Positions 1 to 62,773 of a stretch of DNA of 62,773 nucleotides are shown here, piece after piece. The position numbers and the translations under genes were made by a program. The stretch covers positions 1 to 62,773 of the forward strand of contig WQVG01000004.1 of the NCBI GenBank assembly GCA_009781675.1, written 5' to 3'. Every line of letters starts with the position of its first letter. Positions within the stretch are counted from its first letter, which is position 1. The notes under the pieces were generated by a model, which was given only the letters and a program-made list of their open reading frames with translations, was not told where the DNA came from and searched no databases. This stretch comes from Candidatus Bathycorpusculum acetigenes. Its GTDB lineage: Archaea; Thermoproteota; Bathyarchaeia; Bathyarchaeales; Bathycorpusculaceae.

Positions 1-114
1 AATTTTATCAATGAGTTTAAGCGGGGTTTTTCACCGGCAAAGCTTGAGGGTTTGGCTGATCATTTGTGGTCTTGGCACGAGTTTTTCTACTCTAAATTAA
101 ATATCTTAAATTAG
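1..114 (+). CDS. C-terminal fragment of an unidentified protein (cut by window start)
   Basis: Frame 1 is open from the first base to a TAG at 112-114 and gives 37 residues containing HLWSWHEFFYS near the end. The start lies outside the window. I do not recognise the family. An aromatic C-terminus beside the inverted-repeat sequence at 251-400 would fit the end of a transposase or other mobile-element gene, but that is only context. It could also be a chance open frame, since just 114 bases are visible. Confidence 0.35.
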   Translation, partial: NFINEFKRGFSPAKLEGLADHLWSWHEFFYSKLNILN

Positions 115-713
115 GTCACTGCCTAAAACTCCTTTAAAAATTCAACATTAAACATCGATATGCGTTAGCGTAGATGTGCCAACATATATGACGTTAAGCT
201 GTACGTAATAATCAGGTGTTAACGTAGATATATGCGTTGTGTTTTTTGAGGGCTTTGCGACAAAATTATTTAAAGAAGGTAATTTCAAGAATCAACATTA
301 CATGAAACGTTAAACTTTGCAGTTTACAACATAACAAACATCTTGCACTTTAACACCTACAAGGCAATTGTTTAATCCACAACGATATTGTCGCAAAGCC
401 GTTTTTTGGTTTATTTAAGCCACGGGAAACAAGAGTTGCAGAGGTTTAAGATCCATGAAAACTCATTTGCCGATGGCCCCTTTTTGGGCACCGACAAATT
501 ACAAACTTCAAAGGCGTCACCTACTTAGAGGTGTAGTTATCAGACACATCATTCTCTATGTTAATCTATACGTGAAATTATTTGTTGAATGATTAAAGAA
601 ACGAAAGGATGAGCAACACCAATAAAAGGTAGTTAAAAGTCAAAAACCCTTAAAGCTGTAGCCTCCTAACTGTTGAATCCCGCAAGGTAATAAGGGACAA
701 AGAGGGAAAGGGT
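115..713. other. 599-base non-coding gap upstream of GINS
   Basis: I find no convincing gene here. The main structure is the inverted repeat listed separately at 251-400. The sequence is otherwise AT-rich and presumably carries the promoter of the GINS-MCM operon, although I cannot place a clear TATA box. A purine-rich stretch, AGAGGGAAAGGG at 701-712, precedes the TTG start at 714. Confidence 0.6.
251..400. repeat. 150-bp segment bounded by 13-bp inverted repeats (MITE-like)
   Basis: GGCTTTGCGACAA at 251-263 is repeated exactly in inverted form (TTGTCGCAAAGCC) at 388-400. GTTTTTTG occurs at 241-248 and again at 401-408, so a short direct repeat flanks the segment, offset by two bases on the left. 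There is no ORF inside. Terminal inverted repeats plus a possible target duplication suggest a small non-autonomous insertion element. A long-loop RNA stem followed by a T-run is the alternative. Confidence 0.45.
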
Positions 714-1277
714 TTGATAACAAATAAAATCAATACATTGGATTTCTGCTACAAGAATTCCATGGTAAGAATTGTGGCAAATCGTAATTGCCCTGAAATC
801 AAACTGGCAGGTTTAACCGTCGGTCCCTTTGATGAAGGCAACGAATACGAAGTTTACTTTTGGGTAGCTAAAGAGTTAGCCTCTGCGGGTATGGTGCATT
901 TTCGTGAAGATGATGTTTTAGATGTTACAAAATTGTTTAAAATGCAGTGGAAAGAAGGGGTACAAATTCCCGGGCAAATCAGTGAACTGCCCGGCGATTT
1001 TTATCCAAAGTTGCGGAGGTTTCTTCGGGATTTAAAAGATCAGGCGACCCAAACTCAACAGTCTGAGAAATTTCATGAATATGATCGCGTAAAACATCTA
1101 GCTCGCGATATTGCCAACTCGCGGCTGAAAAAGATTATTGCCCTCGCCGCAGCCCCTGGGCAGGGTGGACAAGTCCTCAAAAAGTTAACCAACGAAGAAA
1201 AACTCGTCTATGATCAACTGGTAAAAATAATCGCTGAATGGAAAAATAAAATCTTGGAAACCGGAGCGGACATATAG
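714..1277 (+). CDS. DNA replication complex GINS subunit
   Basis: GINS binds MCM and stimulates its helicase activity at the replication fork. The 187-residue protein has a small beta-rich N-terminal part (about 17-60, with LTVGPFDEGNEYEV) resembling the GINS B domain. A helical A domain follows, with ELPGDFYPKLRRFL around 95-108 and a downstream R-KI-LA / LT-EE---Y pattern. The B-then-A order favours the Gins23 type, while the ELPxDFY signature is also seen in Gins51, so the subtype is not certain. Translation begins at TTG 714 after a purine-rich stretch. The TAG stop shares one base with the GTG start of mcm, so the two are translationally coupled, an arrangement known for archaeal gins-mcm. 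Confidence 0.85.
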   Translation: MITNKINTLDFCYKNSMVRIVANRNCPEIKLAGLTVGPFDEGNEYEVYFWVAKELASAGMVHFREDDVLDVTKLFKMQWKEGVQIPGQISELPGDFYPKLRRFLRDLKDQATQTQQSEKFHEYDRVKHLARDIANSRLKKIIALAAAPGQGGQVLKKLTNEEKLVYDQLVKIIAEWKNKILETGADI

Positions 1278-3307
1278 TGTCGCTTGAAACAGTTAATCCT
1301 CAACAGCGTTTCCAAGAGTTTTTCAAAAAAGAAAAATACCGACAGAGAATCGCTCAATTATCCATCAGCGGCAAAAATTCATTAACCATTGATTTTGAGG
1401 AACTCTATGGCTTTGATCAGGCACTTGCTGAACAACTATTAGCTAAACCTGAAGAATACCTCAAGAGTGCCGCTGAAGGCGCCAAGGATCAACTACGCAT
1501 CGAAGATGTGGAATATTCTGAGAAAATCGAGAAACTCGTTGTTCGCGTTGTAAAGTTGCTGGGCAAAGAACAACTACGCAGACTTGGCTCAAGAAATATG
1601 AGTAAGCTTGTTATGGTTGAAGGCATCGTCGTTCGCGCCACTCCCGTACGCCCAATGGTACAGGTTGCCGCGTTTAAATGCAAACGTTGCGGCACAGTAA
1701 ACCACATTGACCAGACTGGACAGTTCCTTAAAGCCCCAGCCATTTGTATGTTAGTTGACTGCGGAAAAGACGGGCCCTTTGAATTCAGTCAAGAAGAATC
1801 CACATTTATCGACTCACAGGATCTGCGACTGCAAGAAAAACCCGAAGACCTCCCCCCAGGACAGTTGCCACGAGTGTTAGCCTGCAAACTCATTGGAGAC
1901 GAAATTGTCGATGTAGCAAGACCAGGTGACCATGTTTCAATAGTTGGCATCGTACGTGCGTTTGCACCCTCGCTTATGGGTATGGGAAAACTCCGCACGT
2001 TTATCCTCCAGCTCGATGCCAACTCTACTGAAGTACTAGGCAAAGAACCAGAAACGTCCCCCCCTACACCCGAAGAAGAAGCACAAATCCGCGAGTTATC
2101 CAAAGACCCCATGGTGCATAAAAAAATCATGAGCTCCATTGCACCCTCCATCTTTGGAAACGAGCACCTAAAAGAAGCAGTCATGTACCTACTCTTTGGC
2201 GGCGTATCCAGAAACCTCCCAGACGTCAATATTCGAGGGGAAATGAACGCACTCATCATCGGAGATCCAGGTACCGCCAAAAGCCAGATGCTCCAGTATG
2301 TCTCTCGTTTAGCACCAAGGGGACTCTATACATCAGGCAGAGGTACCACCGCCGCCGGCTTAACCGCCGCGGTCGTCCGCGAAAAAGGCGGAAGCATGTC
2401 ATTGGAAGCAGGAGCACTTGTGCTAGCCGACAAGGGAATAGCCTGTATTGACGAAATGGATAAAATGCGACCGGAAGACCGCGTGGCCATCCATGAAGCC
2501 ATGGAACAACACACAGTTTCAGTTGCAAAAGGAGGCATTGTTGCTACCCTAAATGCCCGAACCGCCGTGCTTGCAGCTGCCAACCCATCACTGGGCAGAT
2601 ACGAACCTAACCGTACCGTCGCAGAAAACATTTCACTGCCAGTTACGATCCTCTCCAGATTTGACTTAATCTTTGTTTTACGAGACGTGCCCAACAAGGA
2701 AGCTGACGGCAAAATGTCACGCCATATTTTAGAGATGCACAAACGGGGATTGAGTCCCGTTGAAGTCCAAGTTGACTCAGAATTGCTCCGCAAATACATC
2801 AGCTACGCCAAAGGGGTTAAGCCTGAACTCAGTGAAGAAGCCCTAAATCGACTAAGCGACTTCTACTTAGCTATGCGTTCTGCTAGCGAATCAGAAGGTT
2901 CACCTGTAGCCATCACCGCCCGCCAGCTCGAATCGCTGGTCCGCGTCTCCGAAGCCAGGGCACGTGTAGCCCTACGGCCCACCGTTACAGCTGAAGATGC
3001 AGAGGCAGCCATAGCCATCATGAAAAGATCACTAGAAGAAGTAGGCATCGACATGTCCAGCTTCAAAGTAGACATTGATTTGATCATGACTGGACGCCCA
3101 AAGAGCATCCGCGACCGCTTAGGAATAGTGCTCTCAACCATAATGGACATGGAAAGAGTGACGGGTATAGTTGAACGGGACATCTTAGTCAATGAACTTG
3201 AAACTAAGCATAAAATTCCAAGAAGTGAAATCGAACGCATGATTGGACAACTGCTACGGGAAGGCACAATCTATGAACCACGAGAAGGATGCTTAAAGAA
3301 GACCTAA
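1277..3307 (+). CDS. mcm: Replicative DNA helicase MCM
   Basis: This is the homohexameric 3'-5' replicative helicase. At 676 residues it is normal for an archaeal MCM. The N-terminal OB region holds a Cys-rich zinc site (CKRCG, then two Cys in PAICMLVDCG, about 135-165). The AAA+ core shows Walker A GDPGTAKSQ at 329-337, Walker B CIDEMD at 390-395 and the arginine finger SRFD at 460-463. A C-terminal winged helix follows (about 600-676). No intein is present. The start is GTG 1277, overlapping the GINS stop by one base. Identification is secure. Confidence 0.98.
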   Translation: MSLETVNPQQRFQEFFKKEKYRQRIAQLSISGKNSLTIDFEELYGFDQALAEQLLAKPEEYLKSAAEGAKDQLRIEDVEYSEKIEKLVVRVVKLLGKEQLRRLGSRNMSKLVMVEGIVVRATPVRPMVQVAAFKCKRCGTVNHIDQTGQFLKAPAICMLVDCGKDGPFEFSQEESTFIDSQDLRLQEKPEDLPPGQLPRVLACKLIGDEIVDVARPGDHVSIVGIVRAFAPSLMGMGKLRTFILQLDANSTEVLGKEPETSPPTPEEEAQIRELSKDPMVHKKIMSSIAPSIFGNEHLKEAVMYLLFGGVSRNLPDVNIRGEMNALIIGDPGTAKSQMLQYVSRLAPRGLYTSGRGTTAAGLTAAVVREKGGSMSLEAGALVLADKGIACIDEMDKMRPEDRVAIHEAMEQHTVSVAKGGIVATLNARTAVLAAANPSLGRYEPNRTVAENISLPVTILSRFDLIFVLRDVPNKEADGKMSRHILEMHKRGLSPVEVQVDSELLRKYISYAKGVKPELSEEALNRLSDFYLAMRSASESEGSPVAITARQLESLVRVSEARARVALRPTVTAEDAEAAIAIMKRSLEEVGIDMSSFKVDIDLIMTGRPKSIRDRLGIVLSTIMDMERVTGIVERDILVNELETKHKIPRSEIERMIGQLLREGTIYEPREGCLKKT

Positions 3308-3654
3308 ACAAACCCTTAATGAAACCAGCTAACGCACCCAGAGAACCACCTAAAACTATATCCCAACAAGCACTCAACACAGATATAGCAACATTGCAAG
3401 TGTTGACTTTGAATAAAAGCATCGATAGATCTCAAAAGCAAACATAGATAAACCAAAAATCCGCTACTGGGATAATAGTAAGTTAGTTAATCATCGCTTG
3501 CTACCAGCATCAAGAAACAATAGAGGCATACAGCGTTGTTATCGTCACCAAGGAAGATTTTAGCCACCCTAAATAGGGTAATAACAAAATAGGGATTTGG
3601 GGATTATTTTGTGATTAATAGCGTGTTGGAAATAATAGCTATTTTGAGGGAAGT
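3308..3654. other. 347-base gap between convergent genes mcm and PAC2
   Basis: The gap lies between two genes that end towards each other. No ORF has the character of a gene. It probably contains the two transcription terminators; T-rich stretches occur near 3600-3620 on the plus strand. Nothing else is recognisable. Confidence 0.6.
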
Positions 3655-4425
3655 TTAGGAGATGTAGGTGGTTTTCTTGTCTTCCTGTTTGCGGTTTTCC
3701 TCAGCTTCGAGGGCGCGTTTGATTTCGATCTGCTGGAGTTTTGTGACCATGGTTTCTGCTTTGGCGATTTCGTCATCTAAGTCTTTGAGGTCTAAGTCGA
3801 AGTTAAATGTTGATTTAAGGACTTCGAGCACGCTTTTTGCGGCTAAGGGATCGGGGAGGTAGCCACGGGTTTCACCTAGCAAACAGATGGCTTCGATTTT
3901 TTTGAATTTCGCTAAACCTAAAATCAGCCCAGCAGTACCTACGATGGGACTTCCGGCTGTGCTAAGTGTTGCGCCGCCATCGATTGCTCGGTGTAGAATT
4001 GTTTGGTCATTTGCAGCTATGTAGACGCGGGGTTTTTCTTGGGGCTCTATGCGATAGCCGCCGATTGTTGCGATGACTTTTACGCCATATTTCTCGCTAA
4101 AGTCTAGCATACGGTCGGCGATTTCATATTGTCCCTCTATGGTTTGGGATTGGCTGTCACCTGTAAAAAGGATAATGTCGTTACCGTTGGGGTTTTGGTA
4201 GTAGTAGAAACTGCCGCGCAGAAGCCGTACACTGCCTTTTTTGCTAACTAAGACGAAGTAGGGGAAATGCGGCGAGTAGAGGTAGGCGATTTTCTTGGCT
4301 TTGAGTTGTTTGATTAGATAACGCAGTGCGATTTTCCCAACCAAGCCCAAGCCGGGGAGGCCTTCGATAAGAACGGGATTGTTGGGTTGGATTTGACTGA
4401 ATTCTTTAATGTAGGTTTCCTTCAT
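3655..4425 (-). CDS. PAC2 family protein (proteasome assembly chaperone-like)
   Basis: The 256-residue protein shows the PAC2 pattern: NPVLIEGLPGLGLVGKIAL at 16-34, a central beta/alpha core with ATIGGYR, and GLILGLA followed by ICLLGETRGYLPDP. The C-terminus (about 215-256) is highly charged and probably coiled-coil. Archaeal PAC2 proteins are homologues of eukaryotic proteasome assembly chaperones, although a direct role in this organism is inferred. The ATG start overlaps the stop of nop10 (ATGA), so it is the last gene of the L44e-S27e-eIF2alpha-Nop10 operon, as in many archaea. Confidence 0.92.
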   Translation of the reverse strand: MKETYIKEFSQIQPNNPVLIEGLPGLGLVGKIALRYLIKQLKAKKIAYLYSPHFPYFVLVSKKGSVRLLRGSFYYYQNPNGNDIILFTGDSQSQTIEGQYEIADRMLDFSEKYGVKVIATIGGYRIEPQEKPRVYIAANDQTILHRAIDGGATLSTAGSPIVGTAGLILGLAKFKKIEAICLLGETRGYLPDPLAAKSVLEVLKSTFNFDLDLKDLDDEIAKAETMVTKLQQIEIKRALEAEENRKQEDKKTTYIS

Positions 4426-4589
4426 GGTTGTTGGCTCCTTTTAGCGGCCATACGGTACTTGAGGTATTTATCGTCGGGAGAAAACTTTGCAGGATGTGGA
4501 ATCCGCACGTCTCCTTTGCATACTGGGCAAATTGCCTTATTGAGTGTATAGGCTTCGCATTTTACGCATTTGCGTAGCTGCCAGTTCAC
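4422..4589 (-). CDS. nop10: Ribosome biogenesis protein Nop10 (H/ACA RNP subunit)
   Basis: The 55-residue protein contains the Nop10 hallmarks: a zinc ribbon of two CxxC pairs (CVKC at 8-11, CPVC at 21-24) followed by RIPHPAKFSPDDKYLKYR at 29-46. Nop10 joins Cbf5, Gar1 and L7Ae in guide-RNA-directed pseudouridylation. The GTG start at 4589 overlaps the stop of eIF2-alpha (TAGTG), and its TGA overlaps the PAC2 ATG. Both overlaps support the start and indicate translational coupling. The gene is short but unmistakable. Confidence 0.95.
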   Translation of the reverse strand: MNWQLRKCVKCEAYTLNKAICPVCKGDVRIPHPAKFSPDDKYLKYRMAAKRSQQP

Positions 4590-5374
4590 TATTTCTCCCT
4601 TCTAAAACTGCCCTGACCGCCCGCTTTAACGATATAGTTTACTATGTTATCTGCGGTTTTCTGCATGACATCCTCAGCACGCTTATAGTTCTCCGCCTGT
4701 ACCTCTAGACTGTATTTTGGGGCGGCAATAACGTAGAAGGTAAGTTTGGCGTCTTTGATTTTTTCAGTTTTAGCTTTGTGGAAGGCTTCTTTGATAACTC
4801 GTACACCGTTAGGTTTCACGACGCGGATTTCGAGTACCCCGCGGACTTTAACGAGTTTAACGTGGATGCGTTCCTGTGCGACTTCGCTGAAAGCTTTGGC
4901 GATGTCTTCGGGGACGCCTATGTCGATTAATGCTTCGGGGCCTTCTACTGCGGCTTTTTCGAAGCCTTCGTATAGATCGTATTTCTGCTCGATTATAGTT
5001 CCGGCTTTCTGGTAGACTTCTTCGCTTGTCATGCCGAGTTTTTCGGCGACTCCACGAAGCAGGGTGTCCGCTTTACGCTCTTTTTTCCAGGACATAACTT
5101 TCTCTATGCGCTCGCGTTTGGTGACTCGGCGCAATGAGAGGTCGATGTGGCCTTTTTCGTGGTCCACCCGGAGAACTTTTAGGGTTACTTTTTGGCCTTC
5201 CCGCACGAAATCGCGGATGTTACGGATCCAAGATGAAGAAATTTCTGAGACATGAAGAAGGCCTCGTTTGTCATATTCATCGAGTTTAGCGTAAGCGCCA
5301 TAATCTGTAACAGTCTCTATTGTAGCGATGACAAGGTCACCGACTTCGGGCCATTGCGGCTTACGCTCAGCCAT
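4589..5374 (-). CDS. eif2a: Translation initiation factor aIF2 subunit alpha
   Basis: This is the alpha subunit of the heterotrimeric initiator-tRNA carrier aIF2. The 261 residues start with an S1 OB-fold (about 10-85; GDLVIATIETVTDYGAYAKL, GLLHVSEIS, then HIDLSLRRV). A helical middle domain and a C-terminal alpha/beta domain follow, as in eIF2-alpha. The ATG at 5374 is preceded by GAGGT seven bases upstream. The gene sits 12 bases after rps27e and overlaps nop10 by one base. The order L44e-S27e-eIF2alpha-Nop10 is a conserved archaeal translation operon. Confidence 0.97.
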   Translation of the reverse strand: MAERKPQWPEVGDLVIATIETVTDYGAYAKLDEYDKRGLLHVSEISSSWIRNIRDFVREGQKVTLKVLRVDHEKGHIDLSLRRVTKRERIEKVMSWKKERKADTLLRGVAEKLGMTSEEVYQKAGTIIEQKYDLYEGFEKAAVEGPEALIDIGVPEDIAKAFSEVAQERIHVKLVKVRGVLEIRVVKPNGVRVIKEAFHKAKTEKIKDAKLTFYVIAAPKYSLEVQAENYKRAEDVMQKTADNIVNYIVKAGGQGSFRREK

Positions 5375-5386
5375 TGGCTTTACCTC

Positions 5387-5584
5387 CTATTCGAGAACCG
5401 AGAGAACTTCGCCGTTGATTTTTGCTCTGCCGCCACTGGGTTCAGCTAAGGTTATACCGCATACGTTGCAGGTTATAGTGTTGACGGTATTGCTGAAGAG
5501 GAGCTGCTCGTTGCCACATTTCTGGCATTTGACACGCAGAAAGACGCTGCGAGGTTTTGGGATAAGTTTATTCCATTCAGACAT
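5387..5584 (-). CDS. rps27e: Small ribosomal subunit protein S27e (eS27)
   Basis: The 65-residue zinc-ribbon ribosomal protein carries CQKCGNEQ near 20-27 and CNVCG near 39-43, followed by LAEPSGGRAKINGEVL, the typical S27e C-terminus. It belongs to the 30S subunit. It lies 23 bases after rpl44e and 12 bases before the aIF2-alpha gene in the same operon. The ATG start follows a CAGGAGAAAAAAAT ribosome-binding region. Length and motifs match the family fully. Confidence 0.97.
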   Translation of the reverse strand: MSEWNKLIPKPRSVFLRVKCQKCGNEQLLFSNTVNTITCNVCGITLAEPSGGRAKINGEVLSVLE

Positions 5585-5607
5585 ATTTTTTTCTCCTGTT
5601 AATTTAT

Positions 5608-5883
5608 TTATTGTATCTGGAGTTTTCTCAGGCGGATGCCGTCTTTGTGATACATATAGTTGCAGGTTTTACATTTCAAACGGAGAGTCTGCTTCTTGGT
5701 TGTTTTGGCAAACTCGCGTTGCAGAGGATACTTTTGACCACCATATCCTATTTTTTCACGTGCGTGGGCTCGCTCTCCCGCGGCAAGCGCCCGGCGTTTA
5801 CCCGCCTTGTAGAGGCTGACTGTATGTACAGTGTGAGTTTTACATTTAGGACAGTACGTGTTGATTTCTTTAGGAACGTTCAC
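5608..5883 (-). CDS. rpl44e: Large ribosomal subunit protein L44e (eL42)
   Basis: The 91-residue protein begins with NVPKEINTYCPKCKTHTVH and ends with a second Cys pair (CKTC at 74-77) followed by HKDGIRLRKLQI, as in L44e. The basic middle section (KAGKRRALAAGERAHAREKIGYGGQKYP) is also characteristic. It is a zinc-binding 50S protein near the tRNA exit site. The GTG start at 5883 is the first gene of the operon. The 160 bases between it and the tRNA-Ser gene must hold the operon promoter. Confidence 0.96.
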   Translation of the reverse strand: MNVPKEINTYCPKCKTHTVHTVSLYKAGKRRALAAGERAHAREKIGYGGQKYPLQREFAKTTKKQTLRLKCKTCNYMYHKDGIRLRKLQIQ

Positions 5884-6043
5884 GCTAATTCACTACCAGC
5901 TTCCCAATAAGGAAACACCCTTATTCTTATACTTTATGACCTGTCTTTTGCGCTAATTCATTGTCGACTTATCAAAAGCCTAAGTGTTAGGTGCTTTGCG
6001 AACTGAAAACTCTTTTAGATAGTATCCCAAAGTTATCTGTGCA

Positions 6044-6168
6044 GCCGGGGTGGCGGAGTGGTTATCGCGCCAGCCTCGAGATCAAACAAACGAGGGCAAG
6101 AGCCAGGAATGGCAAGACAGCTGGTGGGCTTCGTGCTCGCAGGGGTTCGAATCCCTTCCCCGGCGCCA
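6044..6168 (+). tRNA. tRNA-Ser (anticodon CGA) with a 38-nt intron; CCA encoded
   Basis: The acceptor stem pairs GCCGGGG (6044-6050) with CCCCGGC (6158-6164), followed by discriminator G and an encoded CCA (6166-6168). The D stem is GCG/CGC. The anticodon stem is CCAGC (6070-6074) with GCTGG (6120-6124), the anticodon CGA is at 6077-6079, and a class II variable arm (GGGC/GCTC) spans 6126-6138. The T arm has loop TTCGAAT (6146-6152). The anticodon stem closes only after removal of 6081-6118, which places the intron at canonical position 37/38. A bulge-helix-bulge fits: AG|A and AC|A bulges around a four-pair helix (6075-6078 with 6113-6116) that has one C-A mismatch. Confidence 0.93.
6081..6118 (+). 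other. tRNA-Ser intron
   Basis: The 38-nt intervening sequence lies between anticodon-loop positions 37 and 38. It contains a GCCA-GGAA-TGGC hairpin (6102-6113) and CGAGG (6091-6095), which is complementary to CCTCG of the anticodon loop region (6074-6078). It should be removed by the archaeal tRNA splicing endonuclease. Confidence 0.8.
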
Positions 6169-6291
6169 CCTTGTTGGCATTTTTATAAGTGTACTACAGT
6201 CACATGTGATAACTGCTGTTCTAAGAATATGTGACTATTTACAGATGCTAGGGCTTTTATAACAATTGAGCTGTTGTAATCTGACTGCTAA

Positions 6292-7530
6292 GTGTCAATT
6301 AGGTACGTTTGCAAAAAATGCAAAAAGAGTTACTCTAAAGCAGAATATGTCCAAAGTAAATTCTGCACTGTTTGTGAGTCTTTTCTGTTGGCGACTTTCA
6401 ATAAGGAAGCGCCAGGTTTACCAACTATCCAAGGGAAAATCCGAAGCGAAAGGGTCCATAAAGAAAAAGTGGCTCTGTTTAGAGTCGCTGAAGGTCTACG
6501 GAAAAGAGTCGGACAATCAAAAGAGTATGAGGTGGTGTCTGAAAAAGAGAGTGAGCGGCAAAAAAGACCGGTATTTGAAAACTGGATATTGAGTTCCGAA
6601 TATGAGGAGGCATTAAAGTTTGAGAAACAACTGCTCAAGCAGTACAGAGGCAAAACCCTTGAAGAATCATTGCCCGGTAAGGTAGTTTCAAATGAGCAAG
6701 GAGAATGCTATGAGATATCGTCATCATGTTTTGCCAAATTTAAAAGGGTAACGTATGAGGAAAGCAAACAAGTTATGATATCTGACCTTAAAGTACTTCC
6801 AGGGATAGGACCGGTAAATGAGCGTCTACTAAAAAAACAAGGCTATGGGACAGTAGAAGATTTAGAGCGTCATCCGCGCTGGAAAAAACAAGCATATGAG
6901 TATATGGAATTGGTTGACACAAAAGAAGTGGGCGCAGTCCAGAAATGGCTATGGCAACGTTTTCCAAAATCCCATCCGCTACTGCACTATTTAGCGGGGT
7001 TCTGTCAAGACCACGACTTTGCCATCGTTGACATTGAAACCTTGGGGTTATCAGAGAGGCCTATAATTTTACTTGGGATAGCTAAGCCAACAAAAGACCA
7101 CATTTGTACAACCCAATTCCTTCTAAGAGACATACCAGATGAACCCGGTGCTATATGGGCAATGCTCGCTCAACTGGACCCAAAACTATCACTCATCACC
7201 TACAATGGAAAAAGCTTTGACATTCCATACATAAAACAAAGATTAGCCTACTATGGGCTAGATGCGTACATAGACAATCCCAACTTTGATATTCTGCATT
7301 TCACAAGGCGAGCATTAAAACCTAAACTCACCGATTGCAAACTAGAAACAGTAGAGAAATATCTTGGAATAAAAAGAGACATCAACATACCGGGAGCCTT
7401 GGTTCCTCACTTCTATGACACATATCTAAGAACAAAAAATGTCGGTCCACTTACACCAATAGTTGAGCATAACAGACAGGATTTACTAACACTTGGAACC
7501 TTGTTCTCCAAGCTCTATGAGGAATGGTGA
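6292..7530 (+). CDS. YprB/MrfB-like DEDDh exonuclease with zinc finger and HhH
   Basis: The 412-residue protein has three parts: an N-terminal four-Cys zinc site (C7, C10, C24, C27), a helix-hairpin-helix motif LPGIGP at 169-174, and an RNase H-like 3'-5' exonuclease domain. Visible catalytic residues are D247 and E249 (VDIET), D310 in YNGKSFD, and H393 with D397 in HNRQD, consistent with the DEDDh class. This matches the YprB family; Bacillus YprB is MrfB, the exonuclease partner of helicase YprA/MrfA in mitomycin repair. The helicase gene follows and overlaps. The start is GTG 6292. A role in DNA repair is inferred from the pair. The zinc finger and HhH suggest DNA binding. Confidence 0.85.
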   Translation: MSIRYVCKKCKKSYSKAEYVQSKFCTVCESFLLATFNKEAPGLPTIQGKIRSERVHKEKVALFRVAEGLRKRVGQSKEYEVVSEKESERQKRPVFENWILSSEYEEALKFEKQLLKQYRGKTLEESLPGKVVSNEQGECYEISSSCFAKFKRVTYEESKQVMISDLKVLPGIGPVNERLLKKQGYGTVEDLERHPRWKKQAYEYMELVDTKEVGAVQKWLWQRFPKSHPLLHYLAGFCQDHDFAIVDIETLGLSERPIILLGIAKPTKDHICTTQFLLRDIPDEPGAIWAMLAQLDPKLSLITYNGKSFDIPYIKQRLAYYGLDAYIDNPNFDILHFTRRALKPKLTDCKLETVEKYLGIKRDINIPGALVPHFYDTYLRTKNVGPLTPIVEHNRQDLLTLGTLFSKLYEEW

Positions 7531-9814
7531 TTTGATAGAGGAATTCATTAGACAGATCAAGCAATCGAGTTCTTATAAAAAACAGATTGCGCATATAGAA
7601 GAATTGCCGGCACATATTGCCAGTTTTGGTGAGCTAGAAAAGCCTCTACCGGAGAACTTGCAGAGAGTTTTGTTATATCGGAAAATTCAGCTCTACTCAC
7701 ACCAAGCTCAAGCGATTAATGAAGCAAGGTCTGGAAAAAATGTAGTTATAGTTACACCAACAGCTTCGGGTAAGACCTTGGCGTTCAATATTCCGGTCTT
7801 AGAAGCTCTGACAAGTGATGAAAAATCAACTGCGCTCTATATCTACCCGGCAAAGGCATTAGCAAATGATCAACTTAAGGTTTTAAAAGGGCTAGAAAAA
7901 GAGAGCGGGATAAAAGCGGACGCTAATATCTACGACGGAGATACCCCTCAGCATCAACGGTCAAATATAAGAAAAAATTCTCGAATCATTCTTACTAATC
8001 CCTATGGTCTACATCAATATCTTCCATGGCATTATCAATGGCGCAATTTTTTTCAAAATCTCAGATTCATTGTAATGGATGAAGCACACGTTTACCGAGG
8101 AGTTTTTGGTTCAAGTGTGGCGATGGTAATTAGACGATTACTCAGAATCTGCAATCACTATCATGCAGACCCCCAAATCATCCTTTCCTCGGCAACTATT
8201 GCTAATCCAAAAGAGCATGCCAAAAAGCTCACCGGAAAAGATTGTGAAATAGTATCAAATGATGGTTCTCCAAGAGGAAAGAAATCGTTTGTTTTTTGGA
8301 ACCCACCCTTTATAGGCTCAACCAACACGCTTCGAAGATCAACCCACCTAGAGACCAAAGACCTGCTTACATGGAATGTGTTACAAAATTTGCAGACGCT
8401 TTGTTTTACAACCTCAAGGCAGACAGCTGAGCTAGTTACGCGGTGGACCAAAGAGGAACTTACAGCTAAGGCTAAACCGACTAATGTTGTTACAGCATAT
8501 CGGGCAGGCTATCTACCCCAAGAACGACGGGATATAGAAAACAGACTAAAAAATAAAAAGTTAAGTGGGGTAGTTTCGACCAATGCACTGGAACTTGGAA
8601 TAGACATAGGTTCACTTGATTCGGTTATAATCTCAGGATACCCTGGAACGGTCATTTCCACTTGGCAACAGGCAGGAAGAGCAGGCAGAAGCAACCTTGA
8701 GTCCATTGTAACGCTAGTCGCCTACCAAAATCCACTGGATCAGTATTTTATGAAGCATCCAAGTGATTTCTTTGGAAGGTCACATGAGCAAGCAATCATA
8801 GATCTGCGCAATCGGTACATCTCTTTAGGTCATATCATGTGTGCATCCAGTGAGTTACCAATAAATGATTTGGATAAACAATTTTTCCCCGAACTGCTCG
8901 CAGAAAGTATTCAAGCACTAGAACAGGAAAAACTAGTCCGAAAGACTCCTCGCGGTTGGGTCTACTCAGGAACTGCGAGAACTACCGAAGTTGTGAGCCT
9001 TAAAAATATTTCCGATAAAACAGTCACGGTTCTTTGTGAAGGGAATCTGCTTGAAACTTTGACATTAAATAAGGCCTATGAAGAAGCACACAGCGGAGCA
9101 GTTTTATTACATCAAGGTGAAACCTACATTTGCGAAAATCTAGACCTTGACCAATTAATAGCTAAAGTAAGACAGGAAAACGTCAACTACTACACAGAGG
9201 CACTAAAAGACGTTGAGGTAACAATCGATAAAACACATGAAAAAAGCGATAAGAGTACAGGGATAGGTTTAGGAGAGCTGTCAATCACTGAAATATACCA
9301 TACATACATCACCAAAACATATGATACAGTTATCAAAAGAATACCACTTAATTTGCCGCCTCTAACGTTCTCAACGGTTGGATTATGGTTTATCGTTCCA
9401 GACGAAGTTAAAGAAGAGATAGAAAATCGAGGGCTTGATTTTGGTGGTGGTCTTCATGCAGTGGAACATGCTATGATAGCGATGGCCCCGATCTTTGCAA
9501 TGTGTGATCGGTGGGATATTGGGGGATTATCAACCCCGCTACATTCAGACACAAATGAGTCGACAATTTTTATCTACGATGGTTTTGAGGGGGGTATTGG
9601 CATCTCAGAAGTGCTGTATTTAAAAATAAAGTTGTTATGGGAAAAAACCTTGGAGCTCATAGAGAAGTGTGAATGTAAAGAAGGCTGTCCCTCATGTATA
9701 TATTCACCAAAATGCGGTAATGAAAATGAGCCTTTAGATAAAAAAGCAGCCGGCATCATATTAAAAGAGATGTTGAAAGTCTACGCTACCGACTGTAATA
9801 ATAGCAGGAAGTAA
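7517..9814 (+). CDS. YprA/MrfA-like DEAH-box helicase with C-terminal DUF1998 Cys cluster
   Basis: This is a superfamily 2 helicase of 765 residues. It shows Walker A TPTASGKT at 80-87, DEAH at 188-191, SSAT motif III, and a second RecA lobe with STNALELGIDIG and QQAGRAGR. The C-terminal region contains CECKEGCPSCIYSPKC (718-733), the four-Cys cluster of the DUF1998/MZB domain found in YprA and Hrq1-type helicases. Frame continuity would allow a TTG at 7493. I chose ATG 7517, which still overlaps the exonuclease by 14 bases; a TTG at 7532 with an upstream GAGG is a further option. Coupling to an exonuclease mirrors bacterial mrfAB, with gene order reversed. Confidence 0.9.
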   Translation: MRNGDLIEEFIRQIKQSSSYKKQIAHIEELPAHIASFGELEKPLPENLQRVLLYRKIQLYSHQAQAINEARSGKNVVIVTPTASGKTLAFNIPVLEALTSDEKSTALYIYPAKALANDQLKVLKGLEKESGIKADANIYDGDTPQHQRSNIRKNSRIILTNPYGLHQYLPWHYQWRNFFQNLRFIVMDEAHVYRGVFGSSVAMVIRRLLRICNHYHADPQIILSSATIANPKEHAKKLTGKDCEIVSNDGSPRGKKSFVFWNPPFIGSTNTLRRSTHLETKDLLTWNVLQNLQTLCFTTSRQTAELVTRWTKEELTAKAKPTNVVTAYRAGYLPQERRDIENRLKNKKLSGVVSTNALELGIDIGSLDSVIISGYPGTVISTWQQAGRAGRSNLESIVTLVAYQNPLDQYFMKHPSDFFGRSHEQAIIDLRNRYISLGHIMCASSELPINDLDKQFFPELLAESIQALEQEKLVRKTPRGWVYSGTARTTEVVSLKNISDKTVTVLCEGNLLETLTLNKAYEEAHSGAVLLHQGETYICENLDLDQLIAKVRQENVNYYTEALKDVEVTIDKTHEKSDKSTGIGLGELSITEIYHTYITKTYDTVIKRIPLNLPPLTFSTVGLWFIVPDEVKEEIENRGLDFGGGLHAVEHAMIAMAPIFAMCDRWDIGGLSTPLHSDTNESTIFIYDGFEGGIGISEVLYLKIKLLWEKTLELIEKCECKEGCPSCIYSPKCGNENEPLDKKAAGIILKEMLKVYATDCNNSRK

Positions 9815-10023
9815 ATATTGGTAACCATCCAGTCATAAAAATTTCATAAATGGCAGAGTTAGTCGTTGCAATATATTTGTAAAACTTCCCTCTTTTTGTT
9901 TAATGACTATTGAGTTACAAATATGACGATAATATGAAATTTCAGCCATTATGTGTCTGTCATATTAGTATTAACATATATAGTTACCGCTTATTTATTT
10001 GATGTAAAGGAGAGGAAGGTATC

Positions 10024-10167
10024 ATGAGAAAATATGAATATAAATGCGTTCGCATTTTTGGATTTGGAGGAAGAAGGACAAGAATACTAAACGAGCATGC
10101 TAATGATGGCTGGGAATTTATACAGGCATGGGGCGTTTTTCATTACTTCAAAAGAGGGGTTAATTAA
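10024..10167 (+). CDS. Small DUF4177-like protein
   Basis: The 47-residue ORF begins at ATG 10024, preceded by a very strong ribosome-binding site (GGAGAGGAAGG, about 10009-10019). The sequence follows the DUF4177 pattern: KYEYKCVRI at the start, LNEHANDGWEFIQAW in the middle and a closing YFKRG. Members are small proteins of unknown function common in bacteria and archaea. It stands alone between the helicase and the DUF116 gene, about 200 bases from each. The strong ribosome-binding site makes the call credible despite the length. Confidence 0.65.
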   Translation: MRKYEYKCVRIFGFGGRRTRILNEHANDGWEFIQAWGVFHYFKRGVN

Positions 10168-10363
10168 AGCCTAACCGCCAATTTTAGGTATCACAATATC
10201 TGAAAGTTGGTTGTGTTACCCTTTTCTGAAAAACAGGCAGAAACTCAAAAGACTCATGTGACTAATAGTTGCAATAAATAAGCGGCAGGAAAGTCAAGTT
10301 TTTGGAAAATATTGGGAGTGCATAGGGGAATTTCTTTTAAGCGTGACTTTGCATATTTAGCAC

Positions 10364-10978
10364 ATGCCCTACAAATTTACGTTTGACTTGTCTAACGTTC
10401 CAAGGTTTTTCTTCACCGAACTTGCAACAATTAGTTGTCAAAAGGGCATGCATACAACCATTTTAAAAACCTCCATGGATATAATAAACAGATTTAAAAT
10501 TGAAGAATTAACAGGACTTAACATCAACGATGCCATAGTTTTACTGCATGATTTAATTGATATGCAGGCAGCAAATTTAAATGAACAAAACAAGTTTTTA
10601 GAAAGTAAAAAAAGGGCACTTTTACTTCCTCATTGTTCAAGAAAATATTTAGATAGCCGGTGTAAAGCAACTTTTGATAGCAACATTCCAAGTTACATTT
10701 GTGCCCACTGTTCTGAGGATTGCCTTATCAATAAAGCAGATAAAATAGCCAAAGAAAAAGGCTACGACATATATGTTTTAGCTGGAGGTAGCTGTATTCC
10801 CAAGATTTTTAATAACACAAAATATGAAGGAGTAGTAGGCGTGGCATGCGGTGAAGAAGCAAAAATGTTACGCTCACCATTAAGCAATAGAGGCATAGCA
10901 GTGCAGGCTATACCATTGATAAAAAATGGCTGTGCAAACACTGTTTTTAACATAGAAACGCTTGAAGAAGTTCTCTAA
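10364..10978 (+). CDS. DUF116 family protein
   Basis: The 204-residue protein carries the DUF116 signature: LLPHCSRKYLDSRCKA, then ICAHCSEDC, a VLAGGSCIPKIF loop, VVGVACGEEAKML and a final GCANTVFN. The conserved Cys residues (about 95, 103, 116, 119, 123, 146, 165, 190) suggest metal binding or an Fe-S cluster, but the biochemical function is unknown. DUF116 genes are often near radical SAM or lipoate genes; here no such neighbour is adjacent. Start ATG 10364. No transmembrane segment is evident. Confidence 0.85.
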   Translation: MPYKFTFDLSNVPRFFFTELATISCQKGMHTTILKTSMDIINRFKIEELTGLNINDAIVLLHDLIDMQAANLNEQNKFLESKKRALLLPHCSRKYLDSRCKATFDSNIPSYICAHCSEDCLINKADKIAKEKGYDIYVLAGGSCIPKIFNNTKYEGVVGVACGEEAKMLRSPLSNRGIAVQAIPLIKNGCANTVFNIETLEEVL

Positions 10979-11312
10979 ACATGCATGTGTTTAGCTCACA
11001 CAGGCGCATATACACAAATGTGTCTATTTAATTATACTTGATTAACAAAAAACAGCACAAAAAACTAAATTTCAACGGGAAAGAAGCCAATTACAGGCTC
11101 ATTTTCGTTGAGAGCTAAACACATACCTAAACATCAACTAAATCGCCGCCTATTTTTAAAGGCCAGCAAAATTTTGCCAAGCAAAGATAAGCCAACATAC
11201 GCTTTACTTCAAATGCATAGAACCTGTTTTTTACTTGACAATCAAACTGATAACAGTAAAAAGTTCACTACACAGGAGCAAGAGCCAGTCTAACGCAAAT
11301 ATTTGCTTAGCT
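10979..11312. other. 334-base gap between convergent DUF116 and surface-protein genes
   Basis: A 61-codon frame at 11108-11293 has no start context or family character, so I do not call it. A short inverted repeat, ACACA-AA-TGTGT, lies near 11013-11024 just after the DUF116 gene. The gap is otherwise AT-rich and presumably holds terminators. Confidence 0.5.
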
Positions 11313-12647
11313 TTATTTTTTGAAATAAAAATTTAAAACAACCACTGCAATGCATATAATTAGTGCTAATAATGCTATAGCATATATTGCGATCCTACTG
11401 TTTGGGCTGGATTGGTTGTTGGGACTTGTGTTGAGTTGTATGGGAATTTCACTTATGTAGCTGATATCATAGTTGTTATAACCCTGACTAAAAGGAAACG
11501 TCCAAACAACGTTAGCACCTATTTGGTCTTGGTACATTCTATCGTGTATGGGGTCTCTATCATATGCTAATGAGGCTTGGTTATTGTAGAATACCACGCC
11601 ATCCGAAACATAGAGCACCTCAAGAAATTTAGCGTAAATTCCACCGCCGCTCTCTGATGCTACGTTGTCAGAGATCACCCCGCCATAAAACTGTACCATA
11701 CCGTTATTGGTGTACATACCGCCGCCGTTTGGAGCCCTGTTACCCGTGATCGCCCCGCCAAGCATATCAAATCTGCTACCGTCAAAAGCAACTCCGCCAC
11801 CACCTGAAACTGTATTTGTGGCTATATTGTAGGATATTTCGCCGTCAAACATGGTGAAGTAGCTACCCCAGTTGTTCACACCACCGCCCCAATCAGCTAT
11901 ATTACCAGAAATCAGTCCGCCAAACAAATTAAAAGCGCCCCCAAAGCTGTTGTATACACCACCGCCACTTTTTCTTGCTGTGTTGTCAGATATTTCGCCG
12001 TCAAACATAGCAAAACTTGCCGTACTATAACGATTAGCTACACCGCCGCCTGTTTCTGCGGTATTACCAGAAATTATACCCCCAGATAAGCTAAAGATAC
12101 CGCGATTGGATATGCCGCCGCCTACATCTGCGGTATTACCAGAAACTATACCGCCAGTCATAAATAGTGTACCGTCAGAATTAACCTCTACCCCGCTTCC
12201 ATATGCTCCTTCATTGTGTGTTACAATAATACCCTCAAGTTTTAACAAGCCACCTTCCTCAATAGTAATCGTGCTTAGATCACTAACACCATATAATCTA
12301 AAAAATTCAACACCGCTATTTCTTACTAATTCACTATCACTTCTTAAAGTTACATCTGCACCGGGAGGGATAGTAAGTGTCGTTTCAGTCAAATCAATAT
12401 GTTTATCAAAAATAATAACAACAGGCATACCCCGAGCAGCACCATTAACAGCATCTCTAAGCTCAGCCTCAGTCCCAACATGCAATACTCTCTCCAAAGA
12501 AGAAGTCTCAGCATCCGTTGCCCCTACATAAACAAACAAAGAAAAAACCAGCAACGTAAATAACAAAGAAGCGCCAATCGAATTCCTGTGATAAACATCA
12601 AATTCGGGCTTAATATTTGCGGTTATAGAGACAACCACCAGATACAC
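11313..12647 (-). CDS. Exported, membrane-anchored parallel beta-helix surface protein
   Basis: The 444-residue protein has an N-terminal hydrophobic export segment (about 24-43, ASLLFTLLVFSLFVYVGA), a repeat-rich body and a C-terminal transmembrane helix (about 421-440) followed by a short KK tail. The body repeats units of the form GGIVSGNTADVGGGISN, with GG-hydrophobic-SGNTA-GGG spacing, typical of right-handed parallel beta-helix (pectin lyase-like) adhesins. It is likely displayed outside the cell. No catalytic residues can be assigned. Composition and repeats resemble bacterial gut and biofilm surface proteins, so horizontal acquisition is possible. An IS66 element has inserted about 47 bases upstream of the start, in the promoter region. 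Confidence 0.8.
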   Translation of the reverse strand: MYLVVVSITANIKPEFDVYHRNSIGASLLFTLLVFSLFVYVGATDAETSSLERVLHVGTEAELRDAVNGAARGMPVVIIFDKHIDLTETTLTIPPGADVTLRSDSELVRNSGVEFFRLYGVSDLSTITIEEGGLLKLEGIIVTHNEGAYGSGVEVNSDGTLFMTGGIVSGNTADVGGGISNRGIFSLSGGIISGNTAETGGGVANRYSTASFAMFDGEISDNTARKSGGGVYNSFGGAFNLFGGLISGNIADWGGGVNNWGSYFTMFDGEISYNIATNTVSGGGGVAFDGSRFDMLGGAITGNRAPNGGGMYTNNGMVQFYGGVISDNVASESGGGIYAKFLEVLYVSDGVVFYNNQASLAYDRDPIHDRMYQDQIGANVVWTFPFSQGYNNYDISYISEIPIQLNTSPNNQSSPNSRIAIYAIALLALIICIAVVVLNFYFKK

Positions 12648-12694
12648 TATTGAAAAGCTGGCATATATTTAACCGTTGCAAAAGTTATTTTATG

Positions 12695-12702
12695 GAATAA
12701 TG
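12695..12702 (+). repeat. Left 8-bp target-site duplication of the IS66 element
   Basis: GAATAATG here is repeated exactly at 14418-14425, immediately outside the other end of the element. Eight bases is the usual target duplication for IS66. Confidence 0.92.
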
Positions 12703-12710
12703 GTTACTGC

Positions 12711-13715
12711 TCAGCAGGGTGTAGGTGTTTTGGTGAATAGTGTTTTTACTGCTGGTAGCAGTTGATGATTGCGTTTAGTTTCTGTAGAAAGAAAACTACG
12801 AATACGCACATAACACTCAAGCCCCCTCCAGCTGCGAAAACAACCCGAAACCTTTTGCTTAGTCTTACAATGACGCAAATCACGCTCCGCCAAATTATTC
12901 GTAAACGGCGCACGATAATCCCTAATAAACAACAAATACGCATCCTTAAACACCCTAAGACGCTTCAAAAGCCGCCTCAACTCCACAAACCCAAAACACC
13001 TAGAACGCATACTCTTCAAAAACACCTCCCCCTCACAAACCAAAGCATCATACATCAACTCAAACTCTAACAACACCAAATCAACACAGACATCCGACCC
13101 GCACTTATAATCATTCAACCCAACATAAAACCGCCGAAACCGCTCAGCCCACTCAATATGATACAACTCAAACAACCCCCTAAGCTCACGTGACAAATGC
13201 GCCCCACACGCCGCATGCAAAGCACCATACTTGTAATACTTTTTATCATGATCATGCGACAAAATTCCACAAAACAAAGGCACAATCCCATCACGAACTA
13301 TCCCCTCATCATCCTTATACGGATTAACCGTAAGCAACGTAGCCGTAGCACCCGAATGCGTACGAACAACCGCATTAAACGAAGAATTAACAGCCGCCAA
13401 AGGCACCGCCTGACCATATTCTAAGCGTTCCACACAACGAGAGGTGGTTTCATCAACATTTAACACCTCTCCGTTGAGCAGGTCTTGCTTTATTTCTTCA
13501 AGGTTTACGTTTTGTGCTGCTTGGTAATTGAATTTTTCAATTGTAGCATCAGATATTGTGATTAGTTCGTTTGAGATGTCGTAGAAAAAGTCACAGAGAC
13601 GTCCTTCTGCGATTAGTCCGTTGTTTGAGAGGAGTACTGTTAGGGCTTTAATGTTTTTGCCGTAGGATATTGTGGGTATGTTTGGGTGGGGGAGGCGGTA
13701 TTCTGTGTAGACCAC
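12711..13715 (-). CDS. tnpC: IS66 transposase, catalytic part (downstream frame)
   Basis: The frame contains the IS66 DDE domain: NGEVLNVDETTSRC (first Asp), a central HAACGAHLSREL block, and the C-terminal FTNNLAERDLRHCKTKQKVSGCFRS signature with the final catalytic Glu, followed by the usual RIRSFLST tail. The ATG/GTG near 13715 is probably not a real start. The frame stays open upstream to the A6 run at 13785-13790, and the bridging sequence (DQTNGATNYISKW, then LEITVVYTEYRLP) belongs to the same protein. It is therefore expressed, if at all, as a -1 frameshift fusion with the upstream frame. The alternative is a single-base indel that inactivates the copy. Confidence 0.88.
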   Translation of the reverse strand: MVYTEYRLPHPNIPTISYGKNIKALTVLLSNNGLIAEGRLCDFFYDISNELITISDATIEKFNYQAAQNVNLEEIKQDLLNGEVLNVDETTSRCVERLEYGQAVPLAAVNSSFNAVVRTHSGATATLLTVNPYKDDEGIVRDGIVPLFCGILSHDHDKKYYKYGALHAACGAHLSRELRGLFELYHIEWAERFRRFYVGLNDYKCGSDVCVDLVLLEFELMYDALVCEGEVFLKSMRSRCFGFVELRRLLKRLRVFKDAYLLFIRDYRAPFTNNLAERDLRHCKTKQKVSGCFRSWRGLECYVRIRSFLSTETKRNHQLLPAVKTLFTKTPTPC

Positions 13716-13774
13716 GGTTATTTCTAGGTCTATTTGCCATTTGGAGATGTAGTTTGTTGCGCCGTTTGTTTGGT

Positions 13775-14216
13775 CTATTGTGTGTTTTTTGCTTTGCCTT
13801 CTTTTATTAGTTGGTCGAGGTTTTTGGGGATGGTGAGTGTGTTTCCTTTGTGTCCTTTTTGGGCGCCTGGTTTTTTGTTTGTTTTTTCTCGGTTGTTGTG
13901 TATGGTTTTTTTGTATTGGTTGTTGGTTGAGGGGGGTTTTGATGAGTTTTGTGAGGTTTTGTTTATTTGTGTTTTTAGGCGTAGTATTTCGGTGTTTTTG
14001 TGTGTGTTTTCGTTTTCTAGTTGGTTTATTTGTTTGATGAGGGGTTGTGTGGCTTTTTGTATGGCTGTGGCTATTTTTTGGTCTATGCTGTTTTCAAGGA
14101 CTTGTAGTTTTTGTTTTATTTTGTGGTTTTCTGTGGCTAACGCTTTGTTTTCTGTTTTTAATTGTTTTATTTCTAGTATTAAGTCCTTGATTTGTTTTGA
14201 CATGCCACATTTATAA
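13775..14216 (-). CDS. tnpC: IS66 transposase, N-terminal part (upstream frame)
   Basis: This frame encodes the coiled-coil N-terminus and linker of an IS66 transposase. A long leucine-zipper-like segment (DLILEIKQLKTENKALATEN...) is followed by SSKPPSTNNQ and KPGAQKGHKGNT, which are standard IS66 motifs before the zinc-finger region. It ends at TAG 13775-13777, a few codons after the heptamer A-AAA-AAC (13790 to 13784). Slipping back one base there continues into the catalytic frame. Two N-terminal starts are possible: 14224 by frame, or the inner ATG of CGMSKQ. Confidence 0.85.
13784..13790 (-). promoter_or_regulatory. Candidate -1 ribosomal frameshift site (A AAA AAC)
   Basis: Read on the minus strand in the upstream frame, the codons are GCA AAA AAC. 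This gives the heptamer A-AAA-AAC, which fits the X-XXY-YYZ slippery pattern. The zero-frame stop follows two codons later (ACA CAA TAG). The -1 frame continues without a stop into the catalytic transposase domain. Confidence 0.6.
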
Positions 14217-14417
14217 TACATCATATCGCATTTAAATCTATTTCTTTTTGCAAATATGTGGTTTGATGAAGTGTGTATGGGCTGTTTTTTTAGATTTTAT
14301 AAAAAATGTGCTGTTTGTTGTTTGTCAAAAATTCTGCTGAAAATTACGATATCACATCTGATATCTTGAAATTCGCAAACTAAACGTGTGCACAAAAACT
14401 ACCTGCTGAGCAGTAAC

Positions 14418-14425
14418 GAATAATG
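14418..14425 (+). repeat. Right 8-bp target-site duplication of the IS66 element
   Basis: GAATAATG directly follows the right terminal inverted repeat and is identical to the copy at 12695-12702. Confidence 0.92.
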
Positions 14426-14634
14426 TTGTCATCACACCACAGTTATGCCATATACCCAAGTTTTCAATAAGTATTGAATGACTTAAAAGCTAGAAATCAA
14501 CAAAACATAGAACGCAAACAAAGCACGGTATTTTAGCTTTCACCAATCAATAGGTCTACGTAACGAGAAAAAAGTTCCGGTTAAAAAAAGGAGAAACGGC
14601 ATGAAGCCGAGAGTTTTAAAAAAGTCGCACTAAA

Positions 14635-15450
14635 TCAGTTTGAGCCATTGTCATTACCATCACCATTGTTCCAGTTCAAGTCAGTCAGCGTAATTTTTTC
14701 GTCAGCACCATAGATCACAAAGTTATCGCTGGGATTGCCACAGATAGGACACCTAGCAGGAAGCACCGTAACCACTTCCCCACAAACCACACAACGATAC
14801 ACCGTACCATACGTCGCATCAACATAACTCACATCCGCAAAATTAACAAACACATCCAAATAATTGCCCGCATGAACCTCCTCTGCTCTCATCGCCAACC
14901 TAAAGATACGCGCCGCATCACTATTCCCTTCTGCCTGCGCCGTAGCCAGAAAACCAGGATACATCACCGTATACTCATATGTCTCACCATCAAAAGCTGC
15001 CAATAGATTCGCTCTCGTATCTCCAACCACAGGCACTGCCGCAGTAGGACGCACCGTAGCACCCATAGTCTGCAGAACTGCCCACTCATCATCCGCATGC
15101 TTAGCCTCCGCATCCGCAGTCGCACCAAACAAACGAGCAATCACCGGATAACCATCAGCCACCGCACGCTCCGCAAACGCCCGATACGCCGCAGCCGCAT
15201 TTGTCTCACCCTGCACCGACGCATAGAGATTATCATAGGTCGCACTATACGTTACATCTCTTTCTGTTTGTTCTGAATCAGCACCGAGCTCATTTCTAGC
15301 TAGATTCAGTTTTTCCTGTACCGATATATAGAGATCAGTAGGGGCCTCATTTCCAACTGTTTGCGCAGGTAAGGGTTTAAAGATCGCCGTCAGCGGTGTA
15401 AGCACCATTGCCAACACCAGTATGATAATTACAATTTTTTTATTTTTCAT
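14635..15450 (-). CDS. Exported rubrerythrin
   Basis: Rubrerythrins are diiron proteins that reduce peroxide. From ATG 15450 the protein has 271 residues: an N-terminal signal or anchor segment (about 6-25, VIIIILVLAMVLTPLTAIF-like), a four-helix ferritin-like domain and a C-terminal rubredoxin-like site (CVVC and CPIC). All diiron ligand motifs are visible: GETNAAAAY, AEAKHADDE, FDGETYEY and AEEVHAGNY. The ATG at 15450 is chosen over the TTG at 15465 because GGAG lies eight bases before it and would otherwise be inside the gene. Cytoplasmic location is normal for the family, so export is unusual. The tail ends in a low-complexity Asn/Gly/Asp stretch. Confidence 0.9.
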   Translation of the reverse strand: MKNKKIVIIILVLAMVLTPLTAIFKPLPAQTVGNEAPTDLYISVQEKLNLARNELGADSEQTERDVTYSATYDNLYASVQGETNAAAAYRAFAERAVADGYPVIARLFGATADAEAKHADDEWAVLQTMGATVRPTAAVPVVGDTRANLLAAFDGETYEYTVMYPGFLATAQAEGNSDAARIFRLAMRAEEVHAGNYLDVFVNFADVSYVDATYGTVYRCVVCGEVVTVLPARCPICGNPSDNFVIYGADEKITLTDLNWNNGDGNDNGSN

Positions 15451-15465
15451 TATTTTTTTCTCCAA

Positions 15466-15910
15466 AAAAATTTTTTAAGGTTATTTTACCATTTATTTTT
15501 TTGTTATTCAAATATTTCAGCCTCTTTTCTATTTGATTTTTCATTTGATACTCGAGAGCGGCTACATGGTTGTTGACGTTTGATCATTTGAGCAACTCAA
15601 ATGTTGTAAATGAAAGTGATTTTTCACGATATGTTTTGATGTAGCCATATAAAGATCACATTTGTTAATGTGAGCCTTTTCAGTCGATTAACATTAAGGT
15701 GACTACGGGATATGCATAGTCCGCTTGCATGGCAGTGTTGCTATCGTCGCCCTCTCAGATAGTTATATAAAAAACCGCATATATTGATTTCGTATATCAC
15801 ATGTAATTTGTCATATGTAGAAATTTTCATATATTATATTTTTAGATACAGCTCTACGGATTAAAAATAATGTAGTTGAAAATAACGTTTTTCTCAAACA
15901 AGGGCGCTAA
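15466..15910. other. 445-base gap with a structured inverted-repeat region
   Basis: No gene is evident. The notable part is the nested inverted repeat at 15560-15646, listed separately. The rest is AT-rich and should contain the promoter for the rubrerythrin gene. Confidence 0.5.
15560..15646. repeat. Nested inverted repeats able to form a cloverleaf-like fold
   Basis: An outer 8-bp stem pairs GGCTACAT (15560-15567) with ATGTAGCC (15639-15646). Inside lies a perfect hairpin, CATTTGAG-CAA-CTCAAATG (15585-15603), and a weaker one, GTGA-TTTT-TCAC, near 15616-15627. The arrangement could be a small structured RNA, a protein-binding site, or a relic of a mobile element. No known RNA family is recognised. 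Confidence 0.45.
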
Positions 15911-16078
15911 TTAGGGAATTTCGGTTAGATTATCACGCAATGCTAACCAGCGTTTAAACTCTAATCCGGTACACTTGCCTCTTCCCAGCCAGTTATCGCC
16001 ATACTTGTGTTTCAACTTCCCGTTATAAGATTCAAAAGTTTCTGATTCACTTACTTCTATGCTGTCTTTCTTTGGCAC
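15911..16078 (-). CDS. Possible small protein of 55 residues, unknown function
   Basis: The frame starts at GTG 16078, with GGAG eight bases upstream and an in-frame stop directly before the start. It encodes a charged peptide with SESETFESYNGKLKHKYGD and a CTGLEFKRWLALRDN helix near the C-terminus. No family is recognised. The ribosome-binding site and non-random, soluble-protein composition favour a real gene. It could also be the remnant of a longer one. Confidence 0.4.
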   Translation of the reverse strand: MPKKDSIEVSESETFESYNGKLKHKYGDNWLGRGKCTGLEFKRWLALRDNLTEIP

Positions 16079-16354
16079 TTATATGGCTCCATGATTGTAT
16101 AGGCACCCCTTTAAATTAAGCCTTAGCCGAAATTAGTCACCTATCGGCAATCGATTAATTAGAAAACCCATCGCATGACAAATAAAGTTATGGCTATTTT
16201 GATATGGTGCTGTTGCTTGAGGGTATGCGGTGTAAGTTTATGTCTCTGAGTTGTCATTGTGGGCTGTCTTAGTTTTAATGCAGTAGTTTGTATATGATAT
16301 ATTTGGTAAATTGTGATACGGTTGTCTTTTGTATTTGTTGTGCGCGTTGTAGTG

Positions 16355-17851
16355 TTAATCTCTGTTGGCGGTAACGGTGATTTCGAGAAGTTCAGCTAGT
16401 CTCATGCTCGTAAGTTGTTTTTCTGTAGCTCGCCACTGCCAGTTGTCTATAGGGCGACTGGGATTATTCATCCGTGCCTCAGTGCCCAACCCTAAAATAT
16501 CCTGAAGGGGAAGAATACACAAATCAGTTAAAGAGGATGTAACGAGTTTGACAGCTTCAAAACTGACATCCCGTTTAGAAACCGGTTTGCCGATTAGTTT
16601 GGAGAGGGTTTTGCGTTGTTTAGCATCGGCTTCTGTTGTGAACCAGCCACGTACTGTGTTGGTATCATGGGTGCCGGTGTAGGCCACTGAATTTTTAGCA
16701 TAATTTTCGGGAGCATGGGGGTTGGCTTTGGAGCCGTCTAAGCCGAAGAGCAGTACCCTCATACCGGGAATATTCAGTTGATCTATTGCTCGTTTAACCG
16801 GCTCGTTGATGTATCCCAAATCCTCCGCTATGAAGGGCAAGGATGGAAAAGTTCGTTTCAGCATCTCAAAAAATGCGTTGGAGGGCGTTTTAATCCAGTG
16901 TCCACTCTTAGCAGTTTCTGCTTTCGCAGATACCTGCCAATAAGCTACAAACCCACGGAAATGATCCAGCCGCAACCTGTCACAGAGTGTTAGTGTATGG
17001 TTTATGCGGTTTATCCACCATTCAAATCCTGTTTCTTTGTTTTTTTGCCAATCGTAGACAGGGTTACCCCACAATTGTCCCGATGTGCTAAAGTAATCCG
17101 GGGGTACCCCTCCGACGTATTTGGGTTTACCGTTTTGATAGAGTCTAAAGAGCTCAGGATACATCCATACATCGACGCTGTCGGGAGCAATATAAAAAGG
17201 CAGGTCTCCGATGATGCTGATCTGTTTTGTTTTGCAGTATTCTTTTAGGCGGTACCATTGGCTAAAGAAGAGGTACTGGGAGAATTTTTCAGCTTCGATT
17301 TCTTCGTTTAGTTGTTGCTGTTTCTGGGTGATTATTTTAAGTTCTCGGTTTCTGATGGAGGGAAACCATTCATACCAGGGCTTACCCGTTTTTTGTCTCA
17401 ACACGCTATAGAGAGCATAGTCACATAACCAGTGCTCGTTTCGGCTACAGAAGGCATCAAATTCGGAGGTTTCAATTTTTGATTTTTTAAAGTTTTGGTA
17501 TGCTGCTTTGAGCATAATCTGCTTTTTTGGATAGACAGCGGCAAAATCCACTGTGGAATCGGACTTTAACGTCTGTTCGGTAGCCAGTTTGGGTAGAAAT
17601 CCAGCCTTAACTAACTGTTGGGGGCTGATTAAGAGAGGGTTTCCCGCGAAGGCGGAACTAGTTTGGTAGGGTGAGTTGCAATCTTCAAACCGAACTGGTA
17701 GCAACGGCAAGATACTCCAATAGTGCTGTTTACTGTCAGCTAGCAAATCGACAAATCGATAGCTCGCAGGTCCCAAATCGCCGATGCCAAACAGTGAAGG
17801 AAGCGAGGTTATGTGAAGCAAAATCCCGCTGGCGCGCTGATGTTTAGCCAT
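16355..17851 (-). CDS. malQ: 4-alpha-glucanotransferase (amylomaltase, GH77)
   Basis: MalQ transfers alpha-1,4-glucan segments between maltooligosaccharides. The 498-residue protein from ATG 17851 opens with RASGILLHITSLPSLFGIGDLG and contains NSPYQTSSAFAGNPLLISP, GDLPFYIAPDSVDVW, RLDHFRGF, PFIAEDLGYI and YTGTHDTNTVRGW, all GH77 landmarks. The frame extends upstream, but the chosen ATG follows GGTGAT and overlaps the treY stop by eight bases. It is the last gene of the treZ-GH57-treY-malQ operon and presumably tailors maltooligosaccharide chain length for TreY. Confidence 0.95.
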   Translation of the reverse strand: MAKHQRASGILLHITSLPSLFGIGDLGPASYRFVDLLADSKQHYWSILPLLPVRFEDCNSPYQTSSAFAGNPLLISPQQLVKAGFLPKLATEQTLKSDSTVDFAAVYPKKQIMLKAAYQNFKKSKIETSEFDAFCSRNEHWLCDYALYSVLRQKTGKPWYEWFPSIRNRELKIITQKQQQLNEEIEAEKFSQYLFFSQWYRLKEYCKTKQISIIGDLPFYIAPDSVDVWMYPELFRLYQNGKPKYVGGVPPDYFSTSGQLWGNPVYDWQKNKETGFEWWINRINHTLTLCDRLRLDHFRGFVAYWQVSAKAETAKSGHWIKTPSNAFFEMLKRTFPSLPFIAEDLGYINEPVKRAIDQLNIPGMRVLLFGLDGSKANPHAPENYAKNSVAYTGTHDTNTVRGWFTTEADAKQRKTLSKLIGKPVSKRDVSFEAVKLVTSSLTDLCILPLQDILGLGTEARMNNPSRPIDNWQWRATEKQLTSMRLAELLEITVTANRD

Positions 17852-20429
17852 GTTTATCACCATAGAGCAGGGCAATGGGGAAAGCATCCAACACATCACT
17901 TAGGGGTAGGCGTCCACAGGTGGAGGACAGTTTTTTCTCAGTGAATAAATCGAACCATCTTGATGGTGCGGCTTCGGGTAGGCTGAGGTAGGTATCTGCC
18001 CAGTCAACAACGTTCCCAGATGTTGGATGTTTTGCGTTATGCACTTTGGATTTACCCGCCCGTCTATAGGGCAGACTAGCAGGAAATCGAGGTACAACAA
18101 CCAACGCATAATCATCAGTGTTTCTTCGGCAGAAAGCCACCACATGTCTGGCTTGTGTACCTTTGATGGCTATGGGCAAATAGGCTCCTTTCTCAAAGAG
18201 CATCGGTTGGCTTTTTCGGAACTGAAGTGCCTTGTATATTGTGTAGAGTTTAACTTTTCCATTGCTTGGGGTAGCCAAAAGAGTAGCGGTTTTTTGTGGG
18301 TTTAGCGTTGCAACTTCAGACAGCAGCCTTTGTCTTAGGGTAAAGTTTATGGGACGCCGGTTATCTGGGTCAACTAGGGTTAGGTCCCACAGCTCGGCAC
18401 CCCAGTAGAAGTCGGGAACGCCGGGGCAGACACTTTTAAGCAGTGTTTGTGCCAGTGTATTGAAAAGGCCATAGTTAGCGATTTTTCTTTGGAACGATAG
18501 AAATGCATCCATAAAATCTGTGTTGGATAGCAGAGATAAGACAAAAGTAACCACTGCTTCTTCATAGGGCAGGTTGGGATCAATCCAGCATGAATGCACT
18601 TTAGCCTCTCGTAGTGCTTTAATCATGTGTTGTACTATGCGGTTGTTGAACTCTTGCTGTTCTATATCAGTCCAGGGGTAAGCACCTAGGAGCGTTTGGT
18701 AGAGATAATAGGTCTCATTGCTATCTGGAACTGGAGTACATGTGATTTGGCTTTTTTTTGAGGCCAGGATTTTTTGCCATTGCTCTATATTAGCTTGGAA
18801 TTCGTTTGGAATTTCGCTTAGTACATTGAGCCTTGCCCGTACATCCTCGCCCCGTTTGACGTCATGGGTGCTGGTTGTGTTGAGTGTCAGAGGCCAGTTC
18901 TGTTGCCGTAACCTGTTAAACGCATGGAACTGATCAGGGGATATGCCAAACTGAGTGGGGTTGGAGCCCACCTCGTTTAGCGAGAGCAACCGCACATAAC
19001 GGTAGAGTACGGTGTCCTCGAAGCCTTTGGCCATGACAGCGCCGGTGAACTGCTGGAATCGCTTCAATGCAAACAATGCATCAGGTGATGTTTGGCGCTC
19101 GTTTATCAAGTGGCTTAAAGCTTGAAAGCTGTCGGCAAGTTGAGGGTTTTTCAGCTCAGCTAATTCAAATGCTATCCTAAATGCCGAATCACCGCTGTTG
19201 TTTGATGCATCAATATAGGTGCGATAGATGGGAAAACAAGCCAGCAATTCCACAACGGCTGCAATCGTCCTTTGGTCAGGTGGCTTGGGGTGCGTAGATT
19301 CACACAGGGCACCAGTAAATAATCTTGCCAAATTCTGTGCGTCGCCAAAAAAAGAGGTCTCTATAACAGTTTTTTTTGCTTGGTACAAGAGGTCGTCAAA
19401 GTTTTGTATGTTGCCTGTGAAGTCTTGGTAGAGAGTGTTAAATGCTGGTTCGTTAGTGGTTTGAACAAAGAGTTTGTTGACGTAGTTGAGGAAGTCATAA
19501 CCTGTGGTACCCTCGATGGGCCAAGTTTTTGGAAGTGACTCGTCATCAGTGAGGATTTTCTCCGCAATTATGTAGGCATCGGGACAGCGGGCACGCAGTT
19601 CTTTGAAGTATGTTTCTGGCTCATAGAGTCCGTCGATGTGGTCCACCCTTAAGCCGTCAATTCTGAGGGACCGCACAAACTCAAAGAGGAGATGGTGCCA
19701 CTCCAGAAATGCGGAGGGGTTTTCCATACGAATACCGATTAAGCTGTTGATATCAAAGAAACGGCGGTAGTTAATACACCTAAATGCTGTTCGCCAATAA
19801 GCAAGATGGTAATGCTGTTGGGATAACAGTGTAGCGAGAAATTTGGGGTTGTGATTATATTTATTGAGCACCTGCTGGACTGGACCAGCTAGTTCTAGAT
19901 GTTGTTGGGAGGTATCGTTTAGGGGAAATTCGAAACTGCCAGAGACTATTTTAAAGCCGCTGTTATGGATCAATTTTATTTGACCGCTTTTTAGGCACTG
20001 CTGAATGGGTTTTGCAAGAATGGGTAATAAGAGCTTCCCAGACAGCTCCTCTGAGGGATGATTCCAGTCTATATCAAAAAAACAGGCGTATGCTGAGTTG
20101 GTACCCTTAGCTAAAACATCACAGAGCCGTTTGTTCTGCGGGGTGTAGGAGGCATGATTTGGAACTATGTCTTGCAACCAGCTCAACCCGTAAGCCTTGA
20201 GCTCTTGCACGAGATCTTCAAAGCCGGCTCTTCCGCCGAGTTCAAGGTTTATGGTAGCAGGATCGGTTATGTTGTAGCCATGTAAGCTACCCGTTTCAGC
20301 TTGGAAAATTGGCGAGGCGTAGATGTGGGATATGCCAAGCTTGCTGAGATAGGGAACTATGGCTTTTAGACTACTAAAAGGGAAGTTTTGGTTTAGCTGT
20401 ATTCGGTAGGTTGCTGTGGGCACCTTCAA
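17844..20429 (-). CDS. treY: Maltooligosyltrehalose synthase (GH13)
   Basis: TreY isomerises the reducing-end alpha-1,4 bond of maltooligosaccharides to alpha-1,1, giving maltooligosyltrehalose. The protein (about 861 residues) shows VPTATYRIQLNQNFPF at the start, GISHIYASPIFQAETGSLHGYN, DIVPNHASYTP, DGLRVDHIDGL, YIIAEKIL and TTSTHDVKRGEDVRARL, all typical of TreY. The open frame runs further upstream to 20570, but that part lies in the preceding gene and lacks homology. TTG 20429 sits two bases after the upstream stop; GTG 20423 is also possible. It acts together with TreZ. Confidence 0.95.
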   Translation of the reverse strand: MKVPTATYRIQLNQNFPFSSLKAIVPYLSKLGISHIYASPIFQAETGSLHGYNITDPATINLELGGRAGFEDLVQELKAYGLSWLQDIVPNHASYTPQNKRLCDVLAKGTNSAYACFFDIDWNHPSEELSGKLLLPILAKPIQQCLKSGQIKLIHNSGFKIVSGSFEFPLNDTSQQHLELAGPVQQVLNKYNHNPKFLATLLSQQHYHLAYWRTAFRCINYRRFFDINSLIGIRMENPSAFLEWHHLLFEFVRSLRIDGLRVDHIDGLYEPETYFKELRARCPDAYIIAEKILTDDESLPKTWPIEGTTGYDFLNYVNKLFVQTTNEPAFNTLYQDFTGNIQNFDDLLYQAKKTVIETSFFGDAQNLARLFTGALCESTHPKPPDQRTIAAVVELLACFPIYRTYIDASNNSGDSAFRIAFELAELKNPQLADSFQALSHLINERQTSPDALFALKRFQQFTGAVMAKGFEDTVLYRYVRLLSLNEVGSNPTQFGISPDQFHAFNRLRQQNWPLTLNTTSTHDVKRGEDVRARLNVLSEIPNEFQANIEQWQKILASKKSQITCTPVPDSNETYYLYQTLLGAYPWTDIEQQEFNNRIVQHMIKALREAKVHSCWIDPNLPYEEAVVTFVLSLLSNTDFMDAFLSFQRKIANYGLFNTLAQTLLKSVCPGVPDFYWGAELWDLTLVDPDNRRPINFTLRQRLLSEVATLNPQKTATLLATPSNGKVKLYTIYKALQFRKSQPMLFEKGAYLPIAIKGTQARHVVAFCRRNTDDYALVVVPRFPASLPYRRAGKSKVHNAKHPTSGNVVDWADTYLSLPEAAPSRWFDLFTEKKLSSTCGRLPLSDVLDAFPIALLYGDKHG

Positions 20430-20431
20430 GG

Positions 20432-22864
20432 CTATGCCAACCGTATTCCGATTAACTCGCACAGGCTGGCAAATGCCACAATCCAAGCCTGCGAGGCCAT
20501 ATCCTCTTTGGTTTTTAGGGTTTGATACTGGTTCTGAGCGATTTTGTATGCGACGTTTTGAGACTGCCAAAGATCGAGCTGTATAGGCAGTTCGTGGACC
20601 GTACGGATTAGAGTGGTTATGTTGTTTATGGTTTCGAGGTTTTCTGGTGCCTGGGCGAGTTTGTCGAACTCTTCGGCGATTTTTTGGCTAGCTTGGAAAC
20701 TCAAAAGTTGAGAGTCCAAGGTGACTGTGAGGCATTTGGAGTCGTTGATGAGTTTTTTGAGTTTCTCTAAATCCACGGTTTGAGTGGAGAGTAACTGTTT
20801 TATATCCATGTTGAGGACGGCTTCGGCGGCTGATTGCAGGGGTTTGGGTGGGAGAATGCGGTTTTCCTTCATGAAGCGAAGCATCGCCGAGTTGTCATGG
20901 TAGATGATGTCGTTGAGTTCTTTGGCTTTTTTCAAGCCGCCCTCCACAATGTATTCAAGGATGTAGTGCTGGTCATCTTTGAAGAGATCATTTAGTGAAT
21001 AGTTCTGCCCAAAATACTTTGATAAATCTACGATTATCTCATTAATTTGTCCCTTTTCAAAGGAGCCGATCAGCTTGGCGGATAGGGAGAGGAACTGCTT
21101 TTTAGACATATTTGGTTGGGCTCCACAGAGGACGTTGTGGTCGCCTAGCCAGAGGGCAGCGCAACTAAATGTTTGTTCATCAAGGGTTGTGGTGGAGAAA
21201 ACAGTGGAGCGGTTAAAGATAATGCGGAATTTTCCATCATCTCGTTTTTCGATATTTTCCATTTTTATGCTAAAACAGCTATCATGTATCTTGGAGGCAG
21301 TTGAGGCGGGTTCTATGTTGCCGGCAAAAAGTTCGCGCATGGTATTTTGAGCGCTTATCTTGGCGAAGTCCACTATGGCGGGTTTTACGAATATACCATA
21401 GATTTTAGCGCCGTTAGCAAATTCAGGTATGTTGCTGGGTGCGCCTTCAAGCAGCTGGATGTACTTAGCCTCTAAATCAAGACCAAAGAGTTCTTTGGCT
21501 AGCTGCATTACACGTGCAGCATACATCATGATCTGCACTGTCTCAATACCGCTGATTTCATCAAAAAACCAACCACAACTGGTGTACATAAGCATGGCAT
21601 GCCGCTGCATCTCTAAGAGTTTGATAACCCGCCGCTTTTCAGTCTTGTTTAGCAACCGCTTTGAGTGCCTTGAGAGAAACCCCTCGATGCTCTCTCTTGA
21701 GCGGTCCAAAACTACAGCAATATAGTCATTTCTGCTACCCCAAGGGTCATTTAGGTACTGGGCAGCATCCTGTTCAAAGCGGGCTATGAGAGTATCTCTA
21801 AGCCAATCCATGGCTTCCCGGAGAGGCTTGCGCCAGGCCTGTCGCCAACTGGCTCTACCCATGTTGTCACCACAGTCACTTCTCCACCGCTCCACGCCAT
21901 GGCTACAACTCCAAGACGTGTTTTCAGCTATCTGCACTTCATGCACCGGAGGATGCTTTTCGAGGAACTCGGCATAGTTTGTGAGTTTGGCAGTTTCGTT
22001 GGAGACGATGTAGTATATACAGTACGCCAAAGTCATGTCACCATAAGGGTGATGGTGCCCGTAGAGTTCTCCATCACTTGCAACACTTTCCAGCAACACC
22101 TCGTCATCTTGGGTATCTAGAGCAGTGATAAGACGCTTAGCGAAGGCTTCCCCGTTTTCCAGTAGATGCCCAAAAGAAATATCGACAGCCGTGCGTCGAT
22201 CAAAGAAAAACAGTATAATCGATTTTCCTGAAGGCAGATGACACCAGTAGGGATATCTGGGATCGATTTTTTCGCCAGAAACATCAACCCAATTTACCTC
22301 ACCTGTTTTGCGCATCTGTAAAGCTTGATGGGACGAAAGGATAGTGAATTTAATGTTATTCTCCGCCAAAACCTCAAGAGATTCCATATCCACAGCCGTC
22401 TCAGGTAACCACATGCCCTCAGGAAACCTTCCAAACCGCACCTCAAAATCGCGAATGGCCCACTTCACCTGTGTCTCCTTGTCATAGCGGTTAGCCAGCG
22501 GCATAATCATGTGGTTATAGACCTGCGCTATAGCAGAGCCGTGGCCCCCAAAATTAGTCATGCTTTCCTTGTCAGCGTTAAGGATAGACTGGTAGACCTG
22601 TGGTTTATGTTTAGCCAACCAATAGAGTAAAGTGGGTCCAAAGTTGAAGCTGATACGACTGTAATTGTTAATTAATCCGATAATGCGCCACTGTGAGTCC
22701 ATAACACGACTAACGGCATTGGGGGCGTAGCATTCAGCAGTGATGCGTTCGTTCCAATCATGGTAGGGCTGAGCAGAGTCTTGGAATTCAACTTCTTCAA
22801 GCCAAGGGTTTTCACGGGGAGGCTGGTAGAAATGACCGTGAATACAAATAAAGCGCTCAATCAA
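20432..22864 (-). CDS. GH57-type glycoside hydrolase with DUF3536
   Basis: The roughly 810-residue protein begins with the GH57 signature CIHGHFYQPPRENPWLE. GMWLPETAVDMESLE, SSHQALQMRK and ASDGELYGHHHPYGD follow, then the DUF3536 region (ENTSWSCSHGVERWRSDCG, through MLMYTSCGWFFDEISG). GH57 members include amylases, branching enzymes and 4-alpha-glucanotransferases; the activity here is not known. Its place between treZ and treY points to alpha-glucan processing. I prefer TTG 22864 because GGTGAC lies seven bases before it; GTG 22876 uses part of that site as the start. It overlaps the end of treZ by eight bases. Confidence 0.9.
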   Translation of the reverse strand: MIERFICIHGHFYQPPRENPWLEEVEFQDSAQPYHDWNERITAECYAPNAVSRVMDSQWRIIGLINNYSRISFNFGPTLLYWLAKHKPQVYQSILNADKESMTNFGGHGSAIAQVYNHMIMPLANRYDKETQVKWAIRDFEVRFGRFPEGMWLPETAVDMESLEVLAENNIKFTILSSHQALQMRKTGEVNWVDVSGEKIDPRYPYWCHLPSGKSIILFFFDRRTAVDISFGHLLENGEAFAKRLITALDTQDDEVLLESVASDGELYGHHHPYGDMTLAYCIYYIVSNETAKLTNYAEFLEKHPPVHEVQIAENTSWSCSHGVERWRSDCGDNMGRASWRQAWRKPLREAMDWLRDTLIARFEQDAAQYLNDPWGSRNDYIAVVLDRSRESIEGFLSRHSKRLLNKTEKRRVIKLLEMQRHAMLMYTSCGWFFDEISGIETVQIMMYAARVMQLAKELFGLDLEAKYIQLLEGAPSNIPEFANGAKIYGIFVKPAIVDFAKISAQNTMRELFAGNIEPASTASKIHDSCFSIKMENIEKRDDGKFRIIFNRSTVFSTTTLDEQTFSCAALWLGDHNVLCGAQPNMSKKQFLSLSAKLIGSFEKGQINEIIVDLSKYFGQNYSLNDLFKDDQHYILEYIVEGGLKKAKELNDIIYHDNSAMLRFMKENRILPPKPLQSAAEAVLNMDIKQLLSTQTVDLEKLKKLINDSKCLTVTLDSQLLSFQASQKIAEEFDKLAQAPENLETINNITTLIRTVHELPIQLDLWQSQNVAYKIAQNQYQTLKTKEDMASQAWIVAFASLCELIGIRLA

Positions 22865-24722
22865 CCAGTTTGTCACCTTGGGATTTTTTGAGAAGCACCA
22901 CTAAATTGAAGGCACTTAGGGTATGTGTATAACCATCTTTGATTGTAAAAGTTGGAAGTGTTGGTCCTAAGTCATCGTAAACAAAATCTGAAGAATCCAG
23001 CACTTTCACGTATGTACCGTCTTCGAGGGGGAAATCGCAACGCACGGGGGTTTTTGCGCAGTTAGCGATTATGACTGCTTCTGCATTATGGCTCTGTTTA
23101 TGCACAAACAAAACCTGGGCCTTTGTGCGGATGCATTTAATTTGCCGCTTGGTTTGAGGTTGAAAAATCGGGTGTTTTTTTCGCAACTTAATCAATGCGC
23201 GGTAATATGAGAGGATTTTTTGGCCCTGCTCTGTGTTGCGGGTTTGCCAGTTAAGTTTGGACTTCTCAAAGGTCTGGATGTTCTGGGGATCAGGCACTTC
23301 GCCTTGCCAATGGAAAAGGGCAAATTCTCTTTTTCGCCCTGCCCTGACCGATTCAGCGAGTTCGTTACTTTGGTAGTCTATAAAGAACTGAAACGGTGCA
23401 GTCTCGCCATACTCTTCACCCATAAACAGCAATGGAACATATGGTGAAAGCAATATAACGCCGGCCGCTAGTTTTGCTGCTTCAAACCCTGATAGGGCAG
23501 TTAAGCGGTCACCTAAGAGGCGATTGCCCACTTGGTCATGGTTTTGACTAAAGACGATGAATTGGTCAGCAGGTATCCAGCTGTAGGATTCGTCGGGGCG
23601 TTTGCGTTTATAGTTAGGTTCATCTCCAACAAAAACGAAACCATCAGTTAAAGTTTCGGCTAGATCTTGGACACTGCCATAGCCGTTGTAGTAGCCTTCA
23701 CGCTCGCCGGTGAGAAGTGCAAAAAGAGCATGCTGGAAATCATCGAGCCATTGTGCGTCAAAACCAAAACCACCCCTATTTATTGGAGTGAGAACTTGGG
23801 GAATATTGTAACCGCTTTCGGCGATGAGATAGGTTTTTCTGATTACGGTTTTGGCATAACCATAGACTTTTTTGTTGAGCTCAGCTAGGAAGTGAGGGGA
23901 CCTTTTGTCGTGCATAGAGAGGACGGCATCAAGACGTATGCCGTCGAGGTGGTAGCGACTCAACCAGTGGATGAGGTTTTCAAGGAAATAGTTGCGTACC
24001 CCCTCGTTTTGGGGGCCGTCAAGATTCACACTAGCGCCCCAACGACCGATTCGCGTGCTGGGAAAGTACGGACCGTAACTGTTTAGGCAACTGCCTTCAG
24101 GCCCCAGATGATTGTAGACACAGTCCATAAACAGCGCGACGCCATGGTTGTGGCACTCGTTGACTAGTGCTTTGAGGTCATCAGGTTTGCCGTAGCTGTT
24201 ATGTACCGCATAAGGAAAGACACTATCATATCCCCAGTTACGTATGCCGCTAAATTGCGTGATGGGCATGAGTTCCACTGCATTTATGCCCAATTCGTGA
24301 AGCTCCTTAATCCTACCCTGAATAGCTTTGAGAGTACCCGCAGGAGTAAAGGTGCCTACATGTAACTCATAAAATATCAGATCTTTGAGGCCTAAACCAC
24401 GCCATTTTTGGTCACTCCAACAAAAAGCATCATGGTCAATAACCTGTGAGGCCCCAAAAACGCCCTCGGACTGATAGTGTGAGGCGGGATCGGGCTTTTG
24501 GGTTTTGTCGTCTAGCTCATAGAGGTAGCGGGTGCCTGCTTTAAGGCCATCTAGGGTATAGATCCAATATCCGTCCCCGGATTTATCCATGGAGAAACGC
24601 TGGTTTTCCTCGGGTAACACAAGCGTAAGATGGTGCTGGTTTGGAGCCCACACTATGAAACGGCAAGTTCCATTTTGAAAATCCGCGCCCACATGCAATG
24701 ATGTATCCTCAAAATTTTTCAT
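22857..24722 (-). CDS. treZ: Maltooligosyltrehalose trehalohydrolase (GH13)
   Basis: TreZ cleaves maltooligosyltrehalose to release trehalose. The 621-residue protein has an N-terminal beta-sandwich (LHVGADFQNGTCRFIVWAPN), then a GH13 barrel with LKDLIFYELHVGTFTPAGT, DCVYNHLGPEGSCL, DGIRLDAVLSMHD, IAESGYN and FSQNHDQVGNRLLGDRL, and a C-terminal beta domain. It is the first gene of the operon with GH57, treY and malQ. No ribosome-binding site precedes ATG 24722, so a leaderless transcript is possible. Confidence 0.96.
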   Translation of the reverse strand: MKNFEDTSLHVGADFQNGTCRFIVWAPNQHHLTLVLPEENQRFSMDKSGDGYWIYTLDGLKAGTRYLYELDDKTQKPDPASHYQSEGVFGASQVIDHDAFCWSDQKWRGLGLKDLIFYELHVGTFTPAGTLKAIQGRIKELHELGINAVELMPITQFSGIRNWGYDSVFPYAVHNSYGKPDDLKALVNECHNHGVALFMDCVYNHLGPEGSCLNSYGPYFPSTRIGRWGASVNLDGPQNEGVRNYFLENLIHWLSRYHLDGIRLDAVLSMHDKRSPHFLAELNKKVYGYAKTVIRKTYLIAESGYNIPQVLTPINRGGFGFDAQWLDDFQHALFALLTGEREGYYNGYGSVQDLAETLTDGFVFVGDEPNYKRKRPDESYSWIPADQFIVFSQNHDQVGNRLLGDRLTALSGFEAAKLAAGVILLSPYVPLLFMGEEYGETAPFQFFIDYQSNELAESVRAGRKREFALFHWQGEVPDPQNIQTFEKSKLNWQTRNTEQGQKILSYYRALIKLRKKHPIFQPQTKRQIKCIRTKAQVLFVHKQSHNAEAVIIANCAKTPVRCDFPLEDGTYVKVLDSSDFVYDDLGPTLPTFTIKDGYTHTLSAFNLVVLLKKSQGDKLVD

Positions 24723-25049
24723 CAGAGATTTAACGAAAATACGCCATCGGCGTTTTTTGAAAATAGTTTTGCTGTTTAGCCGTTAAAACTCTATCAGCAT
24801 TATATTGGAGACAAACTAAATAATATTTGTCCTAAGGATAGTTTTGGAAAATGTTGCTCATGGACATAGTCAACATAATAGATAGACATAACACTAGGTG
24901 AAACAGATGGGGATACAACCGCTAGTCGAATAAGCATACGCGGTTTCGGTTAGCAAGGAAACAATAAAGGGGATACAAAAAGAACGGGTGCGAGAACTGG
25001 GTAATTAGTTATCATACTTGTTAGCGGCTTGTTGAAGGAGACAATTGGG
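24723..25049. other. 327-base intergenic gap upstream of treZ
   Basis: No gene is seen. It should hold the promoter of the trehalose operon and the terminator of the small membrane-protein gene, both on the minus strand. I cannot place a convincing TATA box. Confidence 0.5.
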
Positions 25050-25349
25050 CTATATGCCCATCATGCTATGTTCGTGTTCACCTTCTTCGTTAATGTGGTG
25101 CAGGACATGTATACCTAAGCCTGTTGCGGCACCGGCGGATAATCCTATAAGCAGGTTGTTTAACCATTCGTACTGCCCCAATAAAGCCAGTACAACAAGG
25201 AGATCAAAACCGATAGCGACAACGAGGTAACCGACACACCACATTTTAACGCTCATGCCACGGGGCTTGTTAATGCCTATGCCGCCTAATACACCCAGCA
25301 TGATTAAGAAGCCAACTAATGCGTAGATTAAGTTAATGTTGAGTTCCAA
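25050..25349 (-). CDS. Small membrane protein, three predicted TM helices
   Basis: The roughly 99-residue protein has hydrophobic segments at about 8-24, 38-60 and 66-85 and ends in a His/Glu-rich tail (HVLHHINEEGEHEHSMMGI). The tail could bind metal, but this is only suggestive. I do not recognise a family. The start is taken as TTG 25349, which is preceded by GGTGA; the alternative GTG 25358 would consume that ribosome-binding site. The gene is transcribed away from the divergent radical SAM gene. Confidence 0.7.
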   Translation of the reverse strand: MELNINLIYALVGFLIMLGVLGGIGINKPRGMSVKMWCVGYLVVAIGFDLLVVLALLGQYEWLNNLLIGLSAGAATGLGIHVLHHINEEGEHEHSMMGI

Positions 25350-25504
25350 TTGGTTCACCCTTGCCTTTGGCTATGTTTCTCTGGGGCTTAATTAGGCTAT
25401 TGGGTCAACGTTGAAACTTAAGATACCATGGTATTTAGCAAGTTGGCACGTTTGCTAATCTTTTTTAGGGTCAACCAGCAATCTCTATGAGTTTGGGTGA
25501 ACAG

Positions 25505-27607
25505 ATGGCAAACTTTGATGTTAGGCAATGCCATAAATGGGCACAATTACTCGATGAGCGGAAAGTAAAACTTGACCACGCGCTGGATGCCATTGAGAAA
25601 CAAGATTTTGATTCAGCCAAAAAACTGGTTTCACAGATTTTTGCCGGCGTTATGGGCGGCAAACAAGCTGATCCGGGCATGGCGGGTTCGTTGCTCTATC
25701 ACATGGCAATGGTTACCAAAATGGAGTCTGAAACGCAGGTGCTCCTCGACAAGCTAGACATCAGTCCGCCAGACGTTTCTACCTTACTAACCAAGATTTA
25801 TGGTGAATTCTACGCTGACGCTCAAGAACTCGTCAAAGAATTCATGCTACTTAATTTTGATTCACAAAAAATTGCCTTAATCAAACGCCCTAGCAGTGAA
25901 GAAAAAATCGAATTATTCAACAAACTAAAAGAGCAACAGAAAAAGGCCGAGACATTACTATCAAACAAAGACACCAAAACCGAGCAGGCTTTGGAAAAGC
26001 TGTTTGGGGACTGGGCAGAACAAGTTATCTTGATGCGACTTCTCCAAGAATACGAAACCATCCGGGGGCTACTGATTCTATCTGAACTTGTAAAAACACT
26101 GGGTTTAGAAACCGTAGAAACGGCGATGGAACAGGTACAGGACAAGTTCGGACAGGAAACCGTCAACATTGCCCTTGATGTGACGCTTAAAGTAGGCATG
26201 CGGCGAGAAAAACTCCAAGCAGTCATGTTAAGCGATCACTTCATCAACATGAACATGGGTATGGAGAACCTTGATGGCAAAATGGAGTTCCTCAACTGTC
26301 CCATCTATGGAAGTCATCGGTTCGCAGAAGAAAAGTACGGAGTTGACCCAAAAACTACTGCGTTGTTCTGCAGACACTTCTGCTTTGCCCATGCTAAAGC
26401 CATGCTCGACACGGTTCTGCCGTTTCCCTTTACGCTCTGGCAACCCAAACGTCTTGCCAGTGAGGGTATTTGTGAATACTACCTTAAACTCGCCTACTCA
26501 CCCCAAGCCCAGAAAACAGAACGGTTTGTGCCACTGGTTATGTCTTGGAATGTTACCCGCGAATGCAATCTCAAATGTAGTCACTGTTATCTAAACGCCG
26601 ATGAAAAGAAATTAAGCAACGAACTTTCCACCCAAGAGGGCAAGCAACTGATGGATCAAATCCATGAAGTCAGCCGTCCCTTACTTGTTCTTAGTGGCGG
26701 TGAACCCATGTTACGTCCCGATATTTTTGAACTCATCGAGTATGGCGCCAAGAAGGGGATCAAAATGGGGTTGGGAAGTAACGGATATCTCATCGATGAC
26801 GCTGTAGCAAAGAAGCTTAAAACCTCTGGCATTGCAACGGTATCTATTAGCCTCGACTCGCACATCTCAGCCCAACATGATGAGTTTCGCGGAGTAGATA
26901 ATGCATGGGAACGGGCTGTCAACGCCTGTAAGTCTCTGCGGAAAAATAATGTGCTTGTTCAAGTCAACACCACCCTTACGCACGAAAACTACAATCAAAT
27001 AGATGATATCATGAGTCTAGCCGAATCTATTGGTGTTGAAAACTTTCATCTATTCTTTTTAGTACCCACCGGGCGCGGCACTAAACTCACCGATATTTCG
27101 CCCCAAAAATACGAAAATATGATAACCACTACGTTTGCCAAAGTTCACCGTCACCGCCTAAACGTGCGCCCCTCCTGTGCACCACAGTTTATGCGTATCG
27201 CTCAAGGCATGAACATGGATATGAGACAGTGGATACGAGGTTGCATTGCAGGCATGTATTACTGTCGCATCTACCCCAATGGCGATGTAACTCCCTGCCC
27301 CTATATGCCAATCAAACTGGGCAATGTGCGAGAGCAAAGCTTCAAAGATATCTGGTTTAACTCTGAGATCTTCAAGAATCTTCGCAACCCCAACTGTCTC
27401 AAAGGTAAATGTGGCGCCTGTGAATACAAAATACAATGCGGCGGTTGTCGAGCCCGCGCATATGGGTTATCCAGCGACTTTATCGATTATTGCGGAGATC
27501 TCCATGTGCCATCTGAGCAAAAGAAGGATTACTTAGCTGAAGACCCCTGGTGTGTTTATCAACCGAAAAACTATCTACCTCTTTCAAAAATTTCAACTGA
27601 GAGTTAA
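25505..27607 (+). CDS. Radical SAM/SPASM protein with long N-terminal extension
   Basis: The 700-residue protein has two halves. The C-terminal half is a radical SAM domain with the [4Fe-4S] motif at C354, C358 and C361 (CNLKCSHCY), the GGEP motif (LSGGEPMLRP) and a SPASM-type Cys-rich end (CIAGMYYC, PCPYMP, CLKGKCGACEYKIQCGGCRARAYG). This organisation resembles AhbC/AhbD heme-biosynthesis and peptide-maturing enzymes. The N-terminal 340 residues are helical with a Cys-containing segment (FLNCPIYGSHRF, ALFCRHFCF) that may resemble ATC-hydrolase-like domains, but I cannot assign it. ATG 25505 is chosen because GGTGA lies four bases before it. The substrate is unknown. Confidence 0.85.
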   Translation: MANFDVRQCHKWAQLLDERKVKLDHALDAIEKQDFDSAKKLVSQIFAGVMGGKQADPGMAGSLLYHMAMVTKMESETQVLLDKLDISPPDVSTLLTKIYGEFYADAQELVKEFMLLNFDSQKIALIKRPSSEEKIELFNKLKEQQKKAETLLSNKDTKTEQALEKLFGDWAEQVILMRLLQEYETIRGLLILSELVKTLGLETVETAMEQVQDKFGQETVNIALDVTLKVGMRREKLQAVMLSDHFINMNMGMENLDGKMEFLNCPIYGSHRFAEEKYGVDPKTTALFCRHFCFAHAKAMLDTVLPFPFTLWQPKRLASEGICEYYLKLAYSPQAQKTERFVPLVMSWNVTRECNLKCSHCYLNADEKKLSNELSTQEGKQLMDQIHEVSRPLLVLSGGEPMLRPDIFELIEYGAKKGIKMGLGSNGYLIDDAVAKKLKTSGIATVSISLDSHISAQHDEFRGVDNAWERAVNACKSLRKNNVLVQVNTTLTHENYNQIDDIMSLAESIGVENFHLFFLVPTGRGTKLTDISPQKYENMITTTFAKVHRHRLNVRPSCAPQFMRIAQGMNMDMRQWIRGCIAGMYYCRIYPNGDVTPCPYMPIKLGNVREQSFKDIWFNSEIFKNLRNPNCLKGKCGACEYKIQCGGCRARAYGLSSDFIDYCGDLHVPSEQKKDYLAEDPWCVYQPKNYLPLSKISTES

Positions 27608-27785
27608 CATTGAACAATCACTAACATGACAACTGCTGTGTGATGGGGGCCATTAAAATAGAAAGGGGGTAAACATACATCCACACTACCAATCAACTGT
27701 TAAGAGAGTAATCGTAATTTTGGCGGGTAACCTTTAACTTAAGAGGACTTCAACATACTATGCAATAATAATAGAGGCCGTAGAT

Positions 27786-28976
27786 ATGCATGTAGGCAAA
27801 TTTCAGAGTTTCTTTGGAACATTTAAAGAGACTACTCTGGCATGCATCCTTGATATGGGCGGCTTACTTGCCGGCTTTATGATTGCGCTACAACTTAATA
27901 TTTTTGACACCACACCTTGGGCGATAGCTCTCTATCCAGCAGTAATCAGTGTAAAGGCCATCATTACAGGTTTACTTACAGGGCGCTTAAGCACCGCGTT
28001 ACACTTGGGAACGGTTTATCCTCGTTTTTTTGGCAATACTAAAAGTTTCTACAGACTCATCGGTGCCATGGTCGTTTTAACTTTGGCAACAAGTGCAACC
28101 ATTAGCTTAGTCGCAATGTTGTTTGGCACACTGTTTTGGGGAGTTACAATAAGCGAGTTTCCCGCCATTCTCACAGTTATGGTTGCCACCCTATCGCTGG
28201 GGCTACTGATTACGCTGATAACGATTAAATTCACGTTTATCTCCTTCAAAAGAGGTCTAGATCCCGATACAATTGTCTACCCTGCAGTTTCTATCTTAGC
28301 TAACATAATCATGACTTTTCTCTACATAGGGGTTCTTAACTTGTATTTCTCAGTGGGACAGTGGGCAATTATTCTCTTTGGTTTAATTAACGTGTTTTTA
28401 GTATTGTATATTCTGCCGCTAAATTCCCGAGACAGGGAATTTCGGAAAATCATCAAAGAATCCTTACCTACCATACTCTTAGTTGCTTTTCTGGTAAACA
28501 TTACAGGCACATTCCTAAAGGGCATAAGTAATATTGTTCGGGGCAACAGAGTAATCTACACTGTATATCCTGCCATGATCGATATGATGGGTGATGCTGG
28601 CTTAGTAGTGAGCTCTGCTGCCACTGTGAAACTTACGCTGGGAGTTTTATCGCCGACCTTTGGTGCTATTAAGAACCATGCAAAGAGCATTTTAAGCGCA
28701 TGGGCATCGACGCTTATGTTCTTTACAGTTCTGGCAGTGTTAGCGCTGGCAATCAATGGTTCATTTACGGCGGCAACATTATACAGTTTGATGTTGATTC
28801 TTTTGGTTTCAAATGTGATTGCCTTTACAGCCATTGTTATAGTGCTCTTTGTTATCTCGATTTTAACGTTTAAATATGGTTTGGACCCCGACAATTTTGT
28901 CATTCCTCTTGTAAGTGCCTTAGCTGATGCCCTAACTACCATAGCGTTGTTTGTTGCATTGTTGTTGTTGTTTTAG
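27786..28976 (+). CDS. MgtE/SLC41-like divalent cation transporter (two MgtE domains)
   Basis: The 396-residue integral membrane protein has about ten hydrophobic segments arranged as two repeats. Each half carries a YPAxI-G-GxxS/R motif (ALYPAVISVKAIITGLLTGRLSTALHLG; TVYPAMIDMMGDAGLVVSSAATVKLTLG) and a later GLDPDxxVxPxVSxLA motif (about 158 and 365). Tandem MgtE transmembrane domains without the cytoplasmic N and CBS domains are typical of archaeal SLC41-like proteins. Mg2+ is the probable substrate. The following gene encodes a PhoU/TrkA_C protein, likely its cytoplasmic regulator. ATG 27786 has a GAGG-like site upstream. Confidence 0.88.
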   Translation: MHVGKFQSFFGTFKETTLACILDMGGLLAGFMIALQLNIFDTTPWAIALYPAVISVKAIITGLLTGRLSTALHLGTVYPRFFGNTKSFYRLIGAMVVLTLATSATISLVAMLFGTLFWGVTISEFPAILTVMVATLSLGLLITLITIKFTFISFKRGLDPDTIVYPAVSILANIIMTFLYIGVLNLYFSVGQWAIILFGLINVFLVLYILPLNSRDREFRKIIKESLPTILLVAFLVNITGTFLKGISNIVRGNRVIYTVYPAMIDMMGDAGLVVSSAATVKLTLGVLSPTFGAIKNHAKSILSAWASTLMFFTVLAVLALAINGSFTAATLYSLMLILLVSNVIAFTAIVIVLFVISILTFKYGLDPDNFVIPLVSALADALTTIALFVALLLLF

Positions 28977-29031
28977 AGGGCATAATTAAAATAGGATAAG
29001 CACAGGTATTCTTTTGTTGGAGCGCTCTTAA

Positions 29032-30243
29032 GTGCATCAATTCGAAAAAGTAGAGTATAAGCCGATCCCTGTCCGAGAGCTACTTTTAGAAATGAAGAAT
29101 ATCTCTGAATTAATGATCGATTTGGCCTATTCTGCCGCTCTCTATAACGATAAAGACTTGGCTGAAGATGTGTTGACGCTGGAATACAGAGTTGACAATT
29201 TGGCGTATCTGCTTGAGATGGAGATTATGCTTGCGGCAAGAGATCCCAAAGATGCCGAACAACTCATCGGTGTTTCAACGGTTGCGGCATCGGCCGATAA
29301 AATATCTGATGCTGCCGGTGACATAGCGGCCATTGTGACCCGTGGCATCGGTATTCATCCTATTATAGGCGAAATTTTTAAAAAAGTTGAAGAACGGCTC
29401 ATGAAAGTTACCGTGCAACCCAATTCGAGCTTAATTGAAAAACAAATTGGTGAGCTTGATTTAGCGGCAAGTATGGGTGTAGATATAATTGCTATCCGCC
29501 GAAACCATGATTGGATACTTAACCCCAACAAGCAGGAACGGGTTTACCAGGAAGATATTCTCATTACACGTGGTGCACCGTCGGGTATAGAGGAATTTAA
29601 GGATTTAGCAGAAGGCAATCTAGCCACGATGGATACGGAAAACCGGGTCAAGTTCGAGGAGATTGTTTCTCGTTTCGTGGAATTGAAAGATACCTCAGAG
29701 TTGATGATGGATTTAGCGTATTCCGCATTGATGCTTAACAGTAAAGATCTTGCAGAAGAAGTTGAGCGGCTTGAAGAGCGTATGGATGATATGCATACAG
29801 ACTTTGAGTTGCTGGCTTTAACGAGTGGTTTTAAGAATGAAGAAGCGCCGGGTTTTCTGGGATTAATTCGTCTTGGCATGGCAACTGAGAAAATCGCTGA
29901 TGCCGCCACGGAAATAGCAGAGGTTGTATTACGGGGTATTGAACCGCATCCTATCCTAATGTTAGCTATCAGAGAAGCTGAAGAAACCGTTATGCAAGCC
30001 TGTGTTACATCGGATTCACCGTTAATAGGTAAGAGTTTAAAAGAGGCAAGGGTGCATGATGAAACAGGCATGTGGGTGCTGGTTATAAAACGCGATGATC
30101 GGTGTGTGCGTCCAAGGCCTGATACTAAAATACGAGCAGGGGATATCTTGGTGGCCAGTGGATATGCTGAGGGCACAGATGCCCTAAAGAGACTGGCAGC
30201 ACCAACGCAGGAATATGATTCAGAAGACACTGAGAACACGTAG
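29032..30243 (+). CDS. PhoU-TrkA_C tandem repeat regulator of a cation transporter
   Basis: The 403-residue soluble protein is an internal duplication: PhoU-like helices (about 14-110), a TrkA_C (RCK_C) domain (about 120-192), then PhoU-like (about 205-310) and TrkA_C (about 315-390). The two halves share the pattern EL-MIDLAYSA / ELMMDLAYSA and GIGIHPI / GIEPHPI. TrkA_C domains bind ligands such as nucleotides and gate ion transport. With the MgtE-like gene only 55 bases upstream on the same strand, this is probably its regulatory partner. The start is GTG 29032 after GGAG. The precise ligand is unknown. Confidence 0.88.
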   Translation: MHQFEKVEYKPIPVRELLLEMKNISELMIDLAYSAALYNDKDLAEDVLTLEYRVDNLAYLLEMEIMLAARDPKDAEQLIGVSTVAASADKISDAAGDIAAIVTRGIGIHPIIGEIFKKVEERLMKVTVQPNSSLIEKQIGELDLAASMGVDIIAIRRNHDWILNPNKQERVYQEDILITRGAPSGIEEFKDLAEGNLATMDTENRVKFEEIVSRFVELKDTSELMMDLAYSALMLNSKDLAEEVERLEERMDDMHTDFELLALTSGFKNEEAPGFLGLIRLGMATEKIADAATEIAEVVLRGIEPHPILMLAIREAEETVMQACVTSDSPLIGKSLKEARVHDETGMWVLVIKRDDRCVRPRPDTKIRAGDILVASGYAEGTDALKRLAAPTQEYDSEDTENT

Positions 30244-30687
30244 GATATCCACACGGCGTTTGGTTTACTTTGCGTTTCGCGTTTTTGTGAGGCAGTATCT
30301 TCAAAGTTGGTCAAATATTAAAAAACCGAAAGGTACCATTGAACAAGATTGGGGTTTAGTTTTAATCTTAGGGAAGGGATGAATCATCAAGCCTATGGGT
30401 TAGCCTAAACAGATGGAGGGGTAGTCCAGGGGCTGTTGCTTTTATGATGACGTCCCATTCGCCGGAGACTTTATTGTTTTCTATTTCTTTAATTTGTTTA
30501 CTTCAAGGTTAGGGGCAGATATACAGCACACCAGTGCTGACTGTTAAGTCTACATATACAATATGTAGGGGTGTGTTAGTGAGGAAAAAGAGCAAATGTA
30601 GAGGTTTATGCAGGGCATAATCCGCTAACATCTGTGAACAAGGAATTAAAAAAATTAAAAGGAAGAATAAAATTTAGAGAGATTTAT
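30244..30687. other. 444-base gap between convergent genes
   Basis: No complete gene is apparent. On the minus strand, 30368-30502 is an open stretch without any ATG, GTG or TTG that encodes a protein-like peptide (GEWDVIIKATAPGLPLHLF). This could be the tail of a decayed gene. The rest shows nothing recognisable. Confidence 0.45.
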
Positions 30688-31041
30688 TTATTTTTTCTTA
30701 ACTGCTGCTTTTTCTTCGGCGGCTACAGTTTCTTCAGAAACAGATACTACGGTCTCTGCCTCTTTTTTATCCTCTATTTCAGTTGTGATTTCTTCGATTG
30801 GTTTTGGCGGGGGTGTTGTTGCCATCGTCCAGCCAATCCATGCACCTATGAAGAGTATAGCAACGAAAGCTACCAGAACAGGTACGGCAATGAGCCAGTA
30901 GCGGACGGCTTCAACAGAGCCAACGTCAAGCCATGGCTGGATGAGTTGAGTATAACCGAAGAGTGCAACCAAATAAACGATAGCGACGACTGTGCAGACT
31001 AGGAGTATTGCGCCACCTATTGCTTGATCTTTGCTAACCAT
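30688..31041 (-). CDS. Small membrane protein with two TM helices and charged tail
   Basis: The 117-residue protein has transmembrane helices at about 8-30 and 47-71, then a Glu/Lys/Val-rich C-terminal tail (about 76-117) ending in KKK. The tail is probably cytoplasmic and disordered. GGTGA precedes ATG 31041 by eight bases. An overlapping plus-strand frame of similar length is rejected because its composition is poor and it has no ribosome-binding site. The gene lies between a cation-transport regulator and ahcY. I do not recognise a family. Confidence 0.75.
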   Translation of the reverse strand: MVSKDQAIGGAILLVCTVVAIVYLVALFGYTQLIQPWLDVGSVEAVRYWLIAVPVLVAFVAILFIGAWIGWTMATTPPPKPIEEITTEIEDKKEAETVVSVSEETVAAEEKAAVKKK

Positions 31042-31119
31042 TTAGTGATTCACCACGTTAGTAGCCATTGTATTCGGTCAATCAATTTAAAGTTTACCAT
31101 GTTTTAGGAGACACACTCA

Positions 31120-32376
31120 TCAGGTTGTTCCCATTTCCCAAGTTGAGAGATACTTCTTCTGCTCCTCAGTTAACTCATCGATTTTAATACCCATGGTCTG
31201 CAGTTTAAGTTCCGCGATTTTCTCATCGATATCTTGGGGAACTACATAGACTTTGGTCTCAAGCTTATCGGATTTAGTAATGTATTCAGCACATAATGCT
31301 TGATTGGCAAAAGACATGTCCATAACTTCGGAGGGGTGACCTTCAGCGGCAGCAAGGTTTACGAGTCTACCTTCTGCGAGGAGATAAAGATGCCTACCGT
31401 TTTTGAGAGTGTATTCCTCCATGTTAGAACGCATCGTGCGGTGAGAGGTCGATAATGATTCTAATTCAGGAATGTTTATTTCAACGTTGAAATGACCGCT
31501 ATTACACATAATCGCACCGTCTTTCATTACCTCAAAGTGCTCTTTGCGCAGAACATGAATATCACCTGTTGCAGTAGCAAAGATGTCACCTATAACGGCC
31601 GCCTCAGACATAGGCATAACCCGTAGACCATTCATAACTGCTTCCAATGCTCGAGTCGGCTGTACCTCTGTGACTATGACGTTTGCACCCAAACCCTGTG
31701 CACGCATAGCAATTCCTCGGCTACACCAGCCATATCCACCGACAACAAAGTTTTTACCTGCTAAAAGAACGGAGGTTGCACGCAAAATACCATCAATGGT
31801 GCTTTGACCTGTGCCGTAGCGGTTGTCAAAGAGATATTTAGTAAGGGCTTCGTTAACGGCCACAATGGGATATTTGAGACTACCGTCTTGCTCCATGGCT
31901 TTTAGGCGAACTACACCTGTGGTAGTTTCCTCAGAGCCCCCCTTTATGTTTTTGATGAGATCTTGACGTTTACTGTGAAGCATTCCCACAACGTCTGCAC
32001 CATCATCCATAGTAATGGTCGGGCTGTATTCGAGAACTTTTTCGATGCATCTGTAGTAGTCCTCGGTGTTTTGCCCTCTCCAGGCAAACACATGTACGCC
32101 ACTATCAGCCAATGCAGCAGCTACATCGTCTTGGGTTGACAGCGGATTTGAGCCACATAATGCGACTTTTGCGCCTCCAGCGATGAGGACTTCAATGAGA
32201 ACCGCAGTTTCTTTAGTGACATGAAGACATGCCGCAAGGGTTTGATCTTTGAGGGGCTTCTCTTTTTCGAACCTTTGTTTAATGATGTTTAAAACGGGCA
32301 TATGCTTGGCAGCCCATTCAATCTGTAAGTGACCTTGTGGTGCTAATTTTATGTCCTTAACTTGAAAGTTTTCCAT
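31120..32376 (-). CDS. ahcY: Adenosylhomocysteinase
   Basis: This enzyme hydrolyses S-adenosylhomocysteine to adenosine and homocysteine, keeping SAM-dependent methylation running. The 418-residue protein has the expected [10 protein letters not shown] segment, the glycine-rich NAD-binding loop [20 protein letters not shown] (about 210-229), [14 protein letters not shown] and [11 protein letters not shown]. Length is normal for the archaeal/bacterial enzyme. Start ATG 32376. It appears monocistronic; the small membrane-protein gene follows after about 80 bases. Confidence 0.97.
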
Positions 32377-32524
32377 GAACGGTTCCTTCTTTAACGAAAT
32401 TGGGAGTTCTCCTTATTTAGAATTTACCTACAGTTCATAAGGTGTAAGGTGTGGCAACACACCCTTTTGCCGGAAAAGTTAAAGTATACCATACTAAGCT
32501 AACTCTAAAGAGAGCGCATCAAAT

Positions 32525-33127
32525 TTGAATGATATTTTTGCCGGTTTTGTAAAGACAAAACTTGAACCCCGCACTTTAGTGATTACCTGCGGTTTACCTG
32601 CTAGCTTAAAAACCGGAGTTGCAGAAGAAATTTCAAAAATTAAGGGCTACCCGATTCTGCGCAGTGACACAATTCGACTGGAAGTCCTAAAAGATAAAGA
32701 TATCTTTGATCAAAAAGTTGCGGGAAACATAAACAATCGGCTAGCTGTCTATGAAGAAATGTTTAGGCGTGCAAACATATTAGCCGCTGGGAGAAACGGC
32801 GTGATTTTGGATGCTACATTTATCACTCAAACGCTACGGGAACGCGCGGCAGAGATAGCATCAAACAACGACTTGGCATTTGCCATCTTTGAAACCAGTT
32901 GCACCCAAGAAATCGCGCTATCCCGAATTAGAAATCGAAGTAGAGAAAAATATGAATCCAACGCACTAACCCAAGAAGCCTACTTGGCTAACAAGGACAA
33001 ATTTGAACCGATAAATATAGAAGCTATAAAAGCCAAATTTCCAGCGCTAAAAATTGTGTATTTAACAATTAACACCTGCCAGTACGGAAGGGACAATTGG
33101 ACCATAAACAAGGAAGAAAAAAGGTAA
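32525..33127 (+). CDS. P-loop kinase-like protein (COG0645-type)
   Basis: The 200-residue protein resembles the predicted AAA kinase of COG0645. A P-loop-like GLPASLKTGVAEEI (23-36) is followed by LRSDTIRLEV, a GRNGVILDATF segment corresponding to Walker B, and a lid-like RIRNRSREK. The P-loop is altered: L stands where glycine normally precedes the K-T pair (consensus GxxxxGK[ST]), so activity is uncertain. In many bacteria this domain is fused to an APH-family domain (COG2187). That domain is encoded separately here at 34001-35008. The start is TTG 32525. Confidence 0.75.
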   Translation: MNDIFAGFVKTKLEPRTLVITCGLPASLKTGVAEEISKIKGYPILRSDTIRLEVLKDKDIFDQKVAGNINNRLAVYEEMFRRANILAAGRNGVILDATFITQTLRERAAEIASNNDLAFAIFETSCTQEIALSRIRNRSREKYESNALTQEAYLANKDKFEPINIEAIKAKFPALKIVYLTINTCQYGRDNWTINKEEKR

Positions 33128-33137
33128 GGGACTCAAC

Positions 33138-34004
33138 TTGGCTATTGATTTACACATTCATTCTTCTGTATCGGATGGCAAATTTAGCGTTAAAGAAATT
33201 TTTAATGAAGCTAAAATTCGAGGCATCACCTTTTTATCCATAACTAATCATGACAATATCAACGGCCAAATCCAAGCCATCAACGAAGCAGAAAAAGCAG
33301 GTATTCACTATATCAGCGGCGTCGAGTTAAATGTCACCTTCTCGTACCAAAAATACAAAAATGGAAGACCCATTTCACTGGATTTCTTGGGATACCAATT
33401 TAATCCCACCAACCAAGCACTTCAAAACAAGCTGGCACTGATAGCACATTATCGCCAAGATCGAGCAGCCAAAATCTTAGATAACCTCAATATTGAATTC
33501 GAAAAGGAAAACATTTCAGCCCTAACTGAGGAGGACTTGCGCAGGATTGAAGAAACCGTGGAGGGCTCTTTGGGAAGACCACACATCGCTGAGTATCTCA
33601 TCAAAAAGGGAATCGTAACCAATCGCCAGGAAGCCTTCGAGAAGTACCTCATGAAATGTGACGTCCCAAAGTATCCTTTGCACTTAGAGGAAGCCTCAAA
33701 ACTCATTCGAGATGCGGGAGGAAAACTTGTGCTTGCCCACCCAACCGATGTCTGTGGAACTTCACTACAGCCAATAACTCAAGTTTCGCAGGAGCAGACC
33801 AGAATAATTCAAGAGACCATGTTATACTGCATCGATGGCATAGAATGTTGGCATCCAAGTCATACAGCAGAAACCACCGACCACTACATCAAATTTGCAA
33901 AAGAACACAACCTGCTCATGACGGGGGGCAGTGATTGCCACCAGAAACCCGTTATCATGGGCAGTGTTAAAATCCCTGGTTGGGTAGTGGATCAGTTCTG
34001 TTAG
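33138..34004 (+). CDS. PHP-domain phosphoesterase (TrpH/RNase AM-like)
   Basis: The 288-residue PHP protein shows metal-binding motifs: DLHIHSSVSDG (4-14), ITNHDNINGQ (about 36), GVELNV (about 61), the HIAEYL region, LAHPTD (about 200) and GGSDCHQ (about 272). This order matches the YciV/TrpH group, which acts on short RNAs or 3',5'-nucleotide bisphosphates. It starts at TTG 33138, ten bases after the kinase-like gene, so the two are probably co-transcribed. Its stop overlaps the convergent APH-family gene by four bases. Confidence 0.88.
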   Translation: MAIDLHIHSSVSDGKFSVKEIFNEAKIRGITFLSITNHDNINGQIQAINEAEKAGIHYISGVELNVTFSYQKYKNGRPISLDFLGYQFNPTNQALQNKLALIAHYRQDRAAKILDNLNIEFEKENISALTEEDLRRIEETVEGSLGRPHIAEYLIKKGIVTNRQEAFEKYLMKCDVPKYPLHLEEASKLIRDAGGKLVLAHPTDVCGTSLQPITQVSQEQTRIIQETMLYCIDGIECWHPSHTAETTDHYIKFAKEHNLLMTGGSDCHQKPVIMGSVKIPGWVVDQFC

Positions 34005-35008
34005 AGACTTTGTGCATACTTTGCAGCTAGCTGGAAGTAGGCAGACGCCTCTTTGATTGCCGCGGTTTTATCCTGTATGCTTATGTTTAGGTCGTCTATG
34101 CGGAAGCTGACTACTTTACCTCGCACGTAGGCACGGTAGCACTTATAGAAAGGTATCATCTGAGCCAATTGGGCGTCTTTTGAGTAGAGAGTGTATTGTT
34201 TAATAAAGTAGTCAGATAGATCGCTTCGGTTTTGGTAGTCGAGATCCATAGCTAGAAAGGCTACATCGGAGGCAACGTCACTATAGCGAAAGCGATCGTT
34301 GAATTCGATAGCATCAAATATGCAAATTTGGTCGGTTACAAAGATGTTACTCGAGTAAAGATCACCATGGCAGTCACGCACTCGCCCATCAGCAATGCGT
34401 CGTTCAAAGAGAATCTGGTTTTTGTCCATGAAATGATTGATCTTTTGTTGGATAAGCGCATAATCAACTACGGATATGGTTTGACCAATATATTTTTGGG
34501 TTTGAGCAAAGTTTTCAACCCAATTCGTCCTCACAATTTCCAATCCGCCAAACACGTTTATTTCAGGACTGGTCTGTGCTTCAGAGTGGAATTTGGCAAC
34601 TATAGCGGCGATTTCATCGATGATTTTTTCATCTATTTTACCCTTCTGCAACAACTGAATCATTAGTTGTTCTTGGGGCAGACGCCGCATCTTGACTGCG
34701 TATTCGATGGTTTGTCCGTCTCCGCCTATCTTGAGTTTGTCCGATTTGTTGATGGGGACTACTTCGAGGTATATTGAAGGGCACAGCCTTCTGTTGAGCT
34801 GGAGTTCTTTTTCGCAGTAAACATGACGCTTCTCAAGGGTGGAGAAATCTAGAAAGCCAAAGTTTACGGGTTTTTTGATTTTATAAACATATTGTTCAGT
34901 GAGGAAGACAAAGGAGATGTGGGTTTGGATGAGTTCTATTTTGCTGACTGGTTCAGGGTAGGTTTCCGGCTTTAGCATGGCTTCAACTATGAGGTTTGTG
35001 GATTGCAT
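34001..35008 (-). CDS. Aminoglycoside phosphotransferase-family protein (COG2187-type)
   Basis: The 335-residue protein has the APH-like kinase fold: a nucleotide-binding lobe with YVYKIKKPVNFGFLDFSTLEKR (about 40-61), the catalytic loop CHGDLYSSNIF (about 212-222) and a metal site FDAIEFNDRFRYSDVASDVAFL (about 230-251). This matches COG2187, whose bacterial members are often fused to a COG0645 kinase. The substrate is unknown, and antibiotic resistance should not be assumed. It converges on the PHP gene, with overlapping stops. Confidence 0.85.
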   Translation of the reverse strand: MQSTNLIVEAMLKPETYPEPVSKIELIQTHISFVFLTEQYVYKIKKPVNFGFLDFSTLEKRHVYCEKELQLNRRLCPSIYLEVVPINKSDKLKIGGDGQTIEYAVKMRRLPQEQLMIQLLQKGKIDEKIIDEIAAIVAKFHSEAQTSPEINVFGGLEIVRTNWVENFAQTQKYIGQTISVVDYALIQQKINHFMDKNQILFERRIADGRVRDCHGDLYSSNIFVTDQICIFDAIEFNDRFRYSDVASDVAFLAMDLDYQNRSDLSDYFIKQYTLYSKDAQLAQMIPFYKCYRAYVRGKVVSFRIDDLNISIQDKTAAIKEASAYFQLAAKYAQSL

Positions 35009-35189
35009 GGTTAAATGGCCCTCAGGTTATTCTGTAAATCGGCAACCAATAAACATAGAGGTAGAAGTGACCTCATACATTTGGCTATTGATCTGTAATT
35101 GTAGAAATCAACGGTAGGTGTTAACGTTTATGCGTTAGATATAGCCTCAGTAGAAAGGCGGGTAAATTTCTATCATTACTTCGGAAGGG

Positions 35190-36161
35190 TTAGACGACCA
35201 AATCGGCCATGTCGACACTGCCAGCATAGATTTGTTTTAAAAAAGATCTTACTACCAGTATTTGTGGCATTAAATCTACTGAAGAATTTTTTGCGGCATC
35301 TTCAAGTTCTAATGATTTTGCTTCGATTTTTGTTTGCATACTGCGTACATTTTCAGCTAATGCGATATTTTTGTTTAAAAAGGATTTGAATGCTTGTTCA
35401 TTGGCTTCAAAGCAAGTATACTGTAACTCCGAGAGGAGTTTGCGTACTTCGTCGGAGAGTTTGGCGTCGTTGAGTGATAGAGTGGTGGTTGCTATTTGGA
35501 CACAAACATCGCCTATGTCCTCGATTAGGCTTGCGGCTAGGCGGTAGTCTAGACATTCGATGGGGGTTATTTCGAATTTTTCGCCCTGTCTTGGGTTCTG
35601 GATTATAGTACGTAAGATTCGAACGAGCAGGAAGTAGAATTTATTGTTTTCAACGTCACGTTCGATGACGTTTTTTGCCATATCGGTATCGCGGTTAATA
35701 AAAGAGCTGGCGGCGTCTCGAACCATCAATGCGGCGCTACCTTGGTTACGTTGGAGCAGTTTTTTTGGTGAGGTGAAGGGCTGTTGCATCATACATTGAA
35801 GGGTCATCATTGTAGTGGTTTCTTCCACAAGCATCAACCCCGCCAGAGAATTCGCAGTAGATTTGATTTGGTTACGTACCACTGAGTCTATGCGATCTTT
35901 GGCCTCAACTCGAATTACATCATAACCCAAGAGATAGTGACCGATAATTTCACGGCTTAAGTAGGGTCCTACTTGAAGCGAAACCACCTTTGGTTGTGGT
36001 TCTACGTCAAATTGAGTATCTACGAAGAGTTTACCATCAGTTGATACGTCTAGATTTACCTGAGACCCTTTCTTGAGATTGTGTCCTTTTGCCCAATCGC
36101 GTGGCAGGCAGATAAAGAAGGTGCCTGTCGGCGTCTGTTGAACCTTACGCAGTTCGCCCAT
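35190..36161 (-). CDS. AbrB-PhoU phosphate-uptake type regulator
   Basis: The 323-residue protein has an N-terminal SpoVT/AbrB-like DNA-binding domain (about 1-45; GELRKVQQTPTGTFFICLPRDWAKGHNLKKGSQV) and a C-terminal PhoU-like all-helical region in two repeats (about 100-320). The combination is common in archaea and is thought to regulate phosphate or related transport. ATG 36161 is chosen over the first in-frame codon because GGTGG precedes it by four bases. No pst transporter genes lie nearby. Confidence 0.88.
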   Translation of the reverse strand: MGELRKVQQTPTGTFFICLPRDWAKGHNLKKGSQVNLDVSTDGKLFVDTQFDVEPQPKVVSLQVGPYLSREIIGHYLLGYDVIRVEAKDRIDSVVRNQIKSTANSLAGLMLVEETTTMMTLQCMMQQPFTSPKKLLQRNQGSAALMVRDAASSFINRDTDMAKNVIERDVENNKFYFLLVRILRTIIQNPRQGEKFEITPIECLDYRLAASLIEDIGDVCVQIATTTLSLNDAKLSDEVRKLLSELQYTCFEANEQAFKSFLNKNIALAENVRSMQTKIEAKSLELEDAAKNSSVDLMPQILVVRSFLKQIYAGSVDMADLVV

Positions 36162-36383
36162 ATAGCCACCAAGATACAATCTATCTAAACATTTGAGTGC
36201 TTATATGAATTGTTTCAAATCGGATATATCCACACGATAAAAATACAATTAAGTAAATCCAGCCACATGAACCCAGCAGTTTGACGGCGGCATATAAAGC
36301 TAACCTGCAAATGAAAAACAGTAAATAACTCAAACACAATACTGCCTAAACATCAAATCAAGCATCAAACATGGGCAGAATGA

Positions 36384-37979
36384 ATGAGCATACAGGATAA
36401 ACTCCAAAGAGCCATAGAAACAACTATTGCCGCAGGTTACCAGTTAAACAGCGAAGCCTTTGAATTCCTTATCCAGAACGCAGAAACCAGTGACCCCATT
36501 GAAATTATGAATCTGGCATTACAAAAGATTGAGGCCCTAACAGATAAGCCCATGTTTATCGAACGTACTTTTCTTGAAGCAGTTATACAACAAGCCGCCA
36601 CTGTTGTCCAGGAAACAGTCAGGGAACACATGCAAAAAGCCCTGCCAGCTTCAGAGGCAAACTATACTGAATCTACAGTGGAACCACGGTTTAACGGTTT
36701 AGACAGCGATTTCTATCCCTATGCCAAATATATTCCCTCAGAATTCAAAATTCTCGATGATGCCACAGGCAAACTCACTTCCAACGGCACCCTAGGAGAG
36801 TACAAAGAGCTCTTTCAAGATCGCTTTAAACGTTTAGAAAAAATACTAAGACAGCGGATGGATGTTAAAGCCGCTACCCCCCTTGTGGAGGCTCTCAAGT
36901 CACAGCCCCAAACCAAGCTTAAAGTCATCTGCATGCTGACCGAGAAGCGGGACTCAAAAAACAGCACTATTCTCTCAGTAGAGGACTTAAGCGGCAACGC
37001 AACTATTTTAGTTCCACTAAAAGCGCCTGAAGAAGTCAAAAAGAAAGCGCTTATGCTTCTGGCCGATACCATCTTCTGCGCTGCAGTCGTTAAGACCAAA
37101 ACGAACCTCTTGATGGCAGAAGACATTATTTTTCCCGAAGTCGGTAGAAAAATACCCCAGCATGCACAGGAACCTGTTTATGCAGTCTTCACCTCAGATA
37201 TCCATATCGGCAGCACAAAATTCAACAAAGAAGCATTCAAACGGTTCATACTTTGGCTCAGAGGAAAATATGGAACACCTGCAATGCGGGAAATAGCGGG
37301 TAGCGTAAAGTACCTCTTGATTGCTGGTGACATCGTCGATGGTGTTGGCATCTATCCTGGACAACAGGCAGAATTAACTATTCGAGATATACACAAACAG
37401 TATAATTTTGCAACCAAATATTTAGAAAAAATTCCCAGTTATATCGAAATCGTGCTCTCGCCAGGCAACCATGACGCCGCACGCAAATCTCAGCCACAAC
37501 CCGCCATTCCAGAAGACTATCTCTCAGCCATAAAGGACAAACCAAACATTCACTCTGTTGGAAGCCCCTGCTACCTTAGCCTGCACGGTATTGAAGTCCT
37601 GATGTTTCATGGTGTAAGTCTAAATGATATAATTGGAGTTGTACCAGGCATGGATAACGATCACCCCGAAAAATCGATGAAACTATTGGTACAATGCCGC
37701 CATCTAGCACCAGTATATGGCGGAAAAACTATGCTCTCACCTGAGAACCGTGACTACCTCGTCATTGACAAAGTTCCAGACATATTCCACGCAGGCCATA
37801 TCCATGTCAATGGACTTTGCAATTACCGTGGTGTCTTGGTGGTAAATTCGGGCGGCTGGCAGGAACAGACAGAGTATATGGAGAAACTGGGACTAGTTCC
37901 CACGCCAGGAAAAGTACCAGTGATAAACCTGCAAACAAGAGAGATTGCAGTTTTAGATTTCCTAAATCCGTTAGTTTGA
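36384..37979 (+). CDS. polB: DNA polymerase D small subunit DP1 (3'-5' exonuclease)
   Basis: DP1 is the proofreading Mre11-like subunit of the archaeal replicative polymerase PolD. The 531 residues include an N-terminal helical region, an OB fold (about 170-250) and a calcineurin-like phosphoesterase domain with SDIHIGS (271-277), GDIVDG (about 315), GNHDA (361-365) and HAGHIHVNG (about 470). All expected metal ligands are visible. The partner DP2 is encoded at 45987. The gene overlaps the convergent orc1/cdc6 by nine bases. The start is ATG 36384, just after an out-of-frame ATG. Confidence 0.96.
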   Translation: MSIQDKLQRAIETTIAAGYQLNSEAFEFLIQNAETSDPIEIMNLALQKIEALTDKPMFIERTFLEAVIQQAATVVQETVREHMQKALPASEANYTESTVEPRFNGLDSDFYPYAKYIPSEFKILDDATGKLTSNGTLGEYKELFQDRFKRLEKILRQRMDVKAATPLVEALKSQPQTKLKVICMLTEKRDSKNSTILSVEDLSGNATILVPLKAPEEVKKKALMLLADTIFCAAVVKTKTNLLMAEDIIFPEVGRKIPQHAQEPVYAVFTSDIHIGSTKFNKEAFKRFILWLRGKYGTPAMREIAGSVKYLLIAGDIVDGVGIYPGQQAELTIRDIHKQYNFATKYLEKIPSYIEIVLSPGNHDAARKSQPQPAIPEDYLSAIKDKPNIHSVGSPCYLSLHGIEVLMFHGVSLNDIIGVVPGMDNDHPEKSMKLLVQCRHLAPVYGGKTMLSPENRDYLVIDKVPDIFHAGHIHVNGLCNYRGVLVVNSGGWQEQTEYMEKLGLVPTPGKVPVINLQTREIAVLDFLNPLV

Positions 37980-39200
37980 GCTTTTATTGGTGATTTTTGG
38001 GGAATAAGAAAGCAACTGGCTAAAGCGATTGTCACCGCCGAAAACGTCACGGATTAAGCCGCGGCTGATTTCAAGTCGAATTTTTTTTGTTCTGCCATAT
38101 CGGCCCATGCTGACGACTCTGGCGTTCACCAAACCCATGGAATCAAGCTCATTAACAAGGGTGCCAAGTCGTCTCTGTGTCAGAAGTCCTGCGCCCATTT
38201 CACCACATAACTCGTTGTAGACATCATAGATTTCACCTGTGGTTGCGCTGGGTTTGTTTAGGTGATATACACTTAGGAGCACCAACTTTGAGTGTAGTGT
38301 TAGGTTTTTGAGGGCTTCAATAACACGGTTGTGTTCGATATGTTTTTCGGCTTGGCGTACATGCTCTTCGGTTACAGCTTTTGCGCCTTGGCGTTCAGCC
38401 ACTTCGCCTGCAACCCGTAACAGATCTAGTGCACGTCGTGCATCACCGTGTTCGGCGGCGGCTAATGCTGAGGAGATGCTTAGGGCTGAGTCAGAGAGGA
38501 CGCCTTCTTGGAAGGCAAGTTTGGAGCGTTCGAGTAGTATATTACGTAGTTCGCCTGCATCGTAGGGGCGGAAAACCAGTTCTTCTTCACTAAGTGAGCT
38601 AAATACACGGGGGTCAAGGAATTCTTTTAGTCGTAAATCATTAGATATACCGATAATTGAGACTTTACTTTTGTGTAGGGTTTCATTGATGCGGGTGAGT
38701 TCGTACATGAAGGCGTCGCCGCGGTCTTTAATTAGTGAATCTACCTCATCGAGAACTATTATGAAGATTATGCGGGATTGGTCAAGTCCGGAGCGGAAAC
38801 GTTCAAAGACCTCGCCGACAGAGAGTCCTGTGAAGGGGATACTCAGACCTACGCTTTGGCTGAGGCTGGCAAATACGCGGTATTCTGAGCCGGTCATGCG
38901 GCAGTTGATATAGCAGAATTTTACTTGGGCGCCGTATTCTTTAGCTTTTGATTCTAGATGGCTGAGAACGTATTTTGCGACAGCAGTTTTTCCTGTGCCG
39001 GTTTTACCGTAGATAAATATGTTTGAGCATCTGGCGTCTTTTAGTACAGGGGCAACTGTTGAACCTAAGAGACGGATTTGGTCTTCTCTGTGCGGTAATT
39101 TGTCTGGTATGTAGTCATGCCTTAAGACTTCACGATCTTTGAACAGTCGTATGCCGTTAACAAAGTTATCAAATACATCATCTAATACCGAGTTTCCCAT
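37971..39200 (-). CDS. orc1: Replication initiator Orc1/Cdc6
   Basis: This AAA+ initiator binds origin recognition boxes and loads MCM. The 409 residues show Walker A YGKTGTGKTAV (about 64-74), Walker B VLDEVDSL (about 149-156), sensor ISNDLRLKEFLDPRV and a C-terminal winged helix (about 300-395). The start is ATG 39200. The region directly upstream of the gene contains two ORB-like repeats and an AT-rich tract, the usual arrangement of an archaeal origin. The gene end overlaps that of DP1. Confidence 0.96.
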   Translation of the reverse strand: MGNSVLDDVFDNFVNGIRLFKDREVLRHDYIPDKLPHREDQIRLLGSTVAPVLKDARCSNIFIYGKTGTGKTAVAKYVLSHLESKAKEYGAQVKFCYINCRMTGSEYRVFASLSQSVGLSIPFTGLSVGEVFERFRSGLDQSRIIFIIVLDEVDSLIKDRGDAFMYELTRINETLHKSKVSIIGISNDLRLKEFLDPRVFSSLSEEELVFRPYDAGELRNILLERSKLAFQEGVLSDSALSISSALAAAEHGDARRALDLLRVAGEVAERQGAKAVTEEHVRQAEKHIEHNRVIEALKNLTLHSKLVLLSVYHLNKPSATTGEIYDVYNELCGEMGAGLLTQRRLGTLVNELDSMGLVNARVVSMGRYGRTKKIRLEISRGLIRDVFGGDNRFSQLLSYSPKITNKSSN

Positions 39201-39340
39201 GTGGCCCCTTCTTCCTTTTTCTACAGAAGTACAACCGATATTTCGGGTGGAACAGATAAAGGATGCAGTACAAAAAACTGGTTTTAGTACAAAACATTTC
39301 TAAAAGAGGGGGAAATCAGACAGCAGAGAGGAATAACACA

Positions 39341-39363
39341 CACCCCAAAGTTTCTACTGGAAA
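39341..39363 (-). promoter_or_regulatory. Origin recognition box-like repeat 1
   Basis: CACCCC, then AAAGT, then TTCTACTGGAAA. Its reverse complement has the TTCCAG...GAAA core and a GGGGT G-string at the spacing seen in archaeal ORBs. It lies about 140 bases upstream of the orc1 start. Confidence 0.72.
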
Positions 39364-39785
39364 AAGCTTGTCATTAAAGTAATATGGCTATAAATAATAT
39401 ATATAGATCTTTACTCTAAGTTGTAAATCAGAATAATATATATTAATGATTGCTGTCCAAGAAATTAGACAAACTTGCTGTGAATATTTTTTCTGCCTCT
39501 CTAAACTTCTTTTTTGTCTAAAAATCTTCGAGCGGAAACATAGGGGTGCCCCTTTAGCCCTAAATTCATGGGAAATCAGGTTAAAAATACTGCTGATCAA
39601 CTTGGACTGTGTATAGCTTGAACTTTTTTTCAGCAACAAATATGGCTCTAAATCTAGTAGGGCTTCACAGATATTTTTCCGTTCACAAAACTGTGAATAC
39701 ATGTAAAATAGCATTAAATCTGCCGCTTTACGACGCCGCTTTTCCTAAGAATTACCCTATTTCTGTCCTTTTACAGTGAATAAGG

Positions 39786-39808
39786 CACCCCTACACTTCT
39801 ACTGGAAA
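39786..39808 (-). promoter_or_regulatory. Origin recognition box-like repeat 2
   Basis: CACCCC, then TACAC, then TTCTACTGGAAA. It matches repeat 1 at all 18 conserved positions, differing only within the five-base spacer, and has the same orientation 445 bases away. Confidence 0.72.
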
Positions 39809-40000
39809 ACCTAAACCAAGCCATCAAGTTAGTTGTTTCACAATTTTGTTTTTCTGTGAAGCTGGTAATTCCAAAAAACTTACAAAAAATGCTTTATTAA
39901 CAATTATCTTCTTATTTTGATCTTTTTTATATTGCTTGTTTCACCATCACAGTTATAAGGTGTGAAGTAGAGAGTTGTGAACAGCCTATAGGTGTACAGT

Positions 40001-40432
40001 GTGCCTGCTCGTAAAATGCGTGTTGAGCTCTTCGACAGCGATGGGAATCGATATACCATCGCTTTTGAGGGTCAAGTGACCCGCGATAAAGCTCTTCGCC
40101 TTCTAGATTTAGTCGAGTTGCTAGGCGGTGCACCAGGTGAAAATCCCGTTATTAATCATAGTCCAACGATGCCTAATCAGCAGCTATCACGTTTTGAAAA
40201 GGTTCAACATGTTGTCCAGAAGAATTTTCCATTAGTATGGTTCACCTCCAAAGATATTCAAACCATATATGAAACAGAACTCAAAGAACCCGTTAGCCTA
40301 AGCACCATATCTACTTATCTAGCACGCATGGTCGACAAAGGCATGTTGCTTAGAACTGGCAATTCAAACAGCCTAAAATACAAGACAGCACCAAACATTA
40401 CACCAGCAATTAAACAACGCATAATAAAATAG
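40001..40432 (+). CDS. Winged-helix DNA-binding protein beside the origin
   Basis: The 143-residue protein begins with MRVELFDSDGNRYTIAFEGQVTRDKALRLLDLVELLGG, a beta-rich segment. A winged-helix domain follows (about 55-140): ERF-KVQHVVQKNFPLVWFTSKDIQTIYETELKEPVSLSTISTYLARMVDKGMLLRTG. GTG 40001 is chosen because AGGTG precedes it; GTG 39992 is also possible. I do not recognise a named family. The position next to orc1 and the origin, and the phased TTCACA repeats immediately after its stop, suggest a role in origin binding or local regulation. This is inference. Confidence 0.8.
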   Translation: MPARKMRVELFDSDGNRYTIAFEGQVTRDKALRLLDLVELLGGAPGENPVINHSPTMPNQQLSRFEKVQHVVQKNFPLVWFTSKDIQTIYETELKEPVSLSTISTYLARMVDKGMLLRTGNSNSLKYKTAPNITPAIKQRIIK

Positions 40433-40436
40433 GCGC

Positions 40437-40473
40437 TTCACTACTGTTCACAATTACTTCACAATTCTTCACA
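40437..40473 (+). repeat. Four helically phased TTCACA-type iterons
   Basis: TTCACT at 40437 and TTCACA at 40447, 40458 and 40468 are spaced 10, 11 and 10 bases apart, one DNA turn each. They start four bases after the winged-helix gene stop. The same hexamer, in either orientation, is frequent in the orc1-proximal gap. Confidence 0.6.
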
Positions 40474-40676
40474 CAATTCTAAAGTATATTCGGCCTTAGT
40501 CACAATTGGTGTTTGGCTGGTGGGACGTGTATTTCATTAGCGTATGTAGGAGATATTGGTATTTTAAGCATAAATTTTGGATCATTTAACATACGTACGC
40601 CCAATCTAAGAATGCTCACAAATAAGAAGGGCTATTGATACAAAGCAATATAACAGGATCAGGCAGTATATTAACC

Positions 40677-41501
40677 ATGGGTACGATGAGTAAAATTCTG
40701 GCACTAATACTTATCCTCTGTTTGGTGTTGCCAGGTCTAATTATGTTCACAGCTAAACCCATAATCGTACAAGCGGCACATAAACCGGTTGCTCCAGAAT
40801 TTAGCGTAAAACTCGCATCGCATCCCTATGACGTACCGACAACTACGACAACATGGATCGATCCATACACTGGAGAAAAAACTACAACAACAAATCAAGG
40901 TTATCGCGTGGAGAACCGATCGATAGAAATTACAATAAAAAACAGGCCCTTTACACCCTACACTAATGCAGACGGCATTAGACTCAACCCATTCTACAGA
41001 GTCCAAGTCAAGGGTAGTTTTAGCGAAGATTGGAAAGATTTCCAAGTAAAAAATATTCAAACCTTAGCTAATGTAATCAATCAATCAAATTCTGAATACA
41101 CCTTTCTATCTGGTCCCGCAGATTATCCGGATGGGGCCAAGCTGGATTTTAGAGTTCAATTAATACATGGATATTTTTATGATGCGTTAGCGGGGCGTCC
41201 GATAATACCCTTGTATGATATAGCGACCGATGAAGAAAGCGACTGGAGCATTCAAACAATCAGCATAAACACTGAGACAGTTTTCGTCACTACCCCCAGT
41301 CCAACGATAACTACCGCTCTCCCGCAACAAACAGAAACAACCCAAGAAGACACCAACAACAATCAGACACAACCAACAGATAACATAACCACAACGACAC
41401 TCCTGATAGGGGTTATAGCACTCATTATAGGTAGCATTATCGCTTTGTTGGTACTGATTATTGTTGTAGGCCGAAAATTTATTCCTAAATTGCCATCATA
41501 A
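40677..41501 (+). CDS. Exported protein with C-terminal membrane anchor
   Basis: The 274-residue protein starts with a signal peptide (MSKILALILILCLVLPGLIMF, about 4-24) and ends with a transmembrane helix (about 242-266) and a short basic tail. A Thr/Gln-rich linker (about 205-238) precedes the helix, as in archaeal cell-surface proteins. The ectodomain (beta-rich, with ENRSIEITIKNRPFTPY and FYRVQVKGSFSEDW) is not assignable. The frame extends to a TTG at 40635, but the signal peptide is more normal from ATG 40677. Function unknown. Confidence 0.78.
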   Translation: MGTMSKILALILILCLVLPGLIMFTAKPIIVQAAHKPVAPEFSVKLASHPYDVPTTTTTWIDPYTGEKTTTTNQGYRVENRSIEITIKNRPFTPYTNADGIRLNPFYRVQVKGSFSEDWKDFQVKNIQTLANVINQSNSEYTFLSGPADYPDGAKLDFRVQLIHGYFYDALAGRPIIPLYDIATDEESDWSIQTISINTETVFVTTPSPTITTALPQQTETTQEDTNNNQTQPTDNITTTTLLIGVIALIIGSIIALLVLIIVVGRKFIPKLPS

Positions 41502-41691
41502 ATAGTGCACTAAATAATACTAAAAACAATTAATCGTAAGATGCGTGTCGGTTGAGTCTAACCCCTCAATCATCGATTGAGCTTGTACTAATCATCCGTC
41601 GTTGATGTTATCTCAGAATCGGTTTGGGGATAGTTCCAGATATACGTCTGCATGTTGCGGTGAAGCGGTTTTCAACCGCAAAATATACCTA

Positions 41692-42519
41692 TTAAACTGC
41701 TGAATTTTCCACTTTCTGTAATAGAGCTTCCATCTCTTTCTTTATGCTGTAGCGGAACGGAAGTTTACCTGCTTCTCTCTCCAAATATCCCTCCTCATAG
41801 AGCTTCTTCATCAAACGTGCTGTATGCTCTCGGCTTAAATGTATTCTCTCTTTAATTTCCGGTGCCGTTTTGGAACCCTCCTTGGAGAGCATTTCCAGTA
41901 CTTGGATTTCGGTATCTGTTAGTGTGGCTAGTGCCTTATCTCGTTTGATGGGTATAGGCGGTAACATAACTTCAGCTATGACCTGAGATTGAGGTGGCGG
42001 GGTATTAACTATCTTTTTGATTTGTTCTTCAAGATCTGTGATTTTGGTTTTGAGAGTTTCCTGTGTGGCATCTATATTCTTTAGTTTTACTTCCAGACCA
42101 GACAATCCTGAGAGGACATTTGAATTATATTGTATATTTTCTGTTTGGTTCTCTGTGATCTCTTGTGACATTGCCTGATATGATTGGACGAGAACATCTA
42201 ACTGAGTTTCTATAGGTTCTATTTTACGTTCGATTGTCTCTGCTTTTCTGTAGCTCACATCTGCAGTGGTATAGCTTCCCTCAACCTTTGATACCATCGT
42301 ATCAAACTTTGCTGATTCACGTTTAAGTTCACGGTCAAAGCTCATCACAATATCTTCGAGGAAATCTTTGGCTTTCTCGTATTCTTGACTCGCTTTTTCA
42401 TATTCATTATTGGCTTTTTCATATTCATTATTGGCTTTTTCATATTCATGTTGTGCTCTTCGTATGTGTTTGTAGTATTGGTAGGCCGCTACTGCTGTGA
42501 CGGCTATTAAAATGCCCAA
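41692..42519 (-). CDS. Membrane-anchored coiled-coil winged-helix regulator
   Basis: The 275-residue protein has an N-terminal transmembrane segment (about 2-16). A basic coiled coil follows, starting with repeats of EYEKANN (about 25-50) and continuing to about 160. The C-terminal winged-helix domain (about 195-265) contains LTDTEIQVLEMLSKEGSKTAPEIKERIHLSREHTARLMKKLYEEGYL. A DNA-binding domain tethered to the membrane by a long coiled coil is unusual; a membrane-linked regulator or nucleoid tether would fit. The frame begins at TTG 42519. A GGAGGGAG lies about 30 bases further upstream without a standard in-frame start after it. Direct repeats CCGTGATTT lie just upstream. Confidence 0.78.
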   Translation of the reverse strand: MGILIAVTAVAAYQYYKHIRRAQHEYEKANNEYEKANNEYEKASQEYEKAKDFLEDIVMSFDRELKRESAKFDTMVSKVEGSYTTADVSYRKAETIERKIEPIETQLDVLVQSYQAMSQEITENQTENIQYNSNVLSGLSGLEVKLKNIDATQETLKTKITDLEEQIKKIVNTPPPQSQVIAEVMLPPIPIKRDKALATLTDTEIQVLEMLSKEGSKTAPEIKERIHLSREHTARLMKKLYEEGYLEREAGKLPFRYSIKKEMEALLQKVENSAV

Positions 42520-42539
42520 GATTACTGGTGTGAGATCAA

Positions 42540-42595
42540 CCGTGATTTCTCCCTCCGTGATTTACTTGTGATCCAACCGTGATTTTCCGTGATTT
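42540..42595 (+). repeat. Four direct copies of CCGTGATTT
   Basis: Copies start at 42540, 42555, 42577 and 42587, all in the same orientation, in the 76 bases upstream of the winged-helix gene start. They look like operator sites, possibly for autoregulation. Confidence 0.6.
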
Positions 42596-42605
42596 CAACA
42601 GTTAC

Positions 42606-42728
42606 ATCACACATCACAGTATTATCCATGGACTTTTAAGGTTATCGGTGATATGTTTCCATGAAAAGTATGATATCACACATCACAACATGTATTAAGG
42701 CTTTGATTCTTGTGTTTATCCATGGACT
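42606..42728 (+). repeat. Two-part direct repeat (ATCACACATCACA ... TTATCCATGGACT)
   Basis: ATCACACATCACA occurs at 42606-42618 and 42675-42687, and TTATCCATGGACT at 42622-42634 and 42716-42728. Both parts are exact and in the same order, with spacers of 3 and 28 bases. A partial duplication or a pair of composite binding sites would explain it. Confidence 0.6.
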
Positions 42729-42847
42729 AAAAACCCGAAAATTTAGGGTTATTTAACTAATTATCGCTTGAATAAAGCTTATTTTTGGGAGATTGTTTAC
42801 TTCCTAAAAAAGGCATGAAAAAATGGGAAAAACTGTGATTTGTGACG

Positions 42848-43345
42848 TCACAGAGGCCCTTCTGAGGTGCTAGAAAGCCGTTTTAGGCTCGTTTCTAGCT
42901 CATTTCTGATGATTTCTATGACTTTTTGATGGTCTTTTAGTTCCCCTTCTTTGTCTGGCATGTTCTGGTGAGCCTCGACATATTCGTGTAGTTTATTAGC
43001 TATTTCGAGATACGGATCAAGAGTTGTACTCTCAAAAATACCCAAATATCCCAAAAGTAACACAGTGTAGATGGATTTAATGACGTTTTCGCGGGACTGT
43101 TTTAAAGTCCTATTAAAGCTGCCACGGCTTATTTTAGCCTTTGTTAACCGTAAGGCCGCTTTATCATCGTACTTTAACTGTTTGTCCGATATATTTTCGG
43201 ATAAAACGTCAATTAGCAGAGTTTCGAGTTGGACTTTTGTTAATTGGCTATTTTTGGCCAATATTTTGACAATAGGGTCATTTAATGCCCCATTTAACCA
43301 GGCTGTTACACCGTCTTTTAGTTTCAAACTGTTGTATTCCTCCAT
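42848..43345 (-). CDS. Uncharacterised helical protein
   Basis: The 165-residue, mainly helical protein contains KISRGSFNRTLKQSRENVIKSIYTVLLLGYLG (about 70-101), which looks like a conserved core with a basic DNA- or RNA-binding character, and a charged C-terminus. I cannot name the family. ATG 43345 is used; a TTG at residue 7 is possible, since GGAGG is found between them. It lies upstream of the membrane-anchored winged-helix gene on the same strand, with repeat clusters on both sides, so the two may be functionally related. Confidence 0.7.
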   Translation of the reverse strand: MEEYNSLKLKDGVTAWLNGALNDPIVKILAKNSQLTKVQLETLLIDVLSENISDKQLKYDDKAALRLTKAKISRGSFNRTLKQSRENVIKSIYTVLLLGYLGIFESTTLDPYLEIANKLHEYVEAHQNMPDKEGELKDHQKVIEIIRNELETSLKRLSSTSEGPL

Positions 43346-43828
43346 AGTCTAAATGGATACAGATTTGTATACTAACTCGTGTTTTTATTCTTTTAATGCC
43401 ACAAAAACCCATTTTACTCTAATAAAATACGGGTAATTTAGTCCCTATTCATAAAAATAAGTGTATAAAATCTATATTTCGACACTCTGTACCTAATTTA
43501 TGCCAGTTGACATAGAAAAGGCTAATTTCTCGGTATTTTTTTACGCCCGTACACCTGAACTTTACACAAAAAATGCACTTTTGCAAACACCTTAAAATCT
43601 CCACCCGCCCAATTTTAACATGTCCAGCGAAATAAAACACATTTTTTGAGCGCTAAACTAGCACCAAAACACAGTTTTACACTCCAAACCTTACCCTAAT
43701 ATTGCCAAAAACATATGTGACATCACCTAATCACGCCTAAATCACCGTGATTTCACTCCAAATCACTGATATCACGCACTGTGATGCGCCTGTGATGCAG
43801 TTTATCAAGCATCAAACTTATATGTGAC
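43346..43828. other. 483-base gap with ATCAC/GTGAT dyads
   Basis: There is no convincing gene; a 63-codon minus-strand frame is Cys/Phe-rich and unlikely to be real. The part next to the nitrilase gene (43739-43798) carries the dyads listed separately. The rest is AT-rich. Confidence 0.5.
43739..43798 (+). repeat. Cluster of ATCAC/GTGAT dyads
   Basis: AAATCAC-C-GTGATTT (43739-43753) is a perfect 7-bp inverted repeat around one base. ATCAC-GCACT-GTGAT follows at 43771-43785, and CTGTGATGC is repeated at 43779 and 43790, 11 bases apart. ACCGTGATTT is shared with the cluster at 42540-42595. Confidence 0.55.
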
Positions 43829-44662
43829 CTAGATTTCCTCAGAAAACTGCTTGAGTTTATCATAGAGTTCCGGACGCAGATCCCGCAGAGTAGGAATAAA
43901 CGTTTCAGCCATCCGTAAATCTGAAAAATCAACTTCACAGACCACAAAATCTCTCTCATTATACTTAGCTTTAGCTAAAACATCCCCTGTGGGGCTGACA
44001 AGACGGCTTCCACCCCAAAACTGTAAGCCATCCTCCACACCCGTAAGGTTAACATAAGCCACATATGCCGTATTTTCCAAAGCTCGAGCAGCAGTTAAGA
44101 TTTCAAAATAACCTCGACGCACCGCCGGAGACGCAGAAATACAAACAATAAGCTGAGCACCCTTCAACCGAGGTAACCTAAACACTTCAGGAAAGAAAAC
44201 ATCATAACAAATCGTCAAACCAATGTTACCTATGCTGGTTTGGAACGCCGCCGGCTCATATCCCGGACGAAAATACCGTTTTTCTTCAAACACACTATGA
44301 GTGGGCAGATACATTTTTCGATATTTACCAATATATCCTTCTGGTCCCACAAACACAGCAGTGTTGTAGAGAGTGGCTTGGGTTTTCCCACTCAGCTCCG
44401 GCATCCCAAAAATGGCATACACGCCGGTCTTTTTGGATAATTCCTCGACTTTTTGAACTGAGGGTCCAGGGATTGGTTCAGCTTGCTCATAAACCTGATC
44501 ATGAAGAATGTAGCCGGTCAGAGACATTTCAGGGAAAATCGCTAAATCTGCTCCCTGCTCCTTGGCTTTAAACATTAATTCTTCGAACTGGGCAAAGTTT
44601 GCTTCCTTGTTTTCTCGTTTACTGCTGATTTGGCAGAGGGCAAGCTTGATTTTAGATTTCAT
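43829..44662 (-). CDS. Nitrilase-superfamily carbon-nitrogen hydrolase
   Basis: The 277-residue protein has the full catalytic triad of the nitrilase fold: E45 in FPEMSLTGY, K116 in KYRKMYLP and C152 in ICYDVFFPE. Members hydrolyse amides, nitriles or omega-amides; the substrate cannot be told from sequence. The gene starts 12 bases after nadE and is very likely co-transcribed with it. In glutamine-dependent NAD synthetases a nitrilase-like glutaminase domain is fused to NadE, so a separate ammonia-supplying partner is a plausible idea here. Confidence 0.92.
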   Translation of the reverse strand: MKSKIKLALCQISSKRENKEANFAQFEELMFKAKEQGADLAIFPEMSLTGYILHDQVYEQAEPIPGPSVQKVEELSKKTGVYAIFGMPELSGKTQATLYNTAVFVGPEGYIGKYRKMYLPTHSVFEEKRYFRPGYEPAAFQTSIGNIGLTICYDVFFPEVFRLPRLKGAQLIVCISASPAVRRGYFEILTAARALENTAYVAYVNLTGVEDGLQFWGGSRLVSPTGDVLAKAKYNERDFVVCEVDFSDLRMAETFIPTLRDLRPELYDKLKQFSEEI

Positions 44663-44674
44663 GATACTCTCTCT

Positions 44675-45526
44675 TTAGTAGGTGTGTCTTGGAAGCCTAA
44701 AATCATTTCCCACAGTTCGGAAACCAAGTTTAGGCGCAAGAGGCAATCTGCGTTTATGCTCGTTTGCCAGCCACCGGGTCTTAATCCTATCAACGACACC
44801 CTGTTCGATATCTAATTGTCCAGCGATTTCCTCCGGCTTCATAAATCGCTCCAACCCATAGAGGATCAGATCGAGAGTTTCATATTTAATTTCCAGCTCC
44901 GATTCCGCAAGCTGTTCAGGCCACAGAGCAGGCGTTGCGGGTTTCAGCGCTAGTTCTTTTGGGATTCCCAGATGCAGGGCTAACTTGCGCACCTGACTTT
45001 TGTAGAGATCACTATTTGGTGTAATGTCAGCGGCTACATCGCCCCACTTAGTAAAGTAACCCATCATGGTTTCAGATTTGTCTGAGGTGCCACAGACAAT
45101 ACGGTTTTGGCTGTTAGCGTAGTAGTAGAGAAAAATCATGCGGGTTCTGGCTTTGATGTTTCCTCTACAAAGACGGTTAGTATGGTCATAGGAAGGGATG
45201 CTATTGTAAATACCGTTTAGAGCTTCTGTTATATCACAGAGTTGTGTCTGCAGATGGAATTGATCAGCGATGGCATTTGCATCATCGAGATCTTTCTGTT
45301 TGTTGGTTTCTTTTTCTGGAAGCAAAAGCGCCAAGACGTTTTTGCCTCCCACAGCCAAGCTTGCCAACGCTGCTGCAGTTGCGCTGTCGATTCCACCGCT
45401 TAACCCCAAAACAATGCCTTCTGCCTCTGTATTTTCAACATATTCCTTGATGAAGCAACAGATCCTTTTCTGTACCTCCCCAAAATCCATCTCTAATATA
45501 GAAGGCGTTAACTTCACGATATCCAC
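44675..45526 (-). CDS. nadE: NAD+ synthetase (ammonia-dependent type)
   Basis: NadE adenylates deamido-NAD and amidates it to NAD+. The 283-residue protein has the ATP pyrophosphatase P-loop LSGGIDSATAAAL (about 41-53), RTRMIFLYYYAN, CGTSDKSETMMGYFTKWGD (about 145-163), and LYKSQVRKLA. No glutaminase domain is fused. Start GTG 45526. The 12-base gap to the nitrilase gene indicates an operon. It is divergent from the Elf1-like gene. Confidence 0.95.
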   Translation of the reverse strand: MDIVKLTPSILEMDFGEVQKRICCFIKEYVENTEAEGIVLGLSGGIDSATAAALASLAVGGKNVLALLLPEKETNKQKDLDDANAIADQFHLQTQLCDITEALNGIYNSIPSYDHTNRLCRGNIKARTRMIFLYYYANSQNRIVCGTSDKSETMMGYFTKWGDVAADITPNSDLYKSQVRKLALHLGIPKELALKPATPALWPEQLAESELEIKYETLDLILYGLERFMKPEEIAGQLDIEQGVVDRIKTRWLANEHKRRLPLAPKLGFRTVGNDFRLPRHTY

Positions 45527-45610
45527 GTCCTATCCATGGTGAGTAGGCAAGTATTTAAGGACAGGCATAAATATTATCCTCCATCATCTGATAATAAAGA
45601 AGGATATTGT

Positions 45611-45865
45611 ATGGGGCGAAGACGAAAAAAAGTTGTTCACATACCAAGAAGAAAATTACCGAAATTCTTCTCCTGCCCTATGTGCGGAAAAGAAACCGTG
45701 CGTGTAGAAATTTTCCGAGAAGAAGGCGGACGTGCTGTTGCCCAATGCAGTAGTTGTAGTCTCAAAGAAGAATTCACAATTAAAGCCCCACAGAGTGAGG
45801 TTGATGTCTACTGCATGTTAACAGATAGAATTTACGGTCCTACAAGAAAAACCTCCACAAGCTAG
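45611..45865 (+). CDS. Elf1-like zinc-ribbon protein
   Basis: The 84-residue protein begins MGRRRKKVVHIPRRKLPKFF, followed by a zinc ribbon with CPMCG (about 22-26) and CSSC (about 46-49) and an acidic C-terminal part. This matches the archaeal form of transcription elongation factor Elf1. The open frame runs upstream to 45536, but ATG 45611 fits the family start and has AGGA six to nine bases before it. It lies upstream of DP2 on the same strand. Confidence 0.88.
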   Translation: MGRRRKKVVHIPRRKLPKFFSCPMCGKETVRVEIFREEGGRAVAQCSSCSLKEEFTIKAPQSEVDVYCMLTDRIYGPTRKTSTS

Positions 45866-45986
45866 TAGGCGATTCTACAACAACAAAAGTAGCCATCCAT
45901 TCTCTCTATCTCTTACCTTTTCTATTTCTATTTGTTTTCGAAACCAAAATAACTCTCAGTGTATACTTTGGCTGTGAGCTGACCGC

Positions 45987-48900
45987 TTGAACATAAGTAA
46001 AGGTTACCAAACATACATCCAAAACATGGAAGACGAACTCAAACGTCTCTACACCATAAGCGATAGCGCCCGATCTCTGGGATTAGATCCTGCACTTAAA
46101 ACTGAATGCATTATAGCACAAGATATCGCGGATTTAGTTGAGGGTTTGGTTGGACCTAAAGGCGTCGCTATTAGTATTCGTGAACTCAGCAAGACTATGC
46201 CCCGAGAAGAAATCGCTTTCTATGCCGCTAAAGAAATCGCACAAGGTAAATTCGCCCTAACCGACGAGGAAAGGGCCCCTGAGAAACTTGCAGAGCAAGC
46301 CATCCGTACAGCATTGGCGATTTTTACTGAAGGCTTAACCGCTGCACCAATTCAAGGTATCGCACAGGTGAAGATTAAAAAGAACACCGACCAAACCCGC
46401 TATCTAGGTATCTACTTTGCCGGTCCTATCCGATCAGCCGGAGGCACCGATCAAGCTTTAACCCTTGTCGTTGGCGACTATGTAAGACAAGAACTGGGTT
46501 TAGATGTTTACAAACCAACCGAAGAAGAAATCTCTCGGTTCATAGAAGAACTCCGACTCTACGAACGCTCAGTCGGTCGTTTCCAATATCACATCCCAGA
46601 CGAGGAACTTCGCAAAGCGCTCAATCTTGTTCCCGTTGAATGTACAGGTACCGAATCAGACCCCGTCGAAGTCTCCTCCTACCGCAACCTAGAACGAGTA
46701 GAAACCAATCGTGTCCGAGGAGGCGCCCTTCGAGTCATAAACGACGGTATCGTCGGTCGCGCATTAAAAGTCTATGTCATCATCGACAAACTCGGATTCT
46801 CAGGCTGGGAATGGCTCAAAAATTTCAAGAAAAAATCTGAGAAGAAATCTGGCGGTTTTATGGACGACGTGATTGCAGGTCGTCCCATCTTTGCATTCCC
46901 CTCAACACGCGGCGGCTTTAGACTCCGATATGGACGATCAAGAAACACGGGTCTTTCCGCTGTAGGCATCCATCCCGCAACCATGCTCGTTGTGGAAAGC
47001 TTTCTAGCAGCTGGTACCCAGATGCGTCTGGAACTTCCTGGCAAAGGCGGCGTTACTCTGCCCGTAGACAGTCTCGAAAAACCCGTGGTATTACTTAAAG
47101 ATAACTCGGTAGTTAAGGTGTCGCTGGAAAACTATGAATCCACCGTTAAGGGTAAAATCCAAAAAATTCTCTTTTTAGGTGATATGCTCATCGATTTTGG
47201 GGACTTCCTCTACAGCAACAAGGCGCTTCCACCCTCGGGATACGTGGAAGAATGGTGGATAAAAGATCTCCAAAACGCCCTTACAAAATATGCCGGCGAC
47301 TACACTAAAGCCGCCAAAGACTGCCAAGTCCCCGCCAGCCGTCTCGAAGAATTCATATGTGACCCCTTCAAAAACACGCCCACAACCAAAGAAGCCACCG
47401 CCCTCAGCCAAAACTTAGGCATCCCCCTCTCACCCAGTGCAACTTTCTTCTGGACAAGCCTCTCTACACCCCAAGAAGTAGAACCATTGCGCCAATGGCT
47501 CCTAACCTGCAAAGTTACCCTAACAGACGGCGCAGCCACAAAAATTATCGGTATAGCCAGTGACGAGGCTATTAAGACCCTCCGCAAAATTTTCGCCCCC
47601 CATAAAATCATCGACGACCAAATCATTATGACCGGCGAAGATGCCGCCGCAATGGCGTTTACTCTCGGCTATGGGACTCCTCGATTAACTGAACCCCTAC
47701 AAGCAACCACAGTACTGGAACTACTAAGTGTGCTGTGTGGAGTTCAAGTTAAAGATAAAGCACCAACCTACGTGGGTGGTCGTATGGGCCGACCTGAGAA
47801 AGCAAAACACCGTGAAATGCGTCCCATGGTACATGTACTTTTCCCCGTAGGTTTAGCAGGCGGATCCCACAGAGACTTCTGTGAAGCCGCCAAAAAAAGT
47901 CCCGTTTTTGTCGAGATCGCCAAACGCAAATGTCCCACTTGTAAAACCTACACCATAAAAATAAAATGCGATATCTGCGAAACCTCAACGATTCCAGAAA
48001 AAGTTTGCCCTCGTTGCAGTCGTTCCCTCAAAGACAATTACTGTGGCACCTGCAGGGCAGATGCGGTGCTCTACCAACGTCAACCTCTTAACTTTAAAGA
48101 ACTGCTATCAACTGCAAGTCGTAACCTTGGATGCACAACCCCTAAAATGTTGCGGGGTGTGAAGGGCTTAACCAATGCCGACAAGATGCCTGAAATCATT
48201 GAGAAAGGTATTCTGCGTGCAAAGCATGGCGTATCCACATATAAGGATGGTACAATACGCTTCGATGGCACCAATGCACCTCTCACCCATATCACACCTG
48301 CCGAAATCGGCGTTTCTATTGAAAAGATGCACCAAATGGGTTACCATGCCGACACCCACGGCTTACCCCTAACAAACCCCAACCAAGTCTGCGAACTAAA
48401 AATCCAAGACGTCGTTATTCCCTGGAGCGCCGGAAAATACTTGGTGCAGACCGCCAGCTTTATTGACGAACTCCTCATCCGCATCTACAAACTCCCCGCC
48501 TACTACAACGTCACAAAACCCGAAGACATGGTTGGGCACCTCATCTTTGGCTTAGCTCCTCACACATGTGCTTGTATCCTGGGCAGAGTCGTCGGCTACA
48601 CAACCCGCAACTTAATATATGCTCACCCTGTCTGGCACTCCGCCAAGCGCCGAGACTGCGACGGCGACGAAGACGCCATCATGCTAGCCCTTGATACTCT
48701 GCTTAATTTTTCTCGTAACTTCTTGCCCGCACAAATAGGGGGTATCATGGACGCCCCTATTCTACTCATCCCCTTTGTAAACACAAAAGAGGTGCAACGA
48801 CAAGCCCATGACTTCGATGTCAGCATAACCTATCCAATAGAATTCTACAAGCAAACCCTACTCAAAGGTGAAGCCCGCTTAGTCAGCTCGTTTATGGACG

Positions 48901-49409
48901 TCATCAGCCACCGACTGGGCACCGAGGGCCAGTTTGAAGGTTTCCAATTCACTATCCCCTGTACCGACATCAACCTTGGCAACGCCAACAGCAGCTACAA
49001 AGAATTCAAATCCATGACTGACAAACTCAACATGCAACTGGGGCTGGGCGAAAAAATAGACGCTGTTGACGCCAAACGGGTTGCCCTAAAAGTTCTCAAC
49101 ACACATCTGATGCGTGACATCGCCGGTAATATGCGCGCGTTTTCCACTCAGGGGTTCCGCTGTAAATCCTGCAACGCAAAATACCGCCGTTTACCCCTTA
49201 GCGGTAAGTGCACCCGATGCAGTGGAGCCCTTACCCTTACAGTCTATCGTGGCAACATCGAAAAATACCTCAAAGCCGCCCAACAGCTCGTTGACAAATA
49301 CGGGTTGCCCAACTATTATACCCAACGCATGAACCTTATCAAAGAGGAAATTACTTTGATGTTTGATAACAAAAAACCCAAACAGGCTACGCTCTTTGAC
49401 TTCAAATAG
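45987..49409 (+). CDS. polC: DNA polymerase D large subunit DP2
   Basis: DP2 is the catalytic subunit of PolD. The 1140-residue protein contains YFAGPIRSAGGTDQAL (about 135-150), a zinc-binding region (CPTCKTYTIKIKCDIC, CPRCSRSLKDNYCGTC, about 650-690), and the catalytic HPVWHSAKRRDCDGDEDAIML segment (about 878-898), with no intein at that often-invaded site. A second zinc motif lies near the C-terminus (CKSCNAKY...CTRC). The last residues, QATLFDF, form a PCNA-interacting PIP box. The start is TTG 45987. Its partner DP1 is encoded 8 kb away. Confidence 0.97.
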   Translation: MNISKGYQTYIQNMEDELKRLYTISDSARSLGLDPALKTECIIAQDIADLVEGLVGPKGVAISIRELSKTMPREEIAFYAAKEIAQGKFALTDEERAPEKLAEQAIRTALAIFTEGLTAAPIQGIAQVKIKKNTDQTRYLGIYFAGPIRSAGGTDQALTLVVGDYVRQELGLDVYKPTEEEISRFIEELRLYERSVGRFQYHIPDEELRKALNLVPVECTGTESDPVEVSSYRNLERVETNRVRGGALRVINDGIVGRALKVYVIIDKLGFSGWEWLKNFKKKSEKKSGGFMDDVIAGRPIFAFPSTRGGFRLRYGRSRNTGLSAVGIHPATMLVVESFLAAGTQMRLELPGKGGVTLPVDSLEKPVVLLKDNSVVKVSLENYESTVKGKIQKILFLGDMLIDFGDFLYSNKALPPSGYVEEWWIKDLQNALTKYAGDYTKAAKDCQVPASRLEEFICDPFKNTPTTKEATALSQNLGIPLSPSATFFWTSLSTPQEVEPLRQWLLTCKVTLTDGAATKIIGIASDEAIKTLRKIFAPHKIIDDQIIMTGEDAAAMAFTLGYGTPRLTEPLQATTVLELLSVLCGVQVKDKAPTYVGGRMGRPEKAKHREMRPMVHVLFPVGLAGGSHRDFCEAAKKSPVFVEIAKRKCPTCKTYTIKIKCDICETSTIPEKVCPRCSRSLKDNYCGTCRADAVLYQRQPLNFKELLSTASRNLGCTTPKMLRGVKGLTNADKMPEIIEKGILRAKHGVSTYKDGTIRFDGTNAPLTHITPAEIGVSIEKMHQMGYHADTHGLPLTNPNQVCELKIQDVVIPWSAGKYLVQTASFIDELLIRIYKLPAYYNVTKPEDMVGHLIFGLAPHTCACILGRVVGYTTRNLIYAHPVWHSAKRRDCDGDEDAIMLALDTLLNFSRNFLPAQIGGIMDAPILLIPFVNTKEVQRQAHDFDVSITYPIEFYKQTLLKGEARLVSSFMDVISHRLGTEGQFEGFQFTIPCTDINLGNANSSYKEFKSMTDKLNMQLGLGEKIDAVDAKRVALKVLNTHLMRDIAGNMRAFSTQGFRCKSCNAKYRRLPLSGKCTRCSGALTLTVYRGNIEKYLKAAQQLVDKYGLPNYYTQRMNLIKEEITLMFDNKKPKQATLFDFK

Positions 49410-49456
49410 CTTAAAGCTTTTCAAGTATGGCTGTGCACTAATTAGTGGTGAGGTAA

Positions 49457-49717
49457 ATAACGCAAACCTGGCATCCCAATGCTTACCTAAAAAGTATTCG
49501 AAATGTTCGCAGTGGTCTTTCTGCTCGAACCAAACTTTTGGTATTGCTTGATCGCGAGCCCTTTAGTACTGCTAAACTCGCTCAAACCTCTAAGTTACAC
49601 TACAGTGTTGTGTTGTATCATCTTCGGCTTCTAAAATGCGATGGAACTGTCGAACGTAGAGGCAACCACCGCTATGTCTGGCTCTCAACGGGTCTGGGGC
49701 AGAGACGTCTTGGTTAA
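49457..49717 (+). CDS. Winged-helix protein frame without a canonical start
   Basis: An open frame between TAA (49454-49456) and TAA (49715-49717) encodes 86 residues resembling archaeal ArsR-like winged helices: AYLKSIRNVRSGLSARTKLL, then LDREPFSTAKLAQTSKLHYSVVLYHLRLLKCDGTVERRGNHRYVW. No ATG, GTG or TTG occurs before the conserved part; the first is a TTG inside helix 1. GGTGAGG at 49447-49453 directly precedes an ATA-ACG pair, so initiation at a rare codon is conceivable. Otherwise it is a pseudogene with a damaged 5' end. The end overlaps the convergent MazG-like gene by four bases. Confidence 0.6.
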   Translation: MTQTWHPNAYLKSIRNVRSGLSARTKLLVLLDREPFSTAKLAQTSKLHYSVVLYHLRLLKCDGTVERRGNHRYVWLSTGLGQRRLG

Positions 49718-50001
49718 AATGTACACTGACAAGGTGACAAATAACATTTGGGGCATTTGTTTGGATACTTTGCCAATGCCGCCTTTTCAAGGTCTATACC
49801 CATAATGTTTGCCAGTGATGCCAACCAAGCAATGACATCAGCGAATTCTTTCTCGGTAGCTTCACGATCGTTGCCTTTGAGTTCTTCACCTAACTCCTGC
49901 ACTTCATCTACCAGCCAGTTAAAGGTGCCATAAGTGCCACGCGCGCTGTCCCGATCGAAATAGAGACGTTTCATCATTTCTTGAAATTCGCTTATCTGCA
50001 T
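49714..50001 (-). CDS. MazG-like nucleotide pyrophosphohydrolase
   Basis: The 95-residue protein shows the MazG pattern: WLVDEVQELGEELKGN (about 29-44) with the EExxE-type metal ligands, and EKEFADVIAWLASLANIMGIDLEKAALAKY (about 50-80) with the downstream E/D ligands. It probably hydrolyses non-canonical NTPs. A Cys-rich tail, KCPKCYLSPCQC (about 83-94), may bind zinc. Start ATG 50001. Function in detail is not known. Confidence 0.88.
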   Translation of the reverse strand: MQISEFQEMMKRLYFDRDSARGTYGTFNWLVDEVQELGEELKGNDREATEKEFADVIAWLASLANIMGIDLEKAALAKYPNKCPKCYLSPCQCTF

Positions 50002-50308
50002 AGGATTAACCTCGGCAAAGAGTTATTCTTAGGTGCGTTATAAAGTTAAACAGTTTTCCATATGTTTGGTTGATGCTTTTGTATACCAAAACATACAGTT
50101 AGAACTCCAAGAAATGGTGCAAGTTATAGACAAACGCGCAGAAATACTGATTATCGCTCAGTTATGCAGTATAGATAGGGGTATTGCTGAGGCAACAGAC
50201 GTCATCTTCTGTATGTAACAGCGGCATGTTTGTCTAGATTTTTGGCATAAGCTTAATTAGTTTAAGCCTATATTAGGCATGTATTACAGTCTTAGGACGC
50301 GATGTTTA
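50002..50308. other. 307-base gap between divergent mazG-like and secG genes
   Basis: A 61-codon plus-strand frame at 50033-50218 has GTG start and no family character, so it is not called. An AT-rich TATA-like stretch (AGCCTATATTAG, about 50264-50275) lies 35-45 bases before the Sec61-beta start and may be its promoter. Confidence 0.45.
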
Positions 50309-50479
50309 ATGGGTATGAGAAAGCGAAAGAAAGAGGGCGGACCAATGCCTGCTGCAAGCGCCGGTTTGCTGAGGTTCTTTGAGGAAGAAACCGAAGGCAT
50401 AAAAATTCGCCCCGAACTACTCGTTGCTTTAGCTATTTCGCTGATTGTTGTTTCGGTCTTAGCTAAGGTCTTCTTCTAA
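50309..50479 (+). CDS. secG: Preprotein translocase Sec61-beta (SecG)
   Basis: The 56-residue protein has the Sec61-beta layout: a basic start (MRKRKKEGG), the conserved PMPAASAGLLRFFEEETEGIKI segment, and a single C-terminal membrane helix (about 33-54). It is the small tail-anchored subunit of the SecYEG channel. Frame continuity extends to 50279, but ATG 50309 (or 50315) matches the family start. No ribosome-binding site is seen, so the transcript may be leaderless. Confidence 0.93.
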   Translation: MGMRKRKKEGGPMPAASAGLLRFFEEETEGIKIRPELLVALAISLIVVSVLAKVFF

Positions 50480-50811
50480 AAACAATTCTTTTTTGACAAA
50501 TCTGCATTAGAACTTGTATGCATTCTTAAATATCGGTTTGATTTGTTGCTTTTGAGATCATTTATCCAGTGTTTGCCGATGTAATTCCGACAGTCGGTAC
50601 GACTGAAAGATCAAAGCTGAAGTCTTATTAATTCTGCTTATATTATAGTTAAGTCAAAATTTACGCCGATAACAAAAAAACGGTGGCAAAAAAACGTATT
50701 TTTCACTAAAACAGCCATTCCCGATGAAATATCGAAAACGTAATATGACCCTTCTCACAACAGTAAACTGCCCGCCGAACCAGGGTTAAAAAAGGCAGTA
50801 AGGGTGGAAAA
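50480..50811. other. 332-base gap with a short palindrome
   Basis: The gap has no gene. It contains the perfect inverted repeat CAGTCG-GTA-CGACTG (50591-50605). The 3' end holds AGGGTGG at 50802, the ribosome-binding site for the next gene. Confidence 0.5.
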
Positions 50812-51489
50812 ATGAAGCATTCAAAAAGCATAATTGTATTGGTCCTAGTCGGTGTGATATCAAGCTTACTTTTGGTCAGCGGTTATGTCTTTGTTTATGT
50901 CCCTGCTTCGAAAGATGGACCGTTAGAGCGCTCTCTTGAGAAATCTCAGATTCAAATTTTTTCACCTCAAGATAACGTTACCTACCAAGGATACAATGTT
51001 CCACTCAATATTACTGCAAATAATGCAACTGCAAAAATCATCTACAGTTTAAATGGAGATGAAAACAGCACTTACACCGAAGAACTGGCTGAAGAGTTTT
51101 ACTGGACATTGGGGGTTAATAGCTTGACCGTTTATGCCTTTGATAGTGAAGGTAACATTGGCGATTGCAAAACCATAGCCTTCACTATAGACCTTTCTCC
51201 AAAAATAACTCAGCAAGAACTACAATCGATCATCAGTTACTTTACGTCTCAGGAATTATCAATTATAGCCCACGATGACCCTCCGAAGGATTGGCGAGAT
51301 CTGGGAAGTTTCCTAAACGCAGGCTCTGTACAGTTAAAAACTAAAGAAGAACTTGTGGACTTTGCAAAAACACACGGCATAACGACCATCCATGAATTTA
51401 TTAGTTCAAAACACGTCTCATTTTGCGCTAATTTACATAATAACTCAGCCTTACCCATAGTTTACCATATTTCCTTCACCCTCTCTTAA
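50812..51489 (+). CDS. Exported or membrane-tethered protein, unknown function
   Basis: The 225-residue protein has an N-terminal hydrophobic segment (about 7-29, IVLVLVGVISSLLLVSGYVFVYV) acting as signal or anchor. It is followed by an Ig-like beta domain (about 45-125: IQIFSPQDNVTYQGYNVPLNITANNATAKIIYSLNGDENSTY and LTVYAFDSEGNIG) with several N-glycosylation-type NxT sites. The C-terminal 95 residues are not assignable. The ATG at 50812 has AGGGTGG just upstream. It is likely extracellular. Confidence 0.75.
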   Translation: MKHSKSIIVLVLVGVISSLLLVSGYVFVYVPASKDGPLERSLEKSQIQIFSPQDNVTYQGYNVPLNITANNATAKIIYSLNGDENSTYTEELAEEFYWTLGVNSLTVYAFDSEGNIGDCKTIAFTIDLSPKITQQELQSIISYFTSQELSIIAHDDPPKDWRDLGSFLNAGSVQLKTKEELVDFAKTHGITTIHEFISSKHVSFCANLHNNSALPIVYHISFTLS

Positions 51490-51717
51490 TTTTTGTTTCC
51501 CAGCACCCCTTTGCCGGGGTATCTGAGGTTTTAGTGTTTTATTACAATTTTGCCGAGAATCAGGTGTAAGGTCTCTTTATTCCGATGGAGGTATCAAGTG
51601 ATGTCCATGTTTATTGTGTCACGTTGTAACGACAGATTGTGATTATGATCTTCCTTTTTGAATGGCAAATTTTTGCTTAAGGATTTTTTAGCTGGGCCTG
51701 AACTCTTTTCTTGTTTT

Positions 51718-52017
51718 CTATCTGTTGGCTCTGGGTTGGGTAGGCGGCAGAATTTCTATCCTTTGAACTGAGTTTAGATTTAGATACAACTCGCCTCTTT
51801 CTTCACGGCTAGCTACCTGCGGGACAGGTTGGGCCATCGTGGACCGCAAAACGATTACTTCTGCATCGGAGAGCCAGATGCCTGAGAGAGGTGCTTGAGT
51901 AACCGCTACTAAGGTACCTTCAAAACCGTAGGAGGGATCGAGAATGACTCGGATTTTTTTGCCGACATTTCGCTCCAGCATATAGAAGATGGAGGGCGGC
52001 AACTCTTGCTCGGGCAT
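51718..52017 (-). CDS. Small Sm/Lsm-like protein
   Basis: The 99-residue protein (YMLERNVGKKIRVILDPSYGFEGTLVAVTQAPLSGIWLSDAEVIVLRS, with LYLNLNSVQRIEIL at the end) has a beta-strand pattern and a G-x-L-V-A turn resembling an Sm/Lsm fold: VGKKIRVIL, FEGTLVAV, IWLSDAEVIV and VQRIEIL. Archaeal Lsm proteins bind U-rich RNA, but the assignment rests on pattern only. Start ATG 52017. It is transcribed convergently to the preceding exported protein gene and divergently from nadK. Confidence 0.6.
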   Translation of the reverse strand: MPEQELPPSIFYMLERNVGKKIRVILDPSYGFEGTLVAVTQAPLSGIWLSDAEVIVLRSTMAQPVPQVASREERGELYLNLNSVQRIEILPPTQPRANR

Positions 52018-52339
52018 AGATAAGACTTCAGGGAATACTATTGATAGCGATTATGGGATAAAACCGTATCTGTGCTTGGGTATGTTGGTTTGGCGGTTTT
52101 AAACGGCAAAAACCTGTTTACTCCCATTTAACTTTGCTATTTTTATGTTAAAATCTAACTTTAAATTTTTTTATGTTATAACATTAATGTCTTTAATGGC
52201 AACTTCAAACACTACTCATAGCATACTCTCAAGCCGTTACATGTTGTTGCGTGTAAAAACCTTTGGCGGCTTAAAAAACAGTCTCTCTACGAATGTTAAT
52301 ATAGATTAAGGGTTACCCGTATTTAGGAGTGGCGAAATA
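52018..52339. other. 322-base gap between divergent genes
   Basis: The gap is very AT-rich (for example 52140-52200) and lacks genes. It should carry the promoters of the Lsm-like gene and the nadK-nob1 pair. GGAG at 52327 is the ribosome-binding site of nadK. Confidence 0.5.
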
Positions 52340-53176
52340 ATGTTCAAAAGCGTTGGTTTAGTCTCCCGATATGACAAACCTCAGGCGCTAAAACTTTCTG
52401 ATACGCTAGCCGAATATCTTGCTCAGAAGGGTTTAAAGGTTTACATAGACGATTCTCTTGCCGGCAGTATCACAAGCAAAGAACAGTTCATCCCCCTCGC
52501 CGATATGCAAACCGATTTTATAATCACCATCGGCGGCGATGGCACCATACTCCGAGCTGCCATAACCGCACCAAAACCCGAAACACCTCTTCTCACAATC
52601 AATATGGGCGTCCGAGGATTCTTAACTGAAATCGAACCCCAAGATGCTTTCACTGCAGTGGACCGCATCTTAAAAGGCGATTATCATATAGAAAAATCCA
52701 CAAAGATGGCCGTATGCGCCGGCAAAGAAACCCTCCCTGACGCCCTAAACGACGTCGTAATCTCCACAGGAGAGCCCTCAAAGATTCTCTACGCGGAAAT
52801 CTGCAAGAACGGCAAACCCCTTCTTAAATGCCAAGCTGACGGCCTAATCGTCAGCACACAAACCGGCTCCACCGGCTACTCGCTTTCCGCAGGCGGTCCA
52901 GTGCTAGACCCTGAGGTTGATGCATTTGTACTGACACCTATTTGCTCCTTAACGGTATTCCACTCACTAGTGTTCCCTGCAGATTCCATACTAACTTTCA
53001 ACGTACTCAAAGAAAAGATGTTGCTTTTAATAGACGGCAACTACCGCAAGCAGATAAGCACCGATGAATTAACAGTAAAAGTGACAAAATCAAAGAACGT
53101 AACTTCCTTTATACGCTTTGAAACCAGCTTCTATGATCGGCTTCGCAATAGGTTATTCTTCAAGGGAACCGAATGA
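52340..53176 (+). CDS. nadK: NAD kinase
   Basis: NAD kinase makes NADP+ from NAD+ and ATP. The 278-residue protein contains the GGDGT motif at 65-69 (ITIGGDGTILRAA), the NMGVRGFLTE segment, LNDVVI followed by QADGLIVSTQTGSTGYSLSAGGP (about 160-185) and a C-terminal SPICxxxxxxRP-like beta domain. ATG 52340 follows an AGGAGTGG site. Its stop overlaps the nob1 start (ATGA), so the two genes are coupled. Confidence 0.96.
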   Translation: MFKSVGLVSRYDKPQALKLSDTLAEYLAQKGLKVYIDDSLAGSITSKEQFIPLADMQTDFIITIGGDGTILRAAITAPKPETPLLTINMGVRGFLTEIEPQDAFTAVDRILKGDYHIEKSTKMAVCAGKETLPDALNDVVISTGEPSKILYAEICKNGKPLLKCQADGLIVSTQTGSTGYSLSAGGPVLDPEVDAFVLTPICSLTVFHSLVFPADSILTFNVLKEKMLLLIDGNYRKQISTDELTVKVTKSKNVTSFIRFETSFYDRLRNRLFFKGTE

Positions 53177-53730
53177 CCCAACCCAGCAGCCCGATAAAAA
53201 AAATCACCGTGCTAGATACGTCTGCTTTTCTAGCAGGGTTTGATCCCTTCGCAATGAGCGGTGAACAGGTTACAGTTCCCAAGGTTGAAGCGGAAATTAT
53301 GCGCAACAGCATGGTTAAACTGCGCTTCCAAACTGCCCTAGAAAGCGGCAAAGTCCAAGTTAAAGCGCCCAGACCACAGTATACCGCTGAGACAAAAGCC
53401 GCCGCTAGCAAAGCTGGAGACTATCCTAAACTCTCAGAGACCGATTTACAGCTTTTATCCCTGGCGTTTGAACTAAAACAGCAAGGTTTGATGCCACAGA
53501 TAGTCACCGACGATTACTCCATCCAAAATGTCGCCAAACAGCTAAGCATAGAGTTTTCGGCCCTAGCCACCTTTGGTATAAAACGTCTCCTAGAATGGAT
53601 CCGATACTGTCCCGCCTGTCATAAACAGTACCCGTCTGACAACAAATTCAAAGAATGTCAAATCTGCGGCACAGCCCTGAAAAGAAAACCTAAACGCCAA
53701 CAAGCTAGAGCAACAGTACCAGAAGAATAA
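53173..53730 (+). CDS. nob1: rRNA maturation endonuclease Nob1
   Basis: Nob1 is the PIN-domain nuclease that trims the 3' end of 16S rRNA. The 185-residue protein has an N-terminal PIN domain with acidic residues D15 (VLDTSAFLAG), E39-E41 region (VEAEIM), D89 (LSETDLQLL) and D116-D117 (IVTDDYSIQNVA). A zinc ribbon follows (CPACHKQYPSDNKFKECQICG, about 147-167) and a basic tail. It starts within the nadK stop. The end overlaps the convergent DUF2070 gene by 26 bases. Confidence 0.95.
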   Translation: MTQPSSPIKKITVLDTSAFLAGFDPFAMSGEQVTVPKVEAEIMRNSMVKLRFQTALESGKVQVKAPRPQYTAETKAAASKAGDYPKLSETDLQLLSLAFELKQQGLMPQIVTDDYSIQNVAKQLSIEFSALATFGIKRLLEWIRYCPACHKQYPSDNKFKECQICGTALKRKPKRQQARATVPEE

Positions 53731-55507
53731 ATAGCAAACCTTCCACACCAAAGATTACTGGGGCCGTTTTTTTTGCTTGTCCTATTGCCTTATCTACCAA
53801 TGTCGTTATGGCCTCAAGTTGTTTCTCCCCAATAACTCTAACCTTCGGCACAACAAACTCAACACAACCTGCTTTGGCATCCTCCAAGTCAGCCACGGCT
53901 TTATCTGCCGCTTCTTTTATGTATCTGATGAGCACATCATGAGCGATAACTTCACCAACTGGATGGTATCCTTGACTGCCCGTAGATAGAGCGCTAACGG
54001 CATGGGTGTCAGTGGTGAAAACTTCACTTTGAGCAAAATCTCCCGAAGTCAAAGCGGCAAGGATTTTTTCCCGCAGATGCGGCACCATGTTATTTCCATC
54101 GATAATGATGTATGCCGTTTTTTGTTTCTCGACTTCGATCACGATGGCTGTTATGCCGCCTGTTCCCATACCTTGCTTTAGAGTAAACTCTTTGGGAAAC
54201 ACAGTAGCGGCACCAACTCTAAACGGTTTACGCAGTAGCTGAGTTGCCTGCTCAAGGCACTTCAATGCCACACGCTCCAGTTCCTCCACATGCTCATTGG
54301 TATCCACCACTACATCCAGGCAGTTATGGGCATTAACAACCATTGTATGCTTAAGCCCATACTTTTTTGCTTCCTCACTTACTAATCGCCCCAGTTCTTG
54401 CGGCAAATCCTCAGTGGTTTTGGGGGCAAGTGAAAAGGAGAGAAACACCATATCACCAAAGATCTGACAGGAAGCCGTAGCAACCCCATCGGTAACACGT
54501 ACAAAGGGCGATGCAGAAGCAGATAATGCTGAGAACTTGGCGGAAGATAGCACCTCGTTGACTATCCGATGGTTTTGCGCTTGAGAGGCTAAATCGAGCT
54601 CATGTCCCAAAATGCCCAAAGGTGTACAGGCGGTACAACCAATTTCCTCTTCAAACCGGCTTTTGAGCATCGATGGCAACAGACTGCTACCGATGTTTTT
54701 GAAGGGTCCAGGATGCACTTGAGGAACAATGATAGCTGCTTGAGGCTTAGCGGCATCAAATTTGAGCAGTGTTATGTCTATATCAGCATTCTCACCCATA
54801 GCTTCCAGATGCTTCTCCAGGGGTGCGTTAAGATCAGTTGTCCAGTTAAGCAGAAACGCCTTAAACAGCGGCATAGCTGTCATACCCTGAGGTTTTCCTA
54901 AACGGTCTATGGTACCAAGAAACAGATACACTGCAACAAAACTGATCACAGGTGCCAAAATTATAAAGGGCAAAAACCGCACACTAAATCCGCTTGAGAG
55001 ACCCACCCAAAAACCCAACAAAGCTATCATGCAGAGGACCGGTTGCAACAAAACCGCTATAACCTGTCGCCATACCCCACTCTCTGATGTTGCCATTATT
55101 ACAAGTGAGCGTAACGTTAAGCTAGCGGCAAATCCTAACAACACAAACTTAGCCCACAATATACTGTCAAAAATCAAACCCAGCACAGTGCCCAACACCA
55201 TAAAAACCAGCCAGATAAGCCAGCCAACTAACGACACCGCTGATGTCCTACGAAGGTTAAATATGAGATCATCTCTGAGGATAACCCTGCTGACAACCAA
55301 ATCCGCAAACATTGTCCCCACAAAAAACAAAATGCCCAAAGCTAAACTGAAAAAGTTATCCAAAGTGTATGCAGTAAAACTAGCCCCGACAATACAGATA
55401 ACCGAGACATAGAGAAGCGATTTCTTATATGAAGGCAGACTAAACAAAGATGAATAATGCTTCTTGGCGTTGCCCATTGAGCGGCTAAGAGAACTATCTG
55501 TCTCCAT
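53705..55507 (-). CDS. DUF2070 integral membrane protein
   Basis: The 600-residue protein has about seven hydrophobic helices in the first 210 residues, a soluble alpha/beta region (about 235-575) and a final hydrophobic segment (about 583-600). PQVHPGPFKNIGSSLLPS, CTPLGILGHELDLAS and DTHAVSALSTGSQGYHPVGE are typical DUF2070 stretches, and the His/Asp residues in them look catalytic or metal-binding, although no function is established. The family is restricted to archaea. Start ATG 55507; ATG at residue 11 is an alternative. Confidence 0.92.
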   Translation of the reverse strand: METDSSLSRSMGNAKKHYSSLFSLPSYKKSLLYVSVICIVGASFTAYTLDNFFSLALGILFFVGTMFADLVVSRVILRDDLIFNLRRTSAVSLVGWLIWLVFMVLGTVLGLIFDSILWAKFVLLGFAASLTLRSLVIMATSESGVWRQVIAVLLQPVLCMIALLGFWVGLSSGFSVRFLPFIILAPVISFVAVYLFLGTIDRLGKPQGMTAMPLFKAFLLNWTTDLNAPLEKHLEAMGENADIDITLLKFDAAKPQAAIIVPQVHPGPFKNIGSSLLPSMLKSRFEEEIGCTACTPLGILGHELDLASQAQNHRIVNEVLSSAKFSALSASASPFVRVTDGVATASCQIFGDMVFLSFSLAPKTTEDLPQELGRLVSEEAKKYGLKHTMVVNAHNCLDVVVDTNEHVEELERVALKCLEQATQLLRKPFRVGAATVFPKEFTLKQGMGTGGITAIVIEVEKQKTAYIIIDGNNMVPHLREKILAALTSGDFAQSEVFTTDTHAVSALSTGSQGYHPVGEVIAHDVLIRYIKEAADKAVADLEDAKAGCVEFVVPKVRVIGEKQLEAITTLVDKAIGQAKKTAPVIFGVEGLLFILLVLLL

Positions 55508-55915
55508 TTCTCGGTCGGCACTATGAAATCAAATAGCCCTATTAAAATTTAGCCTATCCGCCGGGTCTTGTTTTTTTACACTATCGTTTTGATTTTTTCA
55601 CCAGCAATTTTGGTCCATGAATTCAATGGGTTAACATGTTGTTGGAAGAATTGGCAGTTATTTATAACAGGTTGTTAATGCATATGATTAATGTTTAAAG
55701 ACTTGACTGCTTTTCTAAACCCCATACGATGCGGGCTCCTTTTCTGAGTTTTTTGTCTTCAAAGAAGCTCTAAAGTTCAAGTCTATGCTGAGTTACGCCA
55801 AAATTTTGACAAGACTAAACGATTAAGCATTAAATGTGTCGACAATACTTCCGAGCTACCTTAATCTATATATGGCGTTGTTGAGAATGCATTGTTAGAA
55901 AATTGGTGATTATAT
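55508..55915. other. 408-base gap containing the eIF5A promoter
   Basis: No gene is present. A TATA box CTATATAT lies at 55866-55873, with a likely transcription start about 25 bases downstream. GGTGAT at 55904-55909 is the ribosome-binding site for eIF5A. Confidence 0.6.
55866..55873 (+). promoter_or_regulatory. TATA box of the eIF5A gene
   Basis: CTATATAT lies 43-50 bases before the ATG, at a distance that leaves a short leader including the GGTGAT site. Confidence 0.5.
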
Positions 55916-56308
55916 ATGAGCAGACCAGTAGATGTCGGAGAATTACGCGTCGGCGGTTACATGATGATTGAGGGTGAACCCTGTCGTATTGTCGACATAG
56001 CCAAATCCAAACCCGGTAAACATGGCGCAGCCAAAGCTAGAATCGTTGCCATAGGCGTTTTTGATAATCAGAAGCGTCAGTTTGTTAAACCGGTTGATGC
56101 AACCGCAGAAATACCCATAATCGACAAACGTCCCGGCCAGATCTTCGCAGTTAACCCCACCGGCGTTCAAATTATGGACCTAGAATCCTACGAATATATC
56201 GATGCGCCATTCCCAGATGAGGAAGACCTTAAGGCCAAGCTGACTCCCGGCACAGAAATAGAATACTGGCAGGTTCTTGGTAAAGTTAAAATCGTACGGG
56301 CAAAATAA
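55916..56308 (+). CDS. eif5a: Translation factor aIF5A
   Basis: aIF5A helps ribosomes through difficult peptide bonds. The 130-residue protein has the SH3-like N-domain with the modification loop KPGKHGAAKA, where K35 is the (deoxy)hypusine site, and a C-terminal OB fold (about 70-130; QIMDLESYEYIDAPFPDEEDLKAKL). Length and motifs match. ATG 55916 follows GGTGAT by six bases. The gene is apparently monocistronic. Confidence 0.97.
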   Translation: MSRPVDVGELRVGGYMMIEGEPCRIVDIAKSKPGKHGAAKARIVAIGVFDNQKRQFVKPVDATAEIPIIDKRPGQIFAVNPTGVQIMDLESYEYIDAPFPDEEDLKAKLTPGTEIEYWQVLGKVKIVRAK

Positions 56309-56356
56309 GCGCCCTGCACTTCTTTGTTAATTGTTCTTTTCTATTTTAGTTATTAT

Positions 56357-56563
56357 CTAGTTCCACCATTTCCATCCTAGTTTGCTAAAACTCAAGTACA
56401 TCGAAAGTAATATTATTCCCCAGCTAAGCGGCAGGCTAGCTATGAATAGAATCATGTTATCTTCAAACGGAATGTAGCTAGAGATTACCCAGACGCATAG
56501 AGTCGCTAGTCCAGCCAGCAACAACATGAATATGGATGCATGGATTAAACGTTCAGCGCCCAA
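56357..56563 (-). CDS. Small two-TM membrane protein
   Basis: The 68-residue protein has hydrophobic helices at about 9-28 and 37-57, with a KLGWKWWN tail. TTG 56563 is preceded by AGGTGA, which supports the start. No family is recognised. It faces the end of the eIF5A gene. Confidence 0.6.
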   Translation of the reverse strand: MGAERLIHASIFMLLLAGLATLCVWVISSYIPFEDNMILFIASLPLSWGIILLSMYLSFSKLGWKWWN

Positions 56564-56820
56564 ATTTTCACCTGCCTGTTTGAAAGTGTTTGTTTGTATG
56601 AGGTTTTAAGATTTTCCATCAACATTTATGTTCTAGCTTGATGCCTTCACTGTGAAGCCAATGATGCATGAAGAGCCGTCTGAATTGTGAAGAATAGCTT
56701 AAATGGGGAAATTAAACTGAGGCTTCACTGAAACGGAAATAGGATGATAATTCAAATTTACCGGAATTGGTGTGTAATCTTTAATTAAAGGGGCAACAAA
56801 ATGTAAGGCTGGAGACTCTG

Positions 56821-58167
56821 ATGACACTAGACAAATTAAGTTCCTCACTCACTGGCGCCATAAAAAAACTGTTCAAAGCCGGCGTAGTGGACGAAGCAGC
56901 AGTGAAGGAATTGGTTCGCGACATCCAACGGGCACTGTTGCAATCTGACGTTAATGTACAATTGGTGCTCCAAATCAGTAAAAACATCGAGGAACGCGCC
57001 CTAAAAGAAAAGGTACCGCCGGGAGTTTCTAGACGTGAACACGTCATAAAGGTGGTCTACGAAGAGCTCACCCGTTTCATAGGCGACAAGCCTGTCCCGC
57101 TTAAAGTAGAACCAGGCAAAAAGAAAACTATCATGCTTGTGGGTATCCAAGGATCCGGTAAGACAACCCAGGCCTCAAAACTGGCGCGATACTTCCAAAA
57201 ACGCGGATTAAAAGTCGGCTTAATTGCCGCAGATACTTTCCGTCCTGGCGCTTATGCCCAGCTCCAACAATTAGCCGCCCGAATTAACGTTCCTATTTAT
57301 GGCGATGCTAAAGCCAAAGATCCTGTTAAGGTTGCTAAGGAAGGCTTCAAACAGTTCATGGACCGAGACTTGATCATAGTTGACACCGCAGGCCGCCATA
57401 AAGAGGAAAAAGACCTTATCAAAGAAATGAAAGATATCGAGAAGGGCATTAACCCTAACGAGATAATCATGGTTATCGATGGAACAATTGGTCAACAAGC
57501 CCTTGCACAAGCCAAGACTTTCCATGAAGCCACTCCCATTGGCGCTATTATAGTCACTAAACTCGACGGCTCCAGCCGAGGTGGTGGTGCGCTCTCTGCA
57601 GTTGCAGCTACAGGCGCCCCCATAAAATTCATCGGAACAGGCGAGAAAATAGAGGACCTTGAAGCCTTTGTGCCCTCCCGATTCGTCGGCAGACTCCTTG
57701 GCATGGGCGACCTCGAAACGCTCCTTGAAAAAGTTCATGACGCCGAAATTAAAGTGCCGCCCAAGAAAGCCAAGGAAATCCTAAGCGGCAACTTTACCCT
57801 AACCGACATGTATGAACAGTTCGCCGCAGTCAAAAACATGGGGCCATTTAGCAAAGTTATGAAAATGCTACCCGGTATGTCACAGCAAAACATTCCCGAT
57901 GAGATGCTCAACAACGCCGAAGGCCGCCTTGACACTTGGCAAATAATCATCCAATCCATGACACCCGCAGAGAAAGAAAACCCCAAAATACTCAACAGTT
58001 CCCGTGCCAGACGTATCGCCCGAGGTTCAGGAACTACCGAAAAAGACGTCAAAGAACTCCTCAAACAGTACGTTATGATGCGTAAGATGCTAAAGATGTT
58101 TAAACGTAAAAAACGGTTGCCTTTCGGCTTGGGCGGCGGCAAAGGAATGCCTCCAATGGGTTACTAG
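56821..58167 (+). CDS. srp54: Signal recognition particle GTPase SRP54
   Basis: SRP54 binds signal sequences and 7S RNA and docks to FtsY. The 448-residue protein has an N domain (1-100), a G domain with G1 GIQGSGKTT (108-116), DTFRPGAYAQLQQL, DTAGRHK, TKLDG and the closing FIGTGEKIEDLE. A methionine-rich M domain follows (about 315-440: MKMLPGMSQQ, MTPAEKENPKILNSSRARRIARGSGTT) and a GKGMPPMGY tail. It is the first gene of the SRP54-Pus10-L21e-RpoF-DUF655-KsgA-HemK run. Confidence 0.98.
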   Translation: MTLDKLSSSLTGAIKKLFKAGVVDEAAVKELVRDIQRALLQSDVNVQLVLQISKNIEERALKEKVPPGVSRREHVIKVVYEELTRFIGDKPVPLKVEPGKKKTIMLVGIQGSGKTTQASKLARYFQKRGLKVGLIAADTFRPGAYAQLQQLAARINVPIYGDAKAKDPVKVAKEGFKQFMDRDLIIVDTAGRHKEEKDLIKEMKDIEKGINPNEIIMVIDGTIGQQALAQAKTFHEATPIGAIIVTKLDGSSRGGGALSAVAATGAPIKFIGTGEKIEDLEAFVPSRFVGRLLGMGDLETLLEKVHDAEIKVPPKKAKEILSGNFTLTDMYEQFAAVKNMGPFSKVMKMLPGMSQQNIPDEMLNNAEGRLDTWQIIIQSMTPAEKENPKILNSSRARRIARGSGTTEKDVKELLKQYVMMRKMLKMFKRKKRLPFGLGGGKGMPPMGY

Positions 58168-58178
58168 TAGGTGCCGTC

Positions 58179-59504
58179 ATGGACATTTTAGAAAAAAGCT
58201 ATGACTTGCTTAGTAAATACCCCCTATGCGACCATTGCTTGGGCCGGCAGTTTGCCTCTTTGGGGTATAACATGGAAAACAACGTTCGCGGTGCTGTATT
58301 GAAAACCACCCTGACCATGCAGGCCAATGAATCAACTACCGCAGAAAAAAACATCGAAGGCATTAAATGCCTCAAAATTTTAGCCACCAACGGCTTCTCA
58401 GCAACTGCACAGCAAACACTCGAACATCTAAAGAAGCGTATTTCCAAACAACCCGATAAGTGCCATCTCTGTGAAGGCAAATTTGAATTAGTCAACAACC
58501 TAATTGAGAAAACCCAAACAAGCCTTCAAGACTACGAATTCACCACCTTTTTAGTAGGTATCGAGTTACCCACAGCAGTGGAGGAACGCGAGGATGAATT
58601 CAAAGCGGCCCAAAACATCCAGTACGGCGAGAGCATACGCCATGAATTTGGACGGGTGCTAGGCAAAGCCCTTGCTAAAGCCGCCGGTAAAGAAGCAGAA
58701 TACCTAAAGCCCGATATTGTTGTTATAATCAACCCCTTTGAAGAAAAAATCCGACTCCAAATCAATCCTTTGTTTGTCGGGGGTAGATACCGTAAACTCG
58801 TTCGCACGATTCCCCAATCTGAGTGGCTCTGTTCCTGCAGAGGTAAAGGATGCGTCAAATGCAGTGGTACAGGTAAACTCTACCCCGAATCGGTTGAGGC
58901 TTATACGTCTAAGCCAGTGCTTGAAGCTGCAAAAGGTGAAGAATCCTTTTTTCATGCTTCTGGTCGAGAAGATATCGATGCTCGTATGCTGGGCACTGGC
59001 CGGCCCTTCATAGTGGAAATCTCCAAACCAAAGTTAAGGTCTGTGGATTTAAAACAGATTGAAGCCGCTATTAACGCTGGTGCGGTTGATAAGGTCGAGG
59101 TTTCTGAGTTGAATTTTGCCTCCAAAGATGATGTACGACATCTCAAGAGGGGTGAGAGTGCCCAGAAGGAGTATCGACTTCTGGCTGAATTCGAAAAAGA
59201 TCTCGCTGATGAAAACTTGCGGTTAATAGAACAGAAGCTTTCAGGCACGTTAATTAGGCAACAGACTCCCCTGCGTGTTGTGCATCGTCGTGCCGACATT
59301 GTGCGAGAAAGGTACATATATAAGCTTGAAGTTAAGAAGGTGACGCTTAAGAGAGCTCTGCTCCTAATTCGTTGTCAGGGCGGGCTTTACGTAAAAGAAT
59401 TGGTGTCTGGAGATGAAGGACGTACAGTACCCAACGTGTCGGCTTTGCTTGATAATCCAGCGAAGACGCTTAAGCTTGACGTTCTCAATGTAATAATGGA
59501 ATAA
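58179..59504 (+). CDS. pus10: tRNA pseudouridine synthase Pus10
   Basis: Archaeal Pus10 makes pseudouridine 54/55 in tRNA. The 441-residue protein has an N-terminal zinc/THUMP part (LCDHCLGRQF at 16-25, CHLC at about 94-97), CSCRGKGCVKCSGTG (about 219-233), and the catalytic GREDIDARMLGTGRPF (about 262-277) with the catalytic Asp at about 267, then LLIRCQGGLYVKELVSGDEGRTVP. It lies 11 bases after srp54, in the usual archaeal order. Confidence 0.95.
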   Translation: MDILEKSYDLLSKYPLCDHCLGRQFASLGYNMENNVRGAVLKTTLTMQANESTTAEKNIEGIKCLKILATNGFSATAQQTLEHLKKRISKQPDKCHLCEGKFELVNNLIEKTQTSLQDYEFTTFLVGIELPTAVEEREDEFKAAQNIQYGESIRHEFGRVLGKALAKAAGKEAEYLKPDIVVIINPFEEKIRLQINPLFVGGRYRKLVRTIPQSEWLCSCRGKGCVKCSGTGKLYPESVEAYTSKPVLEAAKGEESFFHASGREDIDARMLGTGRPFIVEISKPKLRSVDLKQIEAAINAGAVDKVEVSELNFASKDDVRHLKRGESAQKEYRLLAEFEKDLADENLRLIEQKLSGTLIRQQTPLRVVHRRADIVRERYIYKLEVKKVTLKRALLLIRCQGGLYVKELVSGDEGRTVPNVSALLDNPAKTLKLDVLNVIME

Positions 59505-59517
59505 TAGGTGAAAATTG

Positions 59518-59814
59518 ATGAGAGGTTCAAAAGGCTACTACTCGGGTACACGCAGTCTTCTGCGCAAACCCACTCGTGCCAAAGGCAAACCCCAAATCGG
59601 AAAACTGCTCCATCCATACGAAGCTGGCAACCAAGTCATTATAAAGATGAATTCCAGCGTCCAGAAAAGCATGCCCCATAAACGCTTTCACGGTAAAATC
59701 GGCCAAATCATAGAGAAACGGGGTAGAGCCTATGTGATCAGTGTTCCACAGGGCGAAGCTATCAAAACCATAATTGTCAGACCAGACCATCTAGAACCAT
59801 ATACCGGTCAGTGA
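59518..59814 (+). CDS. rpl21e: Large ribosomal subunit protein L21e (eL21)
   Basis: The 98-residue protein has a basic N-terminus (RGSKGYYSGTRSLLRKPTRAKG), then PHKRFHGKIGQIIEKRGRAYVISV and a closing IVRPDHLEPYTGQ, as in L21e. ATG 59518 is chosen over the preceding TTG because GGTG lies eight bases upstream. It is between pus10 and rpoF in the operon. Confidence 0.96.
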   Translation: MRGSKGYYSGTRSLLRKPTRAKGKPQIGKLLHPYEAGNQVIIKMNSSVQKSMPHKRFHGKIGQIIEKRGRAYVISVPQGEAIKTIIVRPDHLEPYTGQ

Positions 59815-59824
59815 GTGAAAGGAT

Positions 59825-60163
59825 ATGAGCAAGAGCGAAGTAAGCGAAAACCGTCTAACCCTGCCACAAGTTAAAAAACTACTGGAAACTATTGGTGAAG
59901 AAAACCTTGACCAATTCCAGCGCCGTACCTTTGACTATGTGAGCAAATTCTCAAAAACAGAACCGGAAAAAGCTGAAGATCTCTTGCAAAAACTCACCAA
60001 AGACTATGAAATCGACGAAGTCGAAGCGGTCCAAATCATAAACTGCATGCCCCAAACAGTCGATGAACTCCGTGTATTCTTGGCTGGCGGCAAAAAAATC
60101 ATTGAGGCCCAAAAACTAAGTCAAATCAGCGAACTTTTAAACGAGAGCCGTCTGCTCAAGTAG
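59825..60163 (+). CDS. rpoF: DNA-directed RNA polymerase subunit Rpo4 (RpoF)
   Basis: Rpo4 pairs with Rpo7 in the stalk of archaeal RNA polymerase. The 112-residue protein shows LTLPQVKKLLETI, RTFDYVSKFSKTEPEKAEDLLQKL and EAVQIINCMPQTVDELRVFLAG, typical of Rpb4/RpoF. It starts ten bases after rpl21e with AAAGGA just upstream. Confidence 0.95.
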   Translation: MSKSEVSENRLTLPQVKKLLETIGEENLDQFQRRTFDYVSKFSKTEPEKAEDLLQKLTKDYEIDEVEAVQIINCMPQTVDELRVFLAGGKKIIEAQKLSQISELLNESRLLK

Positions 60164-60218
60164 TCATGTGACTAAAGTATTTTTAGGTAGACCCGAGAAT
60201 ACTCTATAGGTAGATGAG

Positions 60219-60794
60219 TTGGCAGTTATGGAAAAACGCTATGAAGAGAATGCTTACGTCTTAGACTTCCTATCCCATGGCAAACCCGGCTTTCGCCCCA
60301 CCGGCAGAGCCGGTTACCGTGCAGGCGCACTTATTCAATGTATCGGTGAAGAATTTTTCACTGTCTTAGAAGCACTGGTCAAAGAAAGTCTACTGCTTAA
60401 GCCCGGGGACCGTGTTTATGTGGGCAAAAACAGCCGTGAAGAAGTCACCTACATCATCGGCCGTATCGGCTATGAAGAGTTGACCGCGGCGGCAAGAGCA
60501 GAACTTCCAATCGTAATAACCAAAGTGGTGCAGAACCGCGAACAATGGTTTGTCAACTTCTTCAATACTGCACGTGCCATAACTCCCCGAATGCATGCCT
60601 TAGAACTGGTTCCGGGTATAGGAAAAAAATACATGTGGCAAGTTATAAACGAACGCCAGCGTAAACCCTTTGAGAGCTTTGAAGATCTGCAAAAACGCAC
60701 AGAGTTGCCTAACCCTGTCAAGCTGATTACCAAACGTGTCCTTGAAGAACTCGAGGGTGACAGCAAGTACCGGCTGTTCACACGGACACAGTAG
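60219..60794 (+). CDS. DUF655 family protein
   Basis: The 191-residue protein matches the archaeal DUF655 family. An N-terminal part (EENAYVLDFLSHGKPG...GAQ-like, with AGALIQCIGEEFFTVLEAL) forms an OB-like domain with KPGDRVYVGKNSREEVTYIIGRI. A helix-hairpin-helix region follows (ALELVPGIGKKYMWQVINERQRKPFESFEDLQKRT, about 126-160), suggesting nucleic-acid binding. It always accompanies ksgA in archaeal operons. TTG 60219 is used; ATG 60228 is possible. Confidence 0.9.
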   Translation: MAVMEKRYEENAYVLDFLSHGKPGFRPTGRAGYRAGALIQCIGEEFFTVLEALVKESLLLKPGDRVYVGKNSREEVTYIIGRIGYEELTAAARAELPIVITKVVQNREQWFVNFFNTARAITPRMHALELVPGIGKKYMWQVINERQRKPFESFEDLQKRTELPNPVKLITKRVLEELEGDSKYRLFTRTQ

Positions 60795-60802
60795 GATAAA
60801 CA

Positions 60803-61621
60803 ATGAGCCAAGAGCAAATCCAACATCTGCTTTTAGCACATCACCTCACTCCAAACAAACTTCTGGGTCAAAACTTCATGGTTGACCCTGACCTCTATCC
60901 CAAACTCTGCCAATACAGCACTCTAAATGGTTCAGATGTAGTTTTGGACGTAGGTGCCGGCTTTGGATTTCTCACCCGTTTCCTCTCTGATAAATGCCGT
61001 GCAGTGGTGGCTGTGGAGAAAGACCCCCAGATTGCCCAGGTGTTGCGCAAAAACCTCAAAGATATAGAAAACGTATCTATTGTGGAGGGTGATGTTTTAA
61101 AGATACCTCTACCCGAGTTCAACAAAGTTATTGCCATACCTCCATACTACTTATCCTCCCAGCTGGTTATGCGCCTACTAGAACAAAGAGTCGACTGTAT
61201 TGTGATGATTGTACAGAAAGAATTCGCAGAGCGCCTCACCGCAACAGTTGGCAGTGAAGAATACAGCTGGTTAACAGTTACCGCCCATCAGCAGGCGCAA
61301 GCCATCCTTTTGGACACAGTACCAAAAGACAAGTTTTATCCACCCCCTGAAGTGGACTCCATTATTCTCTGTCTCAAACCTTGGACTGAAAAACCCTTTG
61401 AAGTAAAAGACCACACCCTCTTTGTGCAGTTAACCAAATGGTTGTTTAGTGAACGTAACAAAAAATTCTCCAAAGCCATTACACCTTTCCTACGGAACCG
61501 CCTAAAACTCAGTAAACCAGACGCAGAAAAACTAGCCAAAACCTTACCCTTTTCGGAACGTCGCCCACGGGAACTGACACCCCAAGACTTTGGAGCAATC
61601 GCCGATGCATTACCAAACTAA
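60803..61621 (+). CDS. ksgA: rRNA dimethyladenosine transferase KsgA/Dim1
   Basis: KsgA dimethylates two adenines near the 3' end of 16S rRNA. The 272-residue protein has LGQNFMVDPDLYPKL (about 21-35), the SAM loop VLDVGAGFGFLTRFL (47-61), the EKDP acidic end of strand 2, EGDVL, and VIVQKEFAERLT. Motif IV, normally NLPY or NIPY, reads IPPY at 112-115, so the conserved Asn is Ile. The rest is normal. It overlaps the HemK-like gene by 17 bases. Confidence 0.93.
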   Translation: MSQEQIQHLLLAHHLTPNKLLGQNFMVDPDLYPKLCQYSTLNGSDVVLDVGAGFGFLTRFLSDKCRAVVAVEKDPQIAQVLRKNLKDIENVSIVEGDVLKIPLPEFNKVIAIPPYYLSSQLVMRLLEQRVDCIVMIVQKEFAERLTATVGSEEYSWLTVTAHQQAQAILLDTVPKDKFYPPPEVDSIILCLKPWTEKPFEVKDHTLFVQLTKWLFSERNKKFSKAITPFLRNRLKLSKPDAEKLAKTLPFSERRPRELTPQDFGAIADALPN

Positions 61622-62234
61622 ACGCCTAAGCTTCAGCGGGTTTTACTTTGACATTTACGAAGACGTATATGAGCCGGCTGAGGATTCATCCCTATTTGTC
61701 GAAAATCTCCCAATAGTCCCAGATATGCATGTTTTGGATCTGGGGACTGGTTGTGGGATCCTTGCAGTGCTGGCAGCAAAAAAAGGCGGCGAGGTGATTG
61801 CAGTAGACCTAAATCCTTTTGCCATTCGATGTGCCAAACAAAACGCATATCTAAATGACATGCGTGATCGGATCACTTTTCTGCGCGGTGACCTGTTTGG
61901 TGCTCTGCAACACAGTGTTCGCTTTGATTTAGTCTTGTTCAATGCGCCCTATCTGCCGTCTGAGCCAGATGAAGAAGCGACATGGATTGGACGATCTTGG
62001 GCAGGTGGTGCAGACGGTCGGGTGGTAGTTGACCGCTTCATCACAGAGGTTTCTGCTTACCTTAAGCCAGCTGGTAAAGCTCTTTTGATGCAGTCCACAC
62101 TCACAGGTCTCGAAAAAACACTTAGCGGATTTAACCAGCAGGGACTCAGTGCATGCGTGGTGGCTGAGCGTAGTTTGCCGTTTTTTGAAACCATCACGCT
62201 CATAGAAGCTAAACGCTTGATTGTGTCTAAATAA
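61605..62234 (+). CDS. HemK/Mtq2-like N5-glutamine methyltransferase
   Basis: Archaeal homologues of Mtq2 methylate the GGQ glutamine of release factor aRF1. The 209-residue protein has DVYEPAEDSSLFVENL (about 15-30), LDLGTGCGILAVLAA (about 46-60) and the NPPY-type motif as NAPY at 113-116 (FNAPYLPSEPDEEATW). ATG 61605 follows GGAG nine bases upstream inside the ksgA end, rather than the TTG at 61590. It needs a Trm112-type partner in other systems; none is seen here. Confidence 0.88.
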   Translation: MHYQTKRLSFSGFYFDIYEDVYEPAEDSSLFVENLPIVPDMHVLDLGTGCGILAVLAAKKGGEVIAVDLNPFAIRCAKQNAYLNDMRDRITFLRGDLFGALQHSVRFDLVLFNAPYLPSEPDEEATWIGRSWAGGADGRVVVDRFITEVSAYLKPAGKALLMQSTLTGLEKTLSGFNQQGLSACVVAERSLPFFETITLIEAKRLIVSK

Positions 62235-62257
62235 ATCATAAACGCTTTAAGGAGGGA

Positions 62258-62620
62258 ATGCTATTTCATTATCGGTGGGAAGAAGAAGTGACTATCTGGC
62301 TCTATGTTAAAACGACCGATGACCCTAAAATCGTTGGCAATGTTGTCTGTACATTCAACTCCACAGACGGTGAACACCCCGGAGACAAGTACACTTGGGT
62401 TATGCAGGAGGTCAAATCTGAACCAAACTATTGGGAAATCAAAGGCAAATATGCCGCCCTACAAAACCTCACAGAAATCGCAGTTATCTATCGTATCGGT
62501 GATGCTGTTGTTTTCTCAGAAATCGAGGATGACTTAGCTCCAGATTTCCTCGATCCCCTCATATCCAAATACGGCTTTGACAATGTTAAATGGATCGTTG
62601 TTTGTTCAGCCCAAAAATAG
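62258..62620 (+). CDS. Uncharacterised small protein
   Basis: The 120-residue, soluble, beta-rich protein (TIWLYVKTTDDPKIVGNVVCTFNSTDGEHPGDKYTWVMQEV, ending WIVVCSAQK) does not match a family I recognise. ATG 62258 directly follows GGAGGGA, which is slightly close; GTG 62288 after GGTGGG is an alternative. It lies 23 bases after the HemK-like gene and is probably co-transcribed with it. Confidence 0.65.
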   Translation: MLFHYRWEEEVTIWLYVKTTDDPKIVGNVVCTFNSTDGEHPGDKYTWVMQEVKSEPNYWEIKGKYAALQNLTEIAVIYRIGDAVVFSEIEDDLAPDFLDPLISKYGFDNVKWIVVCSAQK

Positions 62621-62691
62621 CCCCCAAACAAACAGAGTACCAGTACATACTAGACCTCCTCGGGATTTAGTTCCTGTTTTCAAAGTTAATT

Positions 62692-62773
62692 ATGCCGCAA
62701 ATTAGTGCCATTCGTAGTCCAAACCGTTTTCTACGATTACGATACCTATTAGCCACAATCTTAAACACCTTAA
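62692..62773 (+). CDS. Possible start of a gene cut by the window end
   Basis: ATG 62692 opens a frame that stays open to the last base, encoding 27 residues with a basic start (ISAIRSPNRFLRLRYLL). No ribosome-binding site is evident. The call is tentative. Confidence 0.25.
   Translation, partial: MPQISAIRSPNRFLRLRYLLATILNTL

Follow-up and report, generated by a model that had tools for sequence, protein, structure and literature searches.

In Sulfolobus, the initiator Orc1-1 attaches to ORBs in a polar manner and brings MCM to an AT-rich tract, as set out in a 2025 study (PMC12141716). The same study describes UBP, a saddle-shaped protein of 111 aa whose beta hairpins contact the DNA. It presents ubp as a recent acquisition confined to Desulfurococcales and Sulfolobales, and it ends on the question of whether comparable proteins act at the origins of further archaea. 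A common ORB motif is TCCA[CG]T[TG]GAAA[TC][GA]AAGGGGT, and the ORBs of Sulfolobaceae carry a GGGGT string (PMC4164010). Sulfolobus oriC3 has a Cdt1-like initiator to itself, the winged-helix protein WhiP (PMC4010727, PMC5333045). In Euryarchaeota, the neighbourhood of cdc6 and DP1 at origins is already known (PMC2643942). A single origin was mapped in Nitrosopumilus maritimus (Pelve et al. 2013, as cited in PMC4010727 and PMC5333045). We found no earlier description of a Bathyarchaeia origin in the open-access literature searched.

We analysed a stretch of 62,773 nucleotides (the window), contig C4 of a 2.14-Mb draft genome in 140 contigs from an uncultured Bathyarchaeia archaeon. The candidate origin in it resembles oriC1 of Sulfolobus/Saccharolobus (PMC12141716): Orc1, inverted ORBs flanking an AT-rich duplex-unwinding element, and orc1-1 drawn at the same locus. 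Both systems also have an additional conserved motif beside the ORBs and a small DNA-binding protein, dedicated in Sulfolobus and a candidate here. However, the window holds many copies of a hexamer, TTMACA, where Sulfolobus has one 11-bp ucm within the unwinding element, and its protein, the predicted winged-helix ORF146 with its gene beside the ORBs, differs in kind from UBP. ORF146/TTMACA is perhaps the counterpart of the ucm/UBP pair. WhiP, too, is a winged-helix protein tied to an origin; it differs as a Cdt1-like initiator of an origin of its own. As at the oriC of Pyrococcus and other euryarchaea, cdc6 adjoins the origin and both DP1 and DP2 are close; the number and order of the ORBs differ, and ORF146/TTMACA is undescribed there (PMC2643942). 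As an origin, the locus belongs to a known type; what is new is TTMACA with ORF146. This claim of novelty is limited to the open-access literature searched, in which the module was not found.

The ORBs and the AT-rich tract beside orc1

The gene adjoining the boxes encodes a protein with the sequence marks of Orc1/Cdc6: Walker A (GKTGTGKT), Walker B (IIVLDEVD), the Cdc6 lid and a C-terminal winged helix. It matched Pfam PF09079 and PF22703, scored 425 bits with TIGR02928 (cut-off 181), and had 2qby_A (Cdc6 homolog 1) and 2v1u_A as top PDB matches. The positions of the features are listed in Table 1.

A first-pass annotation had proposed an origin from two 23-bp boxes, CACCCC-N5-TTCTACTGGAAA, with the start of orc1/cdc6 140 bases from the first. 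Both boxes are exact and on the same strand (39341-39363 and 39786-39808), and the distance to the start codon on the minus strand is correct. A search allowing up to 3 mismatches returned 2 matches in the window where 0.06 were expected, and 0 of 100 shuffles gave 2. The 2.14-Mb draft genome, searched in full, contained no third exact copy of the ORB-form pattern. Along the coding strand of orc1, both boxes have the sequence TTTCCAGTAGAA-N5-GGGGTG, which bears out the ORB form that had been claimed for them. The count of two was incomplete, however: an inverted third box (ORB B) and a weak fourth site (site D) had been overlooked. In a matrix scan of the window, only ORBs A, B and C exceeded 9 bits; they are spaced by 160-240 bp, a further difference from Sulfolobus oriC1. 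Site D retains GTTCCA-GAAATAACGG in relatives and is a candidate autoregulatory site for orc1.

The very AT-rich tract that had been placed between the two boxes is real (75% A+T compared with 57% for the window), but most of it falls in the interval from the first box to the inverted ORB B. Few places in the window are as AT-rich as positions 39351-39450 (79%). One at 15.4 kb is richer: 15406-15550 is the most AT-rich stretch, with up to 86% per 100 bp. Within the tract, a AGAGTATAT block (AGAGTAAAGA in the window's own version; ~39409-39418, at about -226 from orc1) is near-invariant in the family of the window and rarer elsewhere. We rejected AGAGTATA, also in the tract, as a ucm-type motif, as it is largely confined to the window's own family.

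The locus thus combines the features of an oriC1-type origin, namely several ORBs in both orientations with a TCCA-GAAA core and a GGGGT string (A, B and C), an AT-rich unwinding tract flanked by ORBs, and an initiator gene, orc1/cdc6, adjoining the boxes. Judged by their sequence, the boxes belong as ORBs to an archaeal origin of the Orc1 type. Elsewhere in the window, a tRNA of 122 bases (6044-6165, plus strand) was matched by Rfam and not by ARAGORN; given this length and the Rfam-only match, it probably contains an intron.

Table 1. Features of the candidate origin region (window coordinates)
Feature	Position	Strand	Remarks
DP1, DNA polymerase D small subunit	36384..37979	+	convergent with orc1
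orc1/cdc6 initiator gene	37971..39200	-	409 aa; start codon at 39200
Weak ORB-like site D	39230..39253	-	GTTCCACCCGAAATATCGGTTGTA; close upstream of orc1 start; without full G-string
ORB C (first box of the first-pass annotation)	39340..39363	-	TTTCCAGTAGAAACTTTGGGGTGT; PWM 36.8 bits
Candidate duplex-unwinding element	39364..39525		75% A+T; between ORB C and inverted ORB B
Lone TGTGAA in AT-rich tract	39479..39484		position not conserved
ORB B, inverted	39526..39549	+	CTTCGAGCGGAAACATAGGGGTGC; PWM 25.2; degenerate core, G-string intact; also inverted in relatives
TTCACA-N4-TGTGAA inverted pair	39682..39697		commonest inverted TTMACA geometry in the order
ORB A (second box of the first-pass annotation)	39785..39808	-	TTTCCAGTAGAAGTGTAGGGGTGC; PWM 36.7
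TTCACA ... TGTGAA pair	39837..39860		
Two TGTGAA copies, 15 bp apart	39961..39981		beside TATA-like TTATAA preceding ORF146
ORF146, predicted beta-hairpin-helix + winged helix	40001..40432	+	divergent from orc1 across the origin
Codon for ORF146 Thr102	40304..40306	+	recognition-helix residue covarying with third base of TTMACA
DP2, DNA polymerase D large subunit	45987..49409	+	6 kb past the origin

Conservation and strand asymmetry in relatives

The first-pass annotation had named two observations that would speak against an origin: absence of the box upstream of orc1 in close relatives, and skew and marker-frequency extrema elsewhere. The boxes are kept, both in essentially every locus read from the same genus and in other families of the order. 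The ORB order +,-,+ upstream of orc1 is found in nearly all loci of the genus and family, with the layout conserved in ~36 of them, and all 16 loci read at a greater distance have it as well, including the inverted middle box. The mean frequency of the majority base was ~0.8 in the boxes compared with ~0.4-0.5 in the spacers, whose sequence had drifted. When 1.6 Mb sampled from three genomes was scanned with a matrix derived from these ORBs (at least 17 bits), 9 matches fell in the three origins and 1 elsewhere. Origins of the ammonia-oxidising family f25 (L138, L139, L275-L288) differ from that of the window in having two direct ORBs, GCCTGGARTGGAAATAAAGGGGT, a clade-specific variant.

A second Orc1/Cdc6 paralog (G000:C2:21801-22907, L074; 32% identity) is widespread in the class. 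The matrix scan at 17 bits or more revealed no ORBs near it, and because of their absence we rejected a second origin at this locus. The paralog is perhaps a non-initiator.

The genome of the window being in 140 contigs, strand asymmetry was tested in relatives. Skew was sampled in 20-kb stretches of relatives with long contigs. In the sampled closed genomes, the asymmetry switched within ~10 kb of orc1, a location that is good to ~67-107 kb and not base-exact because of the sampling steps (67-107 kb). In the closed genome G165 (same family; orc1 at 2273 kb), the leading-strand coding share was maximal (0.637) with the origin at 2280 kb, and the leading-minus-lagging AT skew at 4-fold sites was extreme at 2270 kb. 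In G072, a closed genome from another family with orc1 at 1748 kb, the 4-fold AT-skew extreme was at 1740 kb. In each of the two genomes, 0 of 2000 random strand flips gave an AT skew as extreme as this. GC skew and gene bias were weaker in G072, where neither alone singles out orc1. On contigs of two members of the same genus (G006 and G015), GC skew passed from positive to negative at orc1. The extrema in the two closed relatives are therefore at orc1. GC skew within the window also peaks near orc1, but we gave this no weight because gene orientation can drive it at that scale.

The boxes conserved upstream of orc1 in relatives, together with the skew switch, support the proposal of a replication origin. 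From these sequence data, region 39201-40000 is almost certainly the chromosomal origin of this archaeon.

TTMACA hexamers and the winged-helix gene ORF146

We tallied every hexamer across 55 origins, with no motif assumed beforehand. TTCACA occurred 254 times compared with 12.8 expected and was found in 54 of the 55 origins; the other enriched words were pieces of ORBs. One orientation was four times as frequent as the other. The density was 7 per 600 bp in origins against a background of 0.43 per kb, and no sampled 20-kb stretch had more than 4 per 600 bp outside origins. In the window, 11 of the 39 copies of TTCACA/TGTGAA are clustered within ~1 kb (39479-40473), which the first-pass annotation had missed. 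Adjacent copies are often 9-11 bp apart, about one helical turn, in direct or inverted arrangement. In this region of ammonia oxidisers, in which AmoA was found, TTAACA largely takes the place of TTCACA. TTMACA accordingly denotes TTCACA in most Bathyarchaeia and TTAACA in ammonia-oxidising archaea.

Across the origin from orc1 lies ORF146, which starts at a conserved MPARK at 40001; a longer reading from a GTG at 39992 is possible. Its predicted structure contains a winged helix at pLDDT ~90. The nearest folds (Foldseek) are repressors of the MecI/BlaI/RosR type, a weak match with a best E-value of 0.0066. No Pfam family exceeded its cut-off for ORF146, the MecI/BlaI/CopY family PF03965 reaching 20.2 bits (cut-off 22.6), and a PDB sequence search yielded nothing significant. 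ORF146 is unlike MecI/BlaI/CopY repressors in its additional N-terminal beta-hairpin-helix, its single copy, its linkage to the origin and its score below the PF03965 cut-off. The CopR-CopY operator, TACANNTGTA, shares ACA/TGT half-sites with TTMACA (PMC7253601).

Of 299 genomes sampled throughout the phylum, 190 had a homolog of ORF146, with one per genome among the matches listed. Within the window's own taxonomic order, loci on sufficiently long contigs show the arrangement ORF146-origin-orc1-DP1. It also occurs in families outside that order and in the ammonia oxidisers, the AmoA-bearing group of N. maritimus. TTMACA hexamers were absent from the origins of two lineages that have ORBs and no detected ORF146 (G104 and G195), and this contrast comprises these two genomes only. 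We set aside the other genomes apparently lacking ORF146; the locus is probably missing from those assemblies because only distant orc paralogs were seen or the orc1 contig ends close upstream.

Residue 102 of ORF146, picked by eye, sits near the beginning of the predicted recognition helix (SLSTISTYL) and covaries with the third base of the hexamer. At 85 loci with Thr102, TTCACA was observed 489 times (53.9 expected) and TTAACA 123 times (110 expected). With Ile or Val at this position (18 loci), the observed and expected numbers were 174 and 16.6 for TTAACA, and 13 and 8.2 for TTCACA. Ile (TTAACA 96/9.3; TTCACA 6/4.3) and Val (78/7.3; 7/3.9) are each included in these sums. Loci with Ala at 102 gave 66/11.2 for TTAACA and 33/5.1 for TTCACA; Ala is the residue of family f9, which belongs to the window's own order and has both hexamers. 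Within the recognition helix, 102 is the sole position where f9 is near-fixed for a residue differing from the rest of the order. Outside the helix, 10 further columns set f9 apart. One of these is wing position 120, which runs parallel to 102: it is Gly in most of the order, Lys in f9 and Arg or Lys in ammonia oxidisers. The residue and hexamer switch of the ammonia oxidisers is probably one event. L116 (Ala102, TTCACA) fits the rule poorly, and L083 (Met) and L332 (Thr within f9) are uninformative. The covariation argues well, though not conclusively, for recognition of TTMACA by ORF146, and we consider it likely that ORF146 binds the hexamers at the origin.

Alternative readings and a possible mechanism

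We give a probability of about 75% to the combined reading, an Orc1/ORB origin at which ORF146 would act on TTMACA. A plain Orc1/ORB origin, with TTMACA serving as operators of ORF146 as a neighbouring transcription factor without a role in replication, appears unlikely. The likeness of ORF146 to MecI/BlaI/RosR winged-helix repressors and the copies at its TATA-like element would agree with such operators. However, the copies are spread among the ORBs across the whole origin, beyond the ORF146 promoter. Moreover, where ORF146 lies 15-41 kb from orc1, the hexamers have not followed it but are retained among the ORBs; in three such families (f29, f33 and f42) ORF146 is at least 15 kb away, and its own upstream region has no hexamer cluster. 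A reading of TTCACA as autoregulation only is weakened by these families, because the hexamers remain with the ORBs when ORF146 has relocated.

It is still less probable that TTMACA and ORF146 form a partition (centromere-like) system that is sited at the origin and takes no part in initiation. Half-sites repeated at one helical turn are consistent with this, and the weak fold matches include AspA, the centromere-binding winged-helix protein of pNOB8 (4rs8, 5k5q). The AspA match is unspecific, though, and the sites are interleaved with ORBs.

We regard it as very improbable that the boxes are operators for Orc1 acting as regulator of orc1 and ORF146, with replication starting elsewhere. One weak box does overlap the orc1 promoter region, and some archaeal Orc paralogs regulate rather than initiate (Orc1-2, PMC9738581). 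Against this, strand asymmetry switches at the locus in relatives, three ORBs surround an AT-rich tract with no other ORB cluster in the 1.6 Mb sampled, and the orthologous region adjoins orc1 and DP1 in the ammonia oxidisers, the group whose single mapped origin (N. maritimus) is noted above. That the boxes are a functionless chance likeness of two short repeats near orc1 has negligible probability: two copies are few, but 0.06 were expected in the window, and conservation of the boxes across families with drifted spacers already refutes it.

Under the combined reading, in which Orc1 and ORF146 share the origin, we infer the following course. Orc1 from the adjoining gene would occupy ORBs A and C and the inverted ORB B in a fixed polarity, deform the intervening AT-rich tract until it melts, and load the helicase MCM. 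At weak site D near the orc1 start, Orc1 may damp its own expression. ORF146, probably as a dimer, would bind phased TTMACA hexamers between and outside the ORBs and, with Orc1, would shape or regulate the origin complex, either helping to build it or restraining it. It would probably also control its own promoter. For a role of ORF146 in initiation, we put the odds at about even.

In Thermoproteota, TTMACA together with ORF146 suggests that origins have a second component and that this component is widely conserved. A wider proposal, on which our judgement is evenly divided, is that they constitute an ancient second origin module common to Bathyarchaeia, ammonia oxidisers and several other Thermoproteota lineages. 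ORF146 on ORB-interleaved TTMACA would be required for initiation or control it, with TTCACA/TTAACA specificity residing mainly in one recognition-helix residue, and the module would be the non-Sulfolobus counterpart of ucm/UBP. ORF146 is thus a candidate answer to the question raised by the 2025 study (PMC12141716), one for which both the binding site and the effect of a single residue on specificity can be predicted. Cultivable ammonia-oxidising archaea carry ORF146/TTMACA.

Two further observations concern the distribution of repeated words near ORF146. Directly downstream of the gene in the window, before an ORF at 40635-41501, three more TTCACA copies lie 10-11 bp apart (40447-40473). In L293 (G103, f12), from a lineage in which TTMACA is sparse, the interval between orc1 and ORF146 contains repeated TTCCCGGTAGC / GCTACCGGGAA words.
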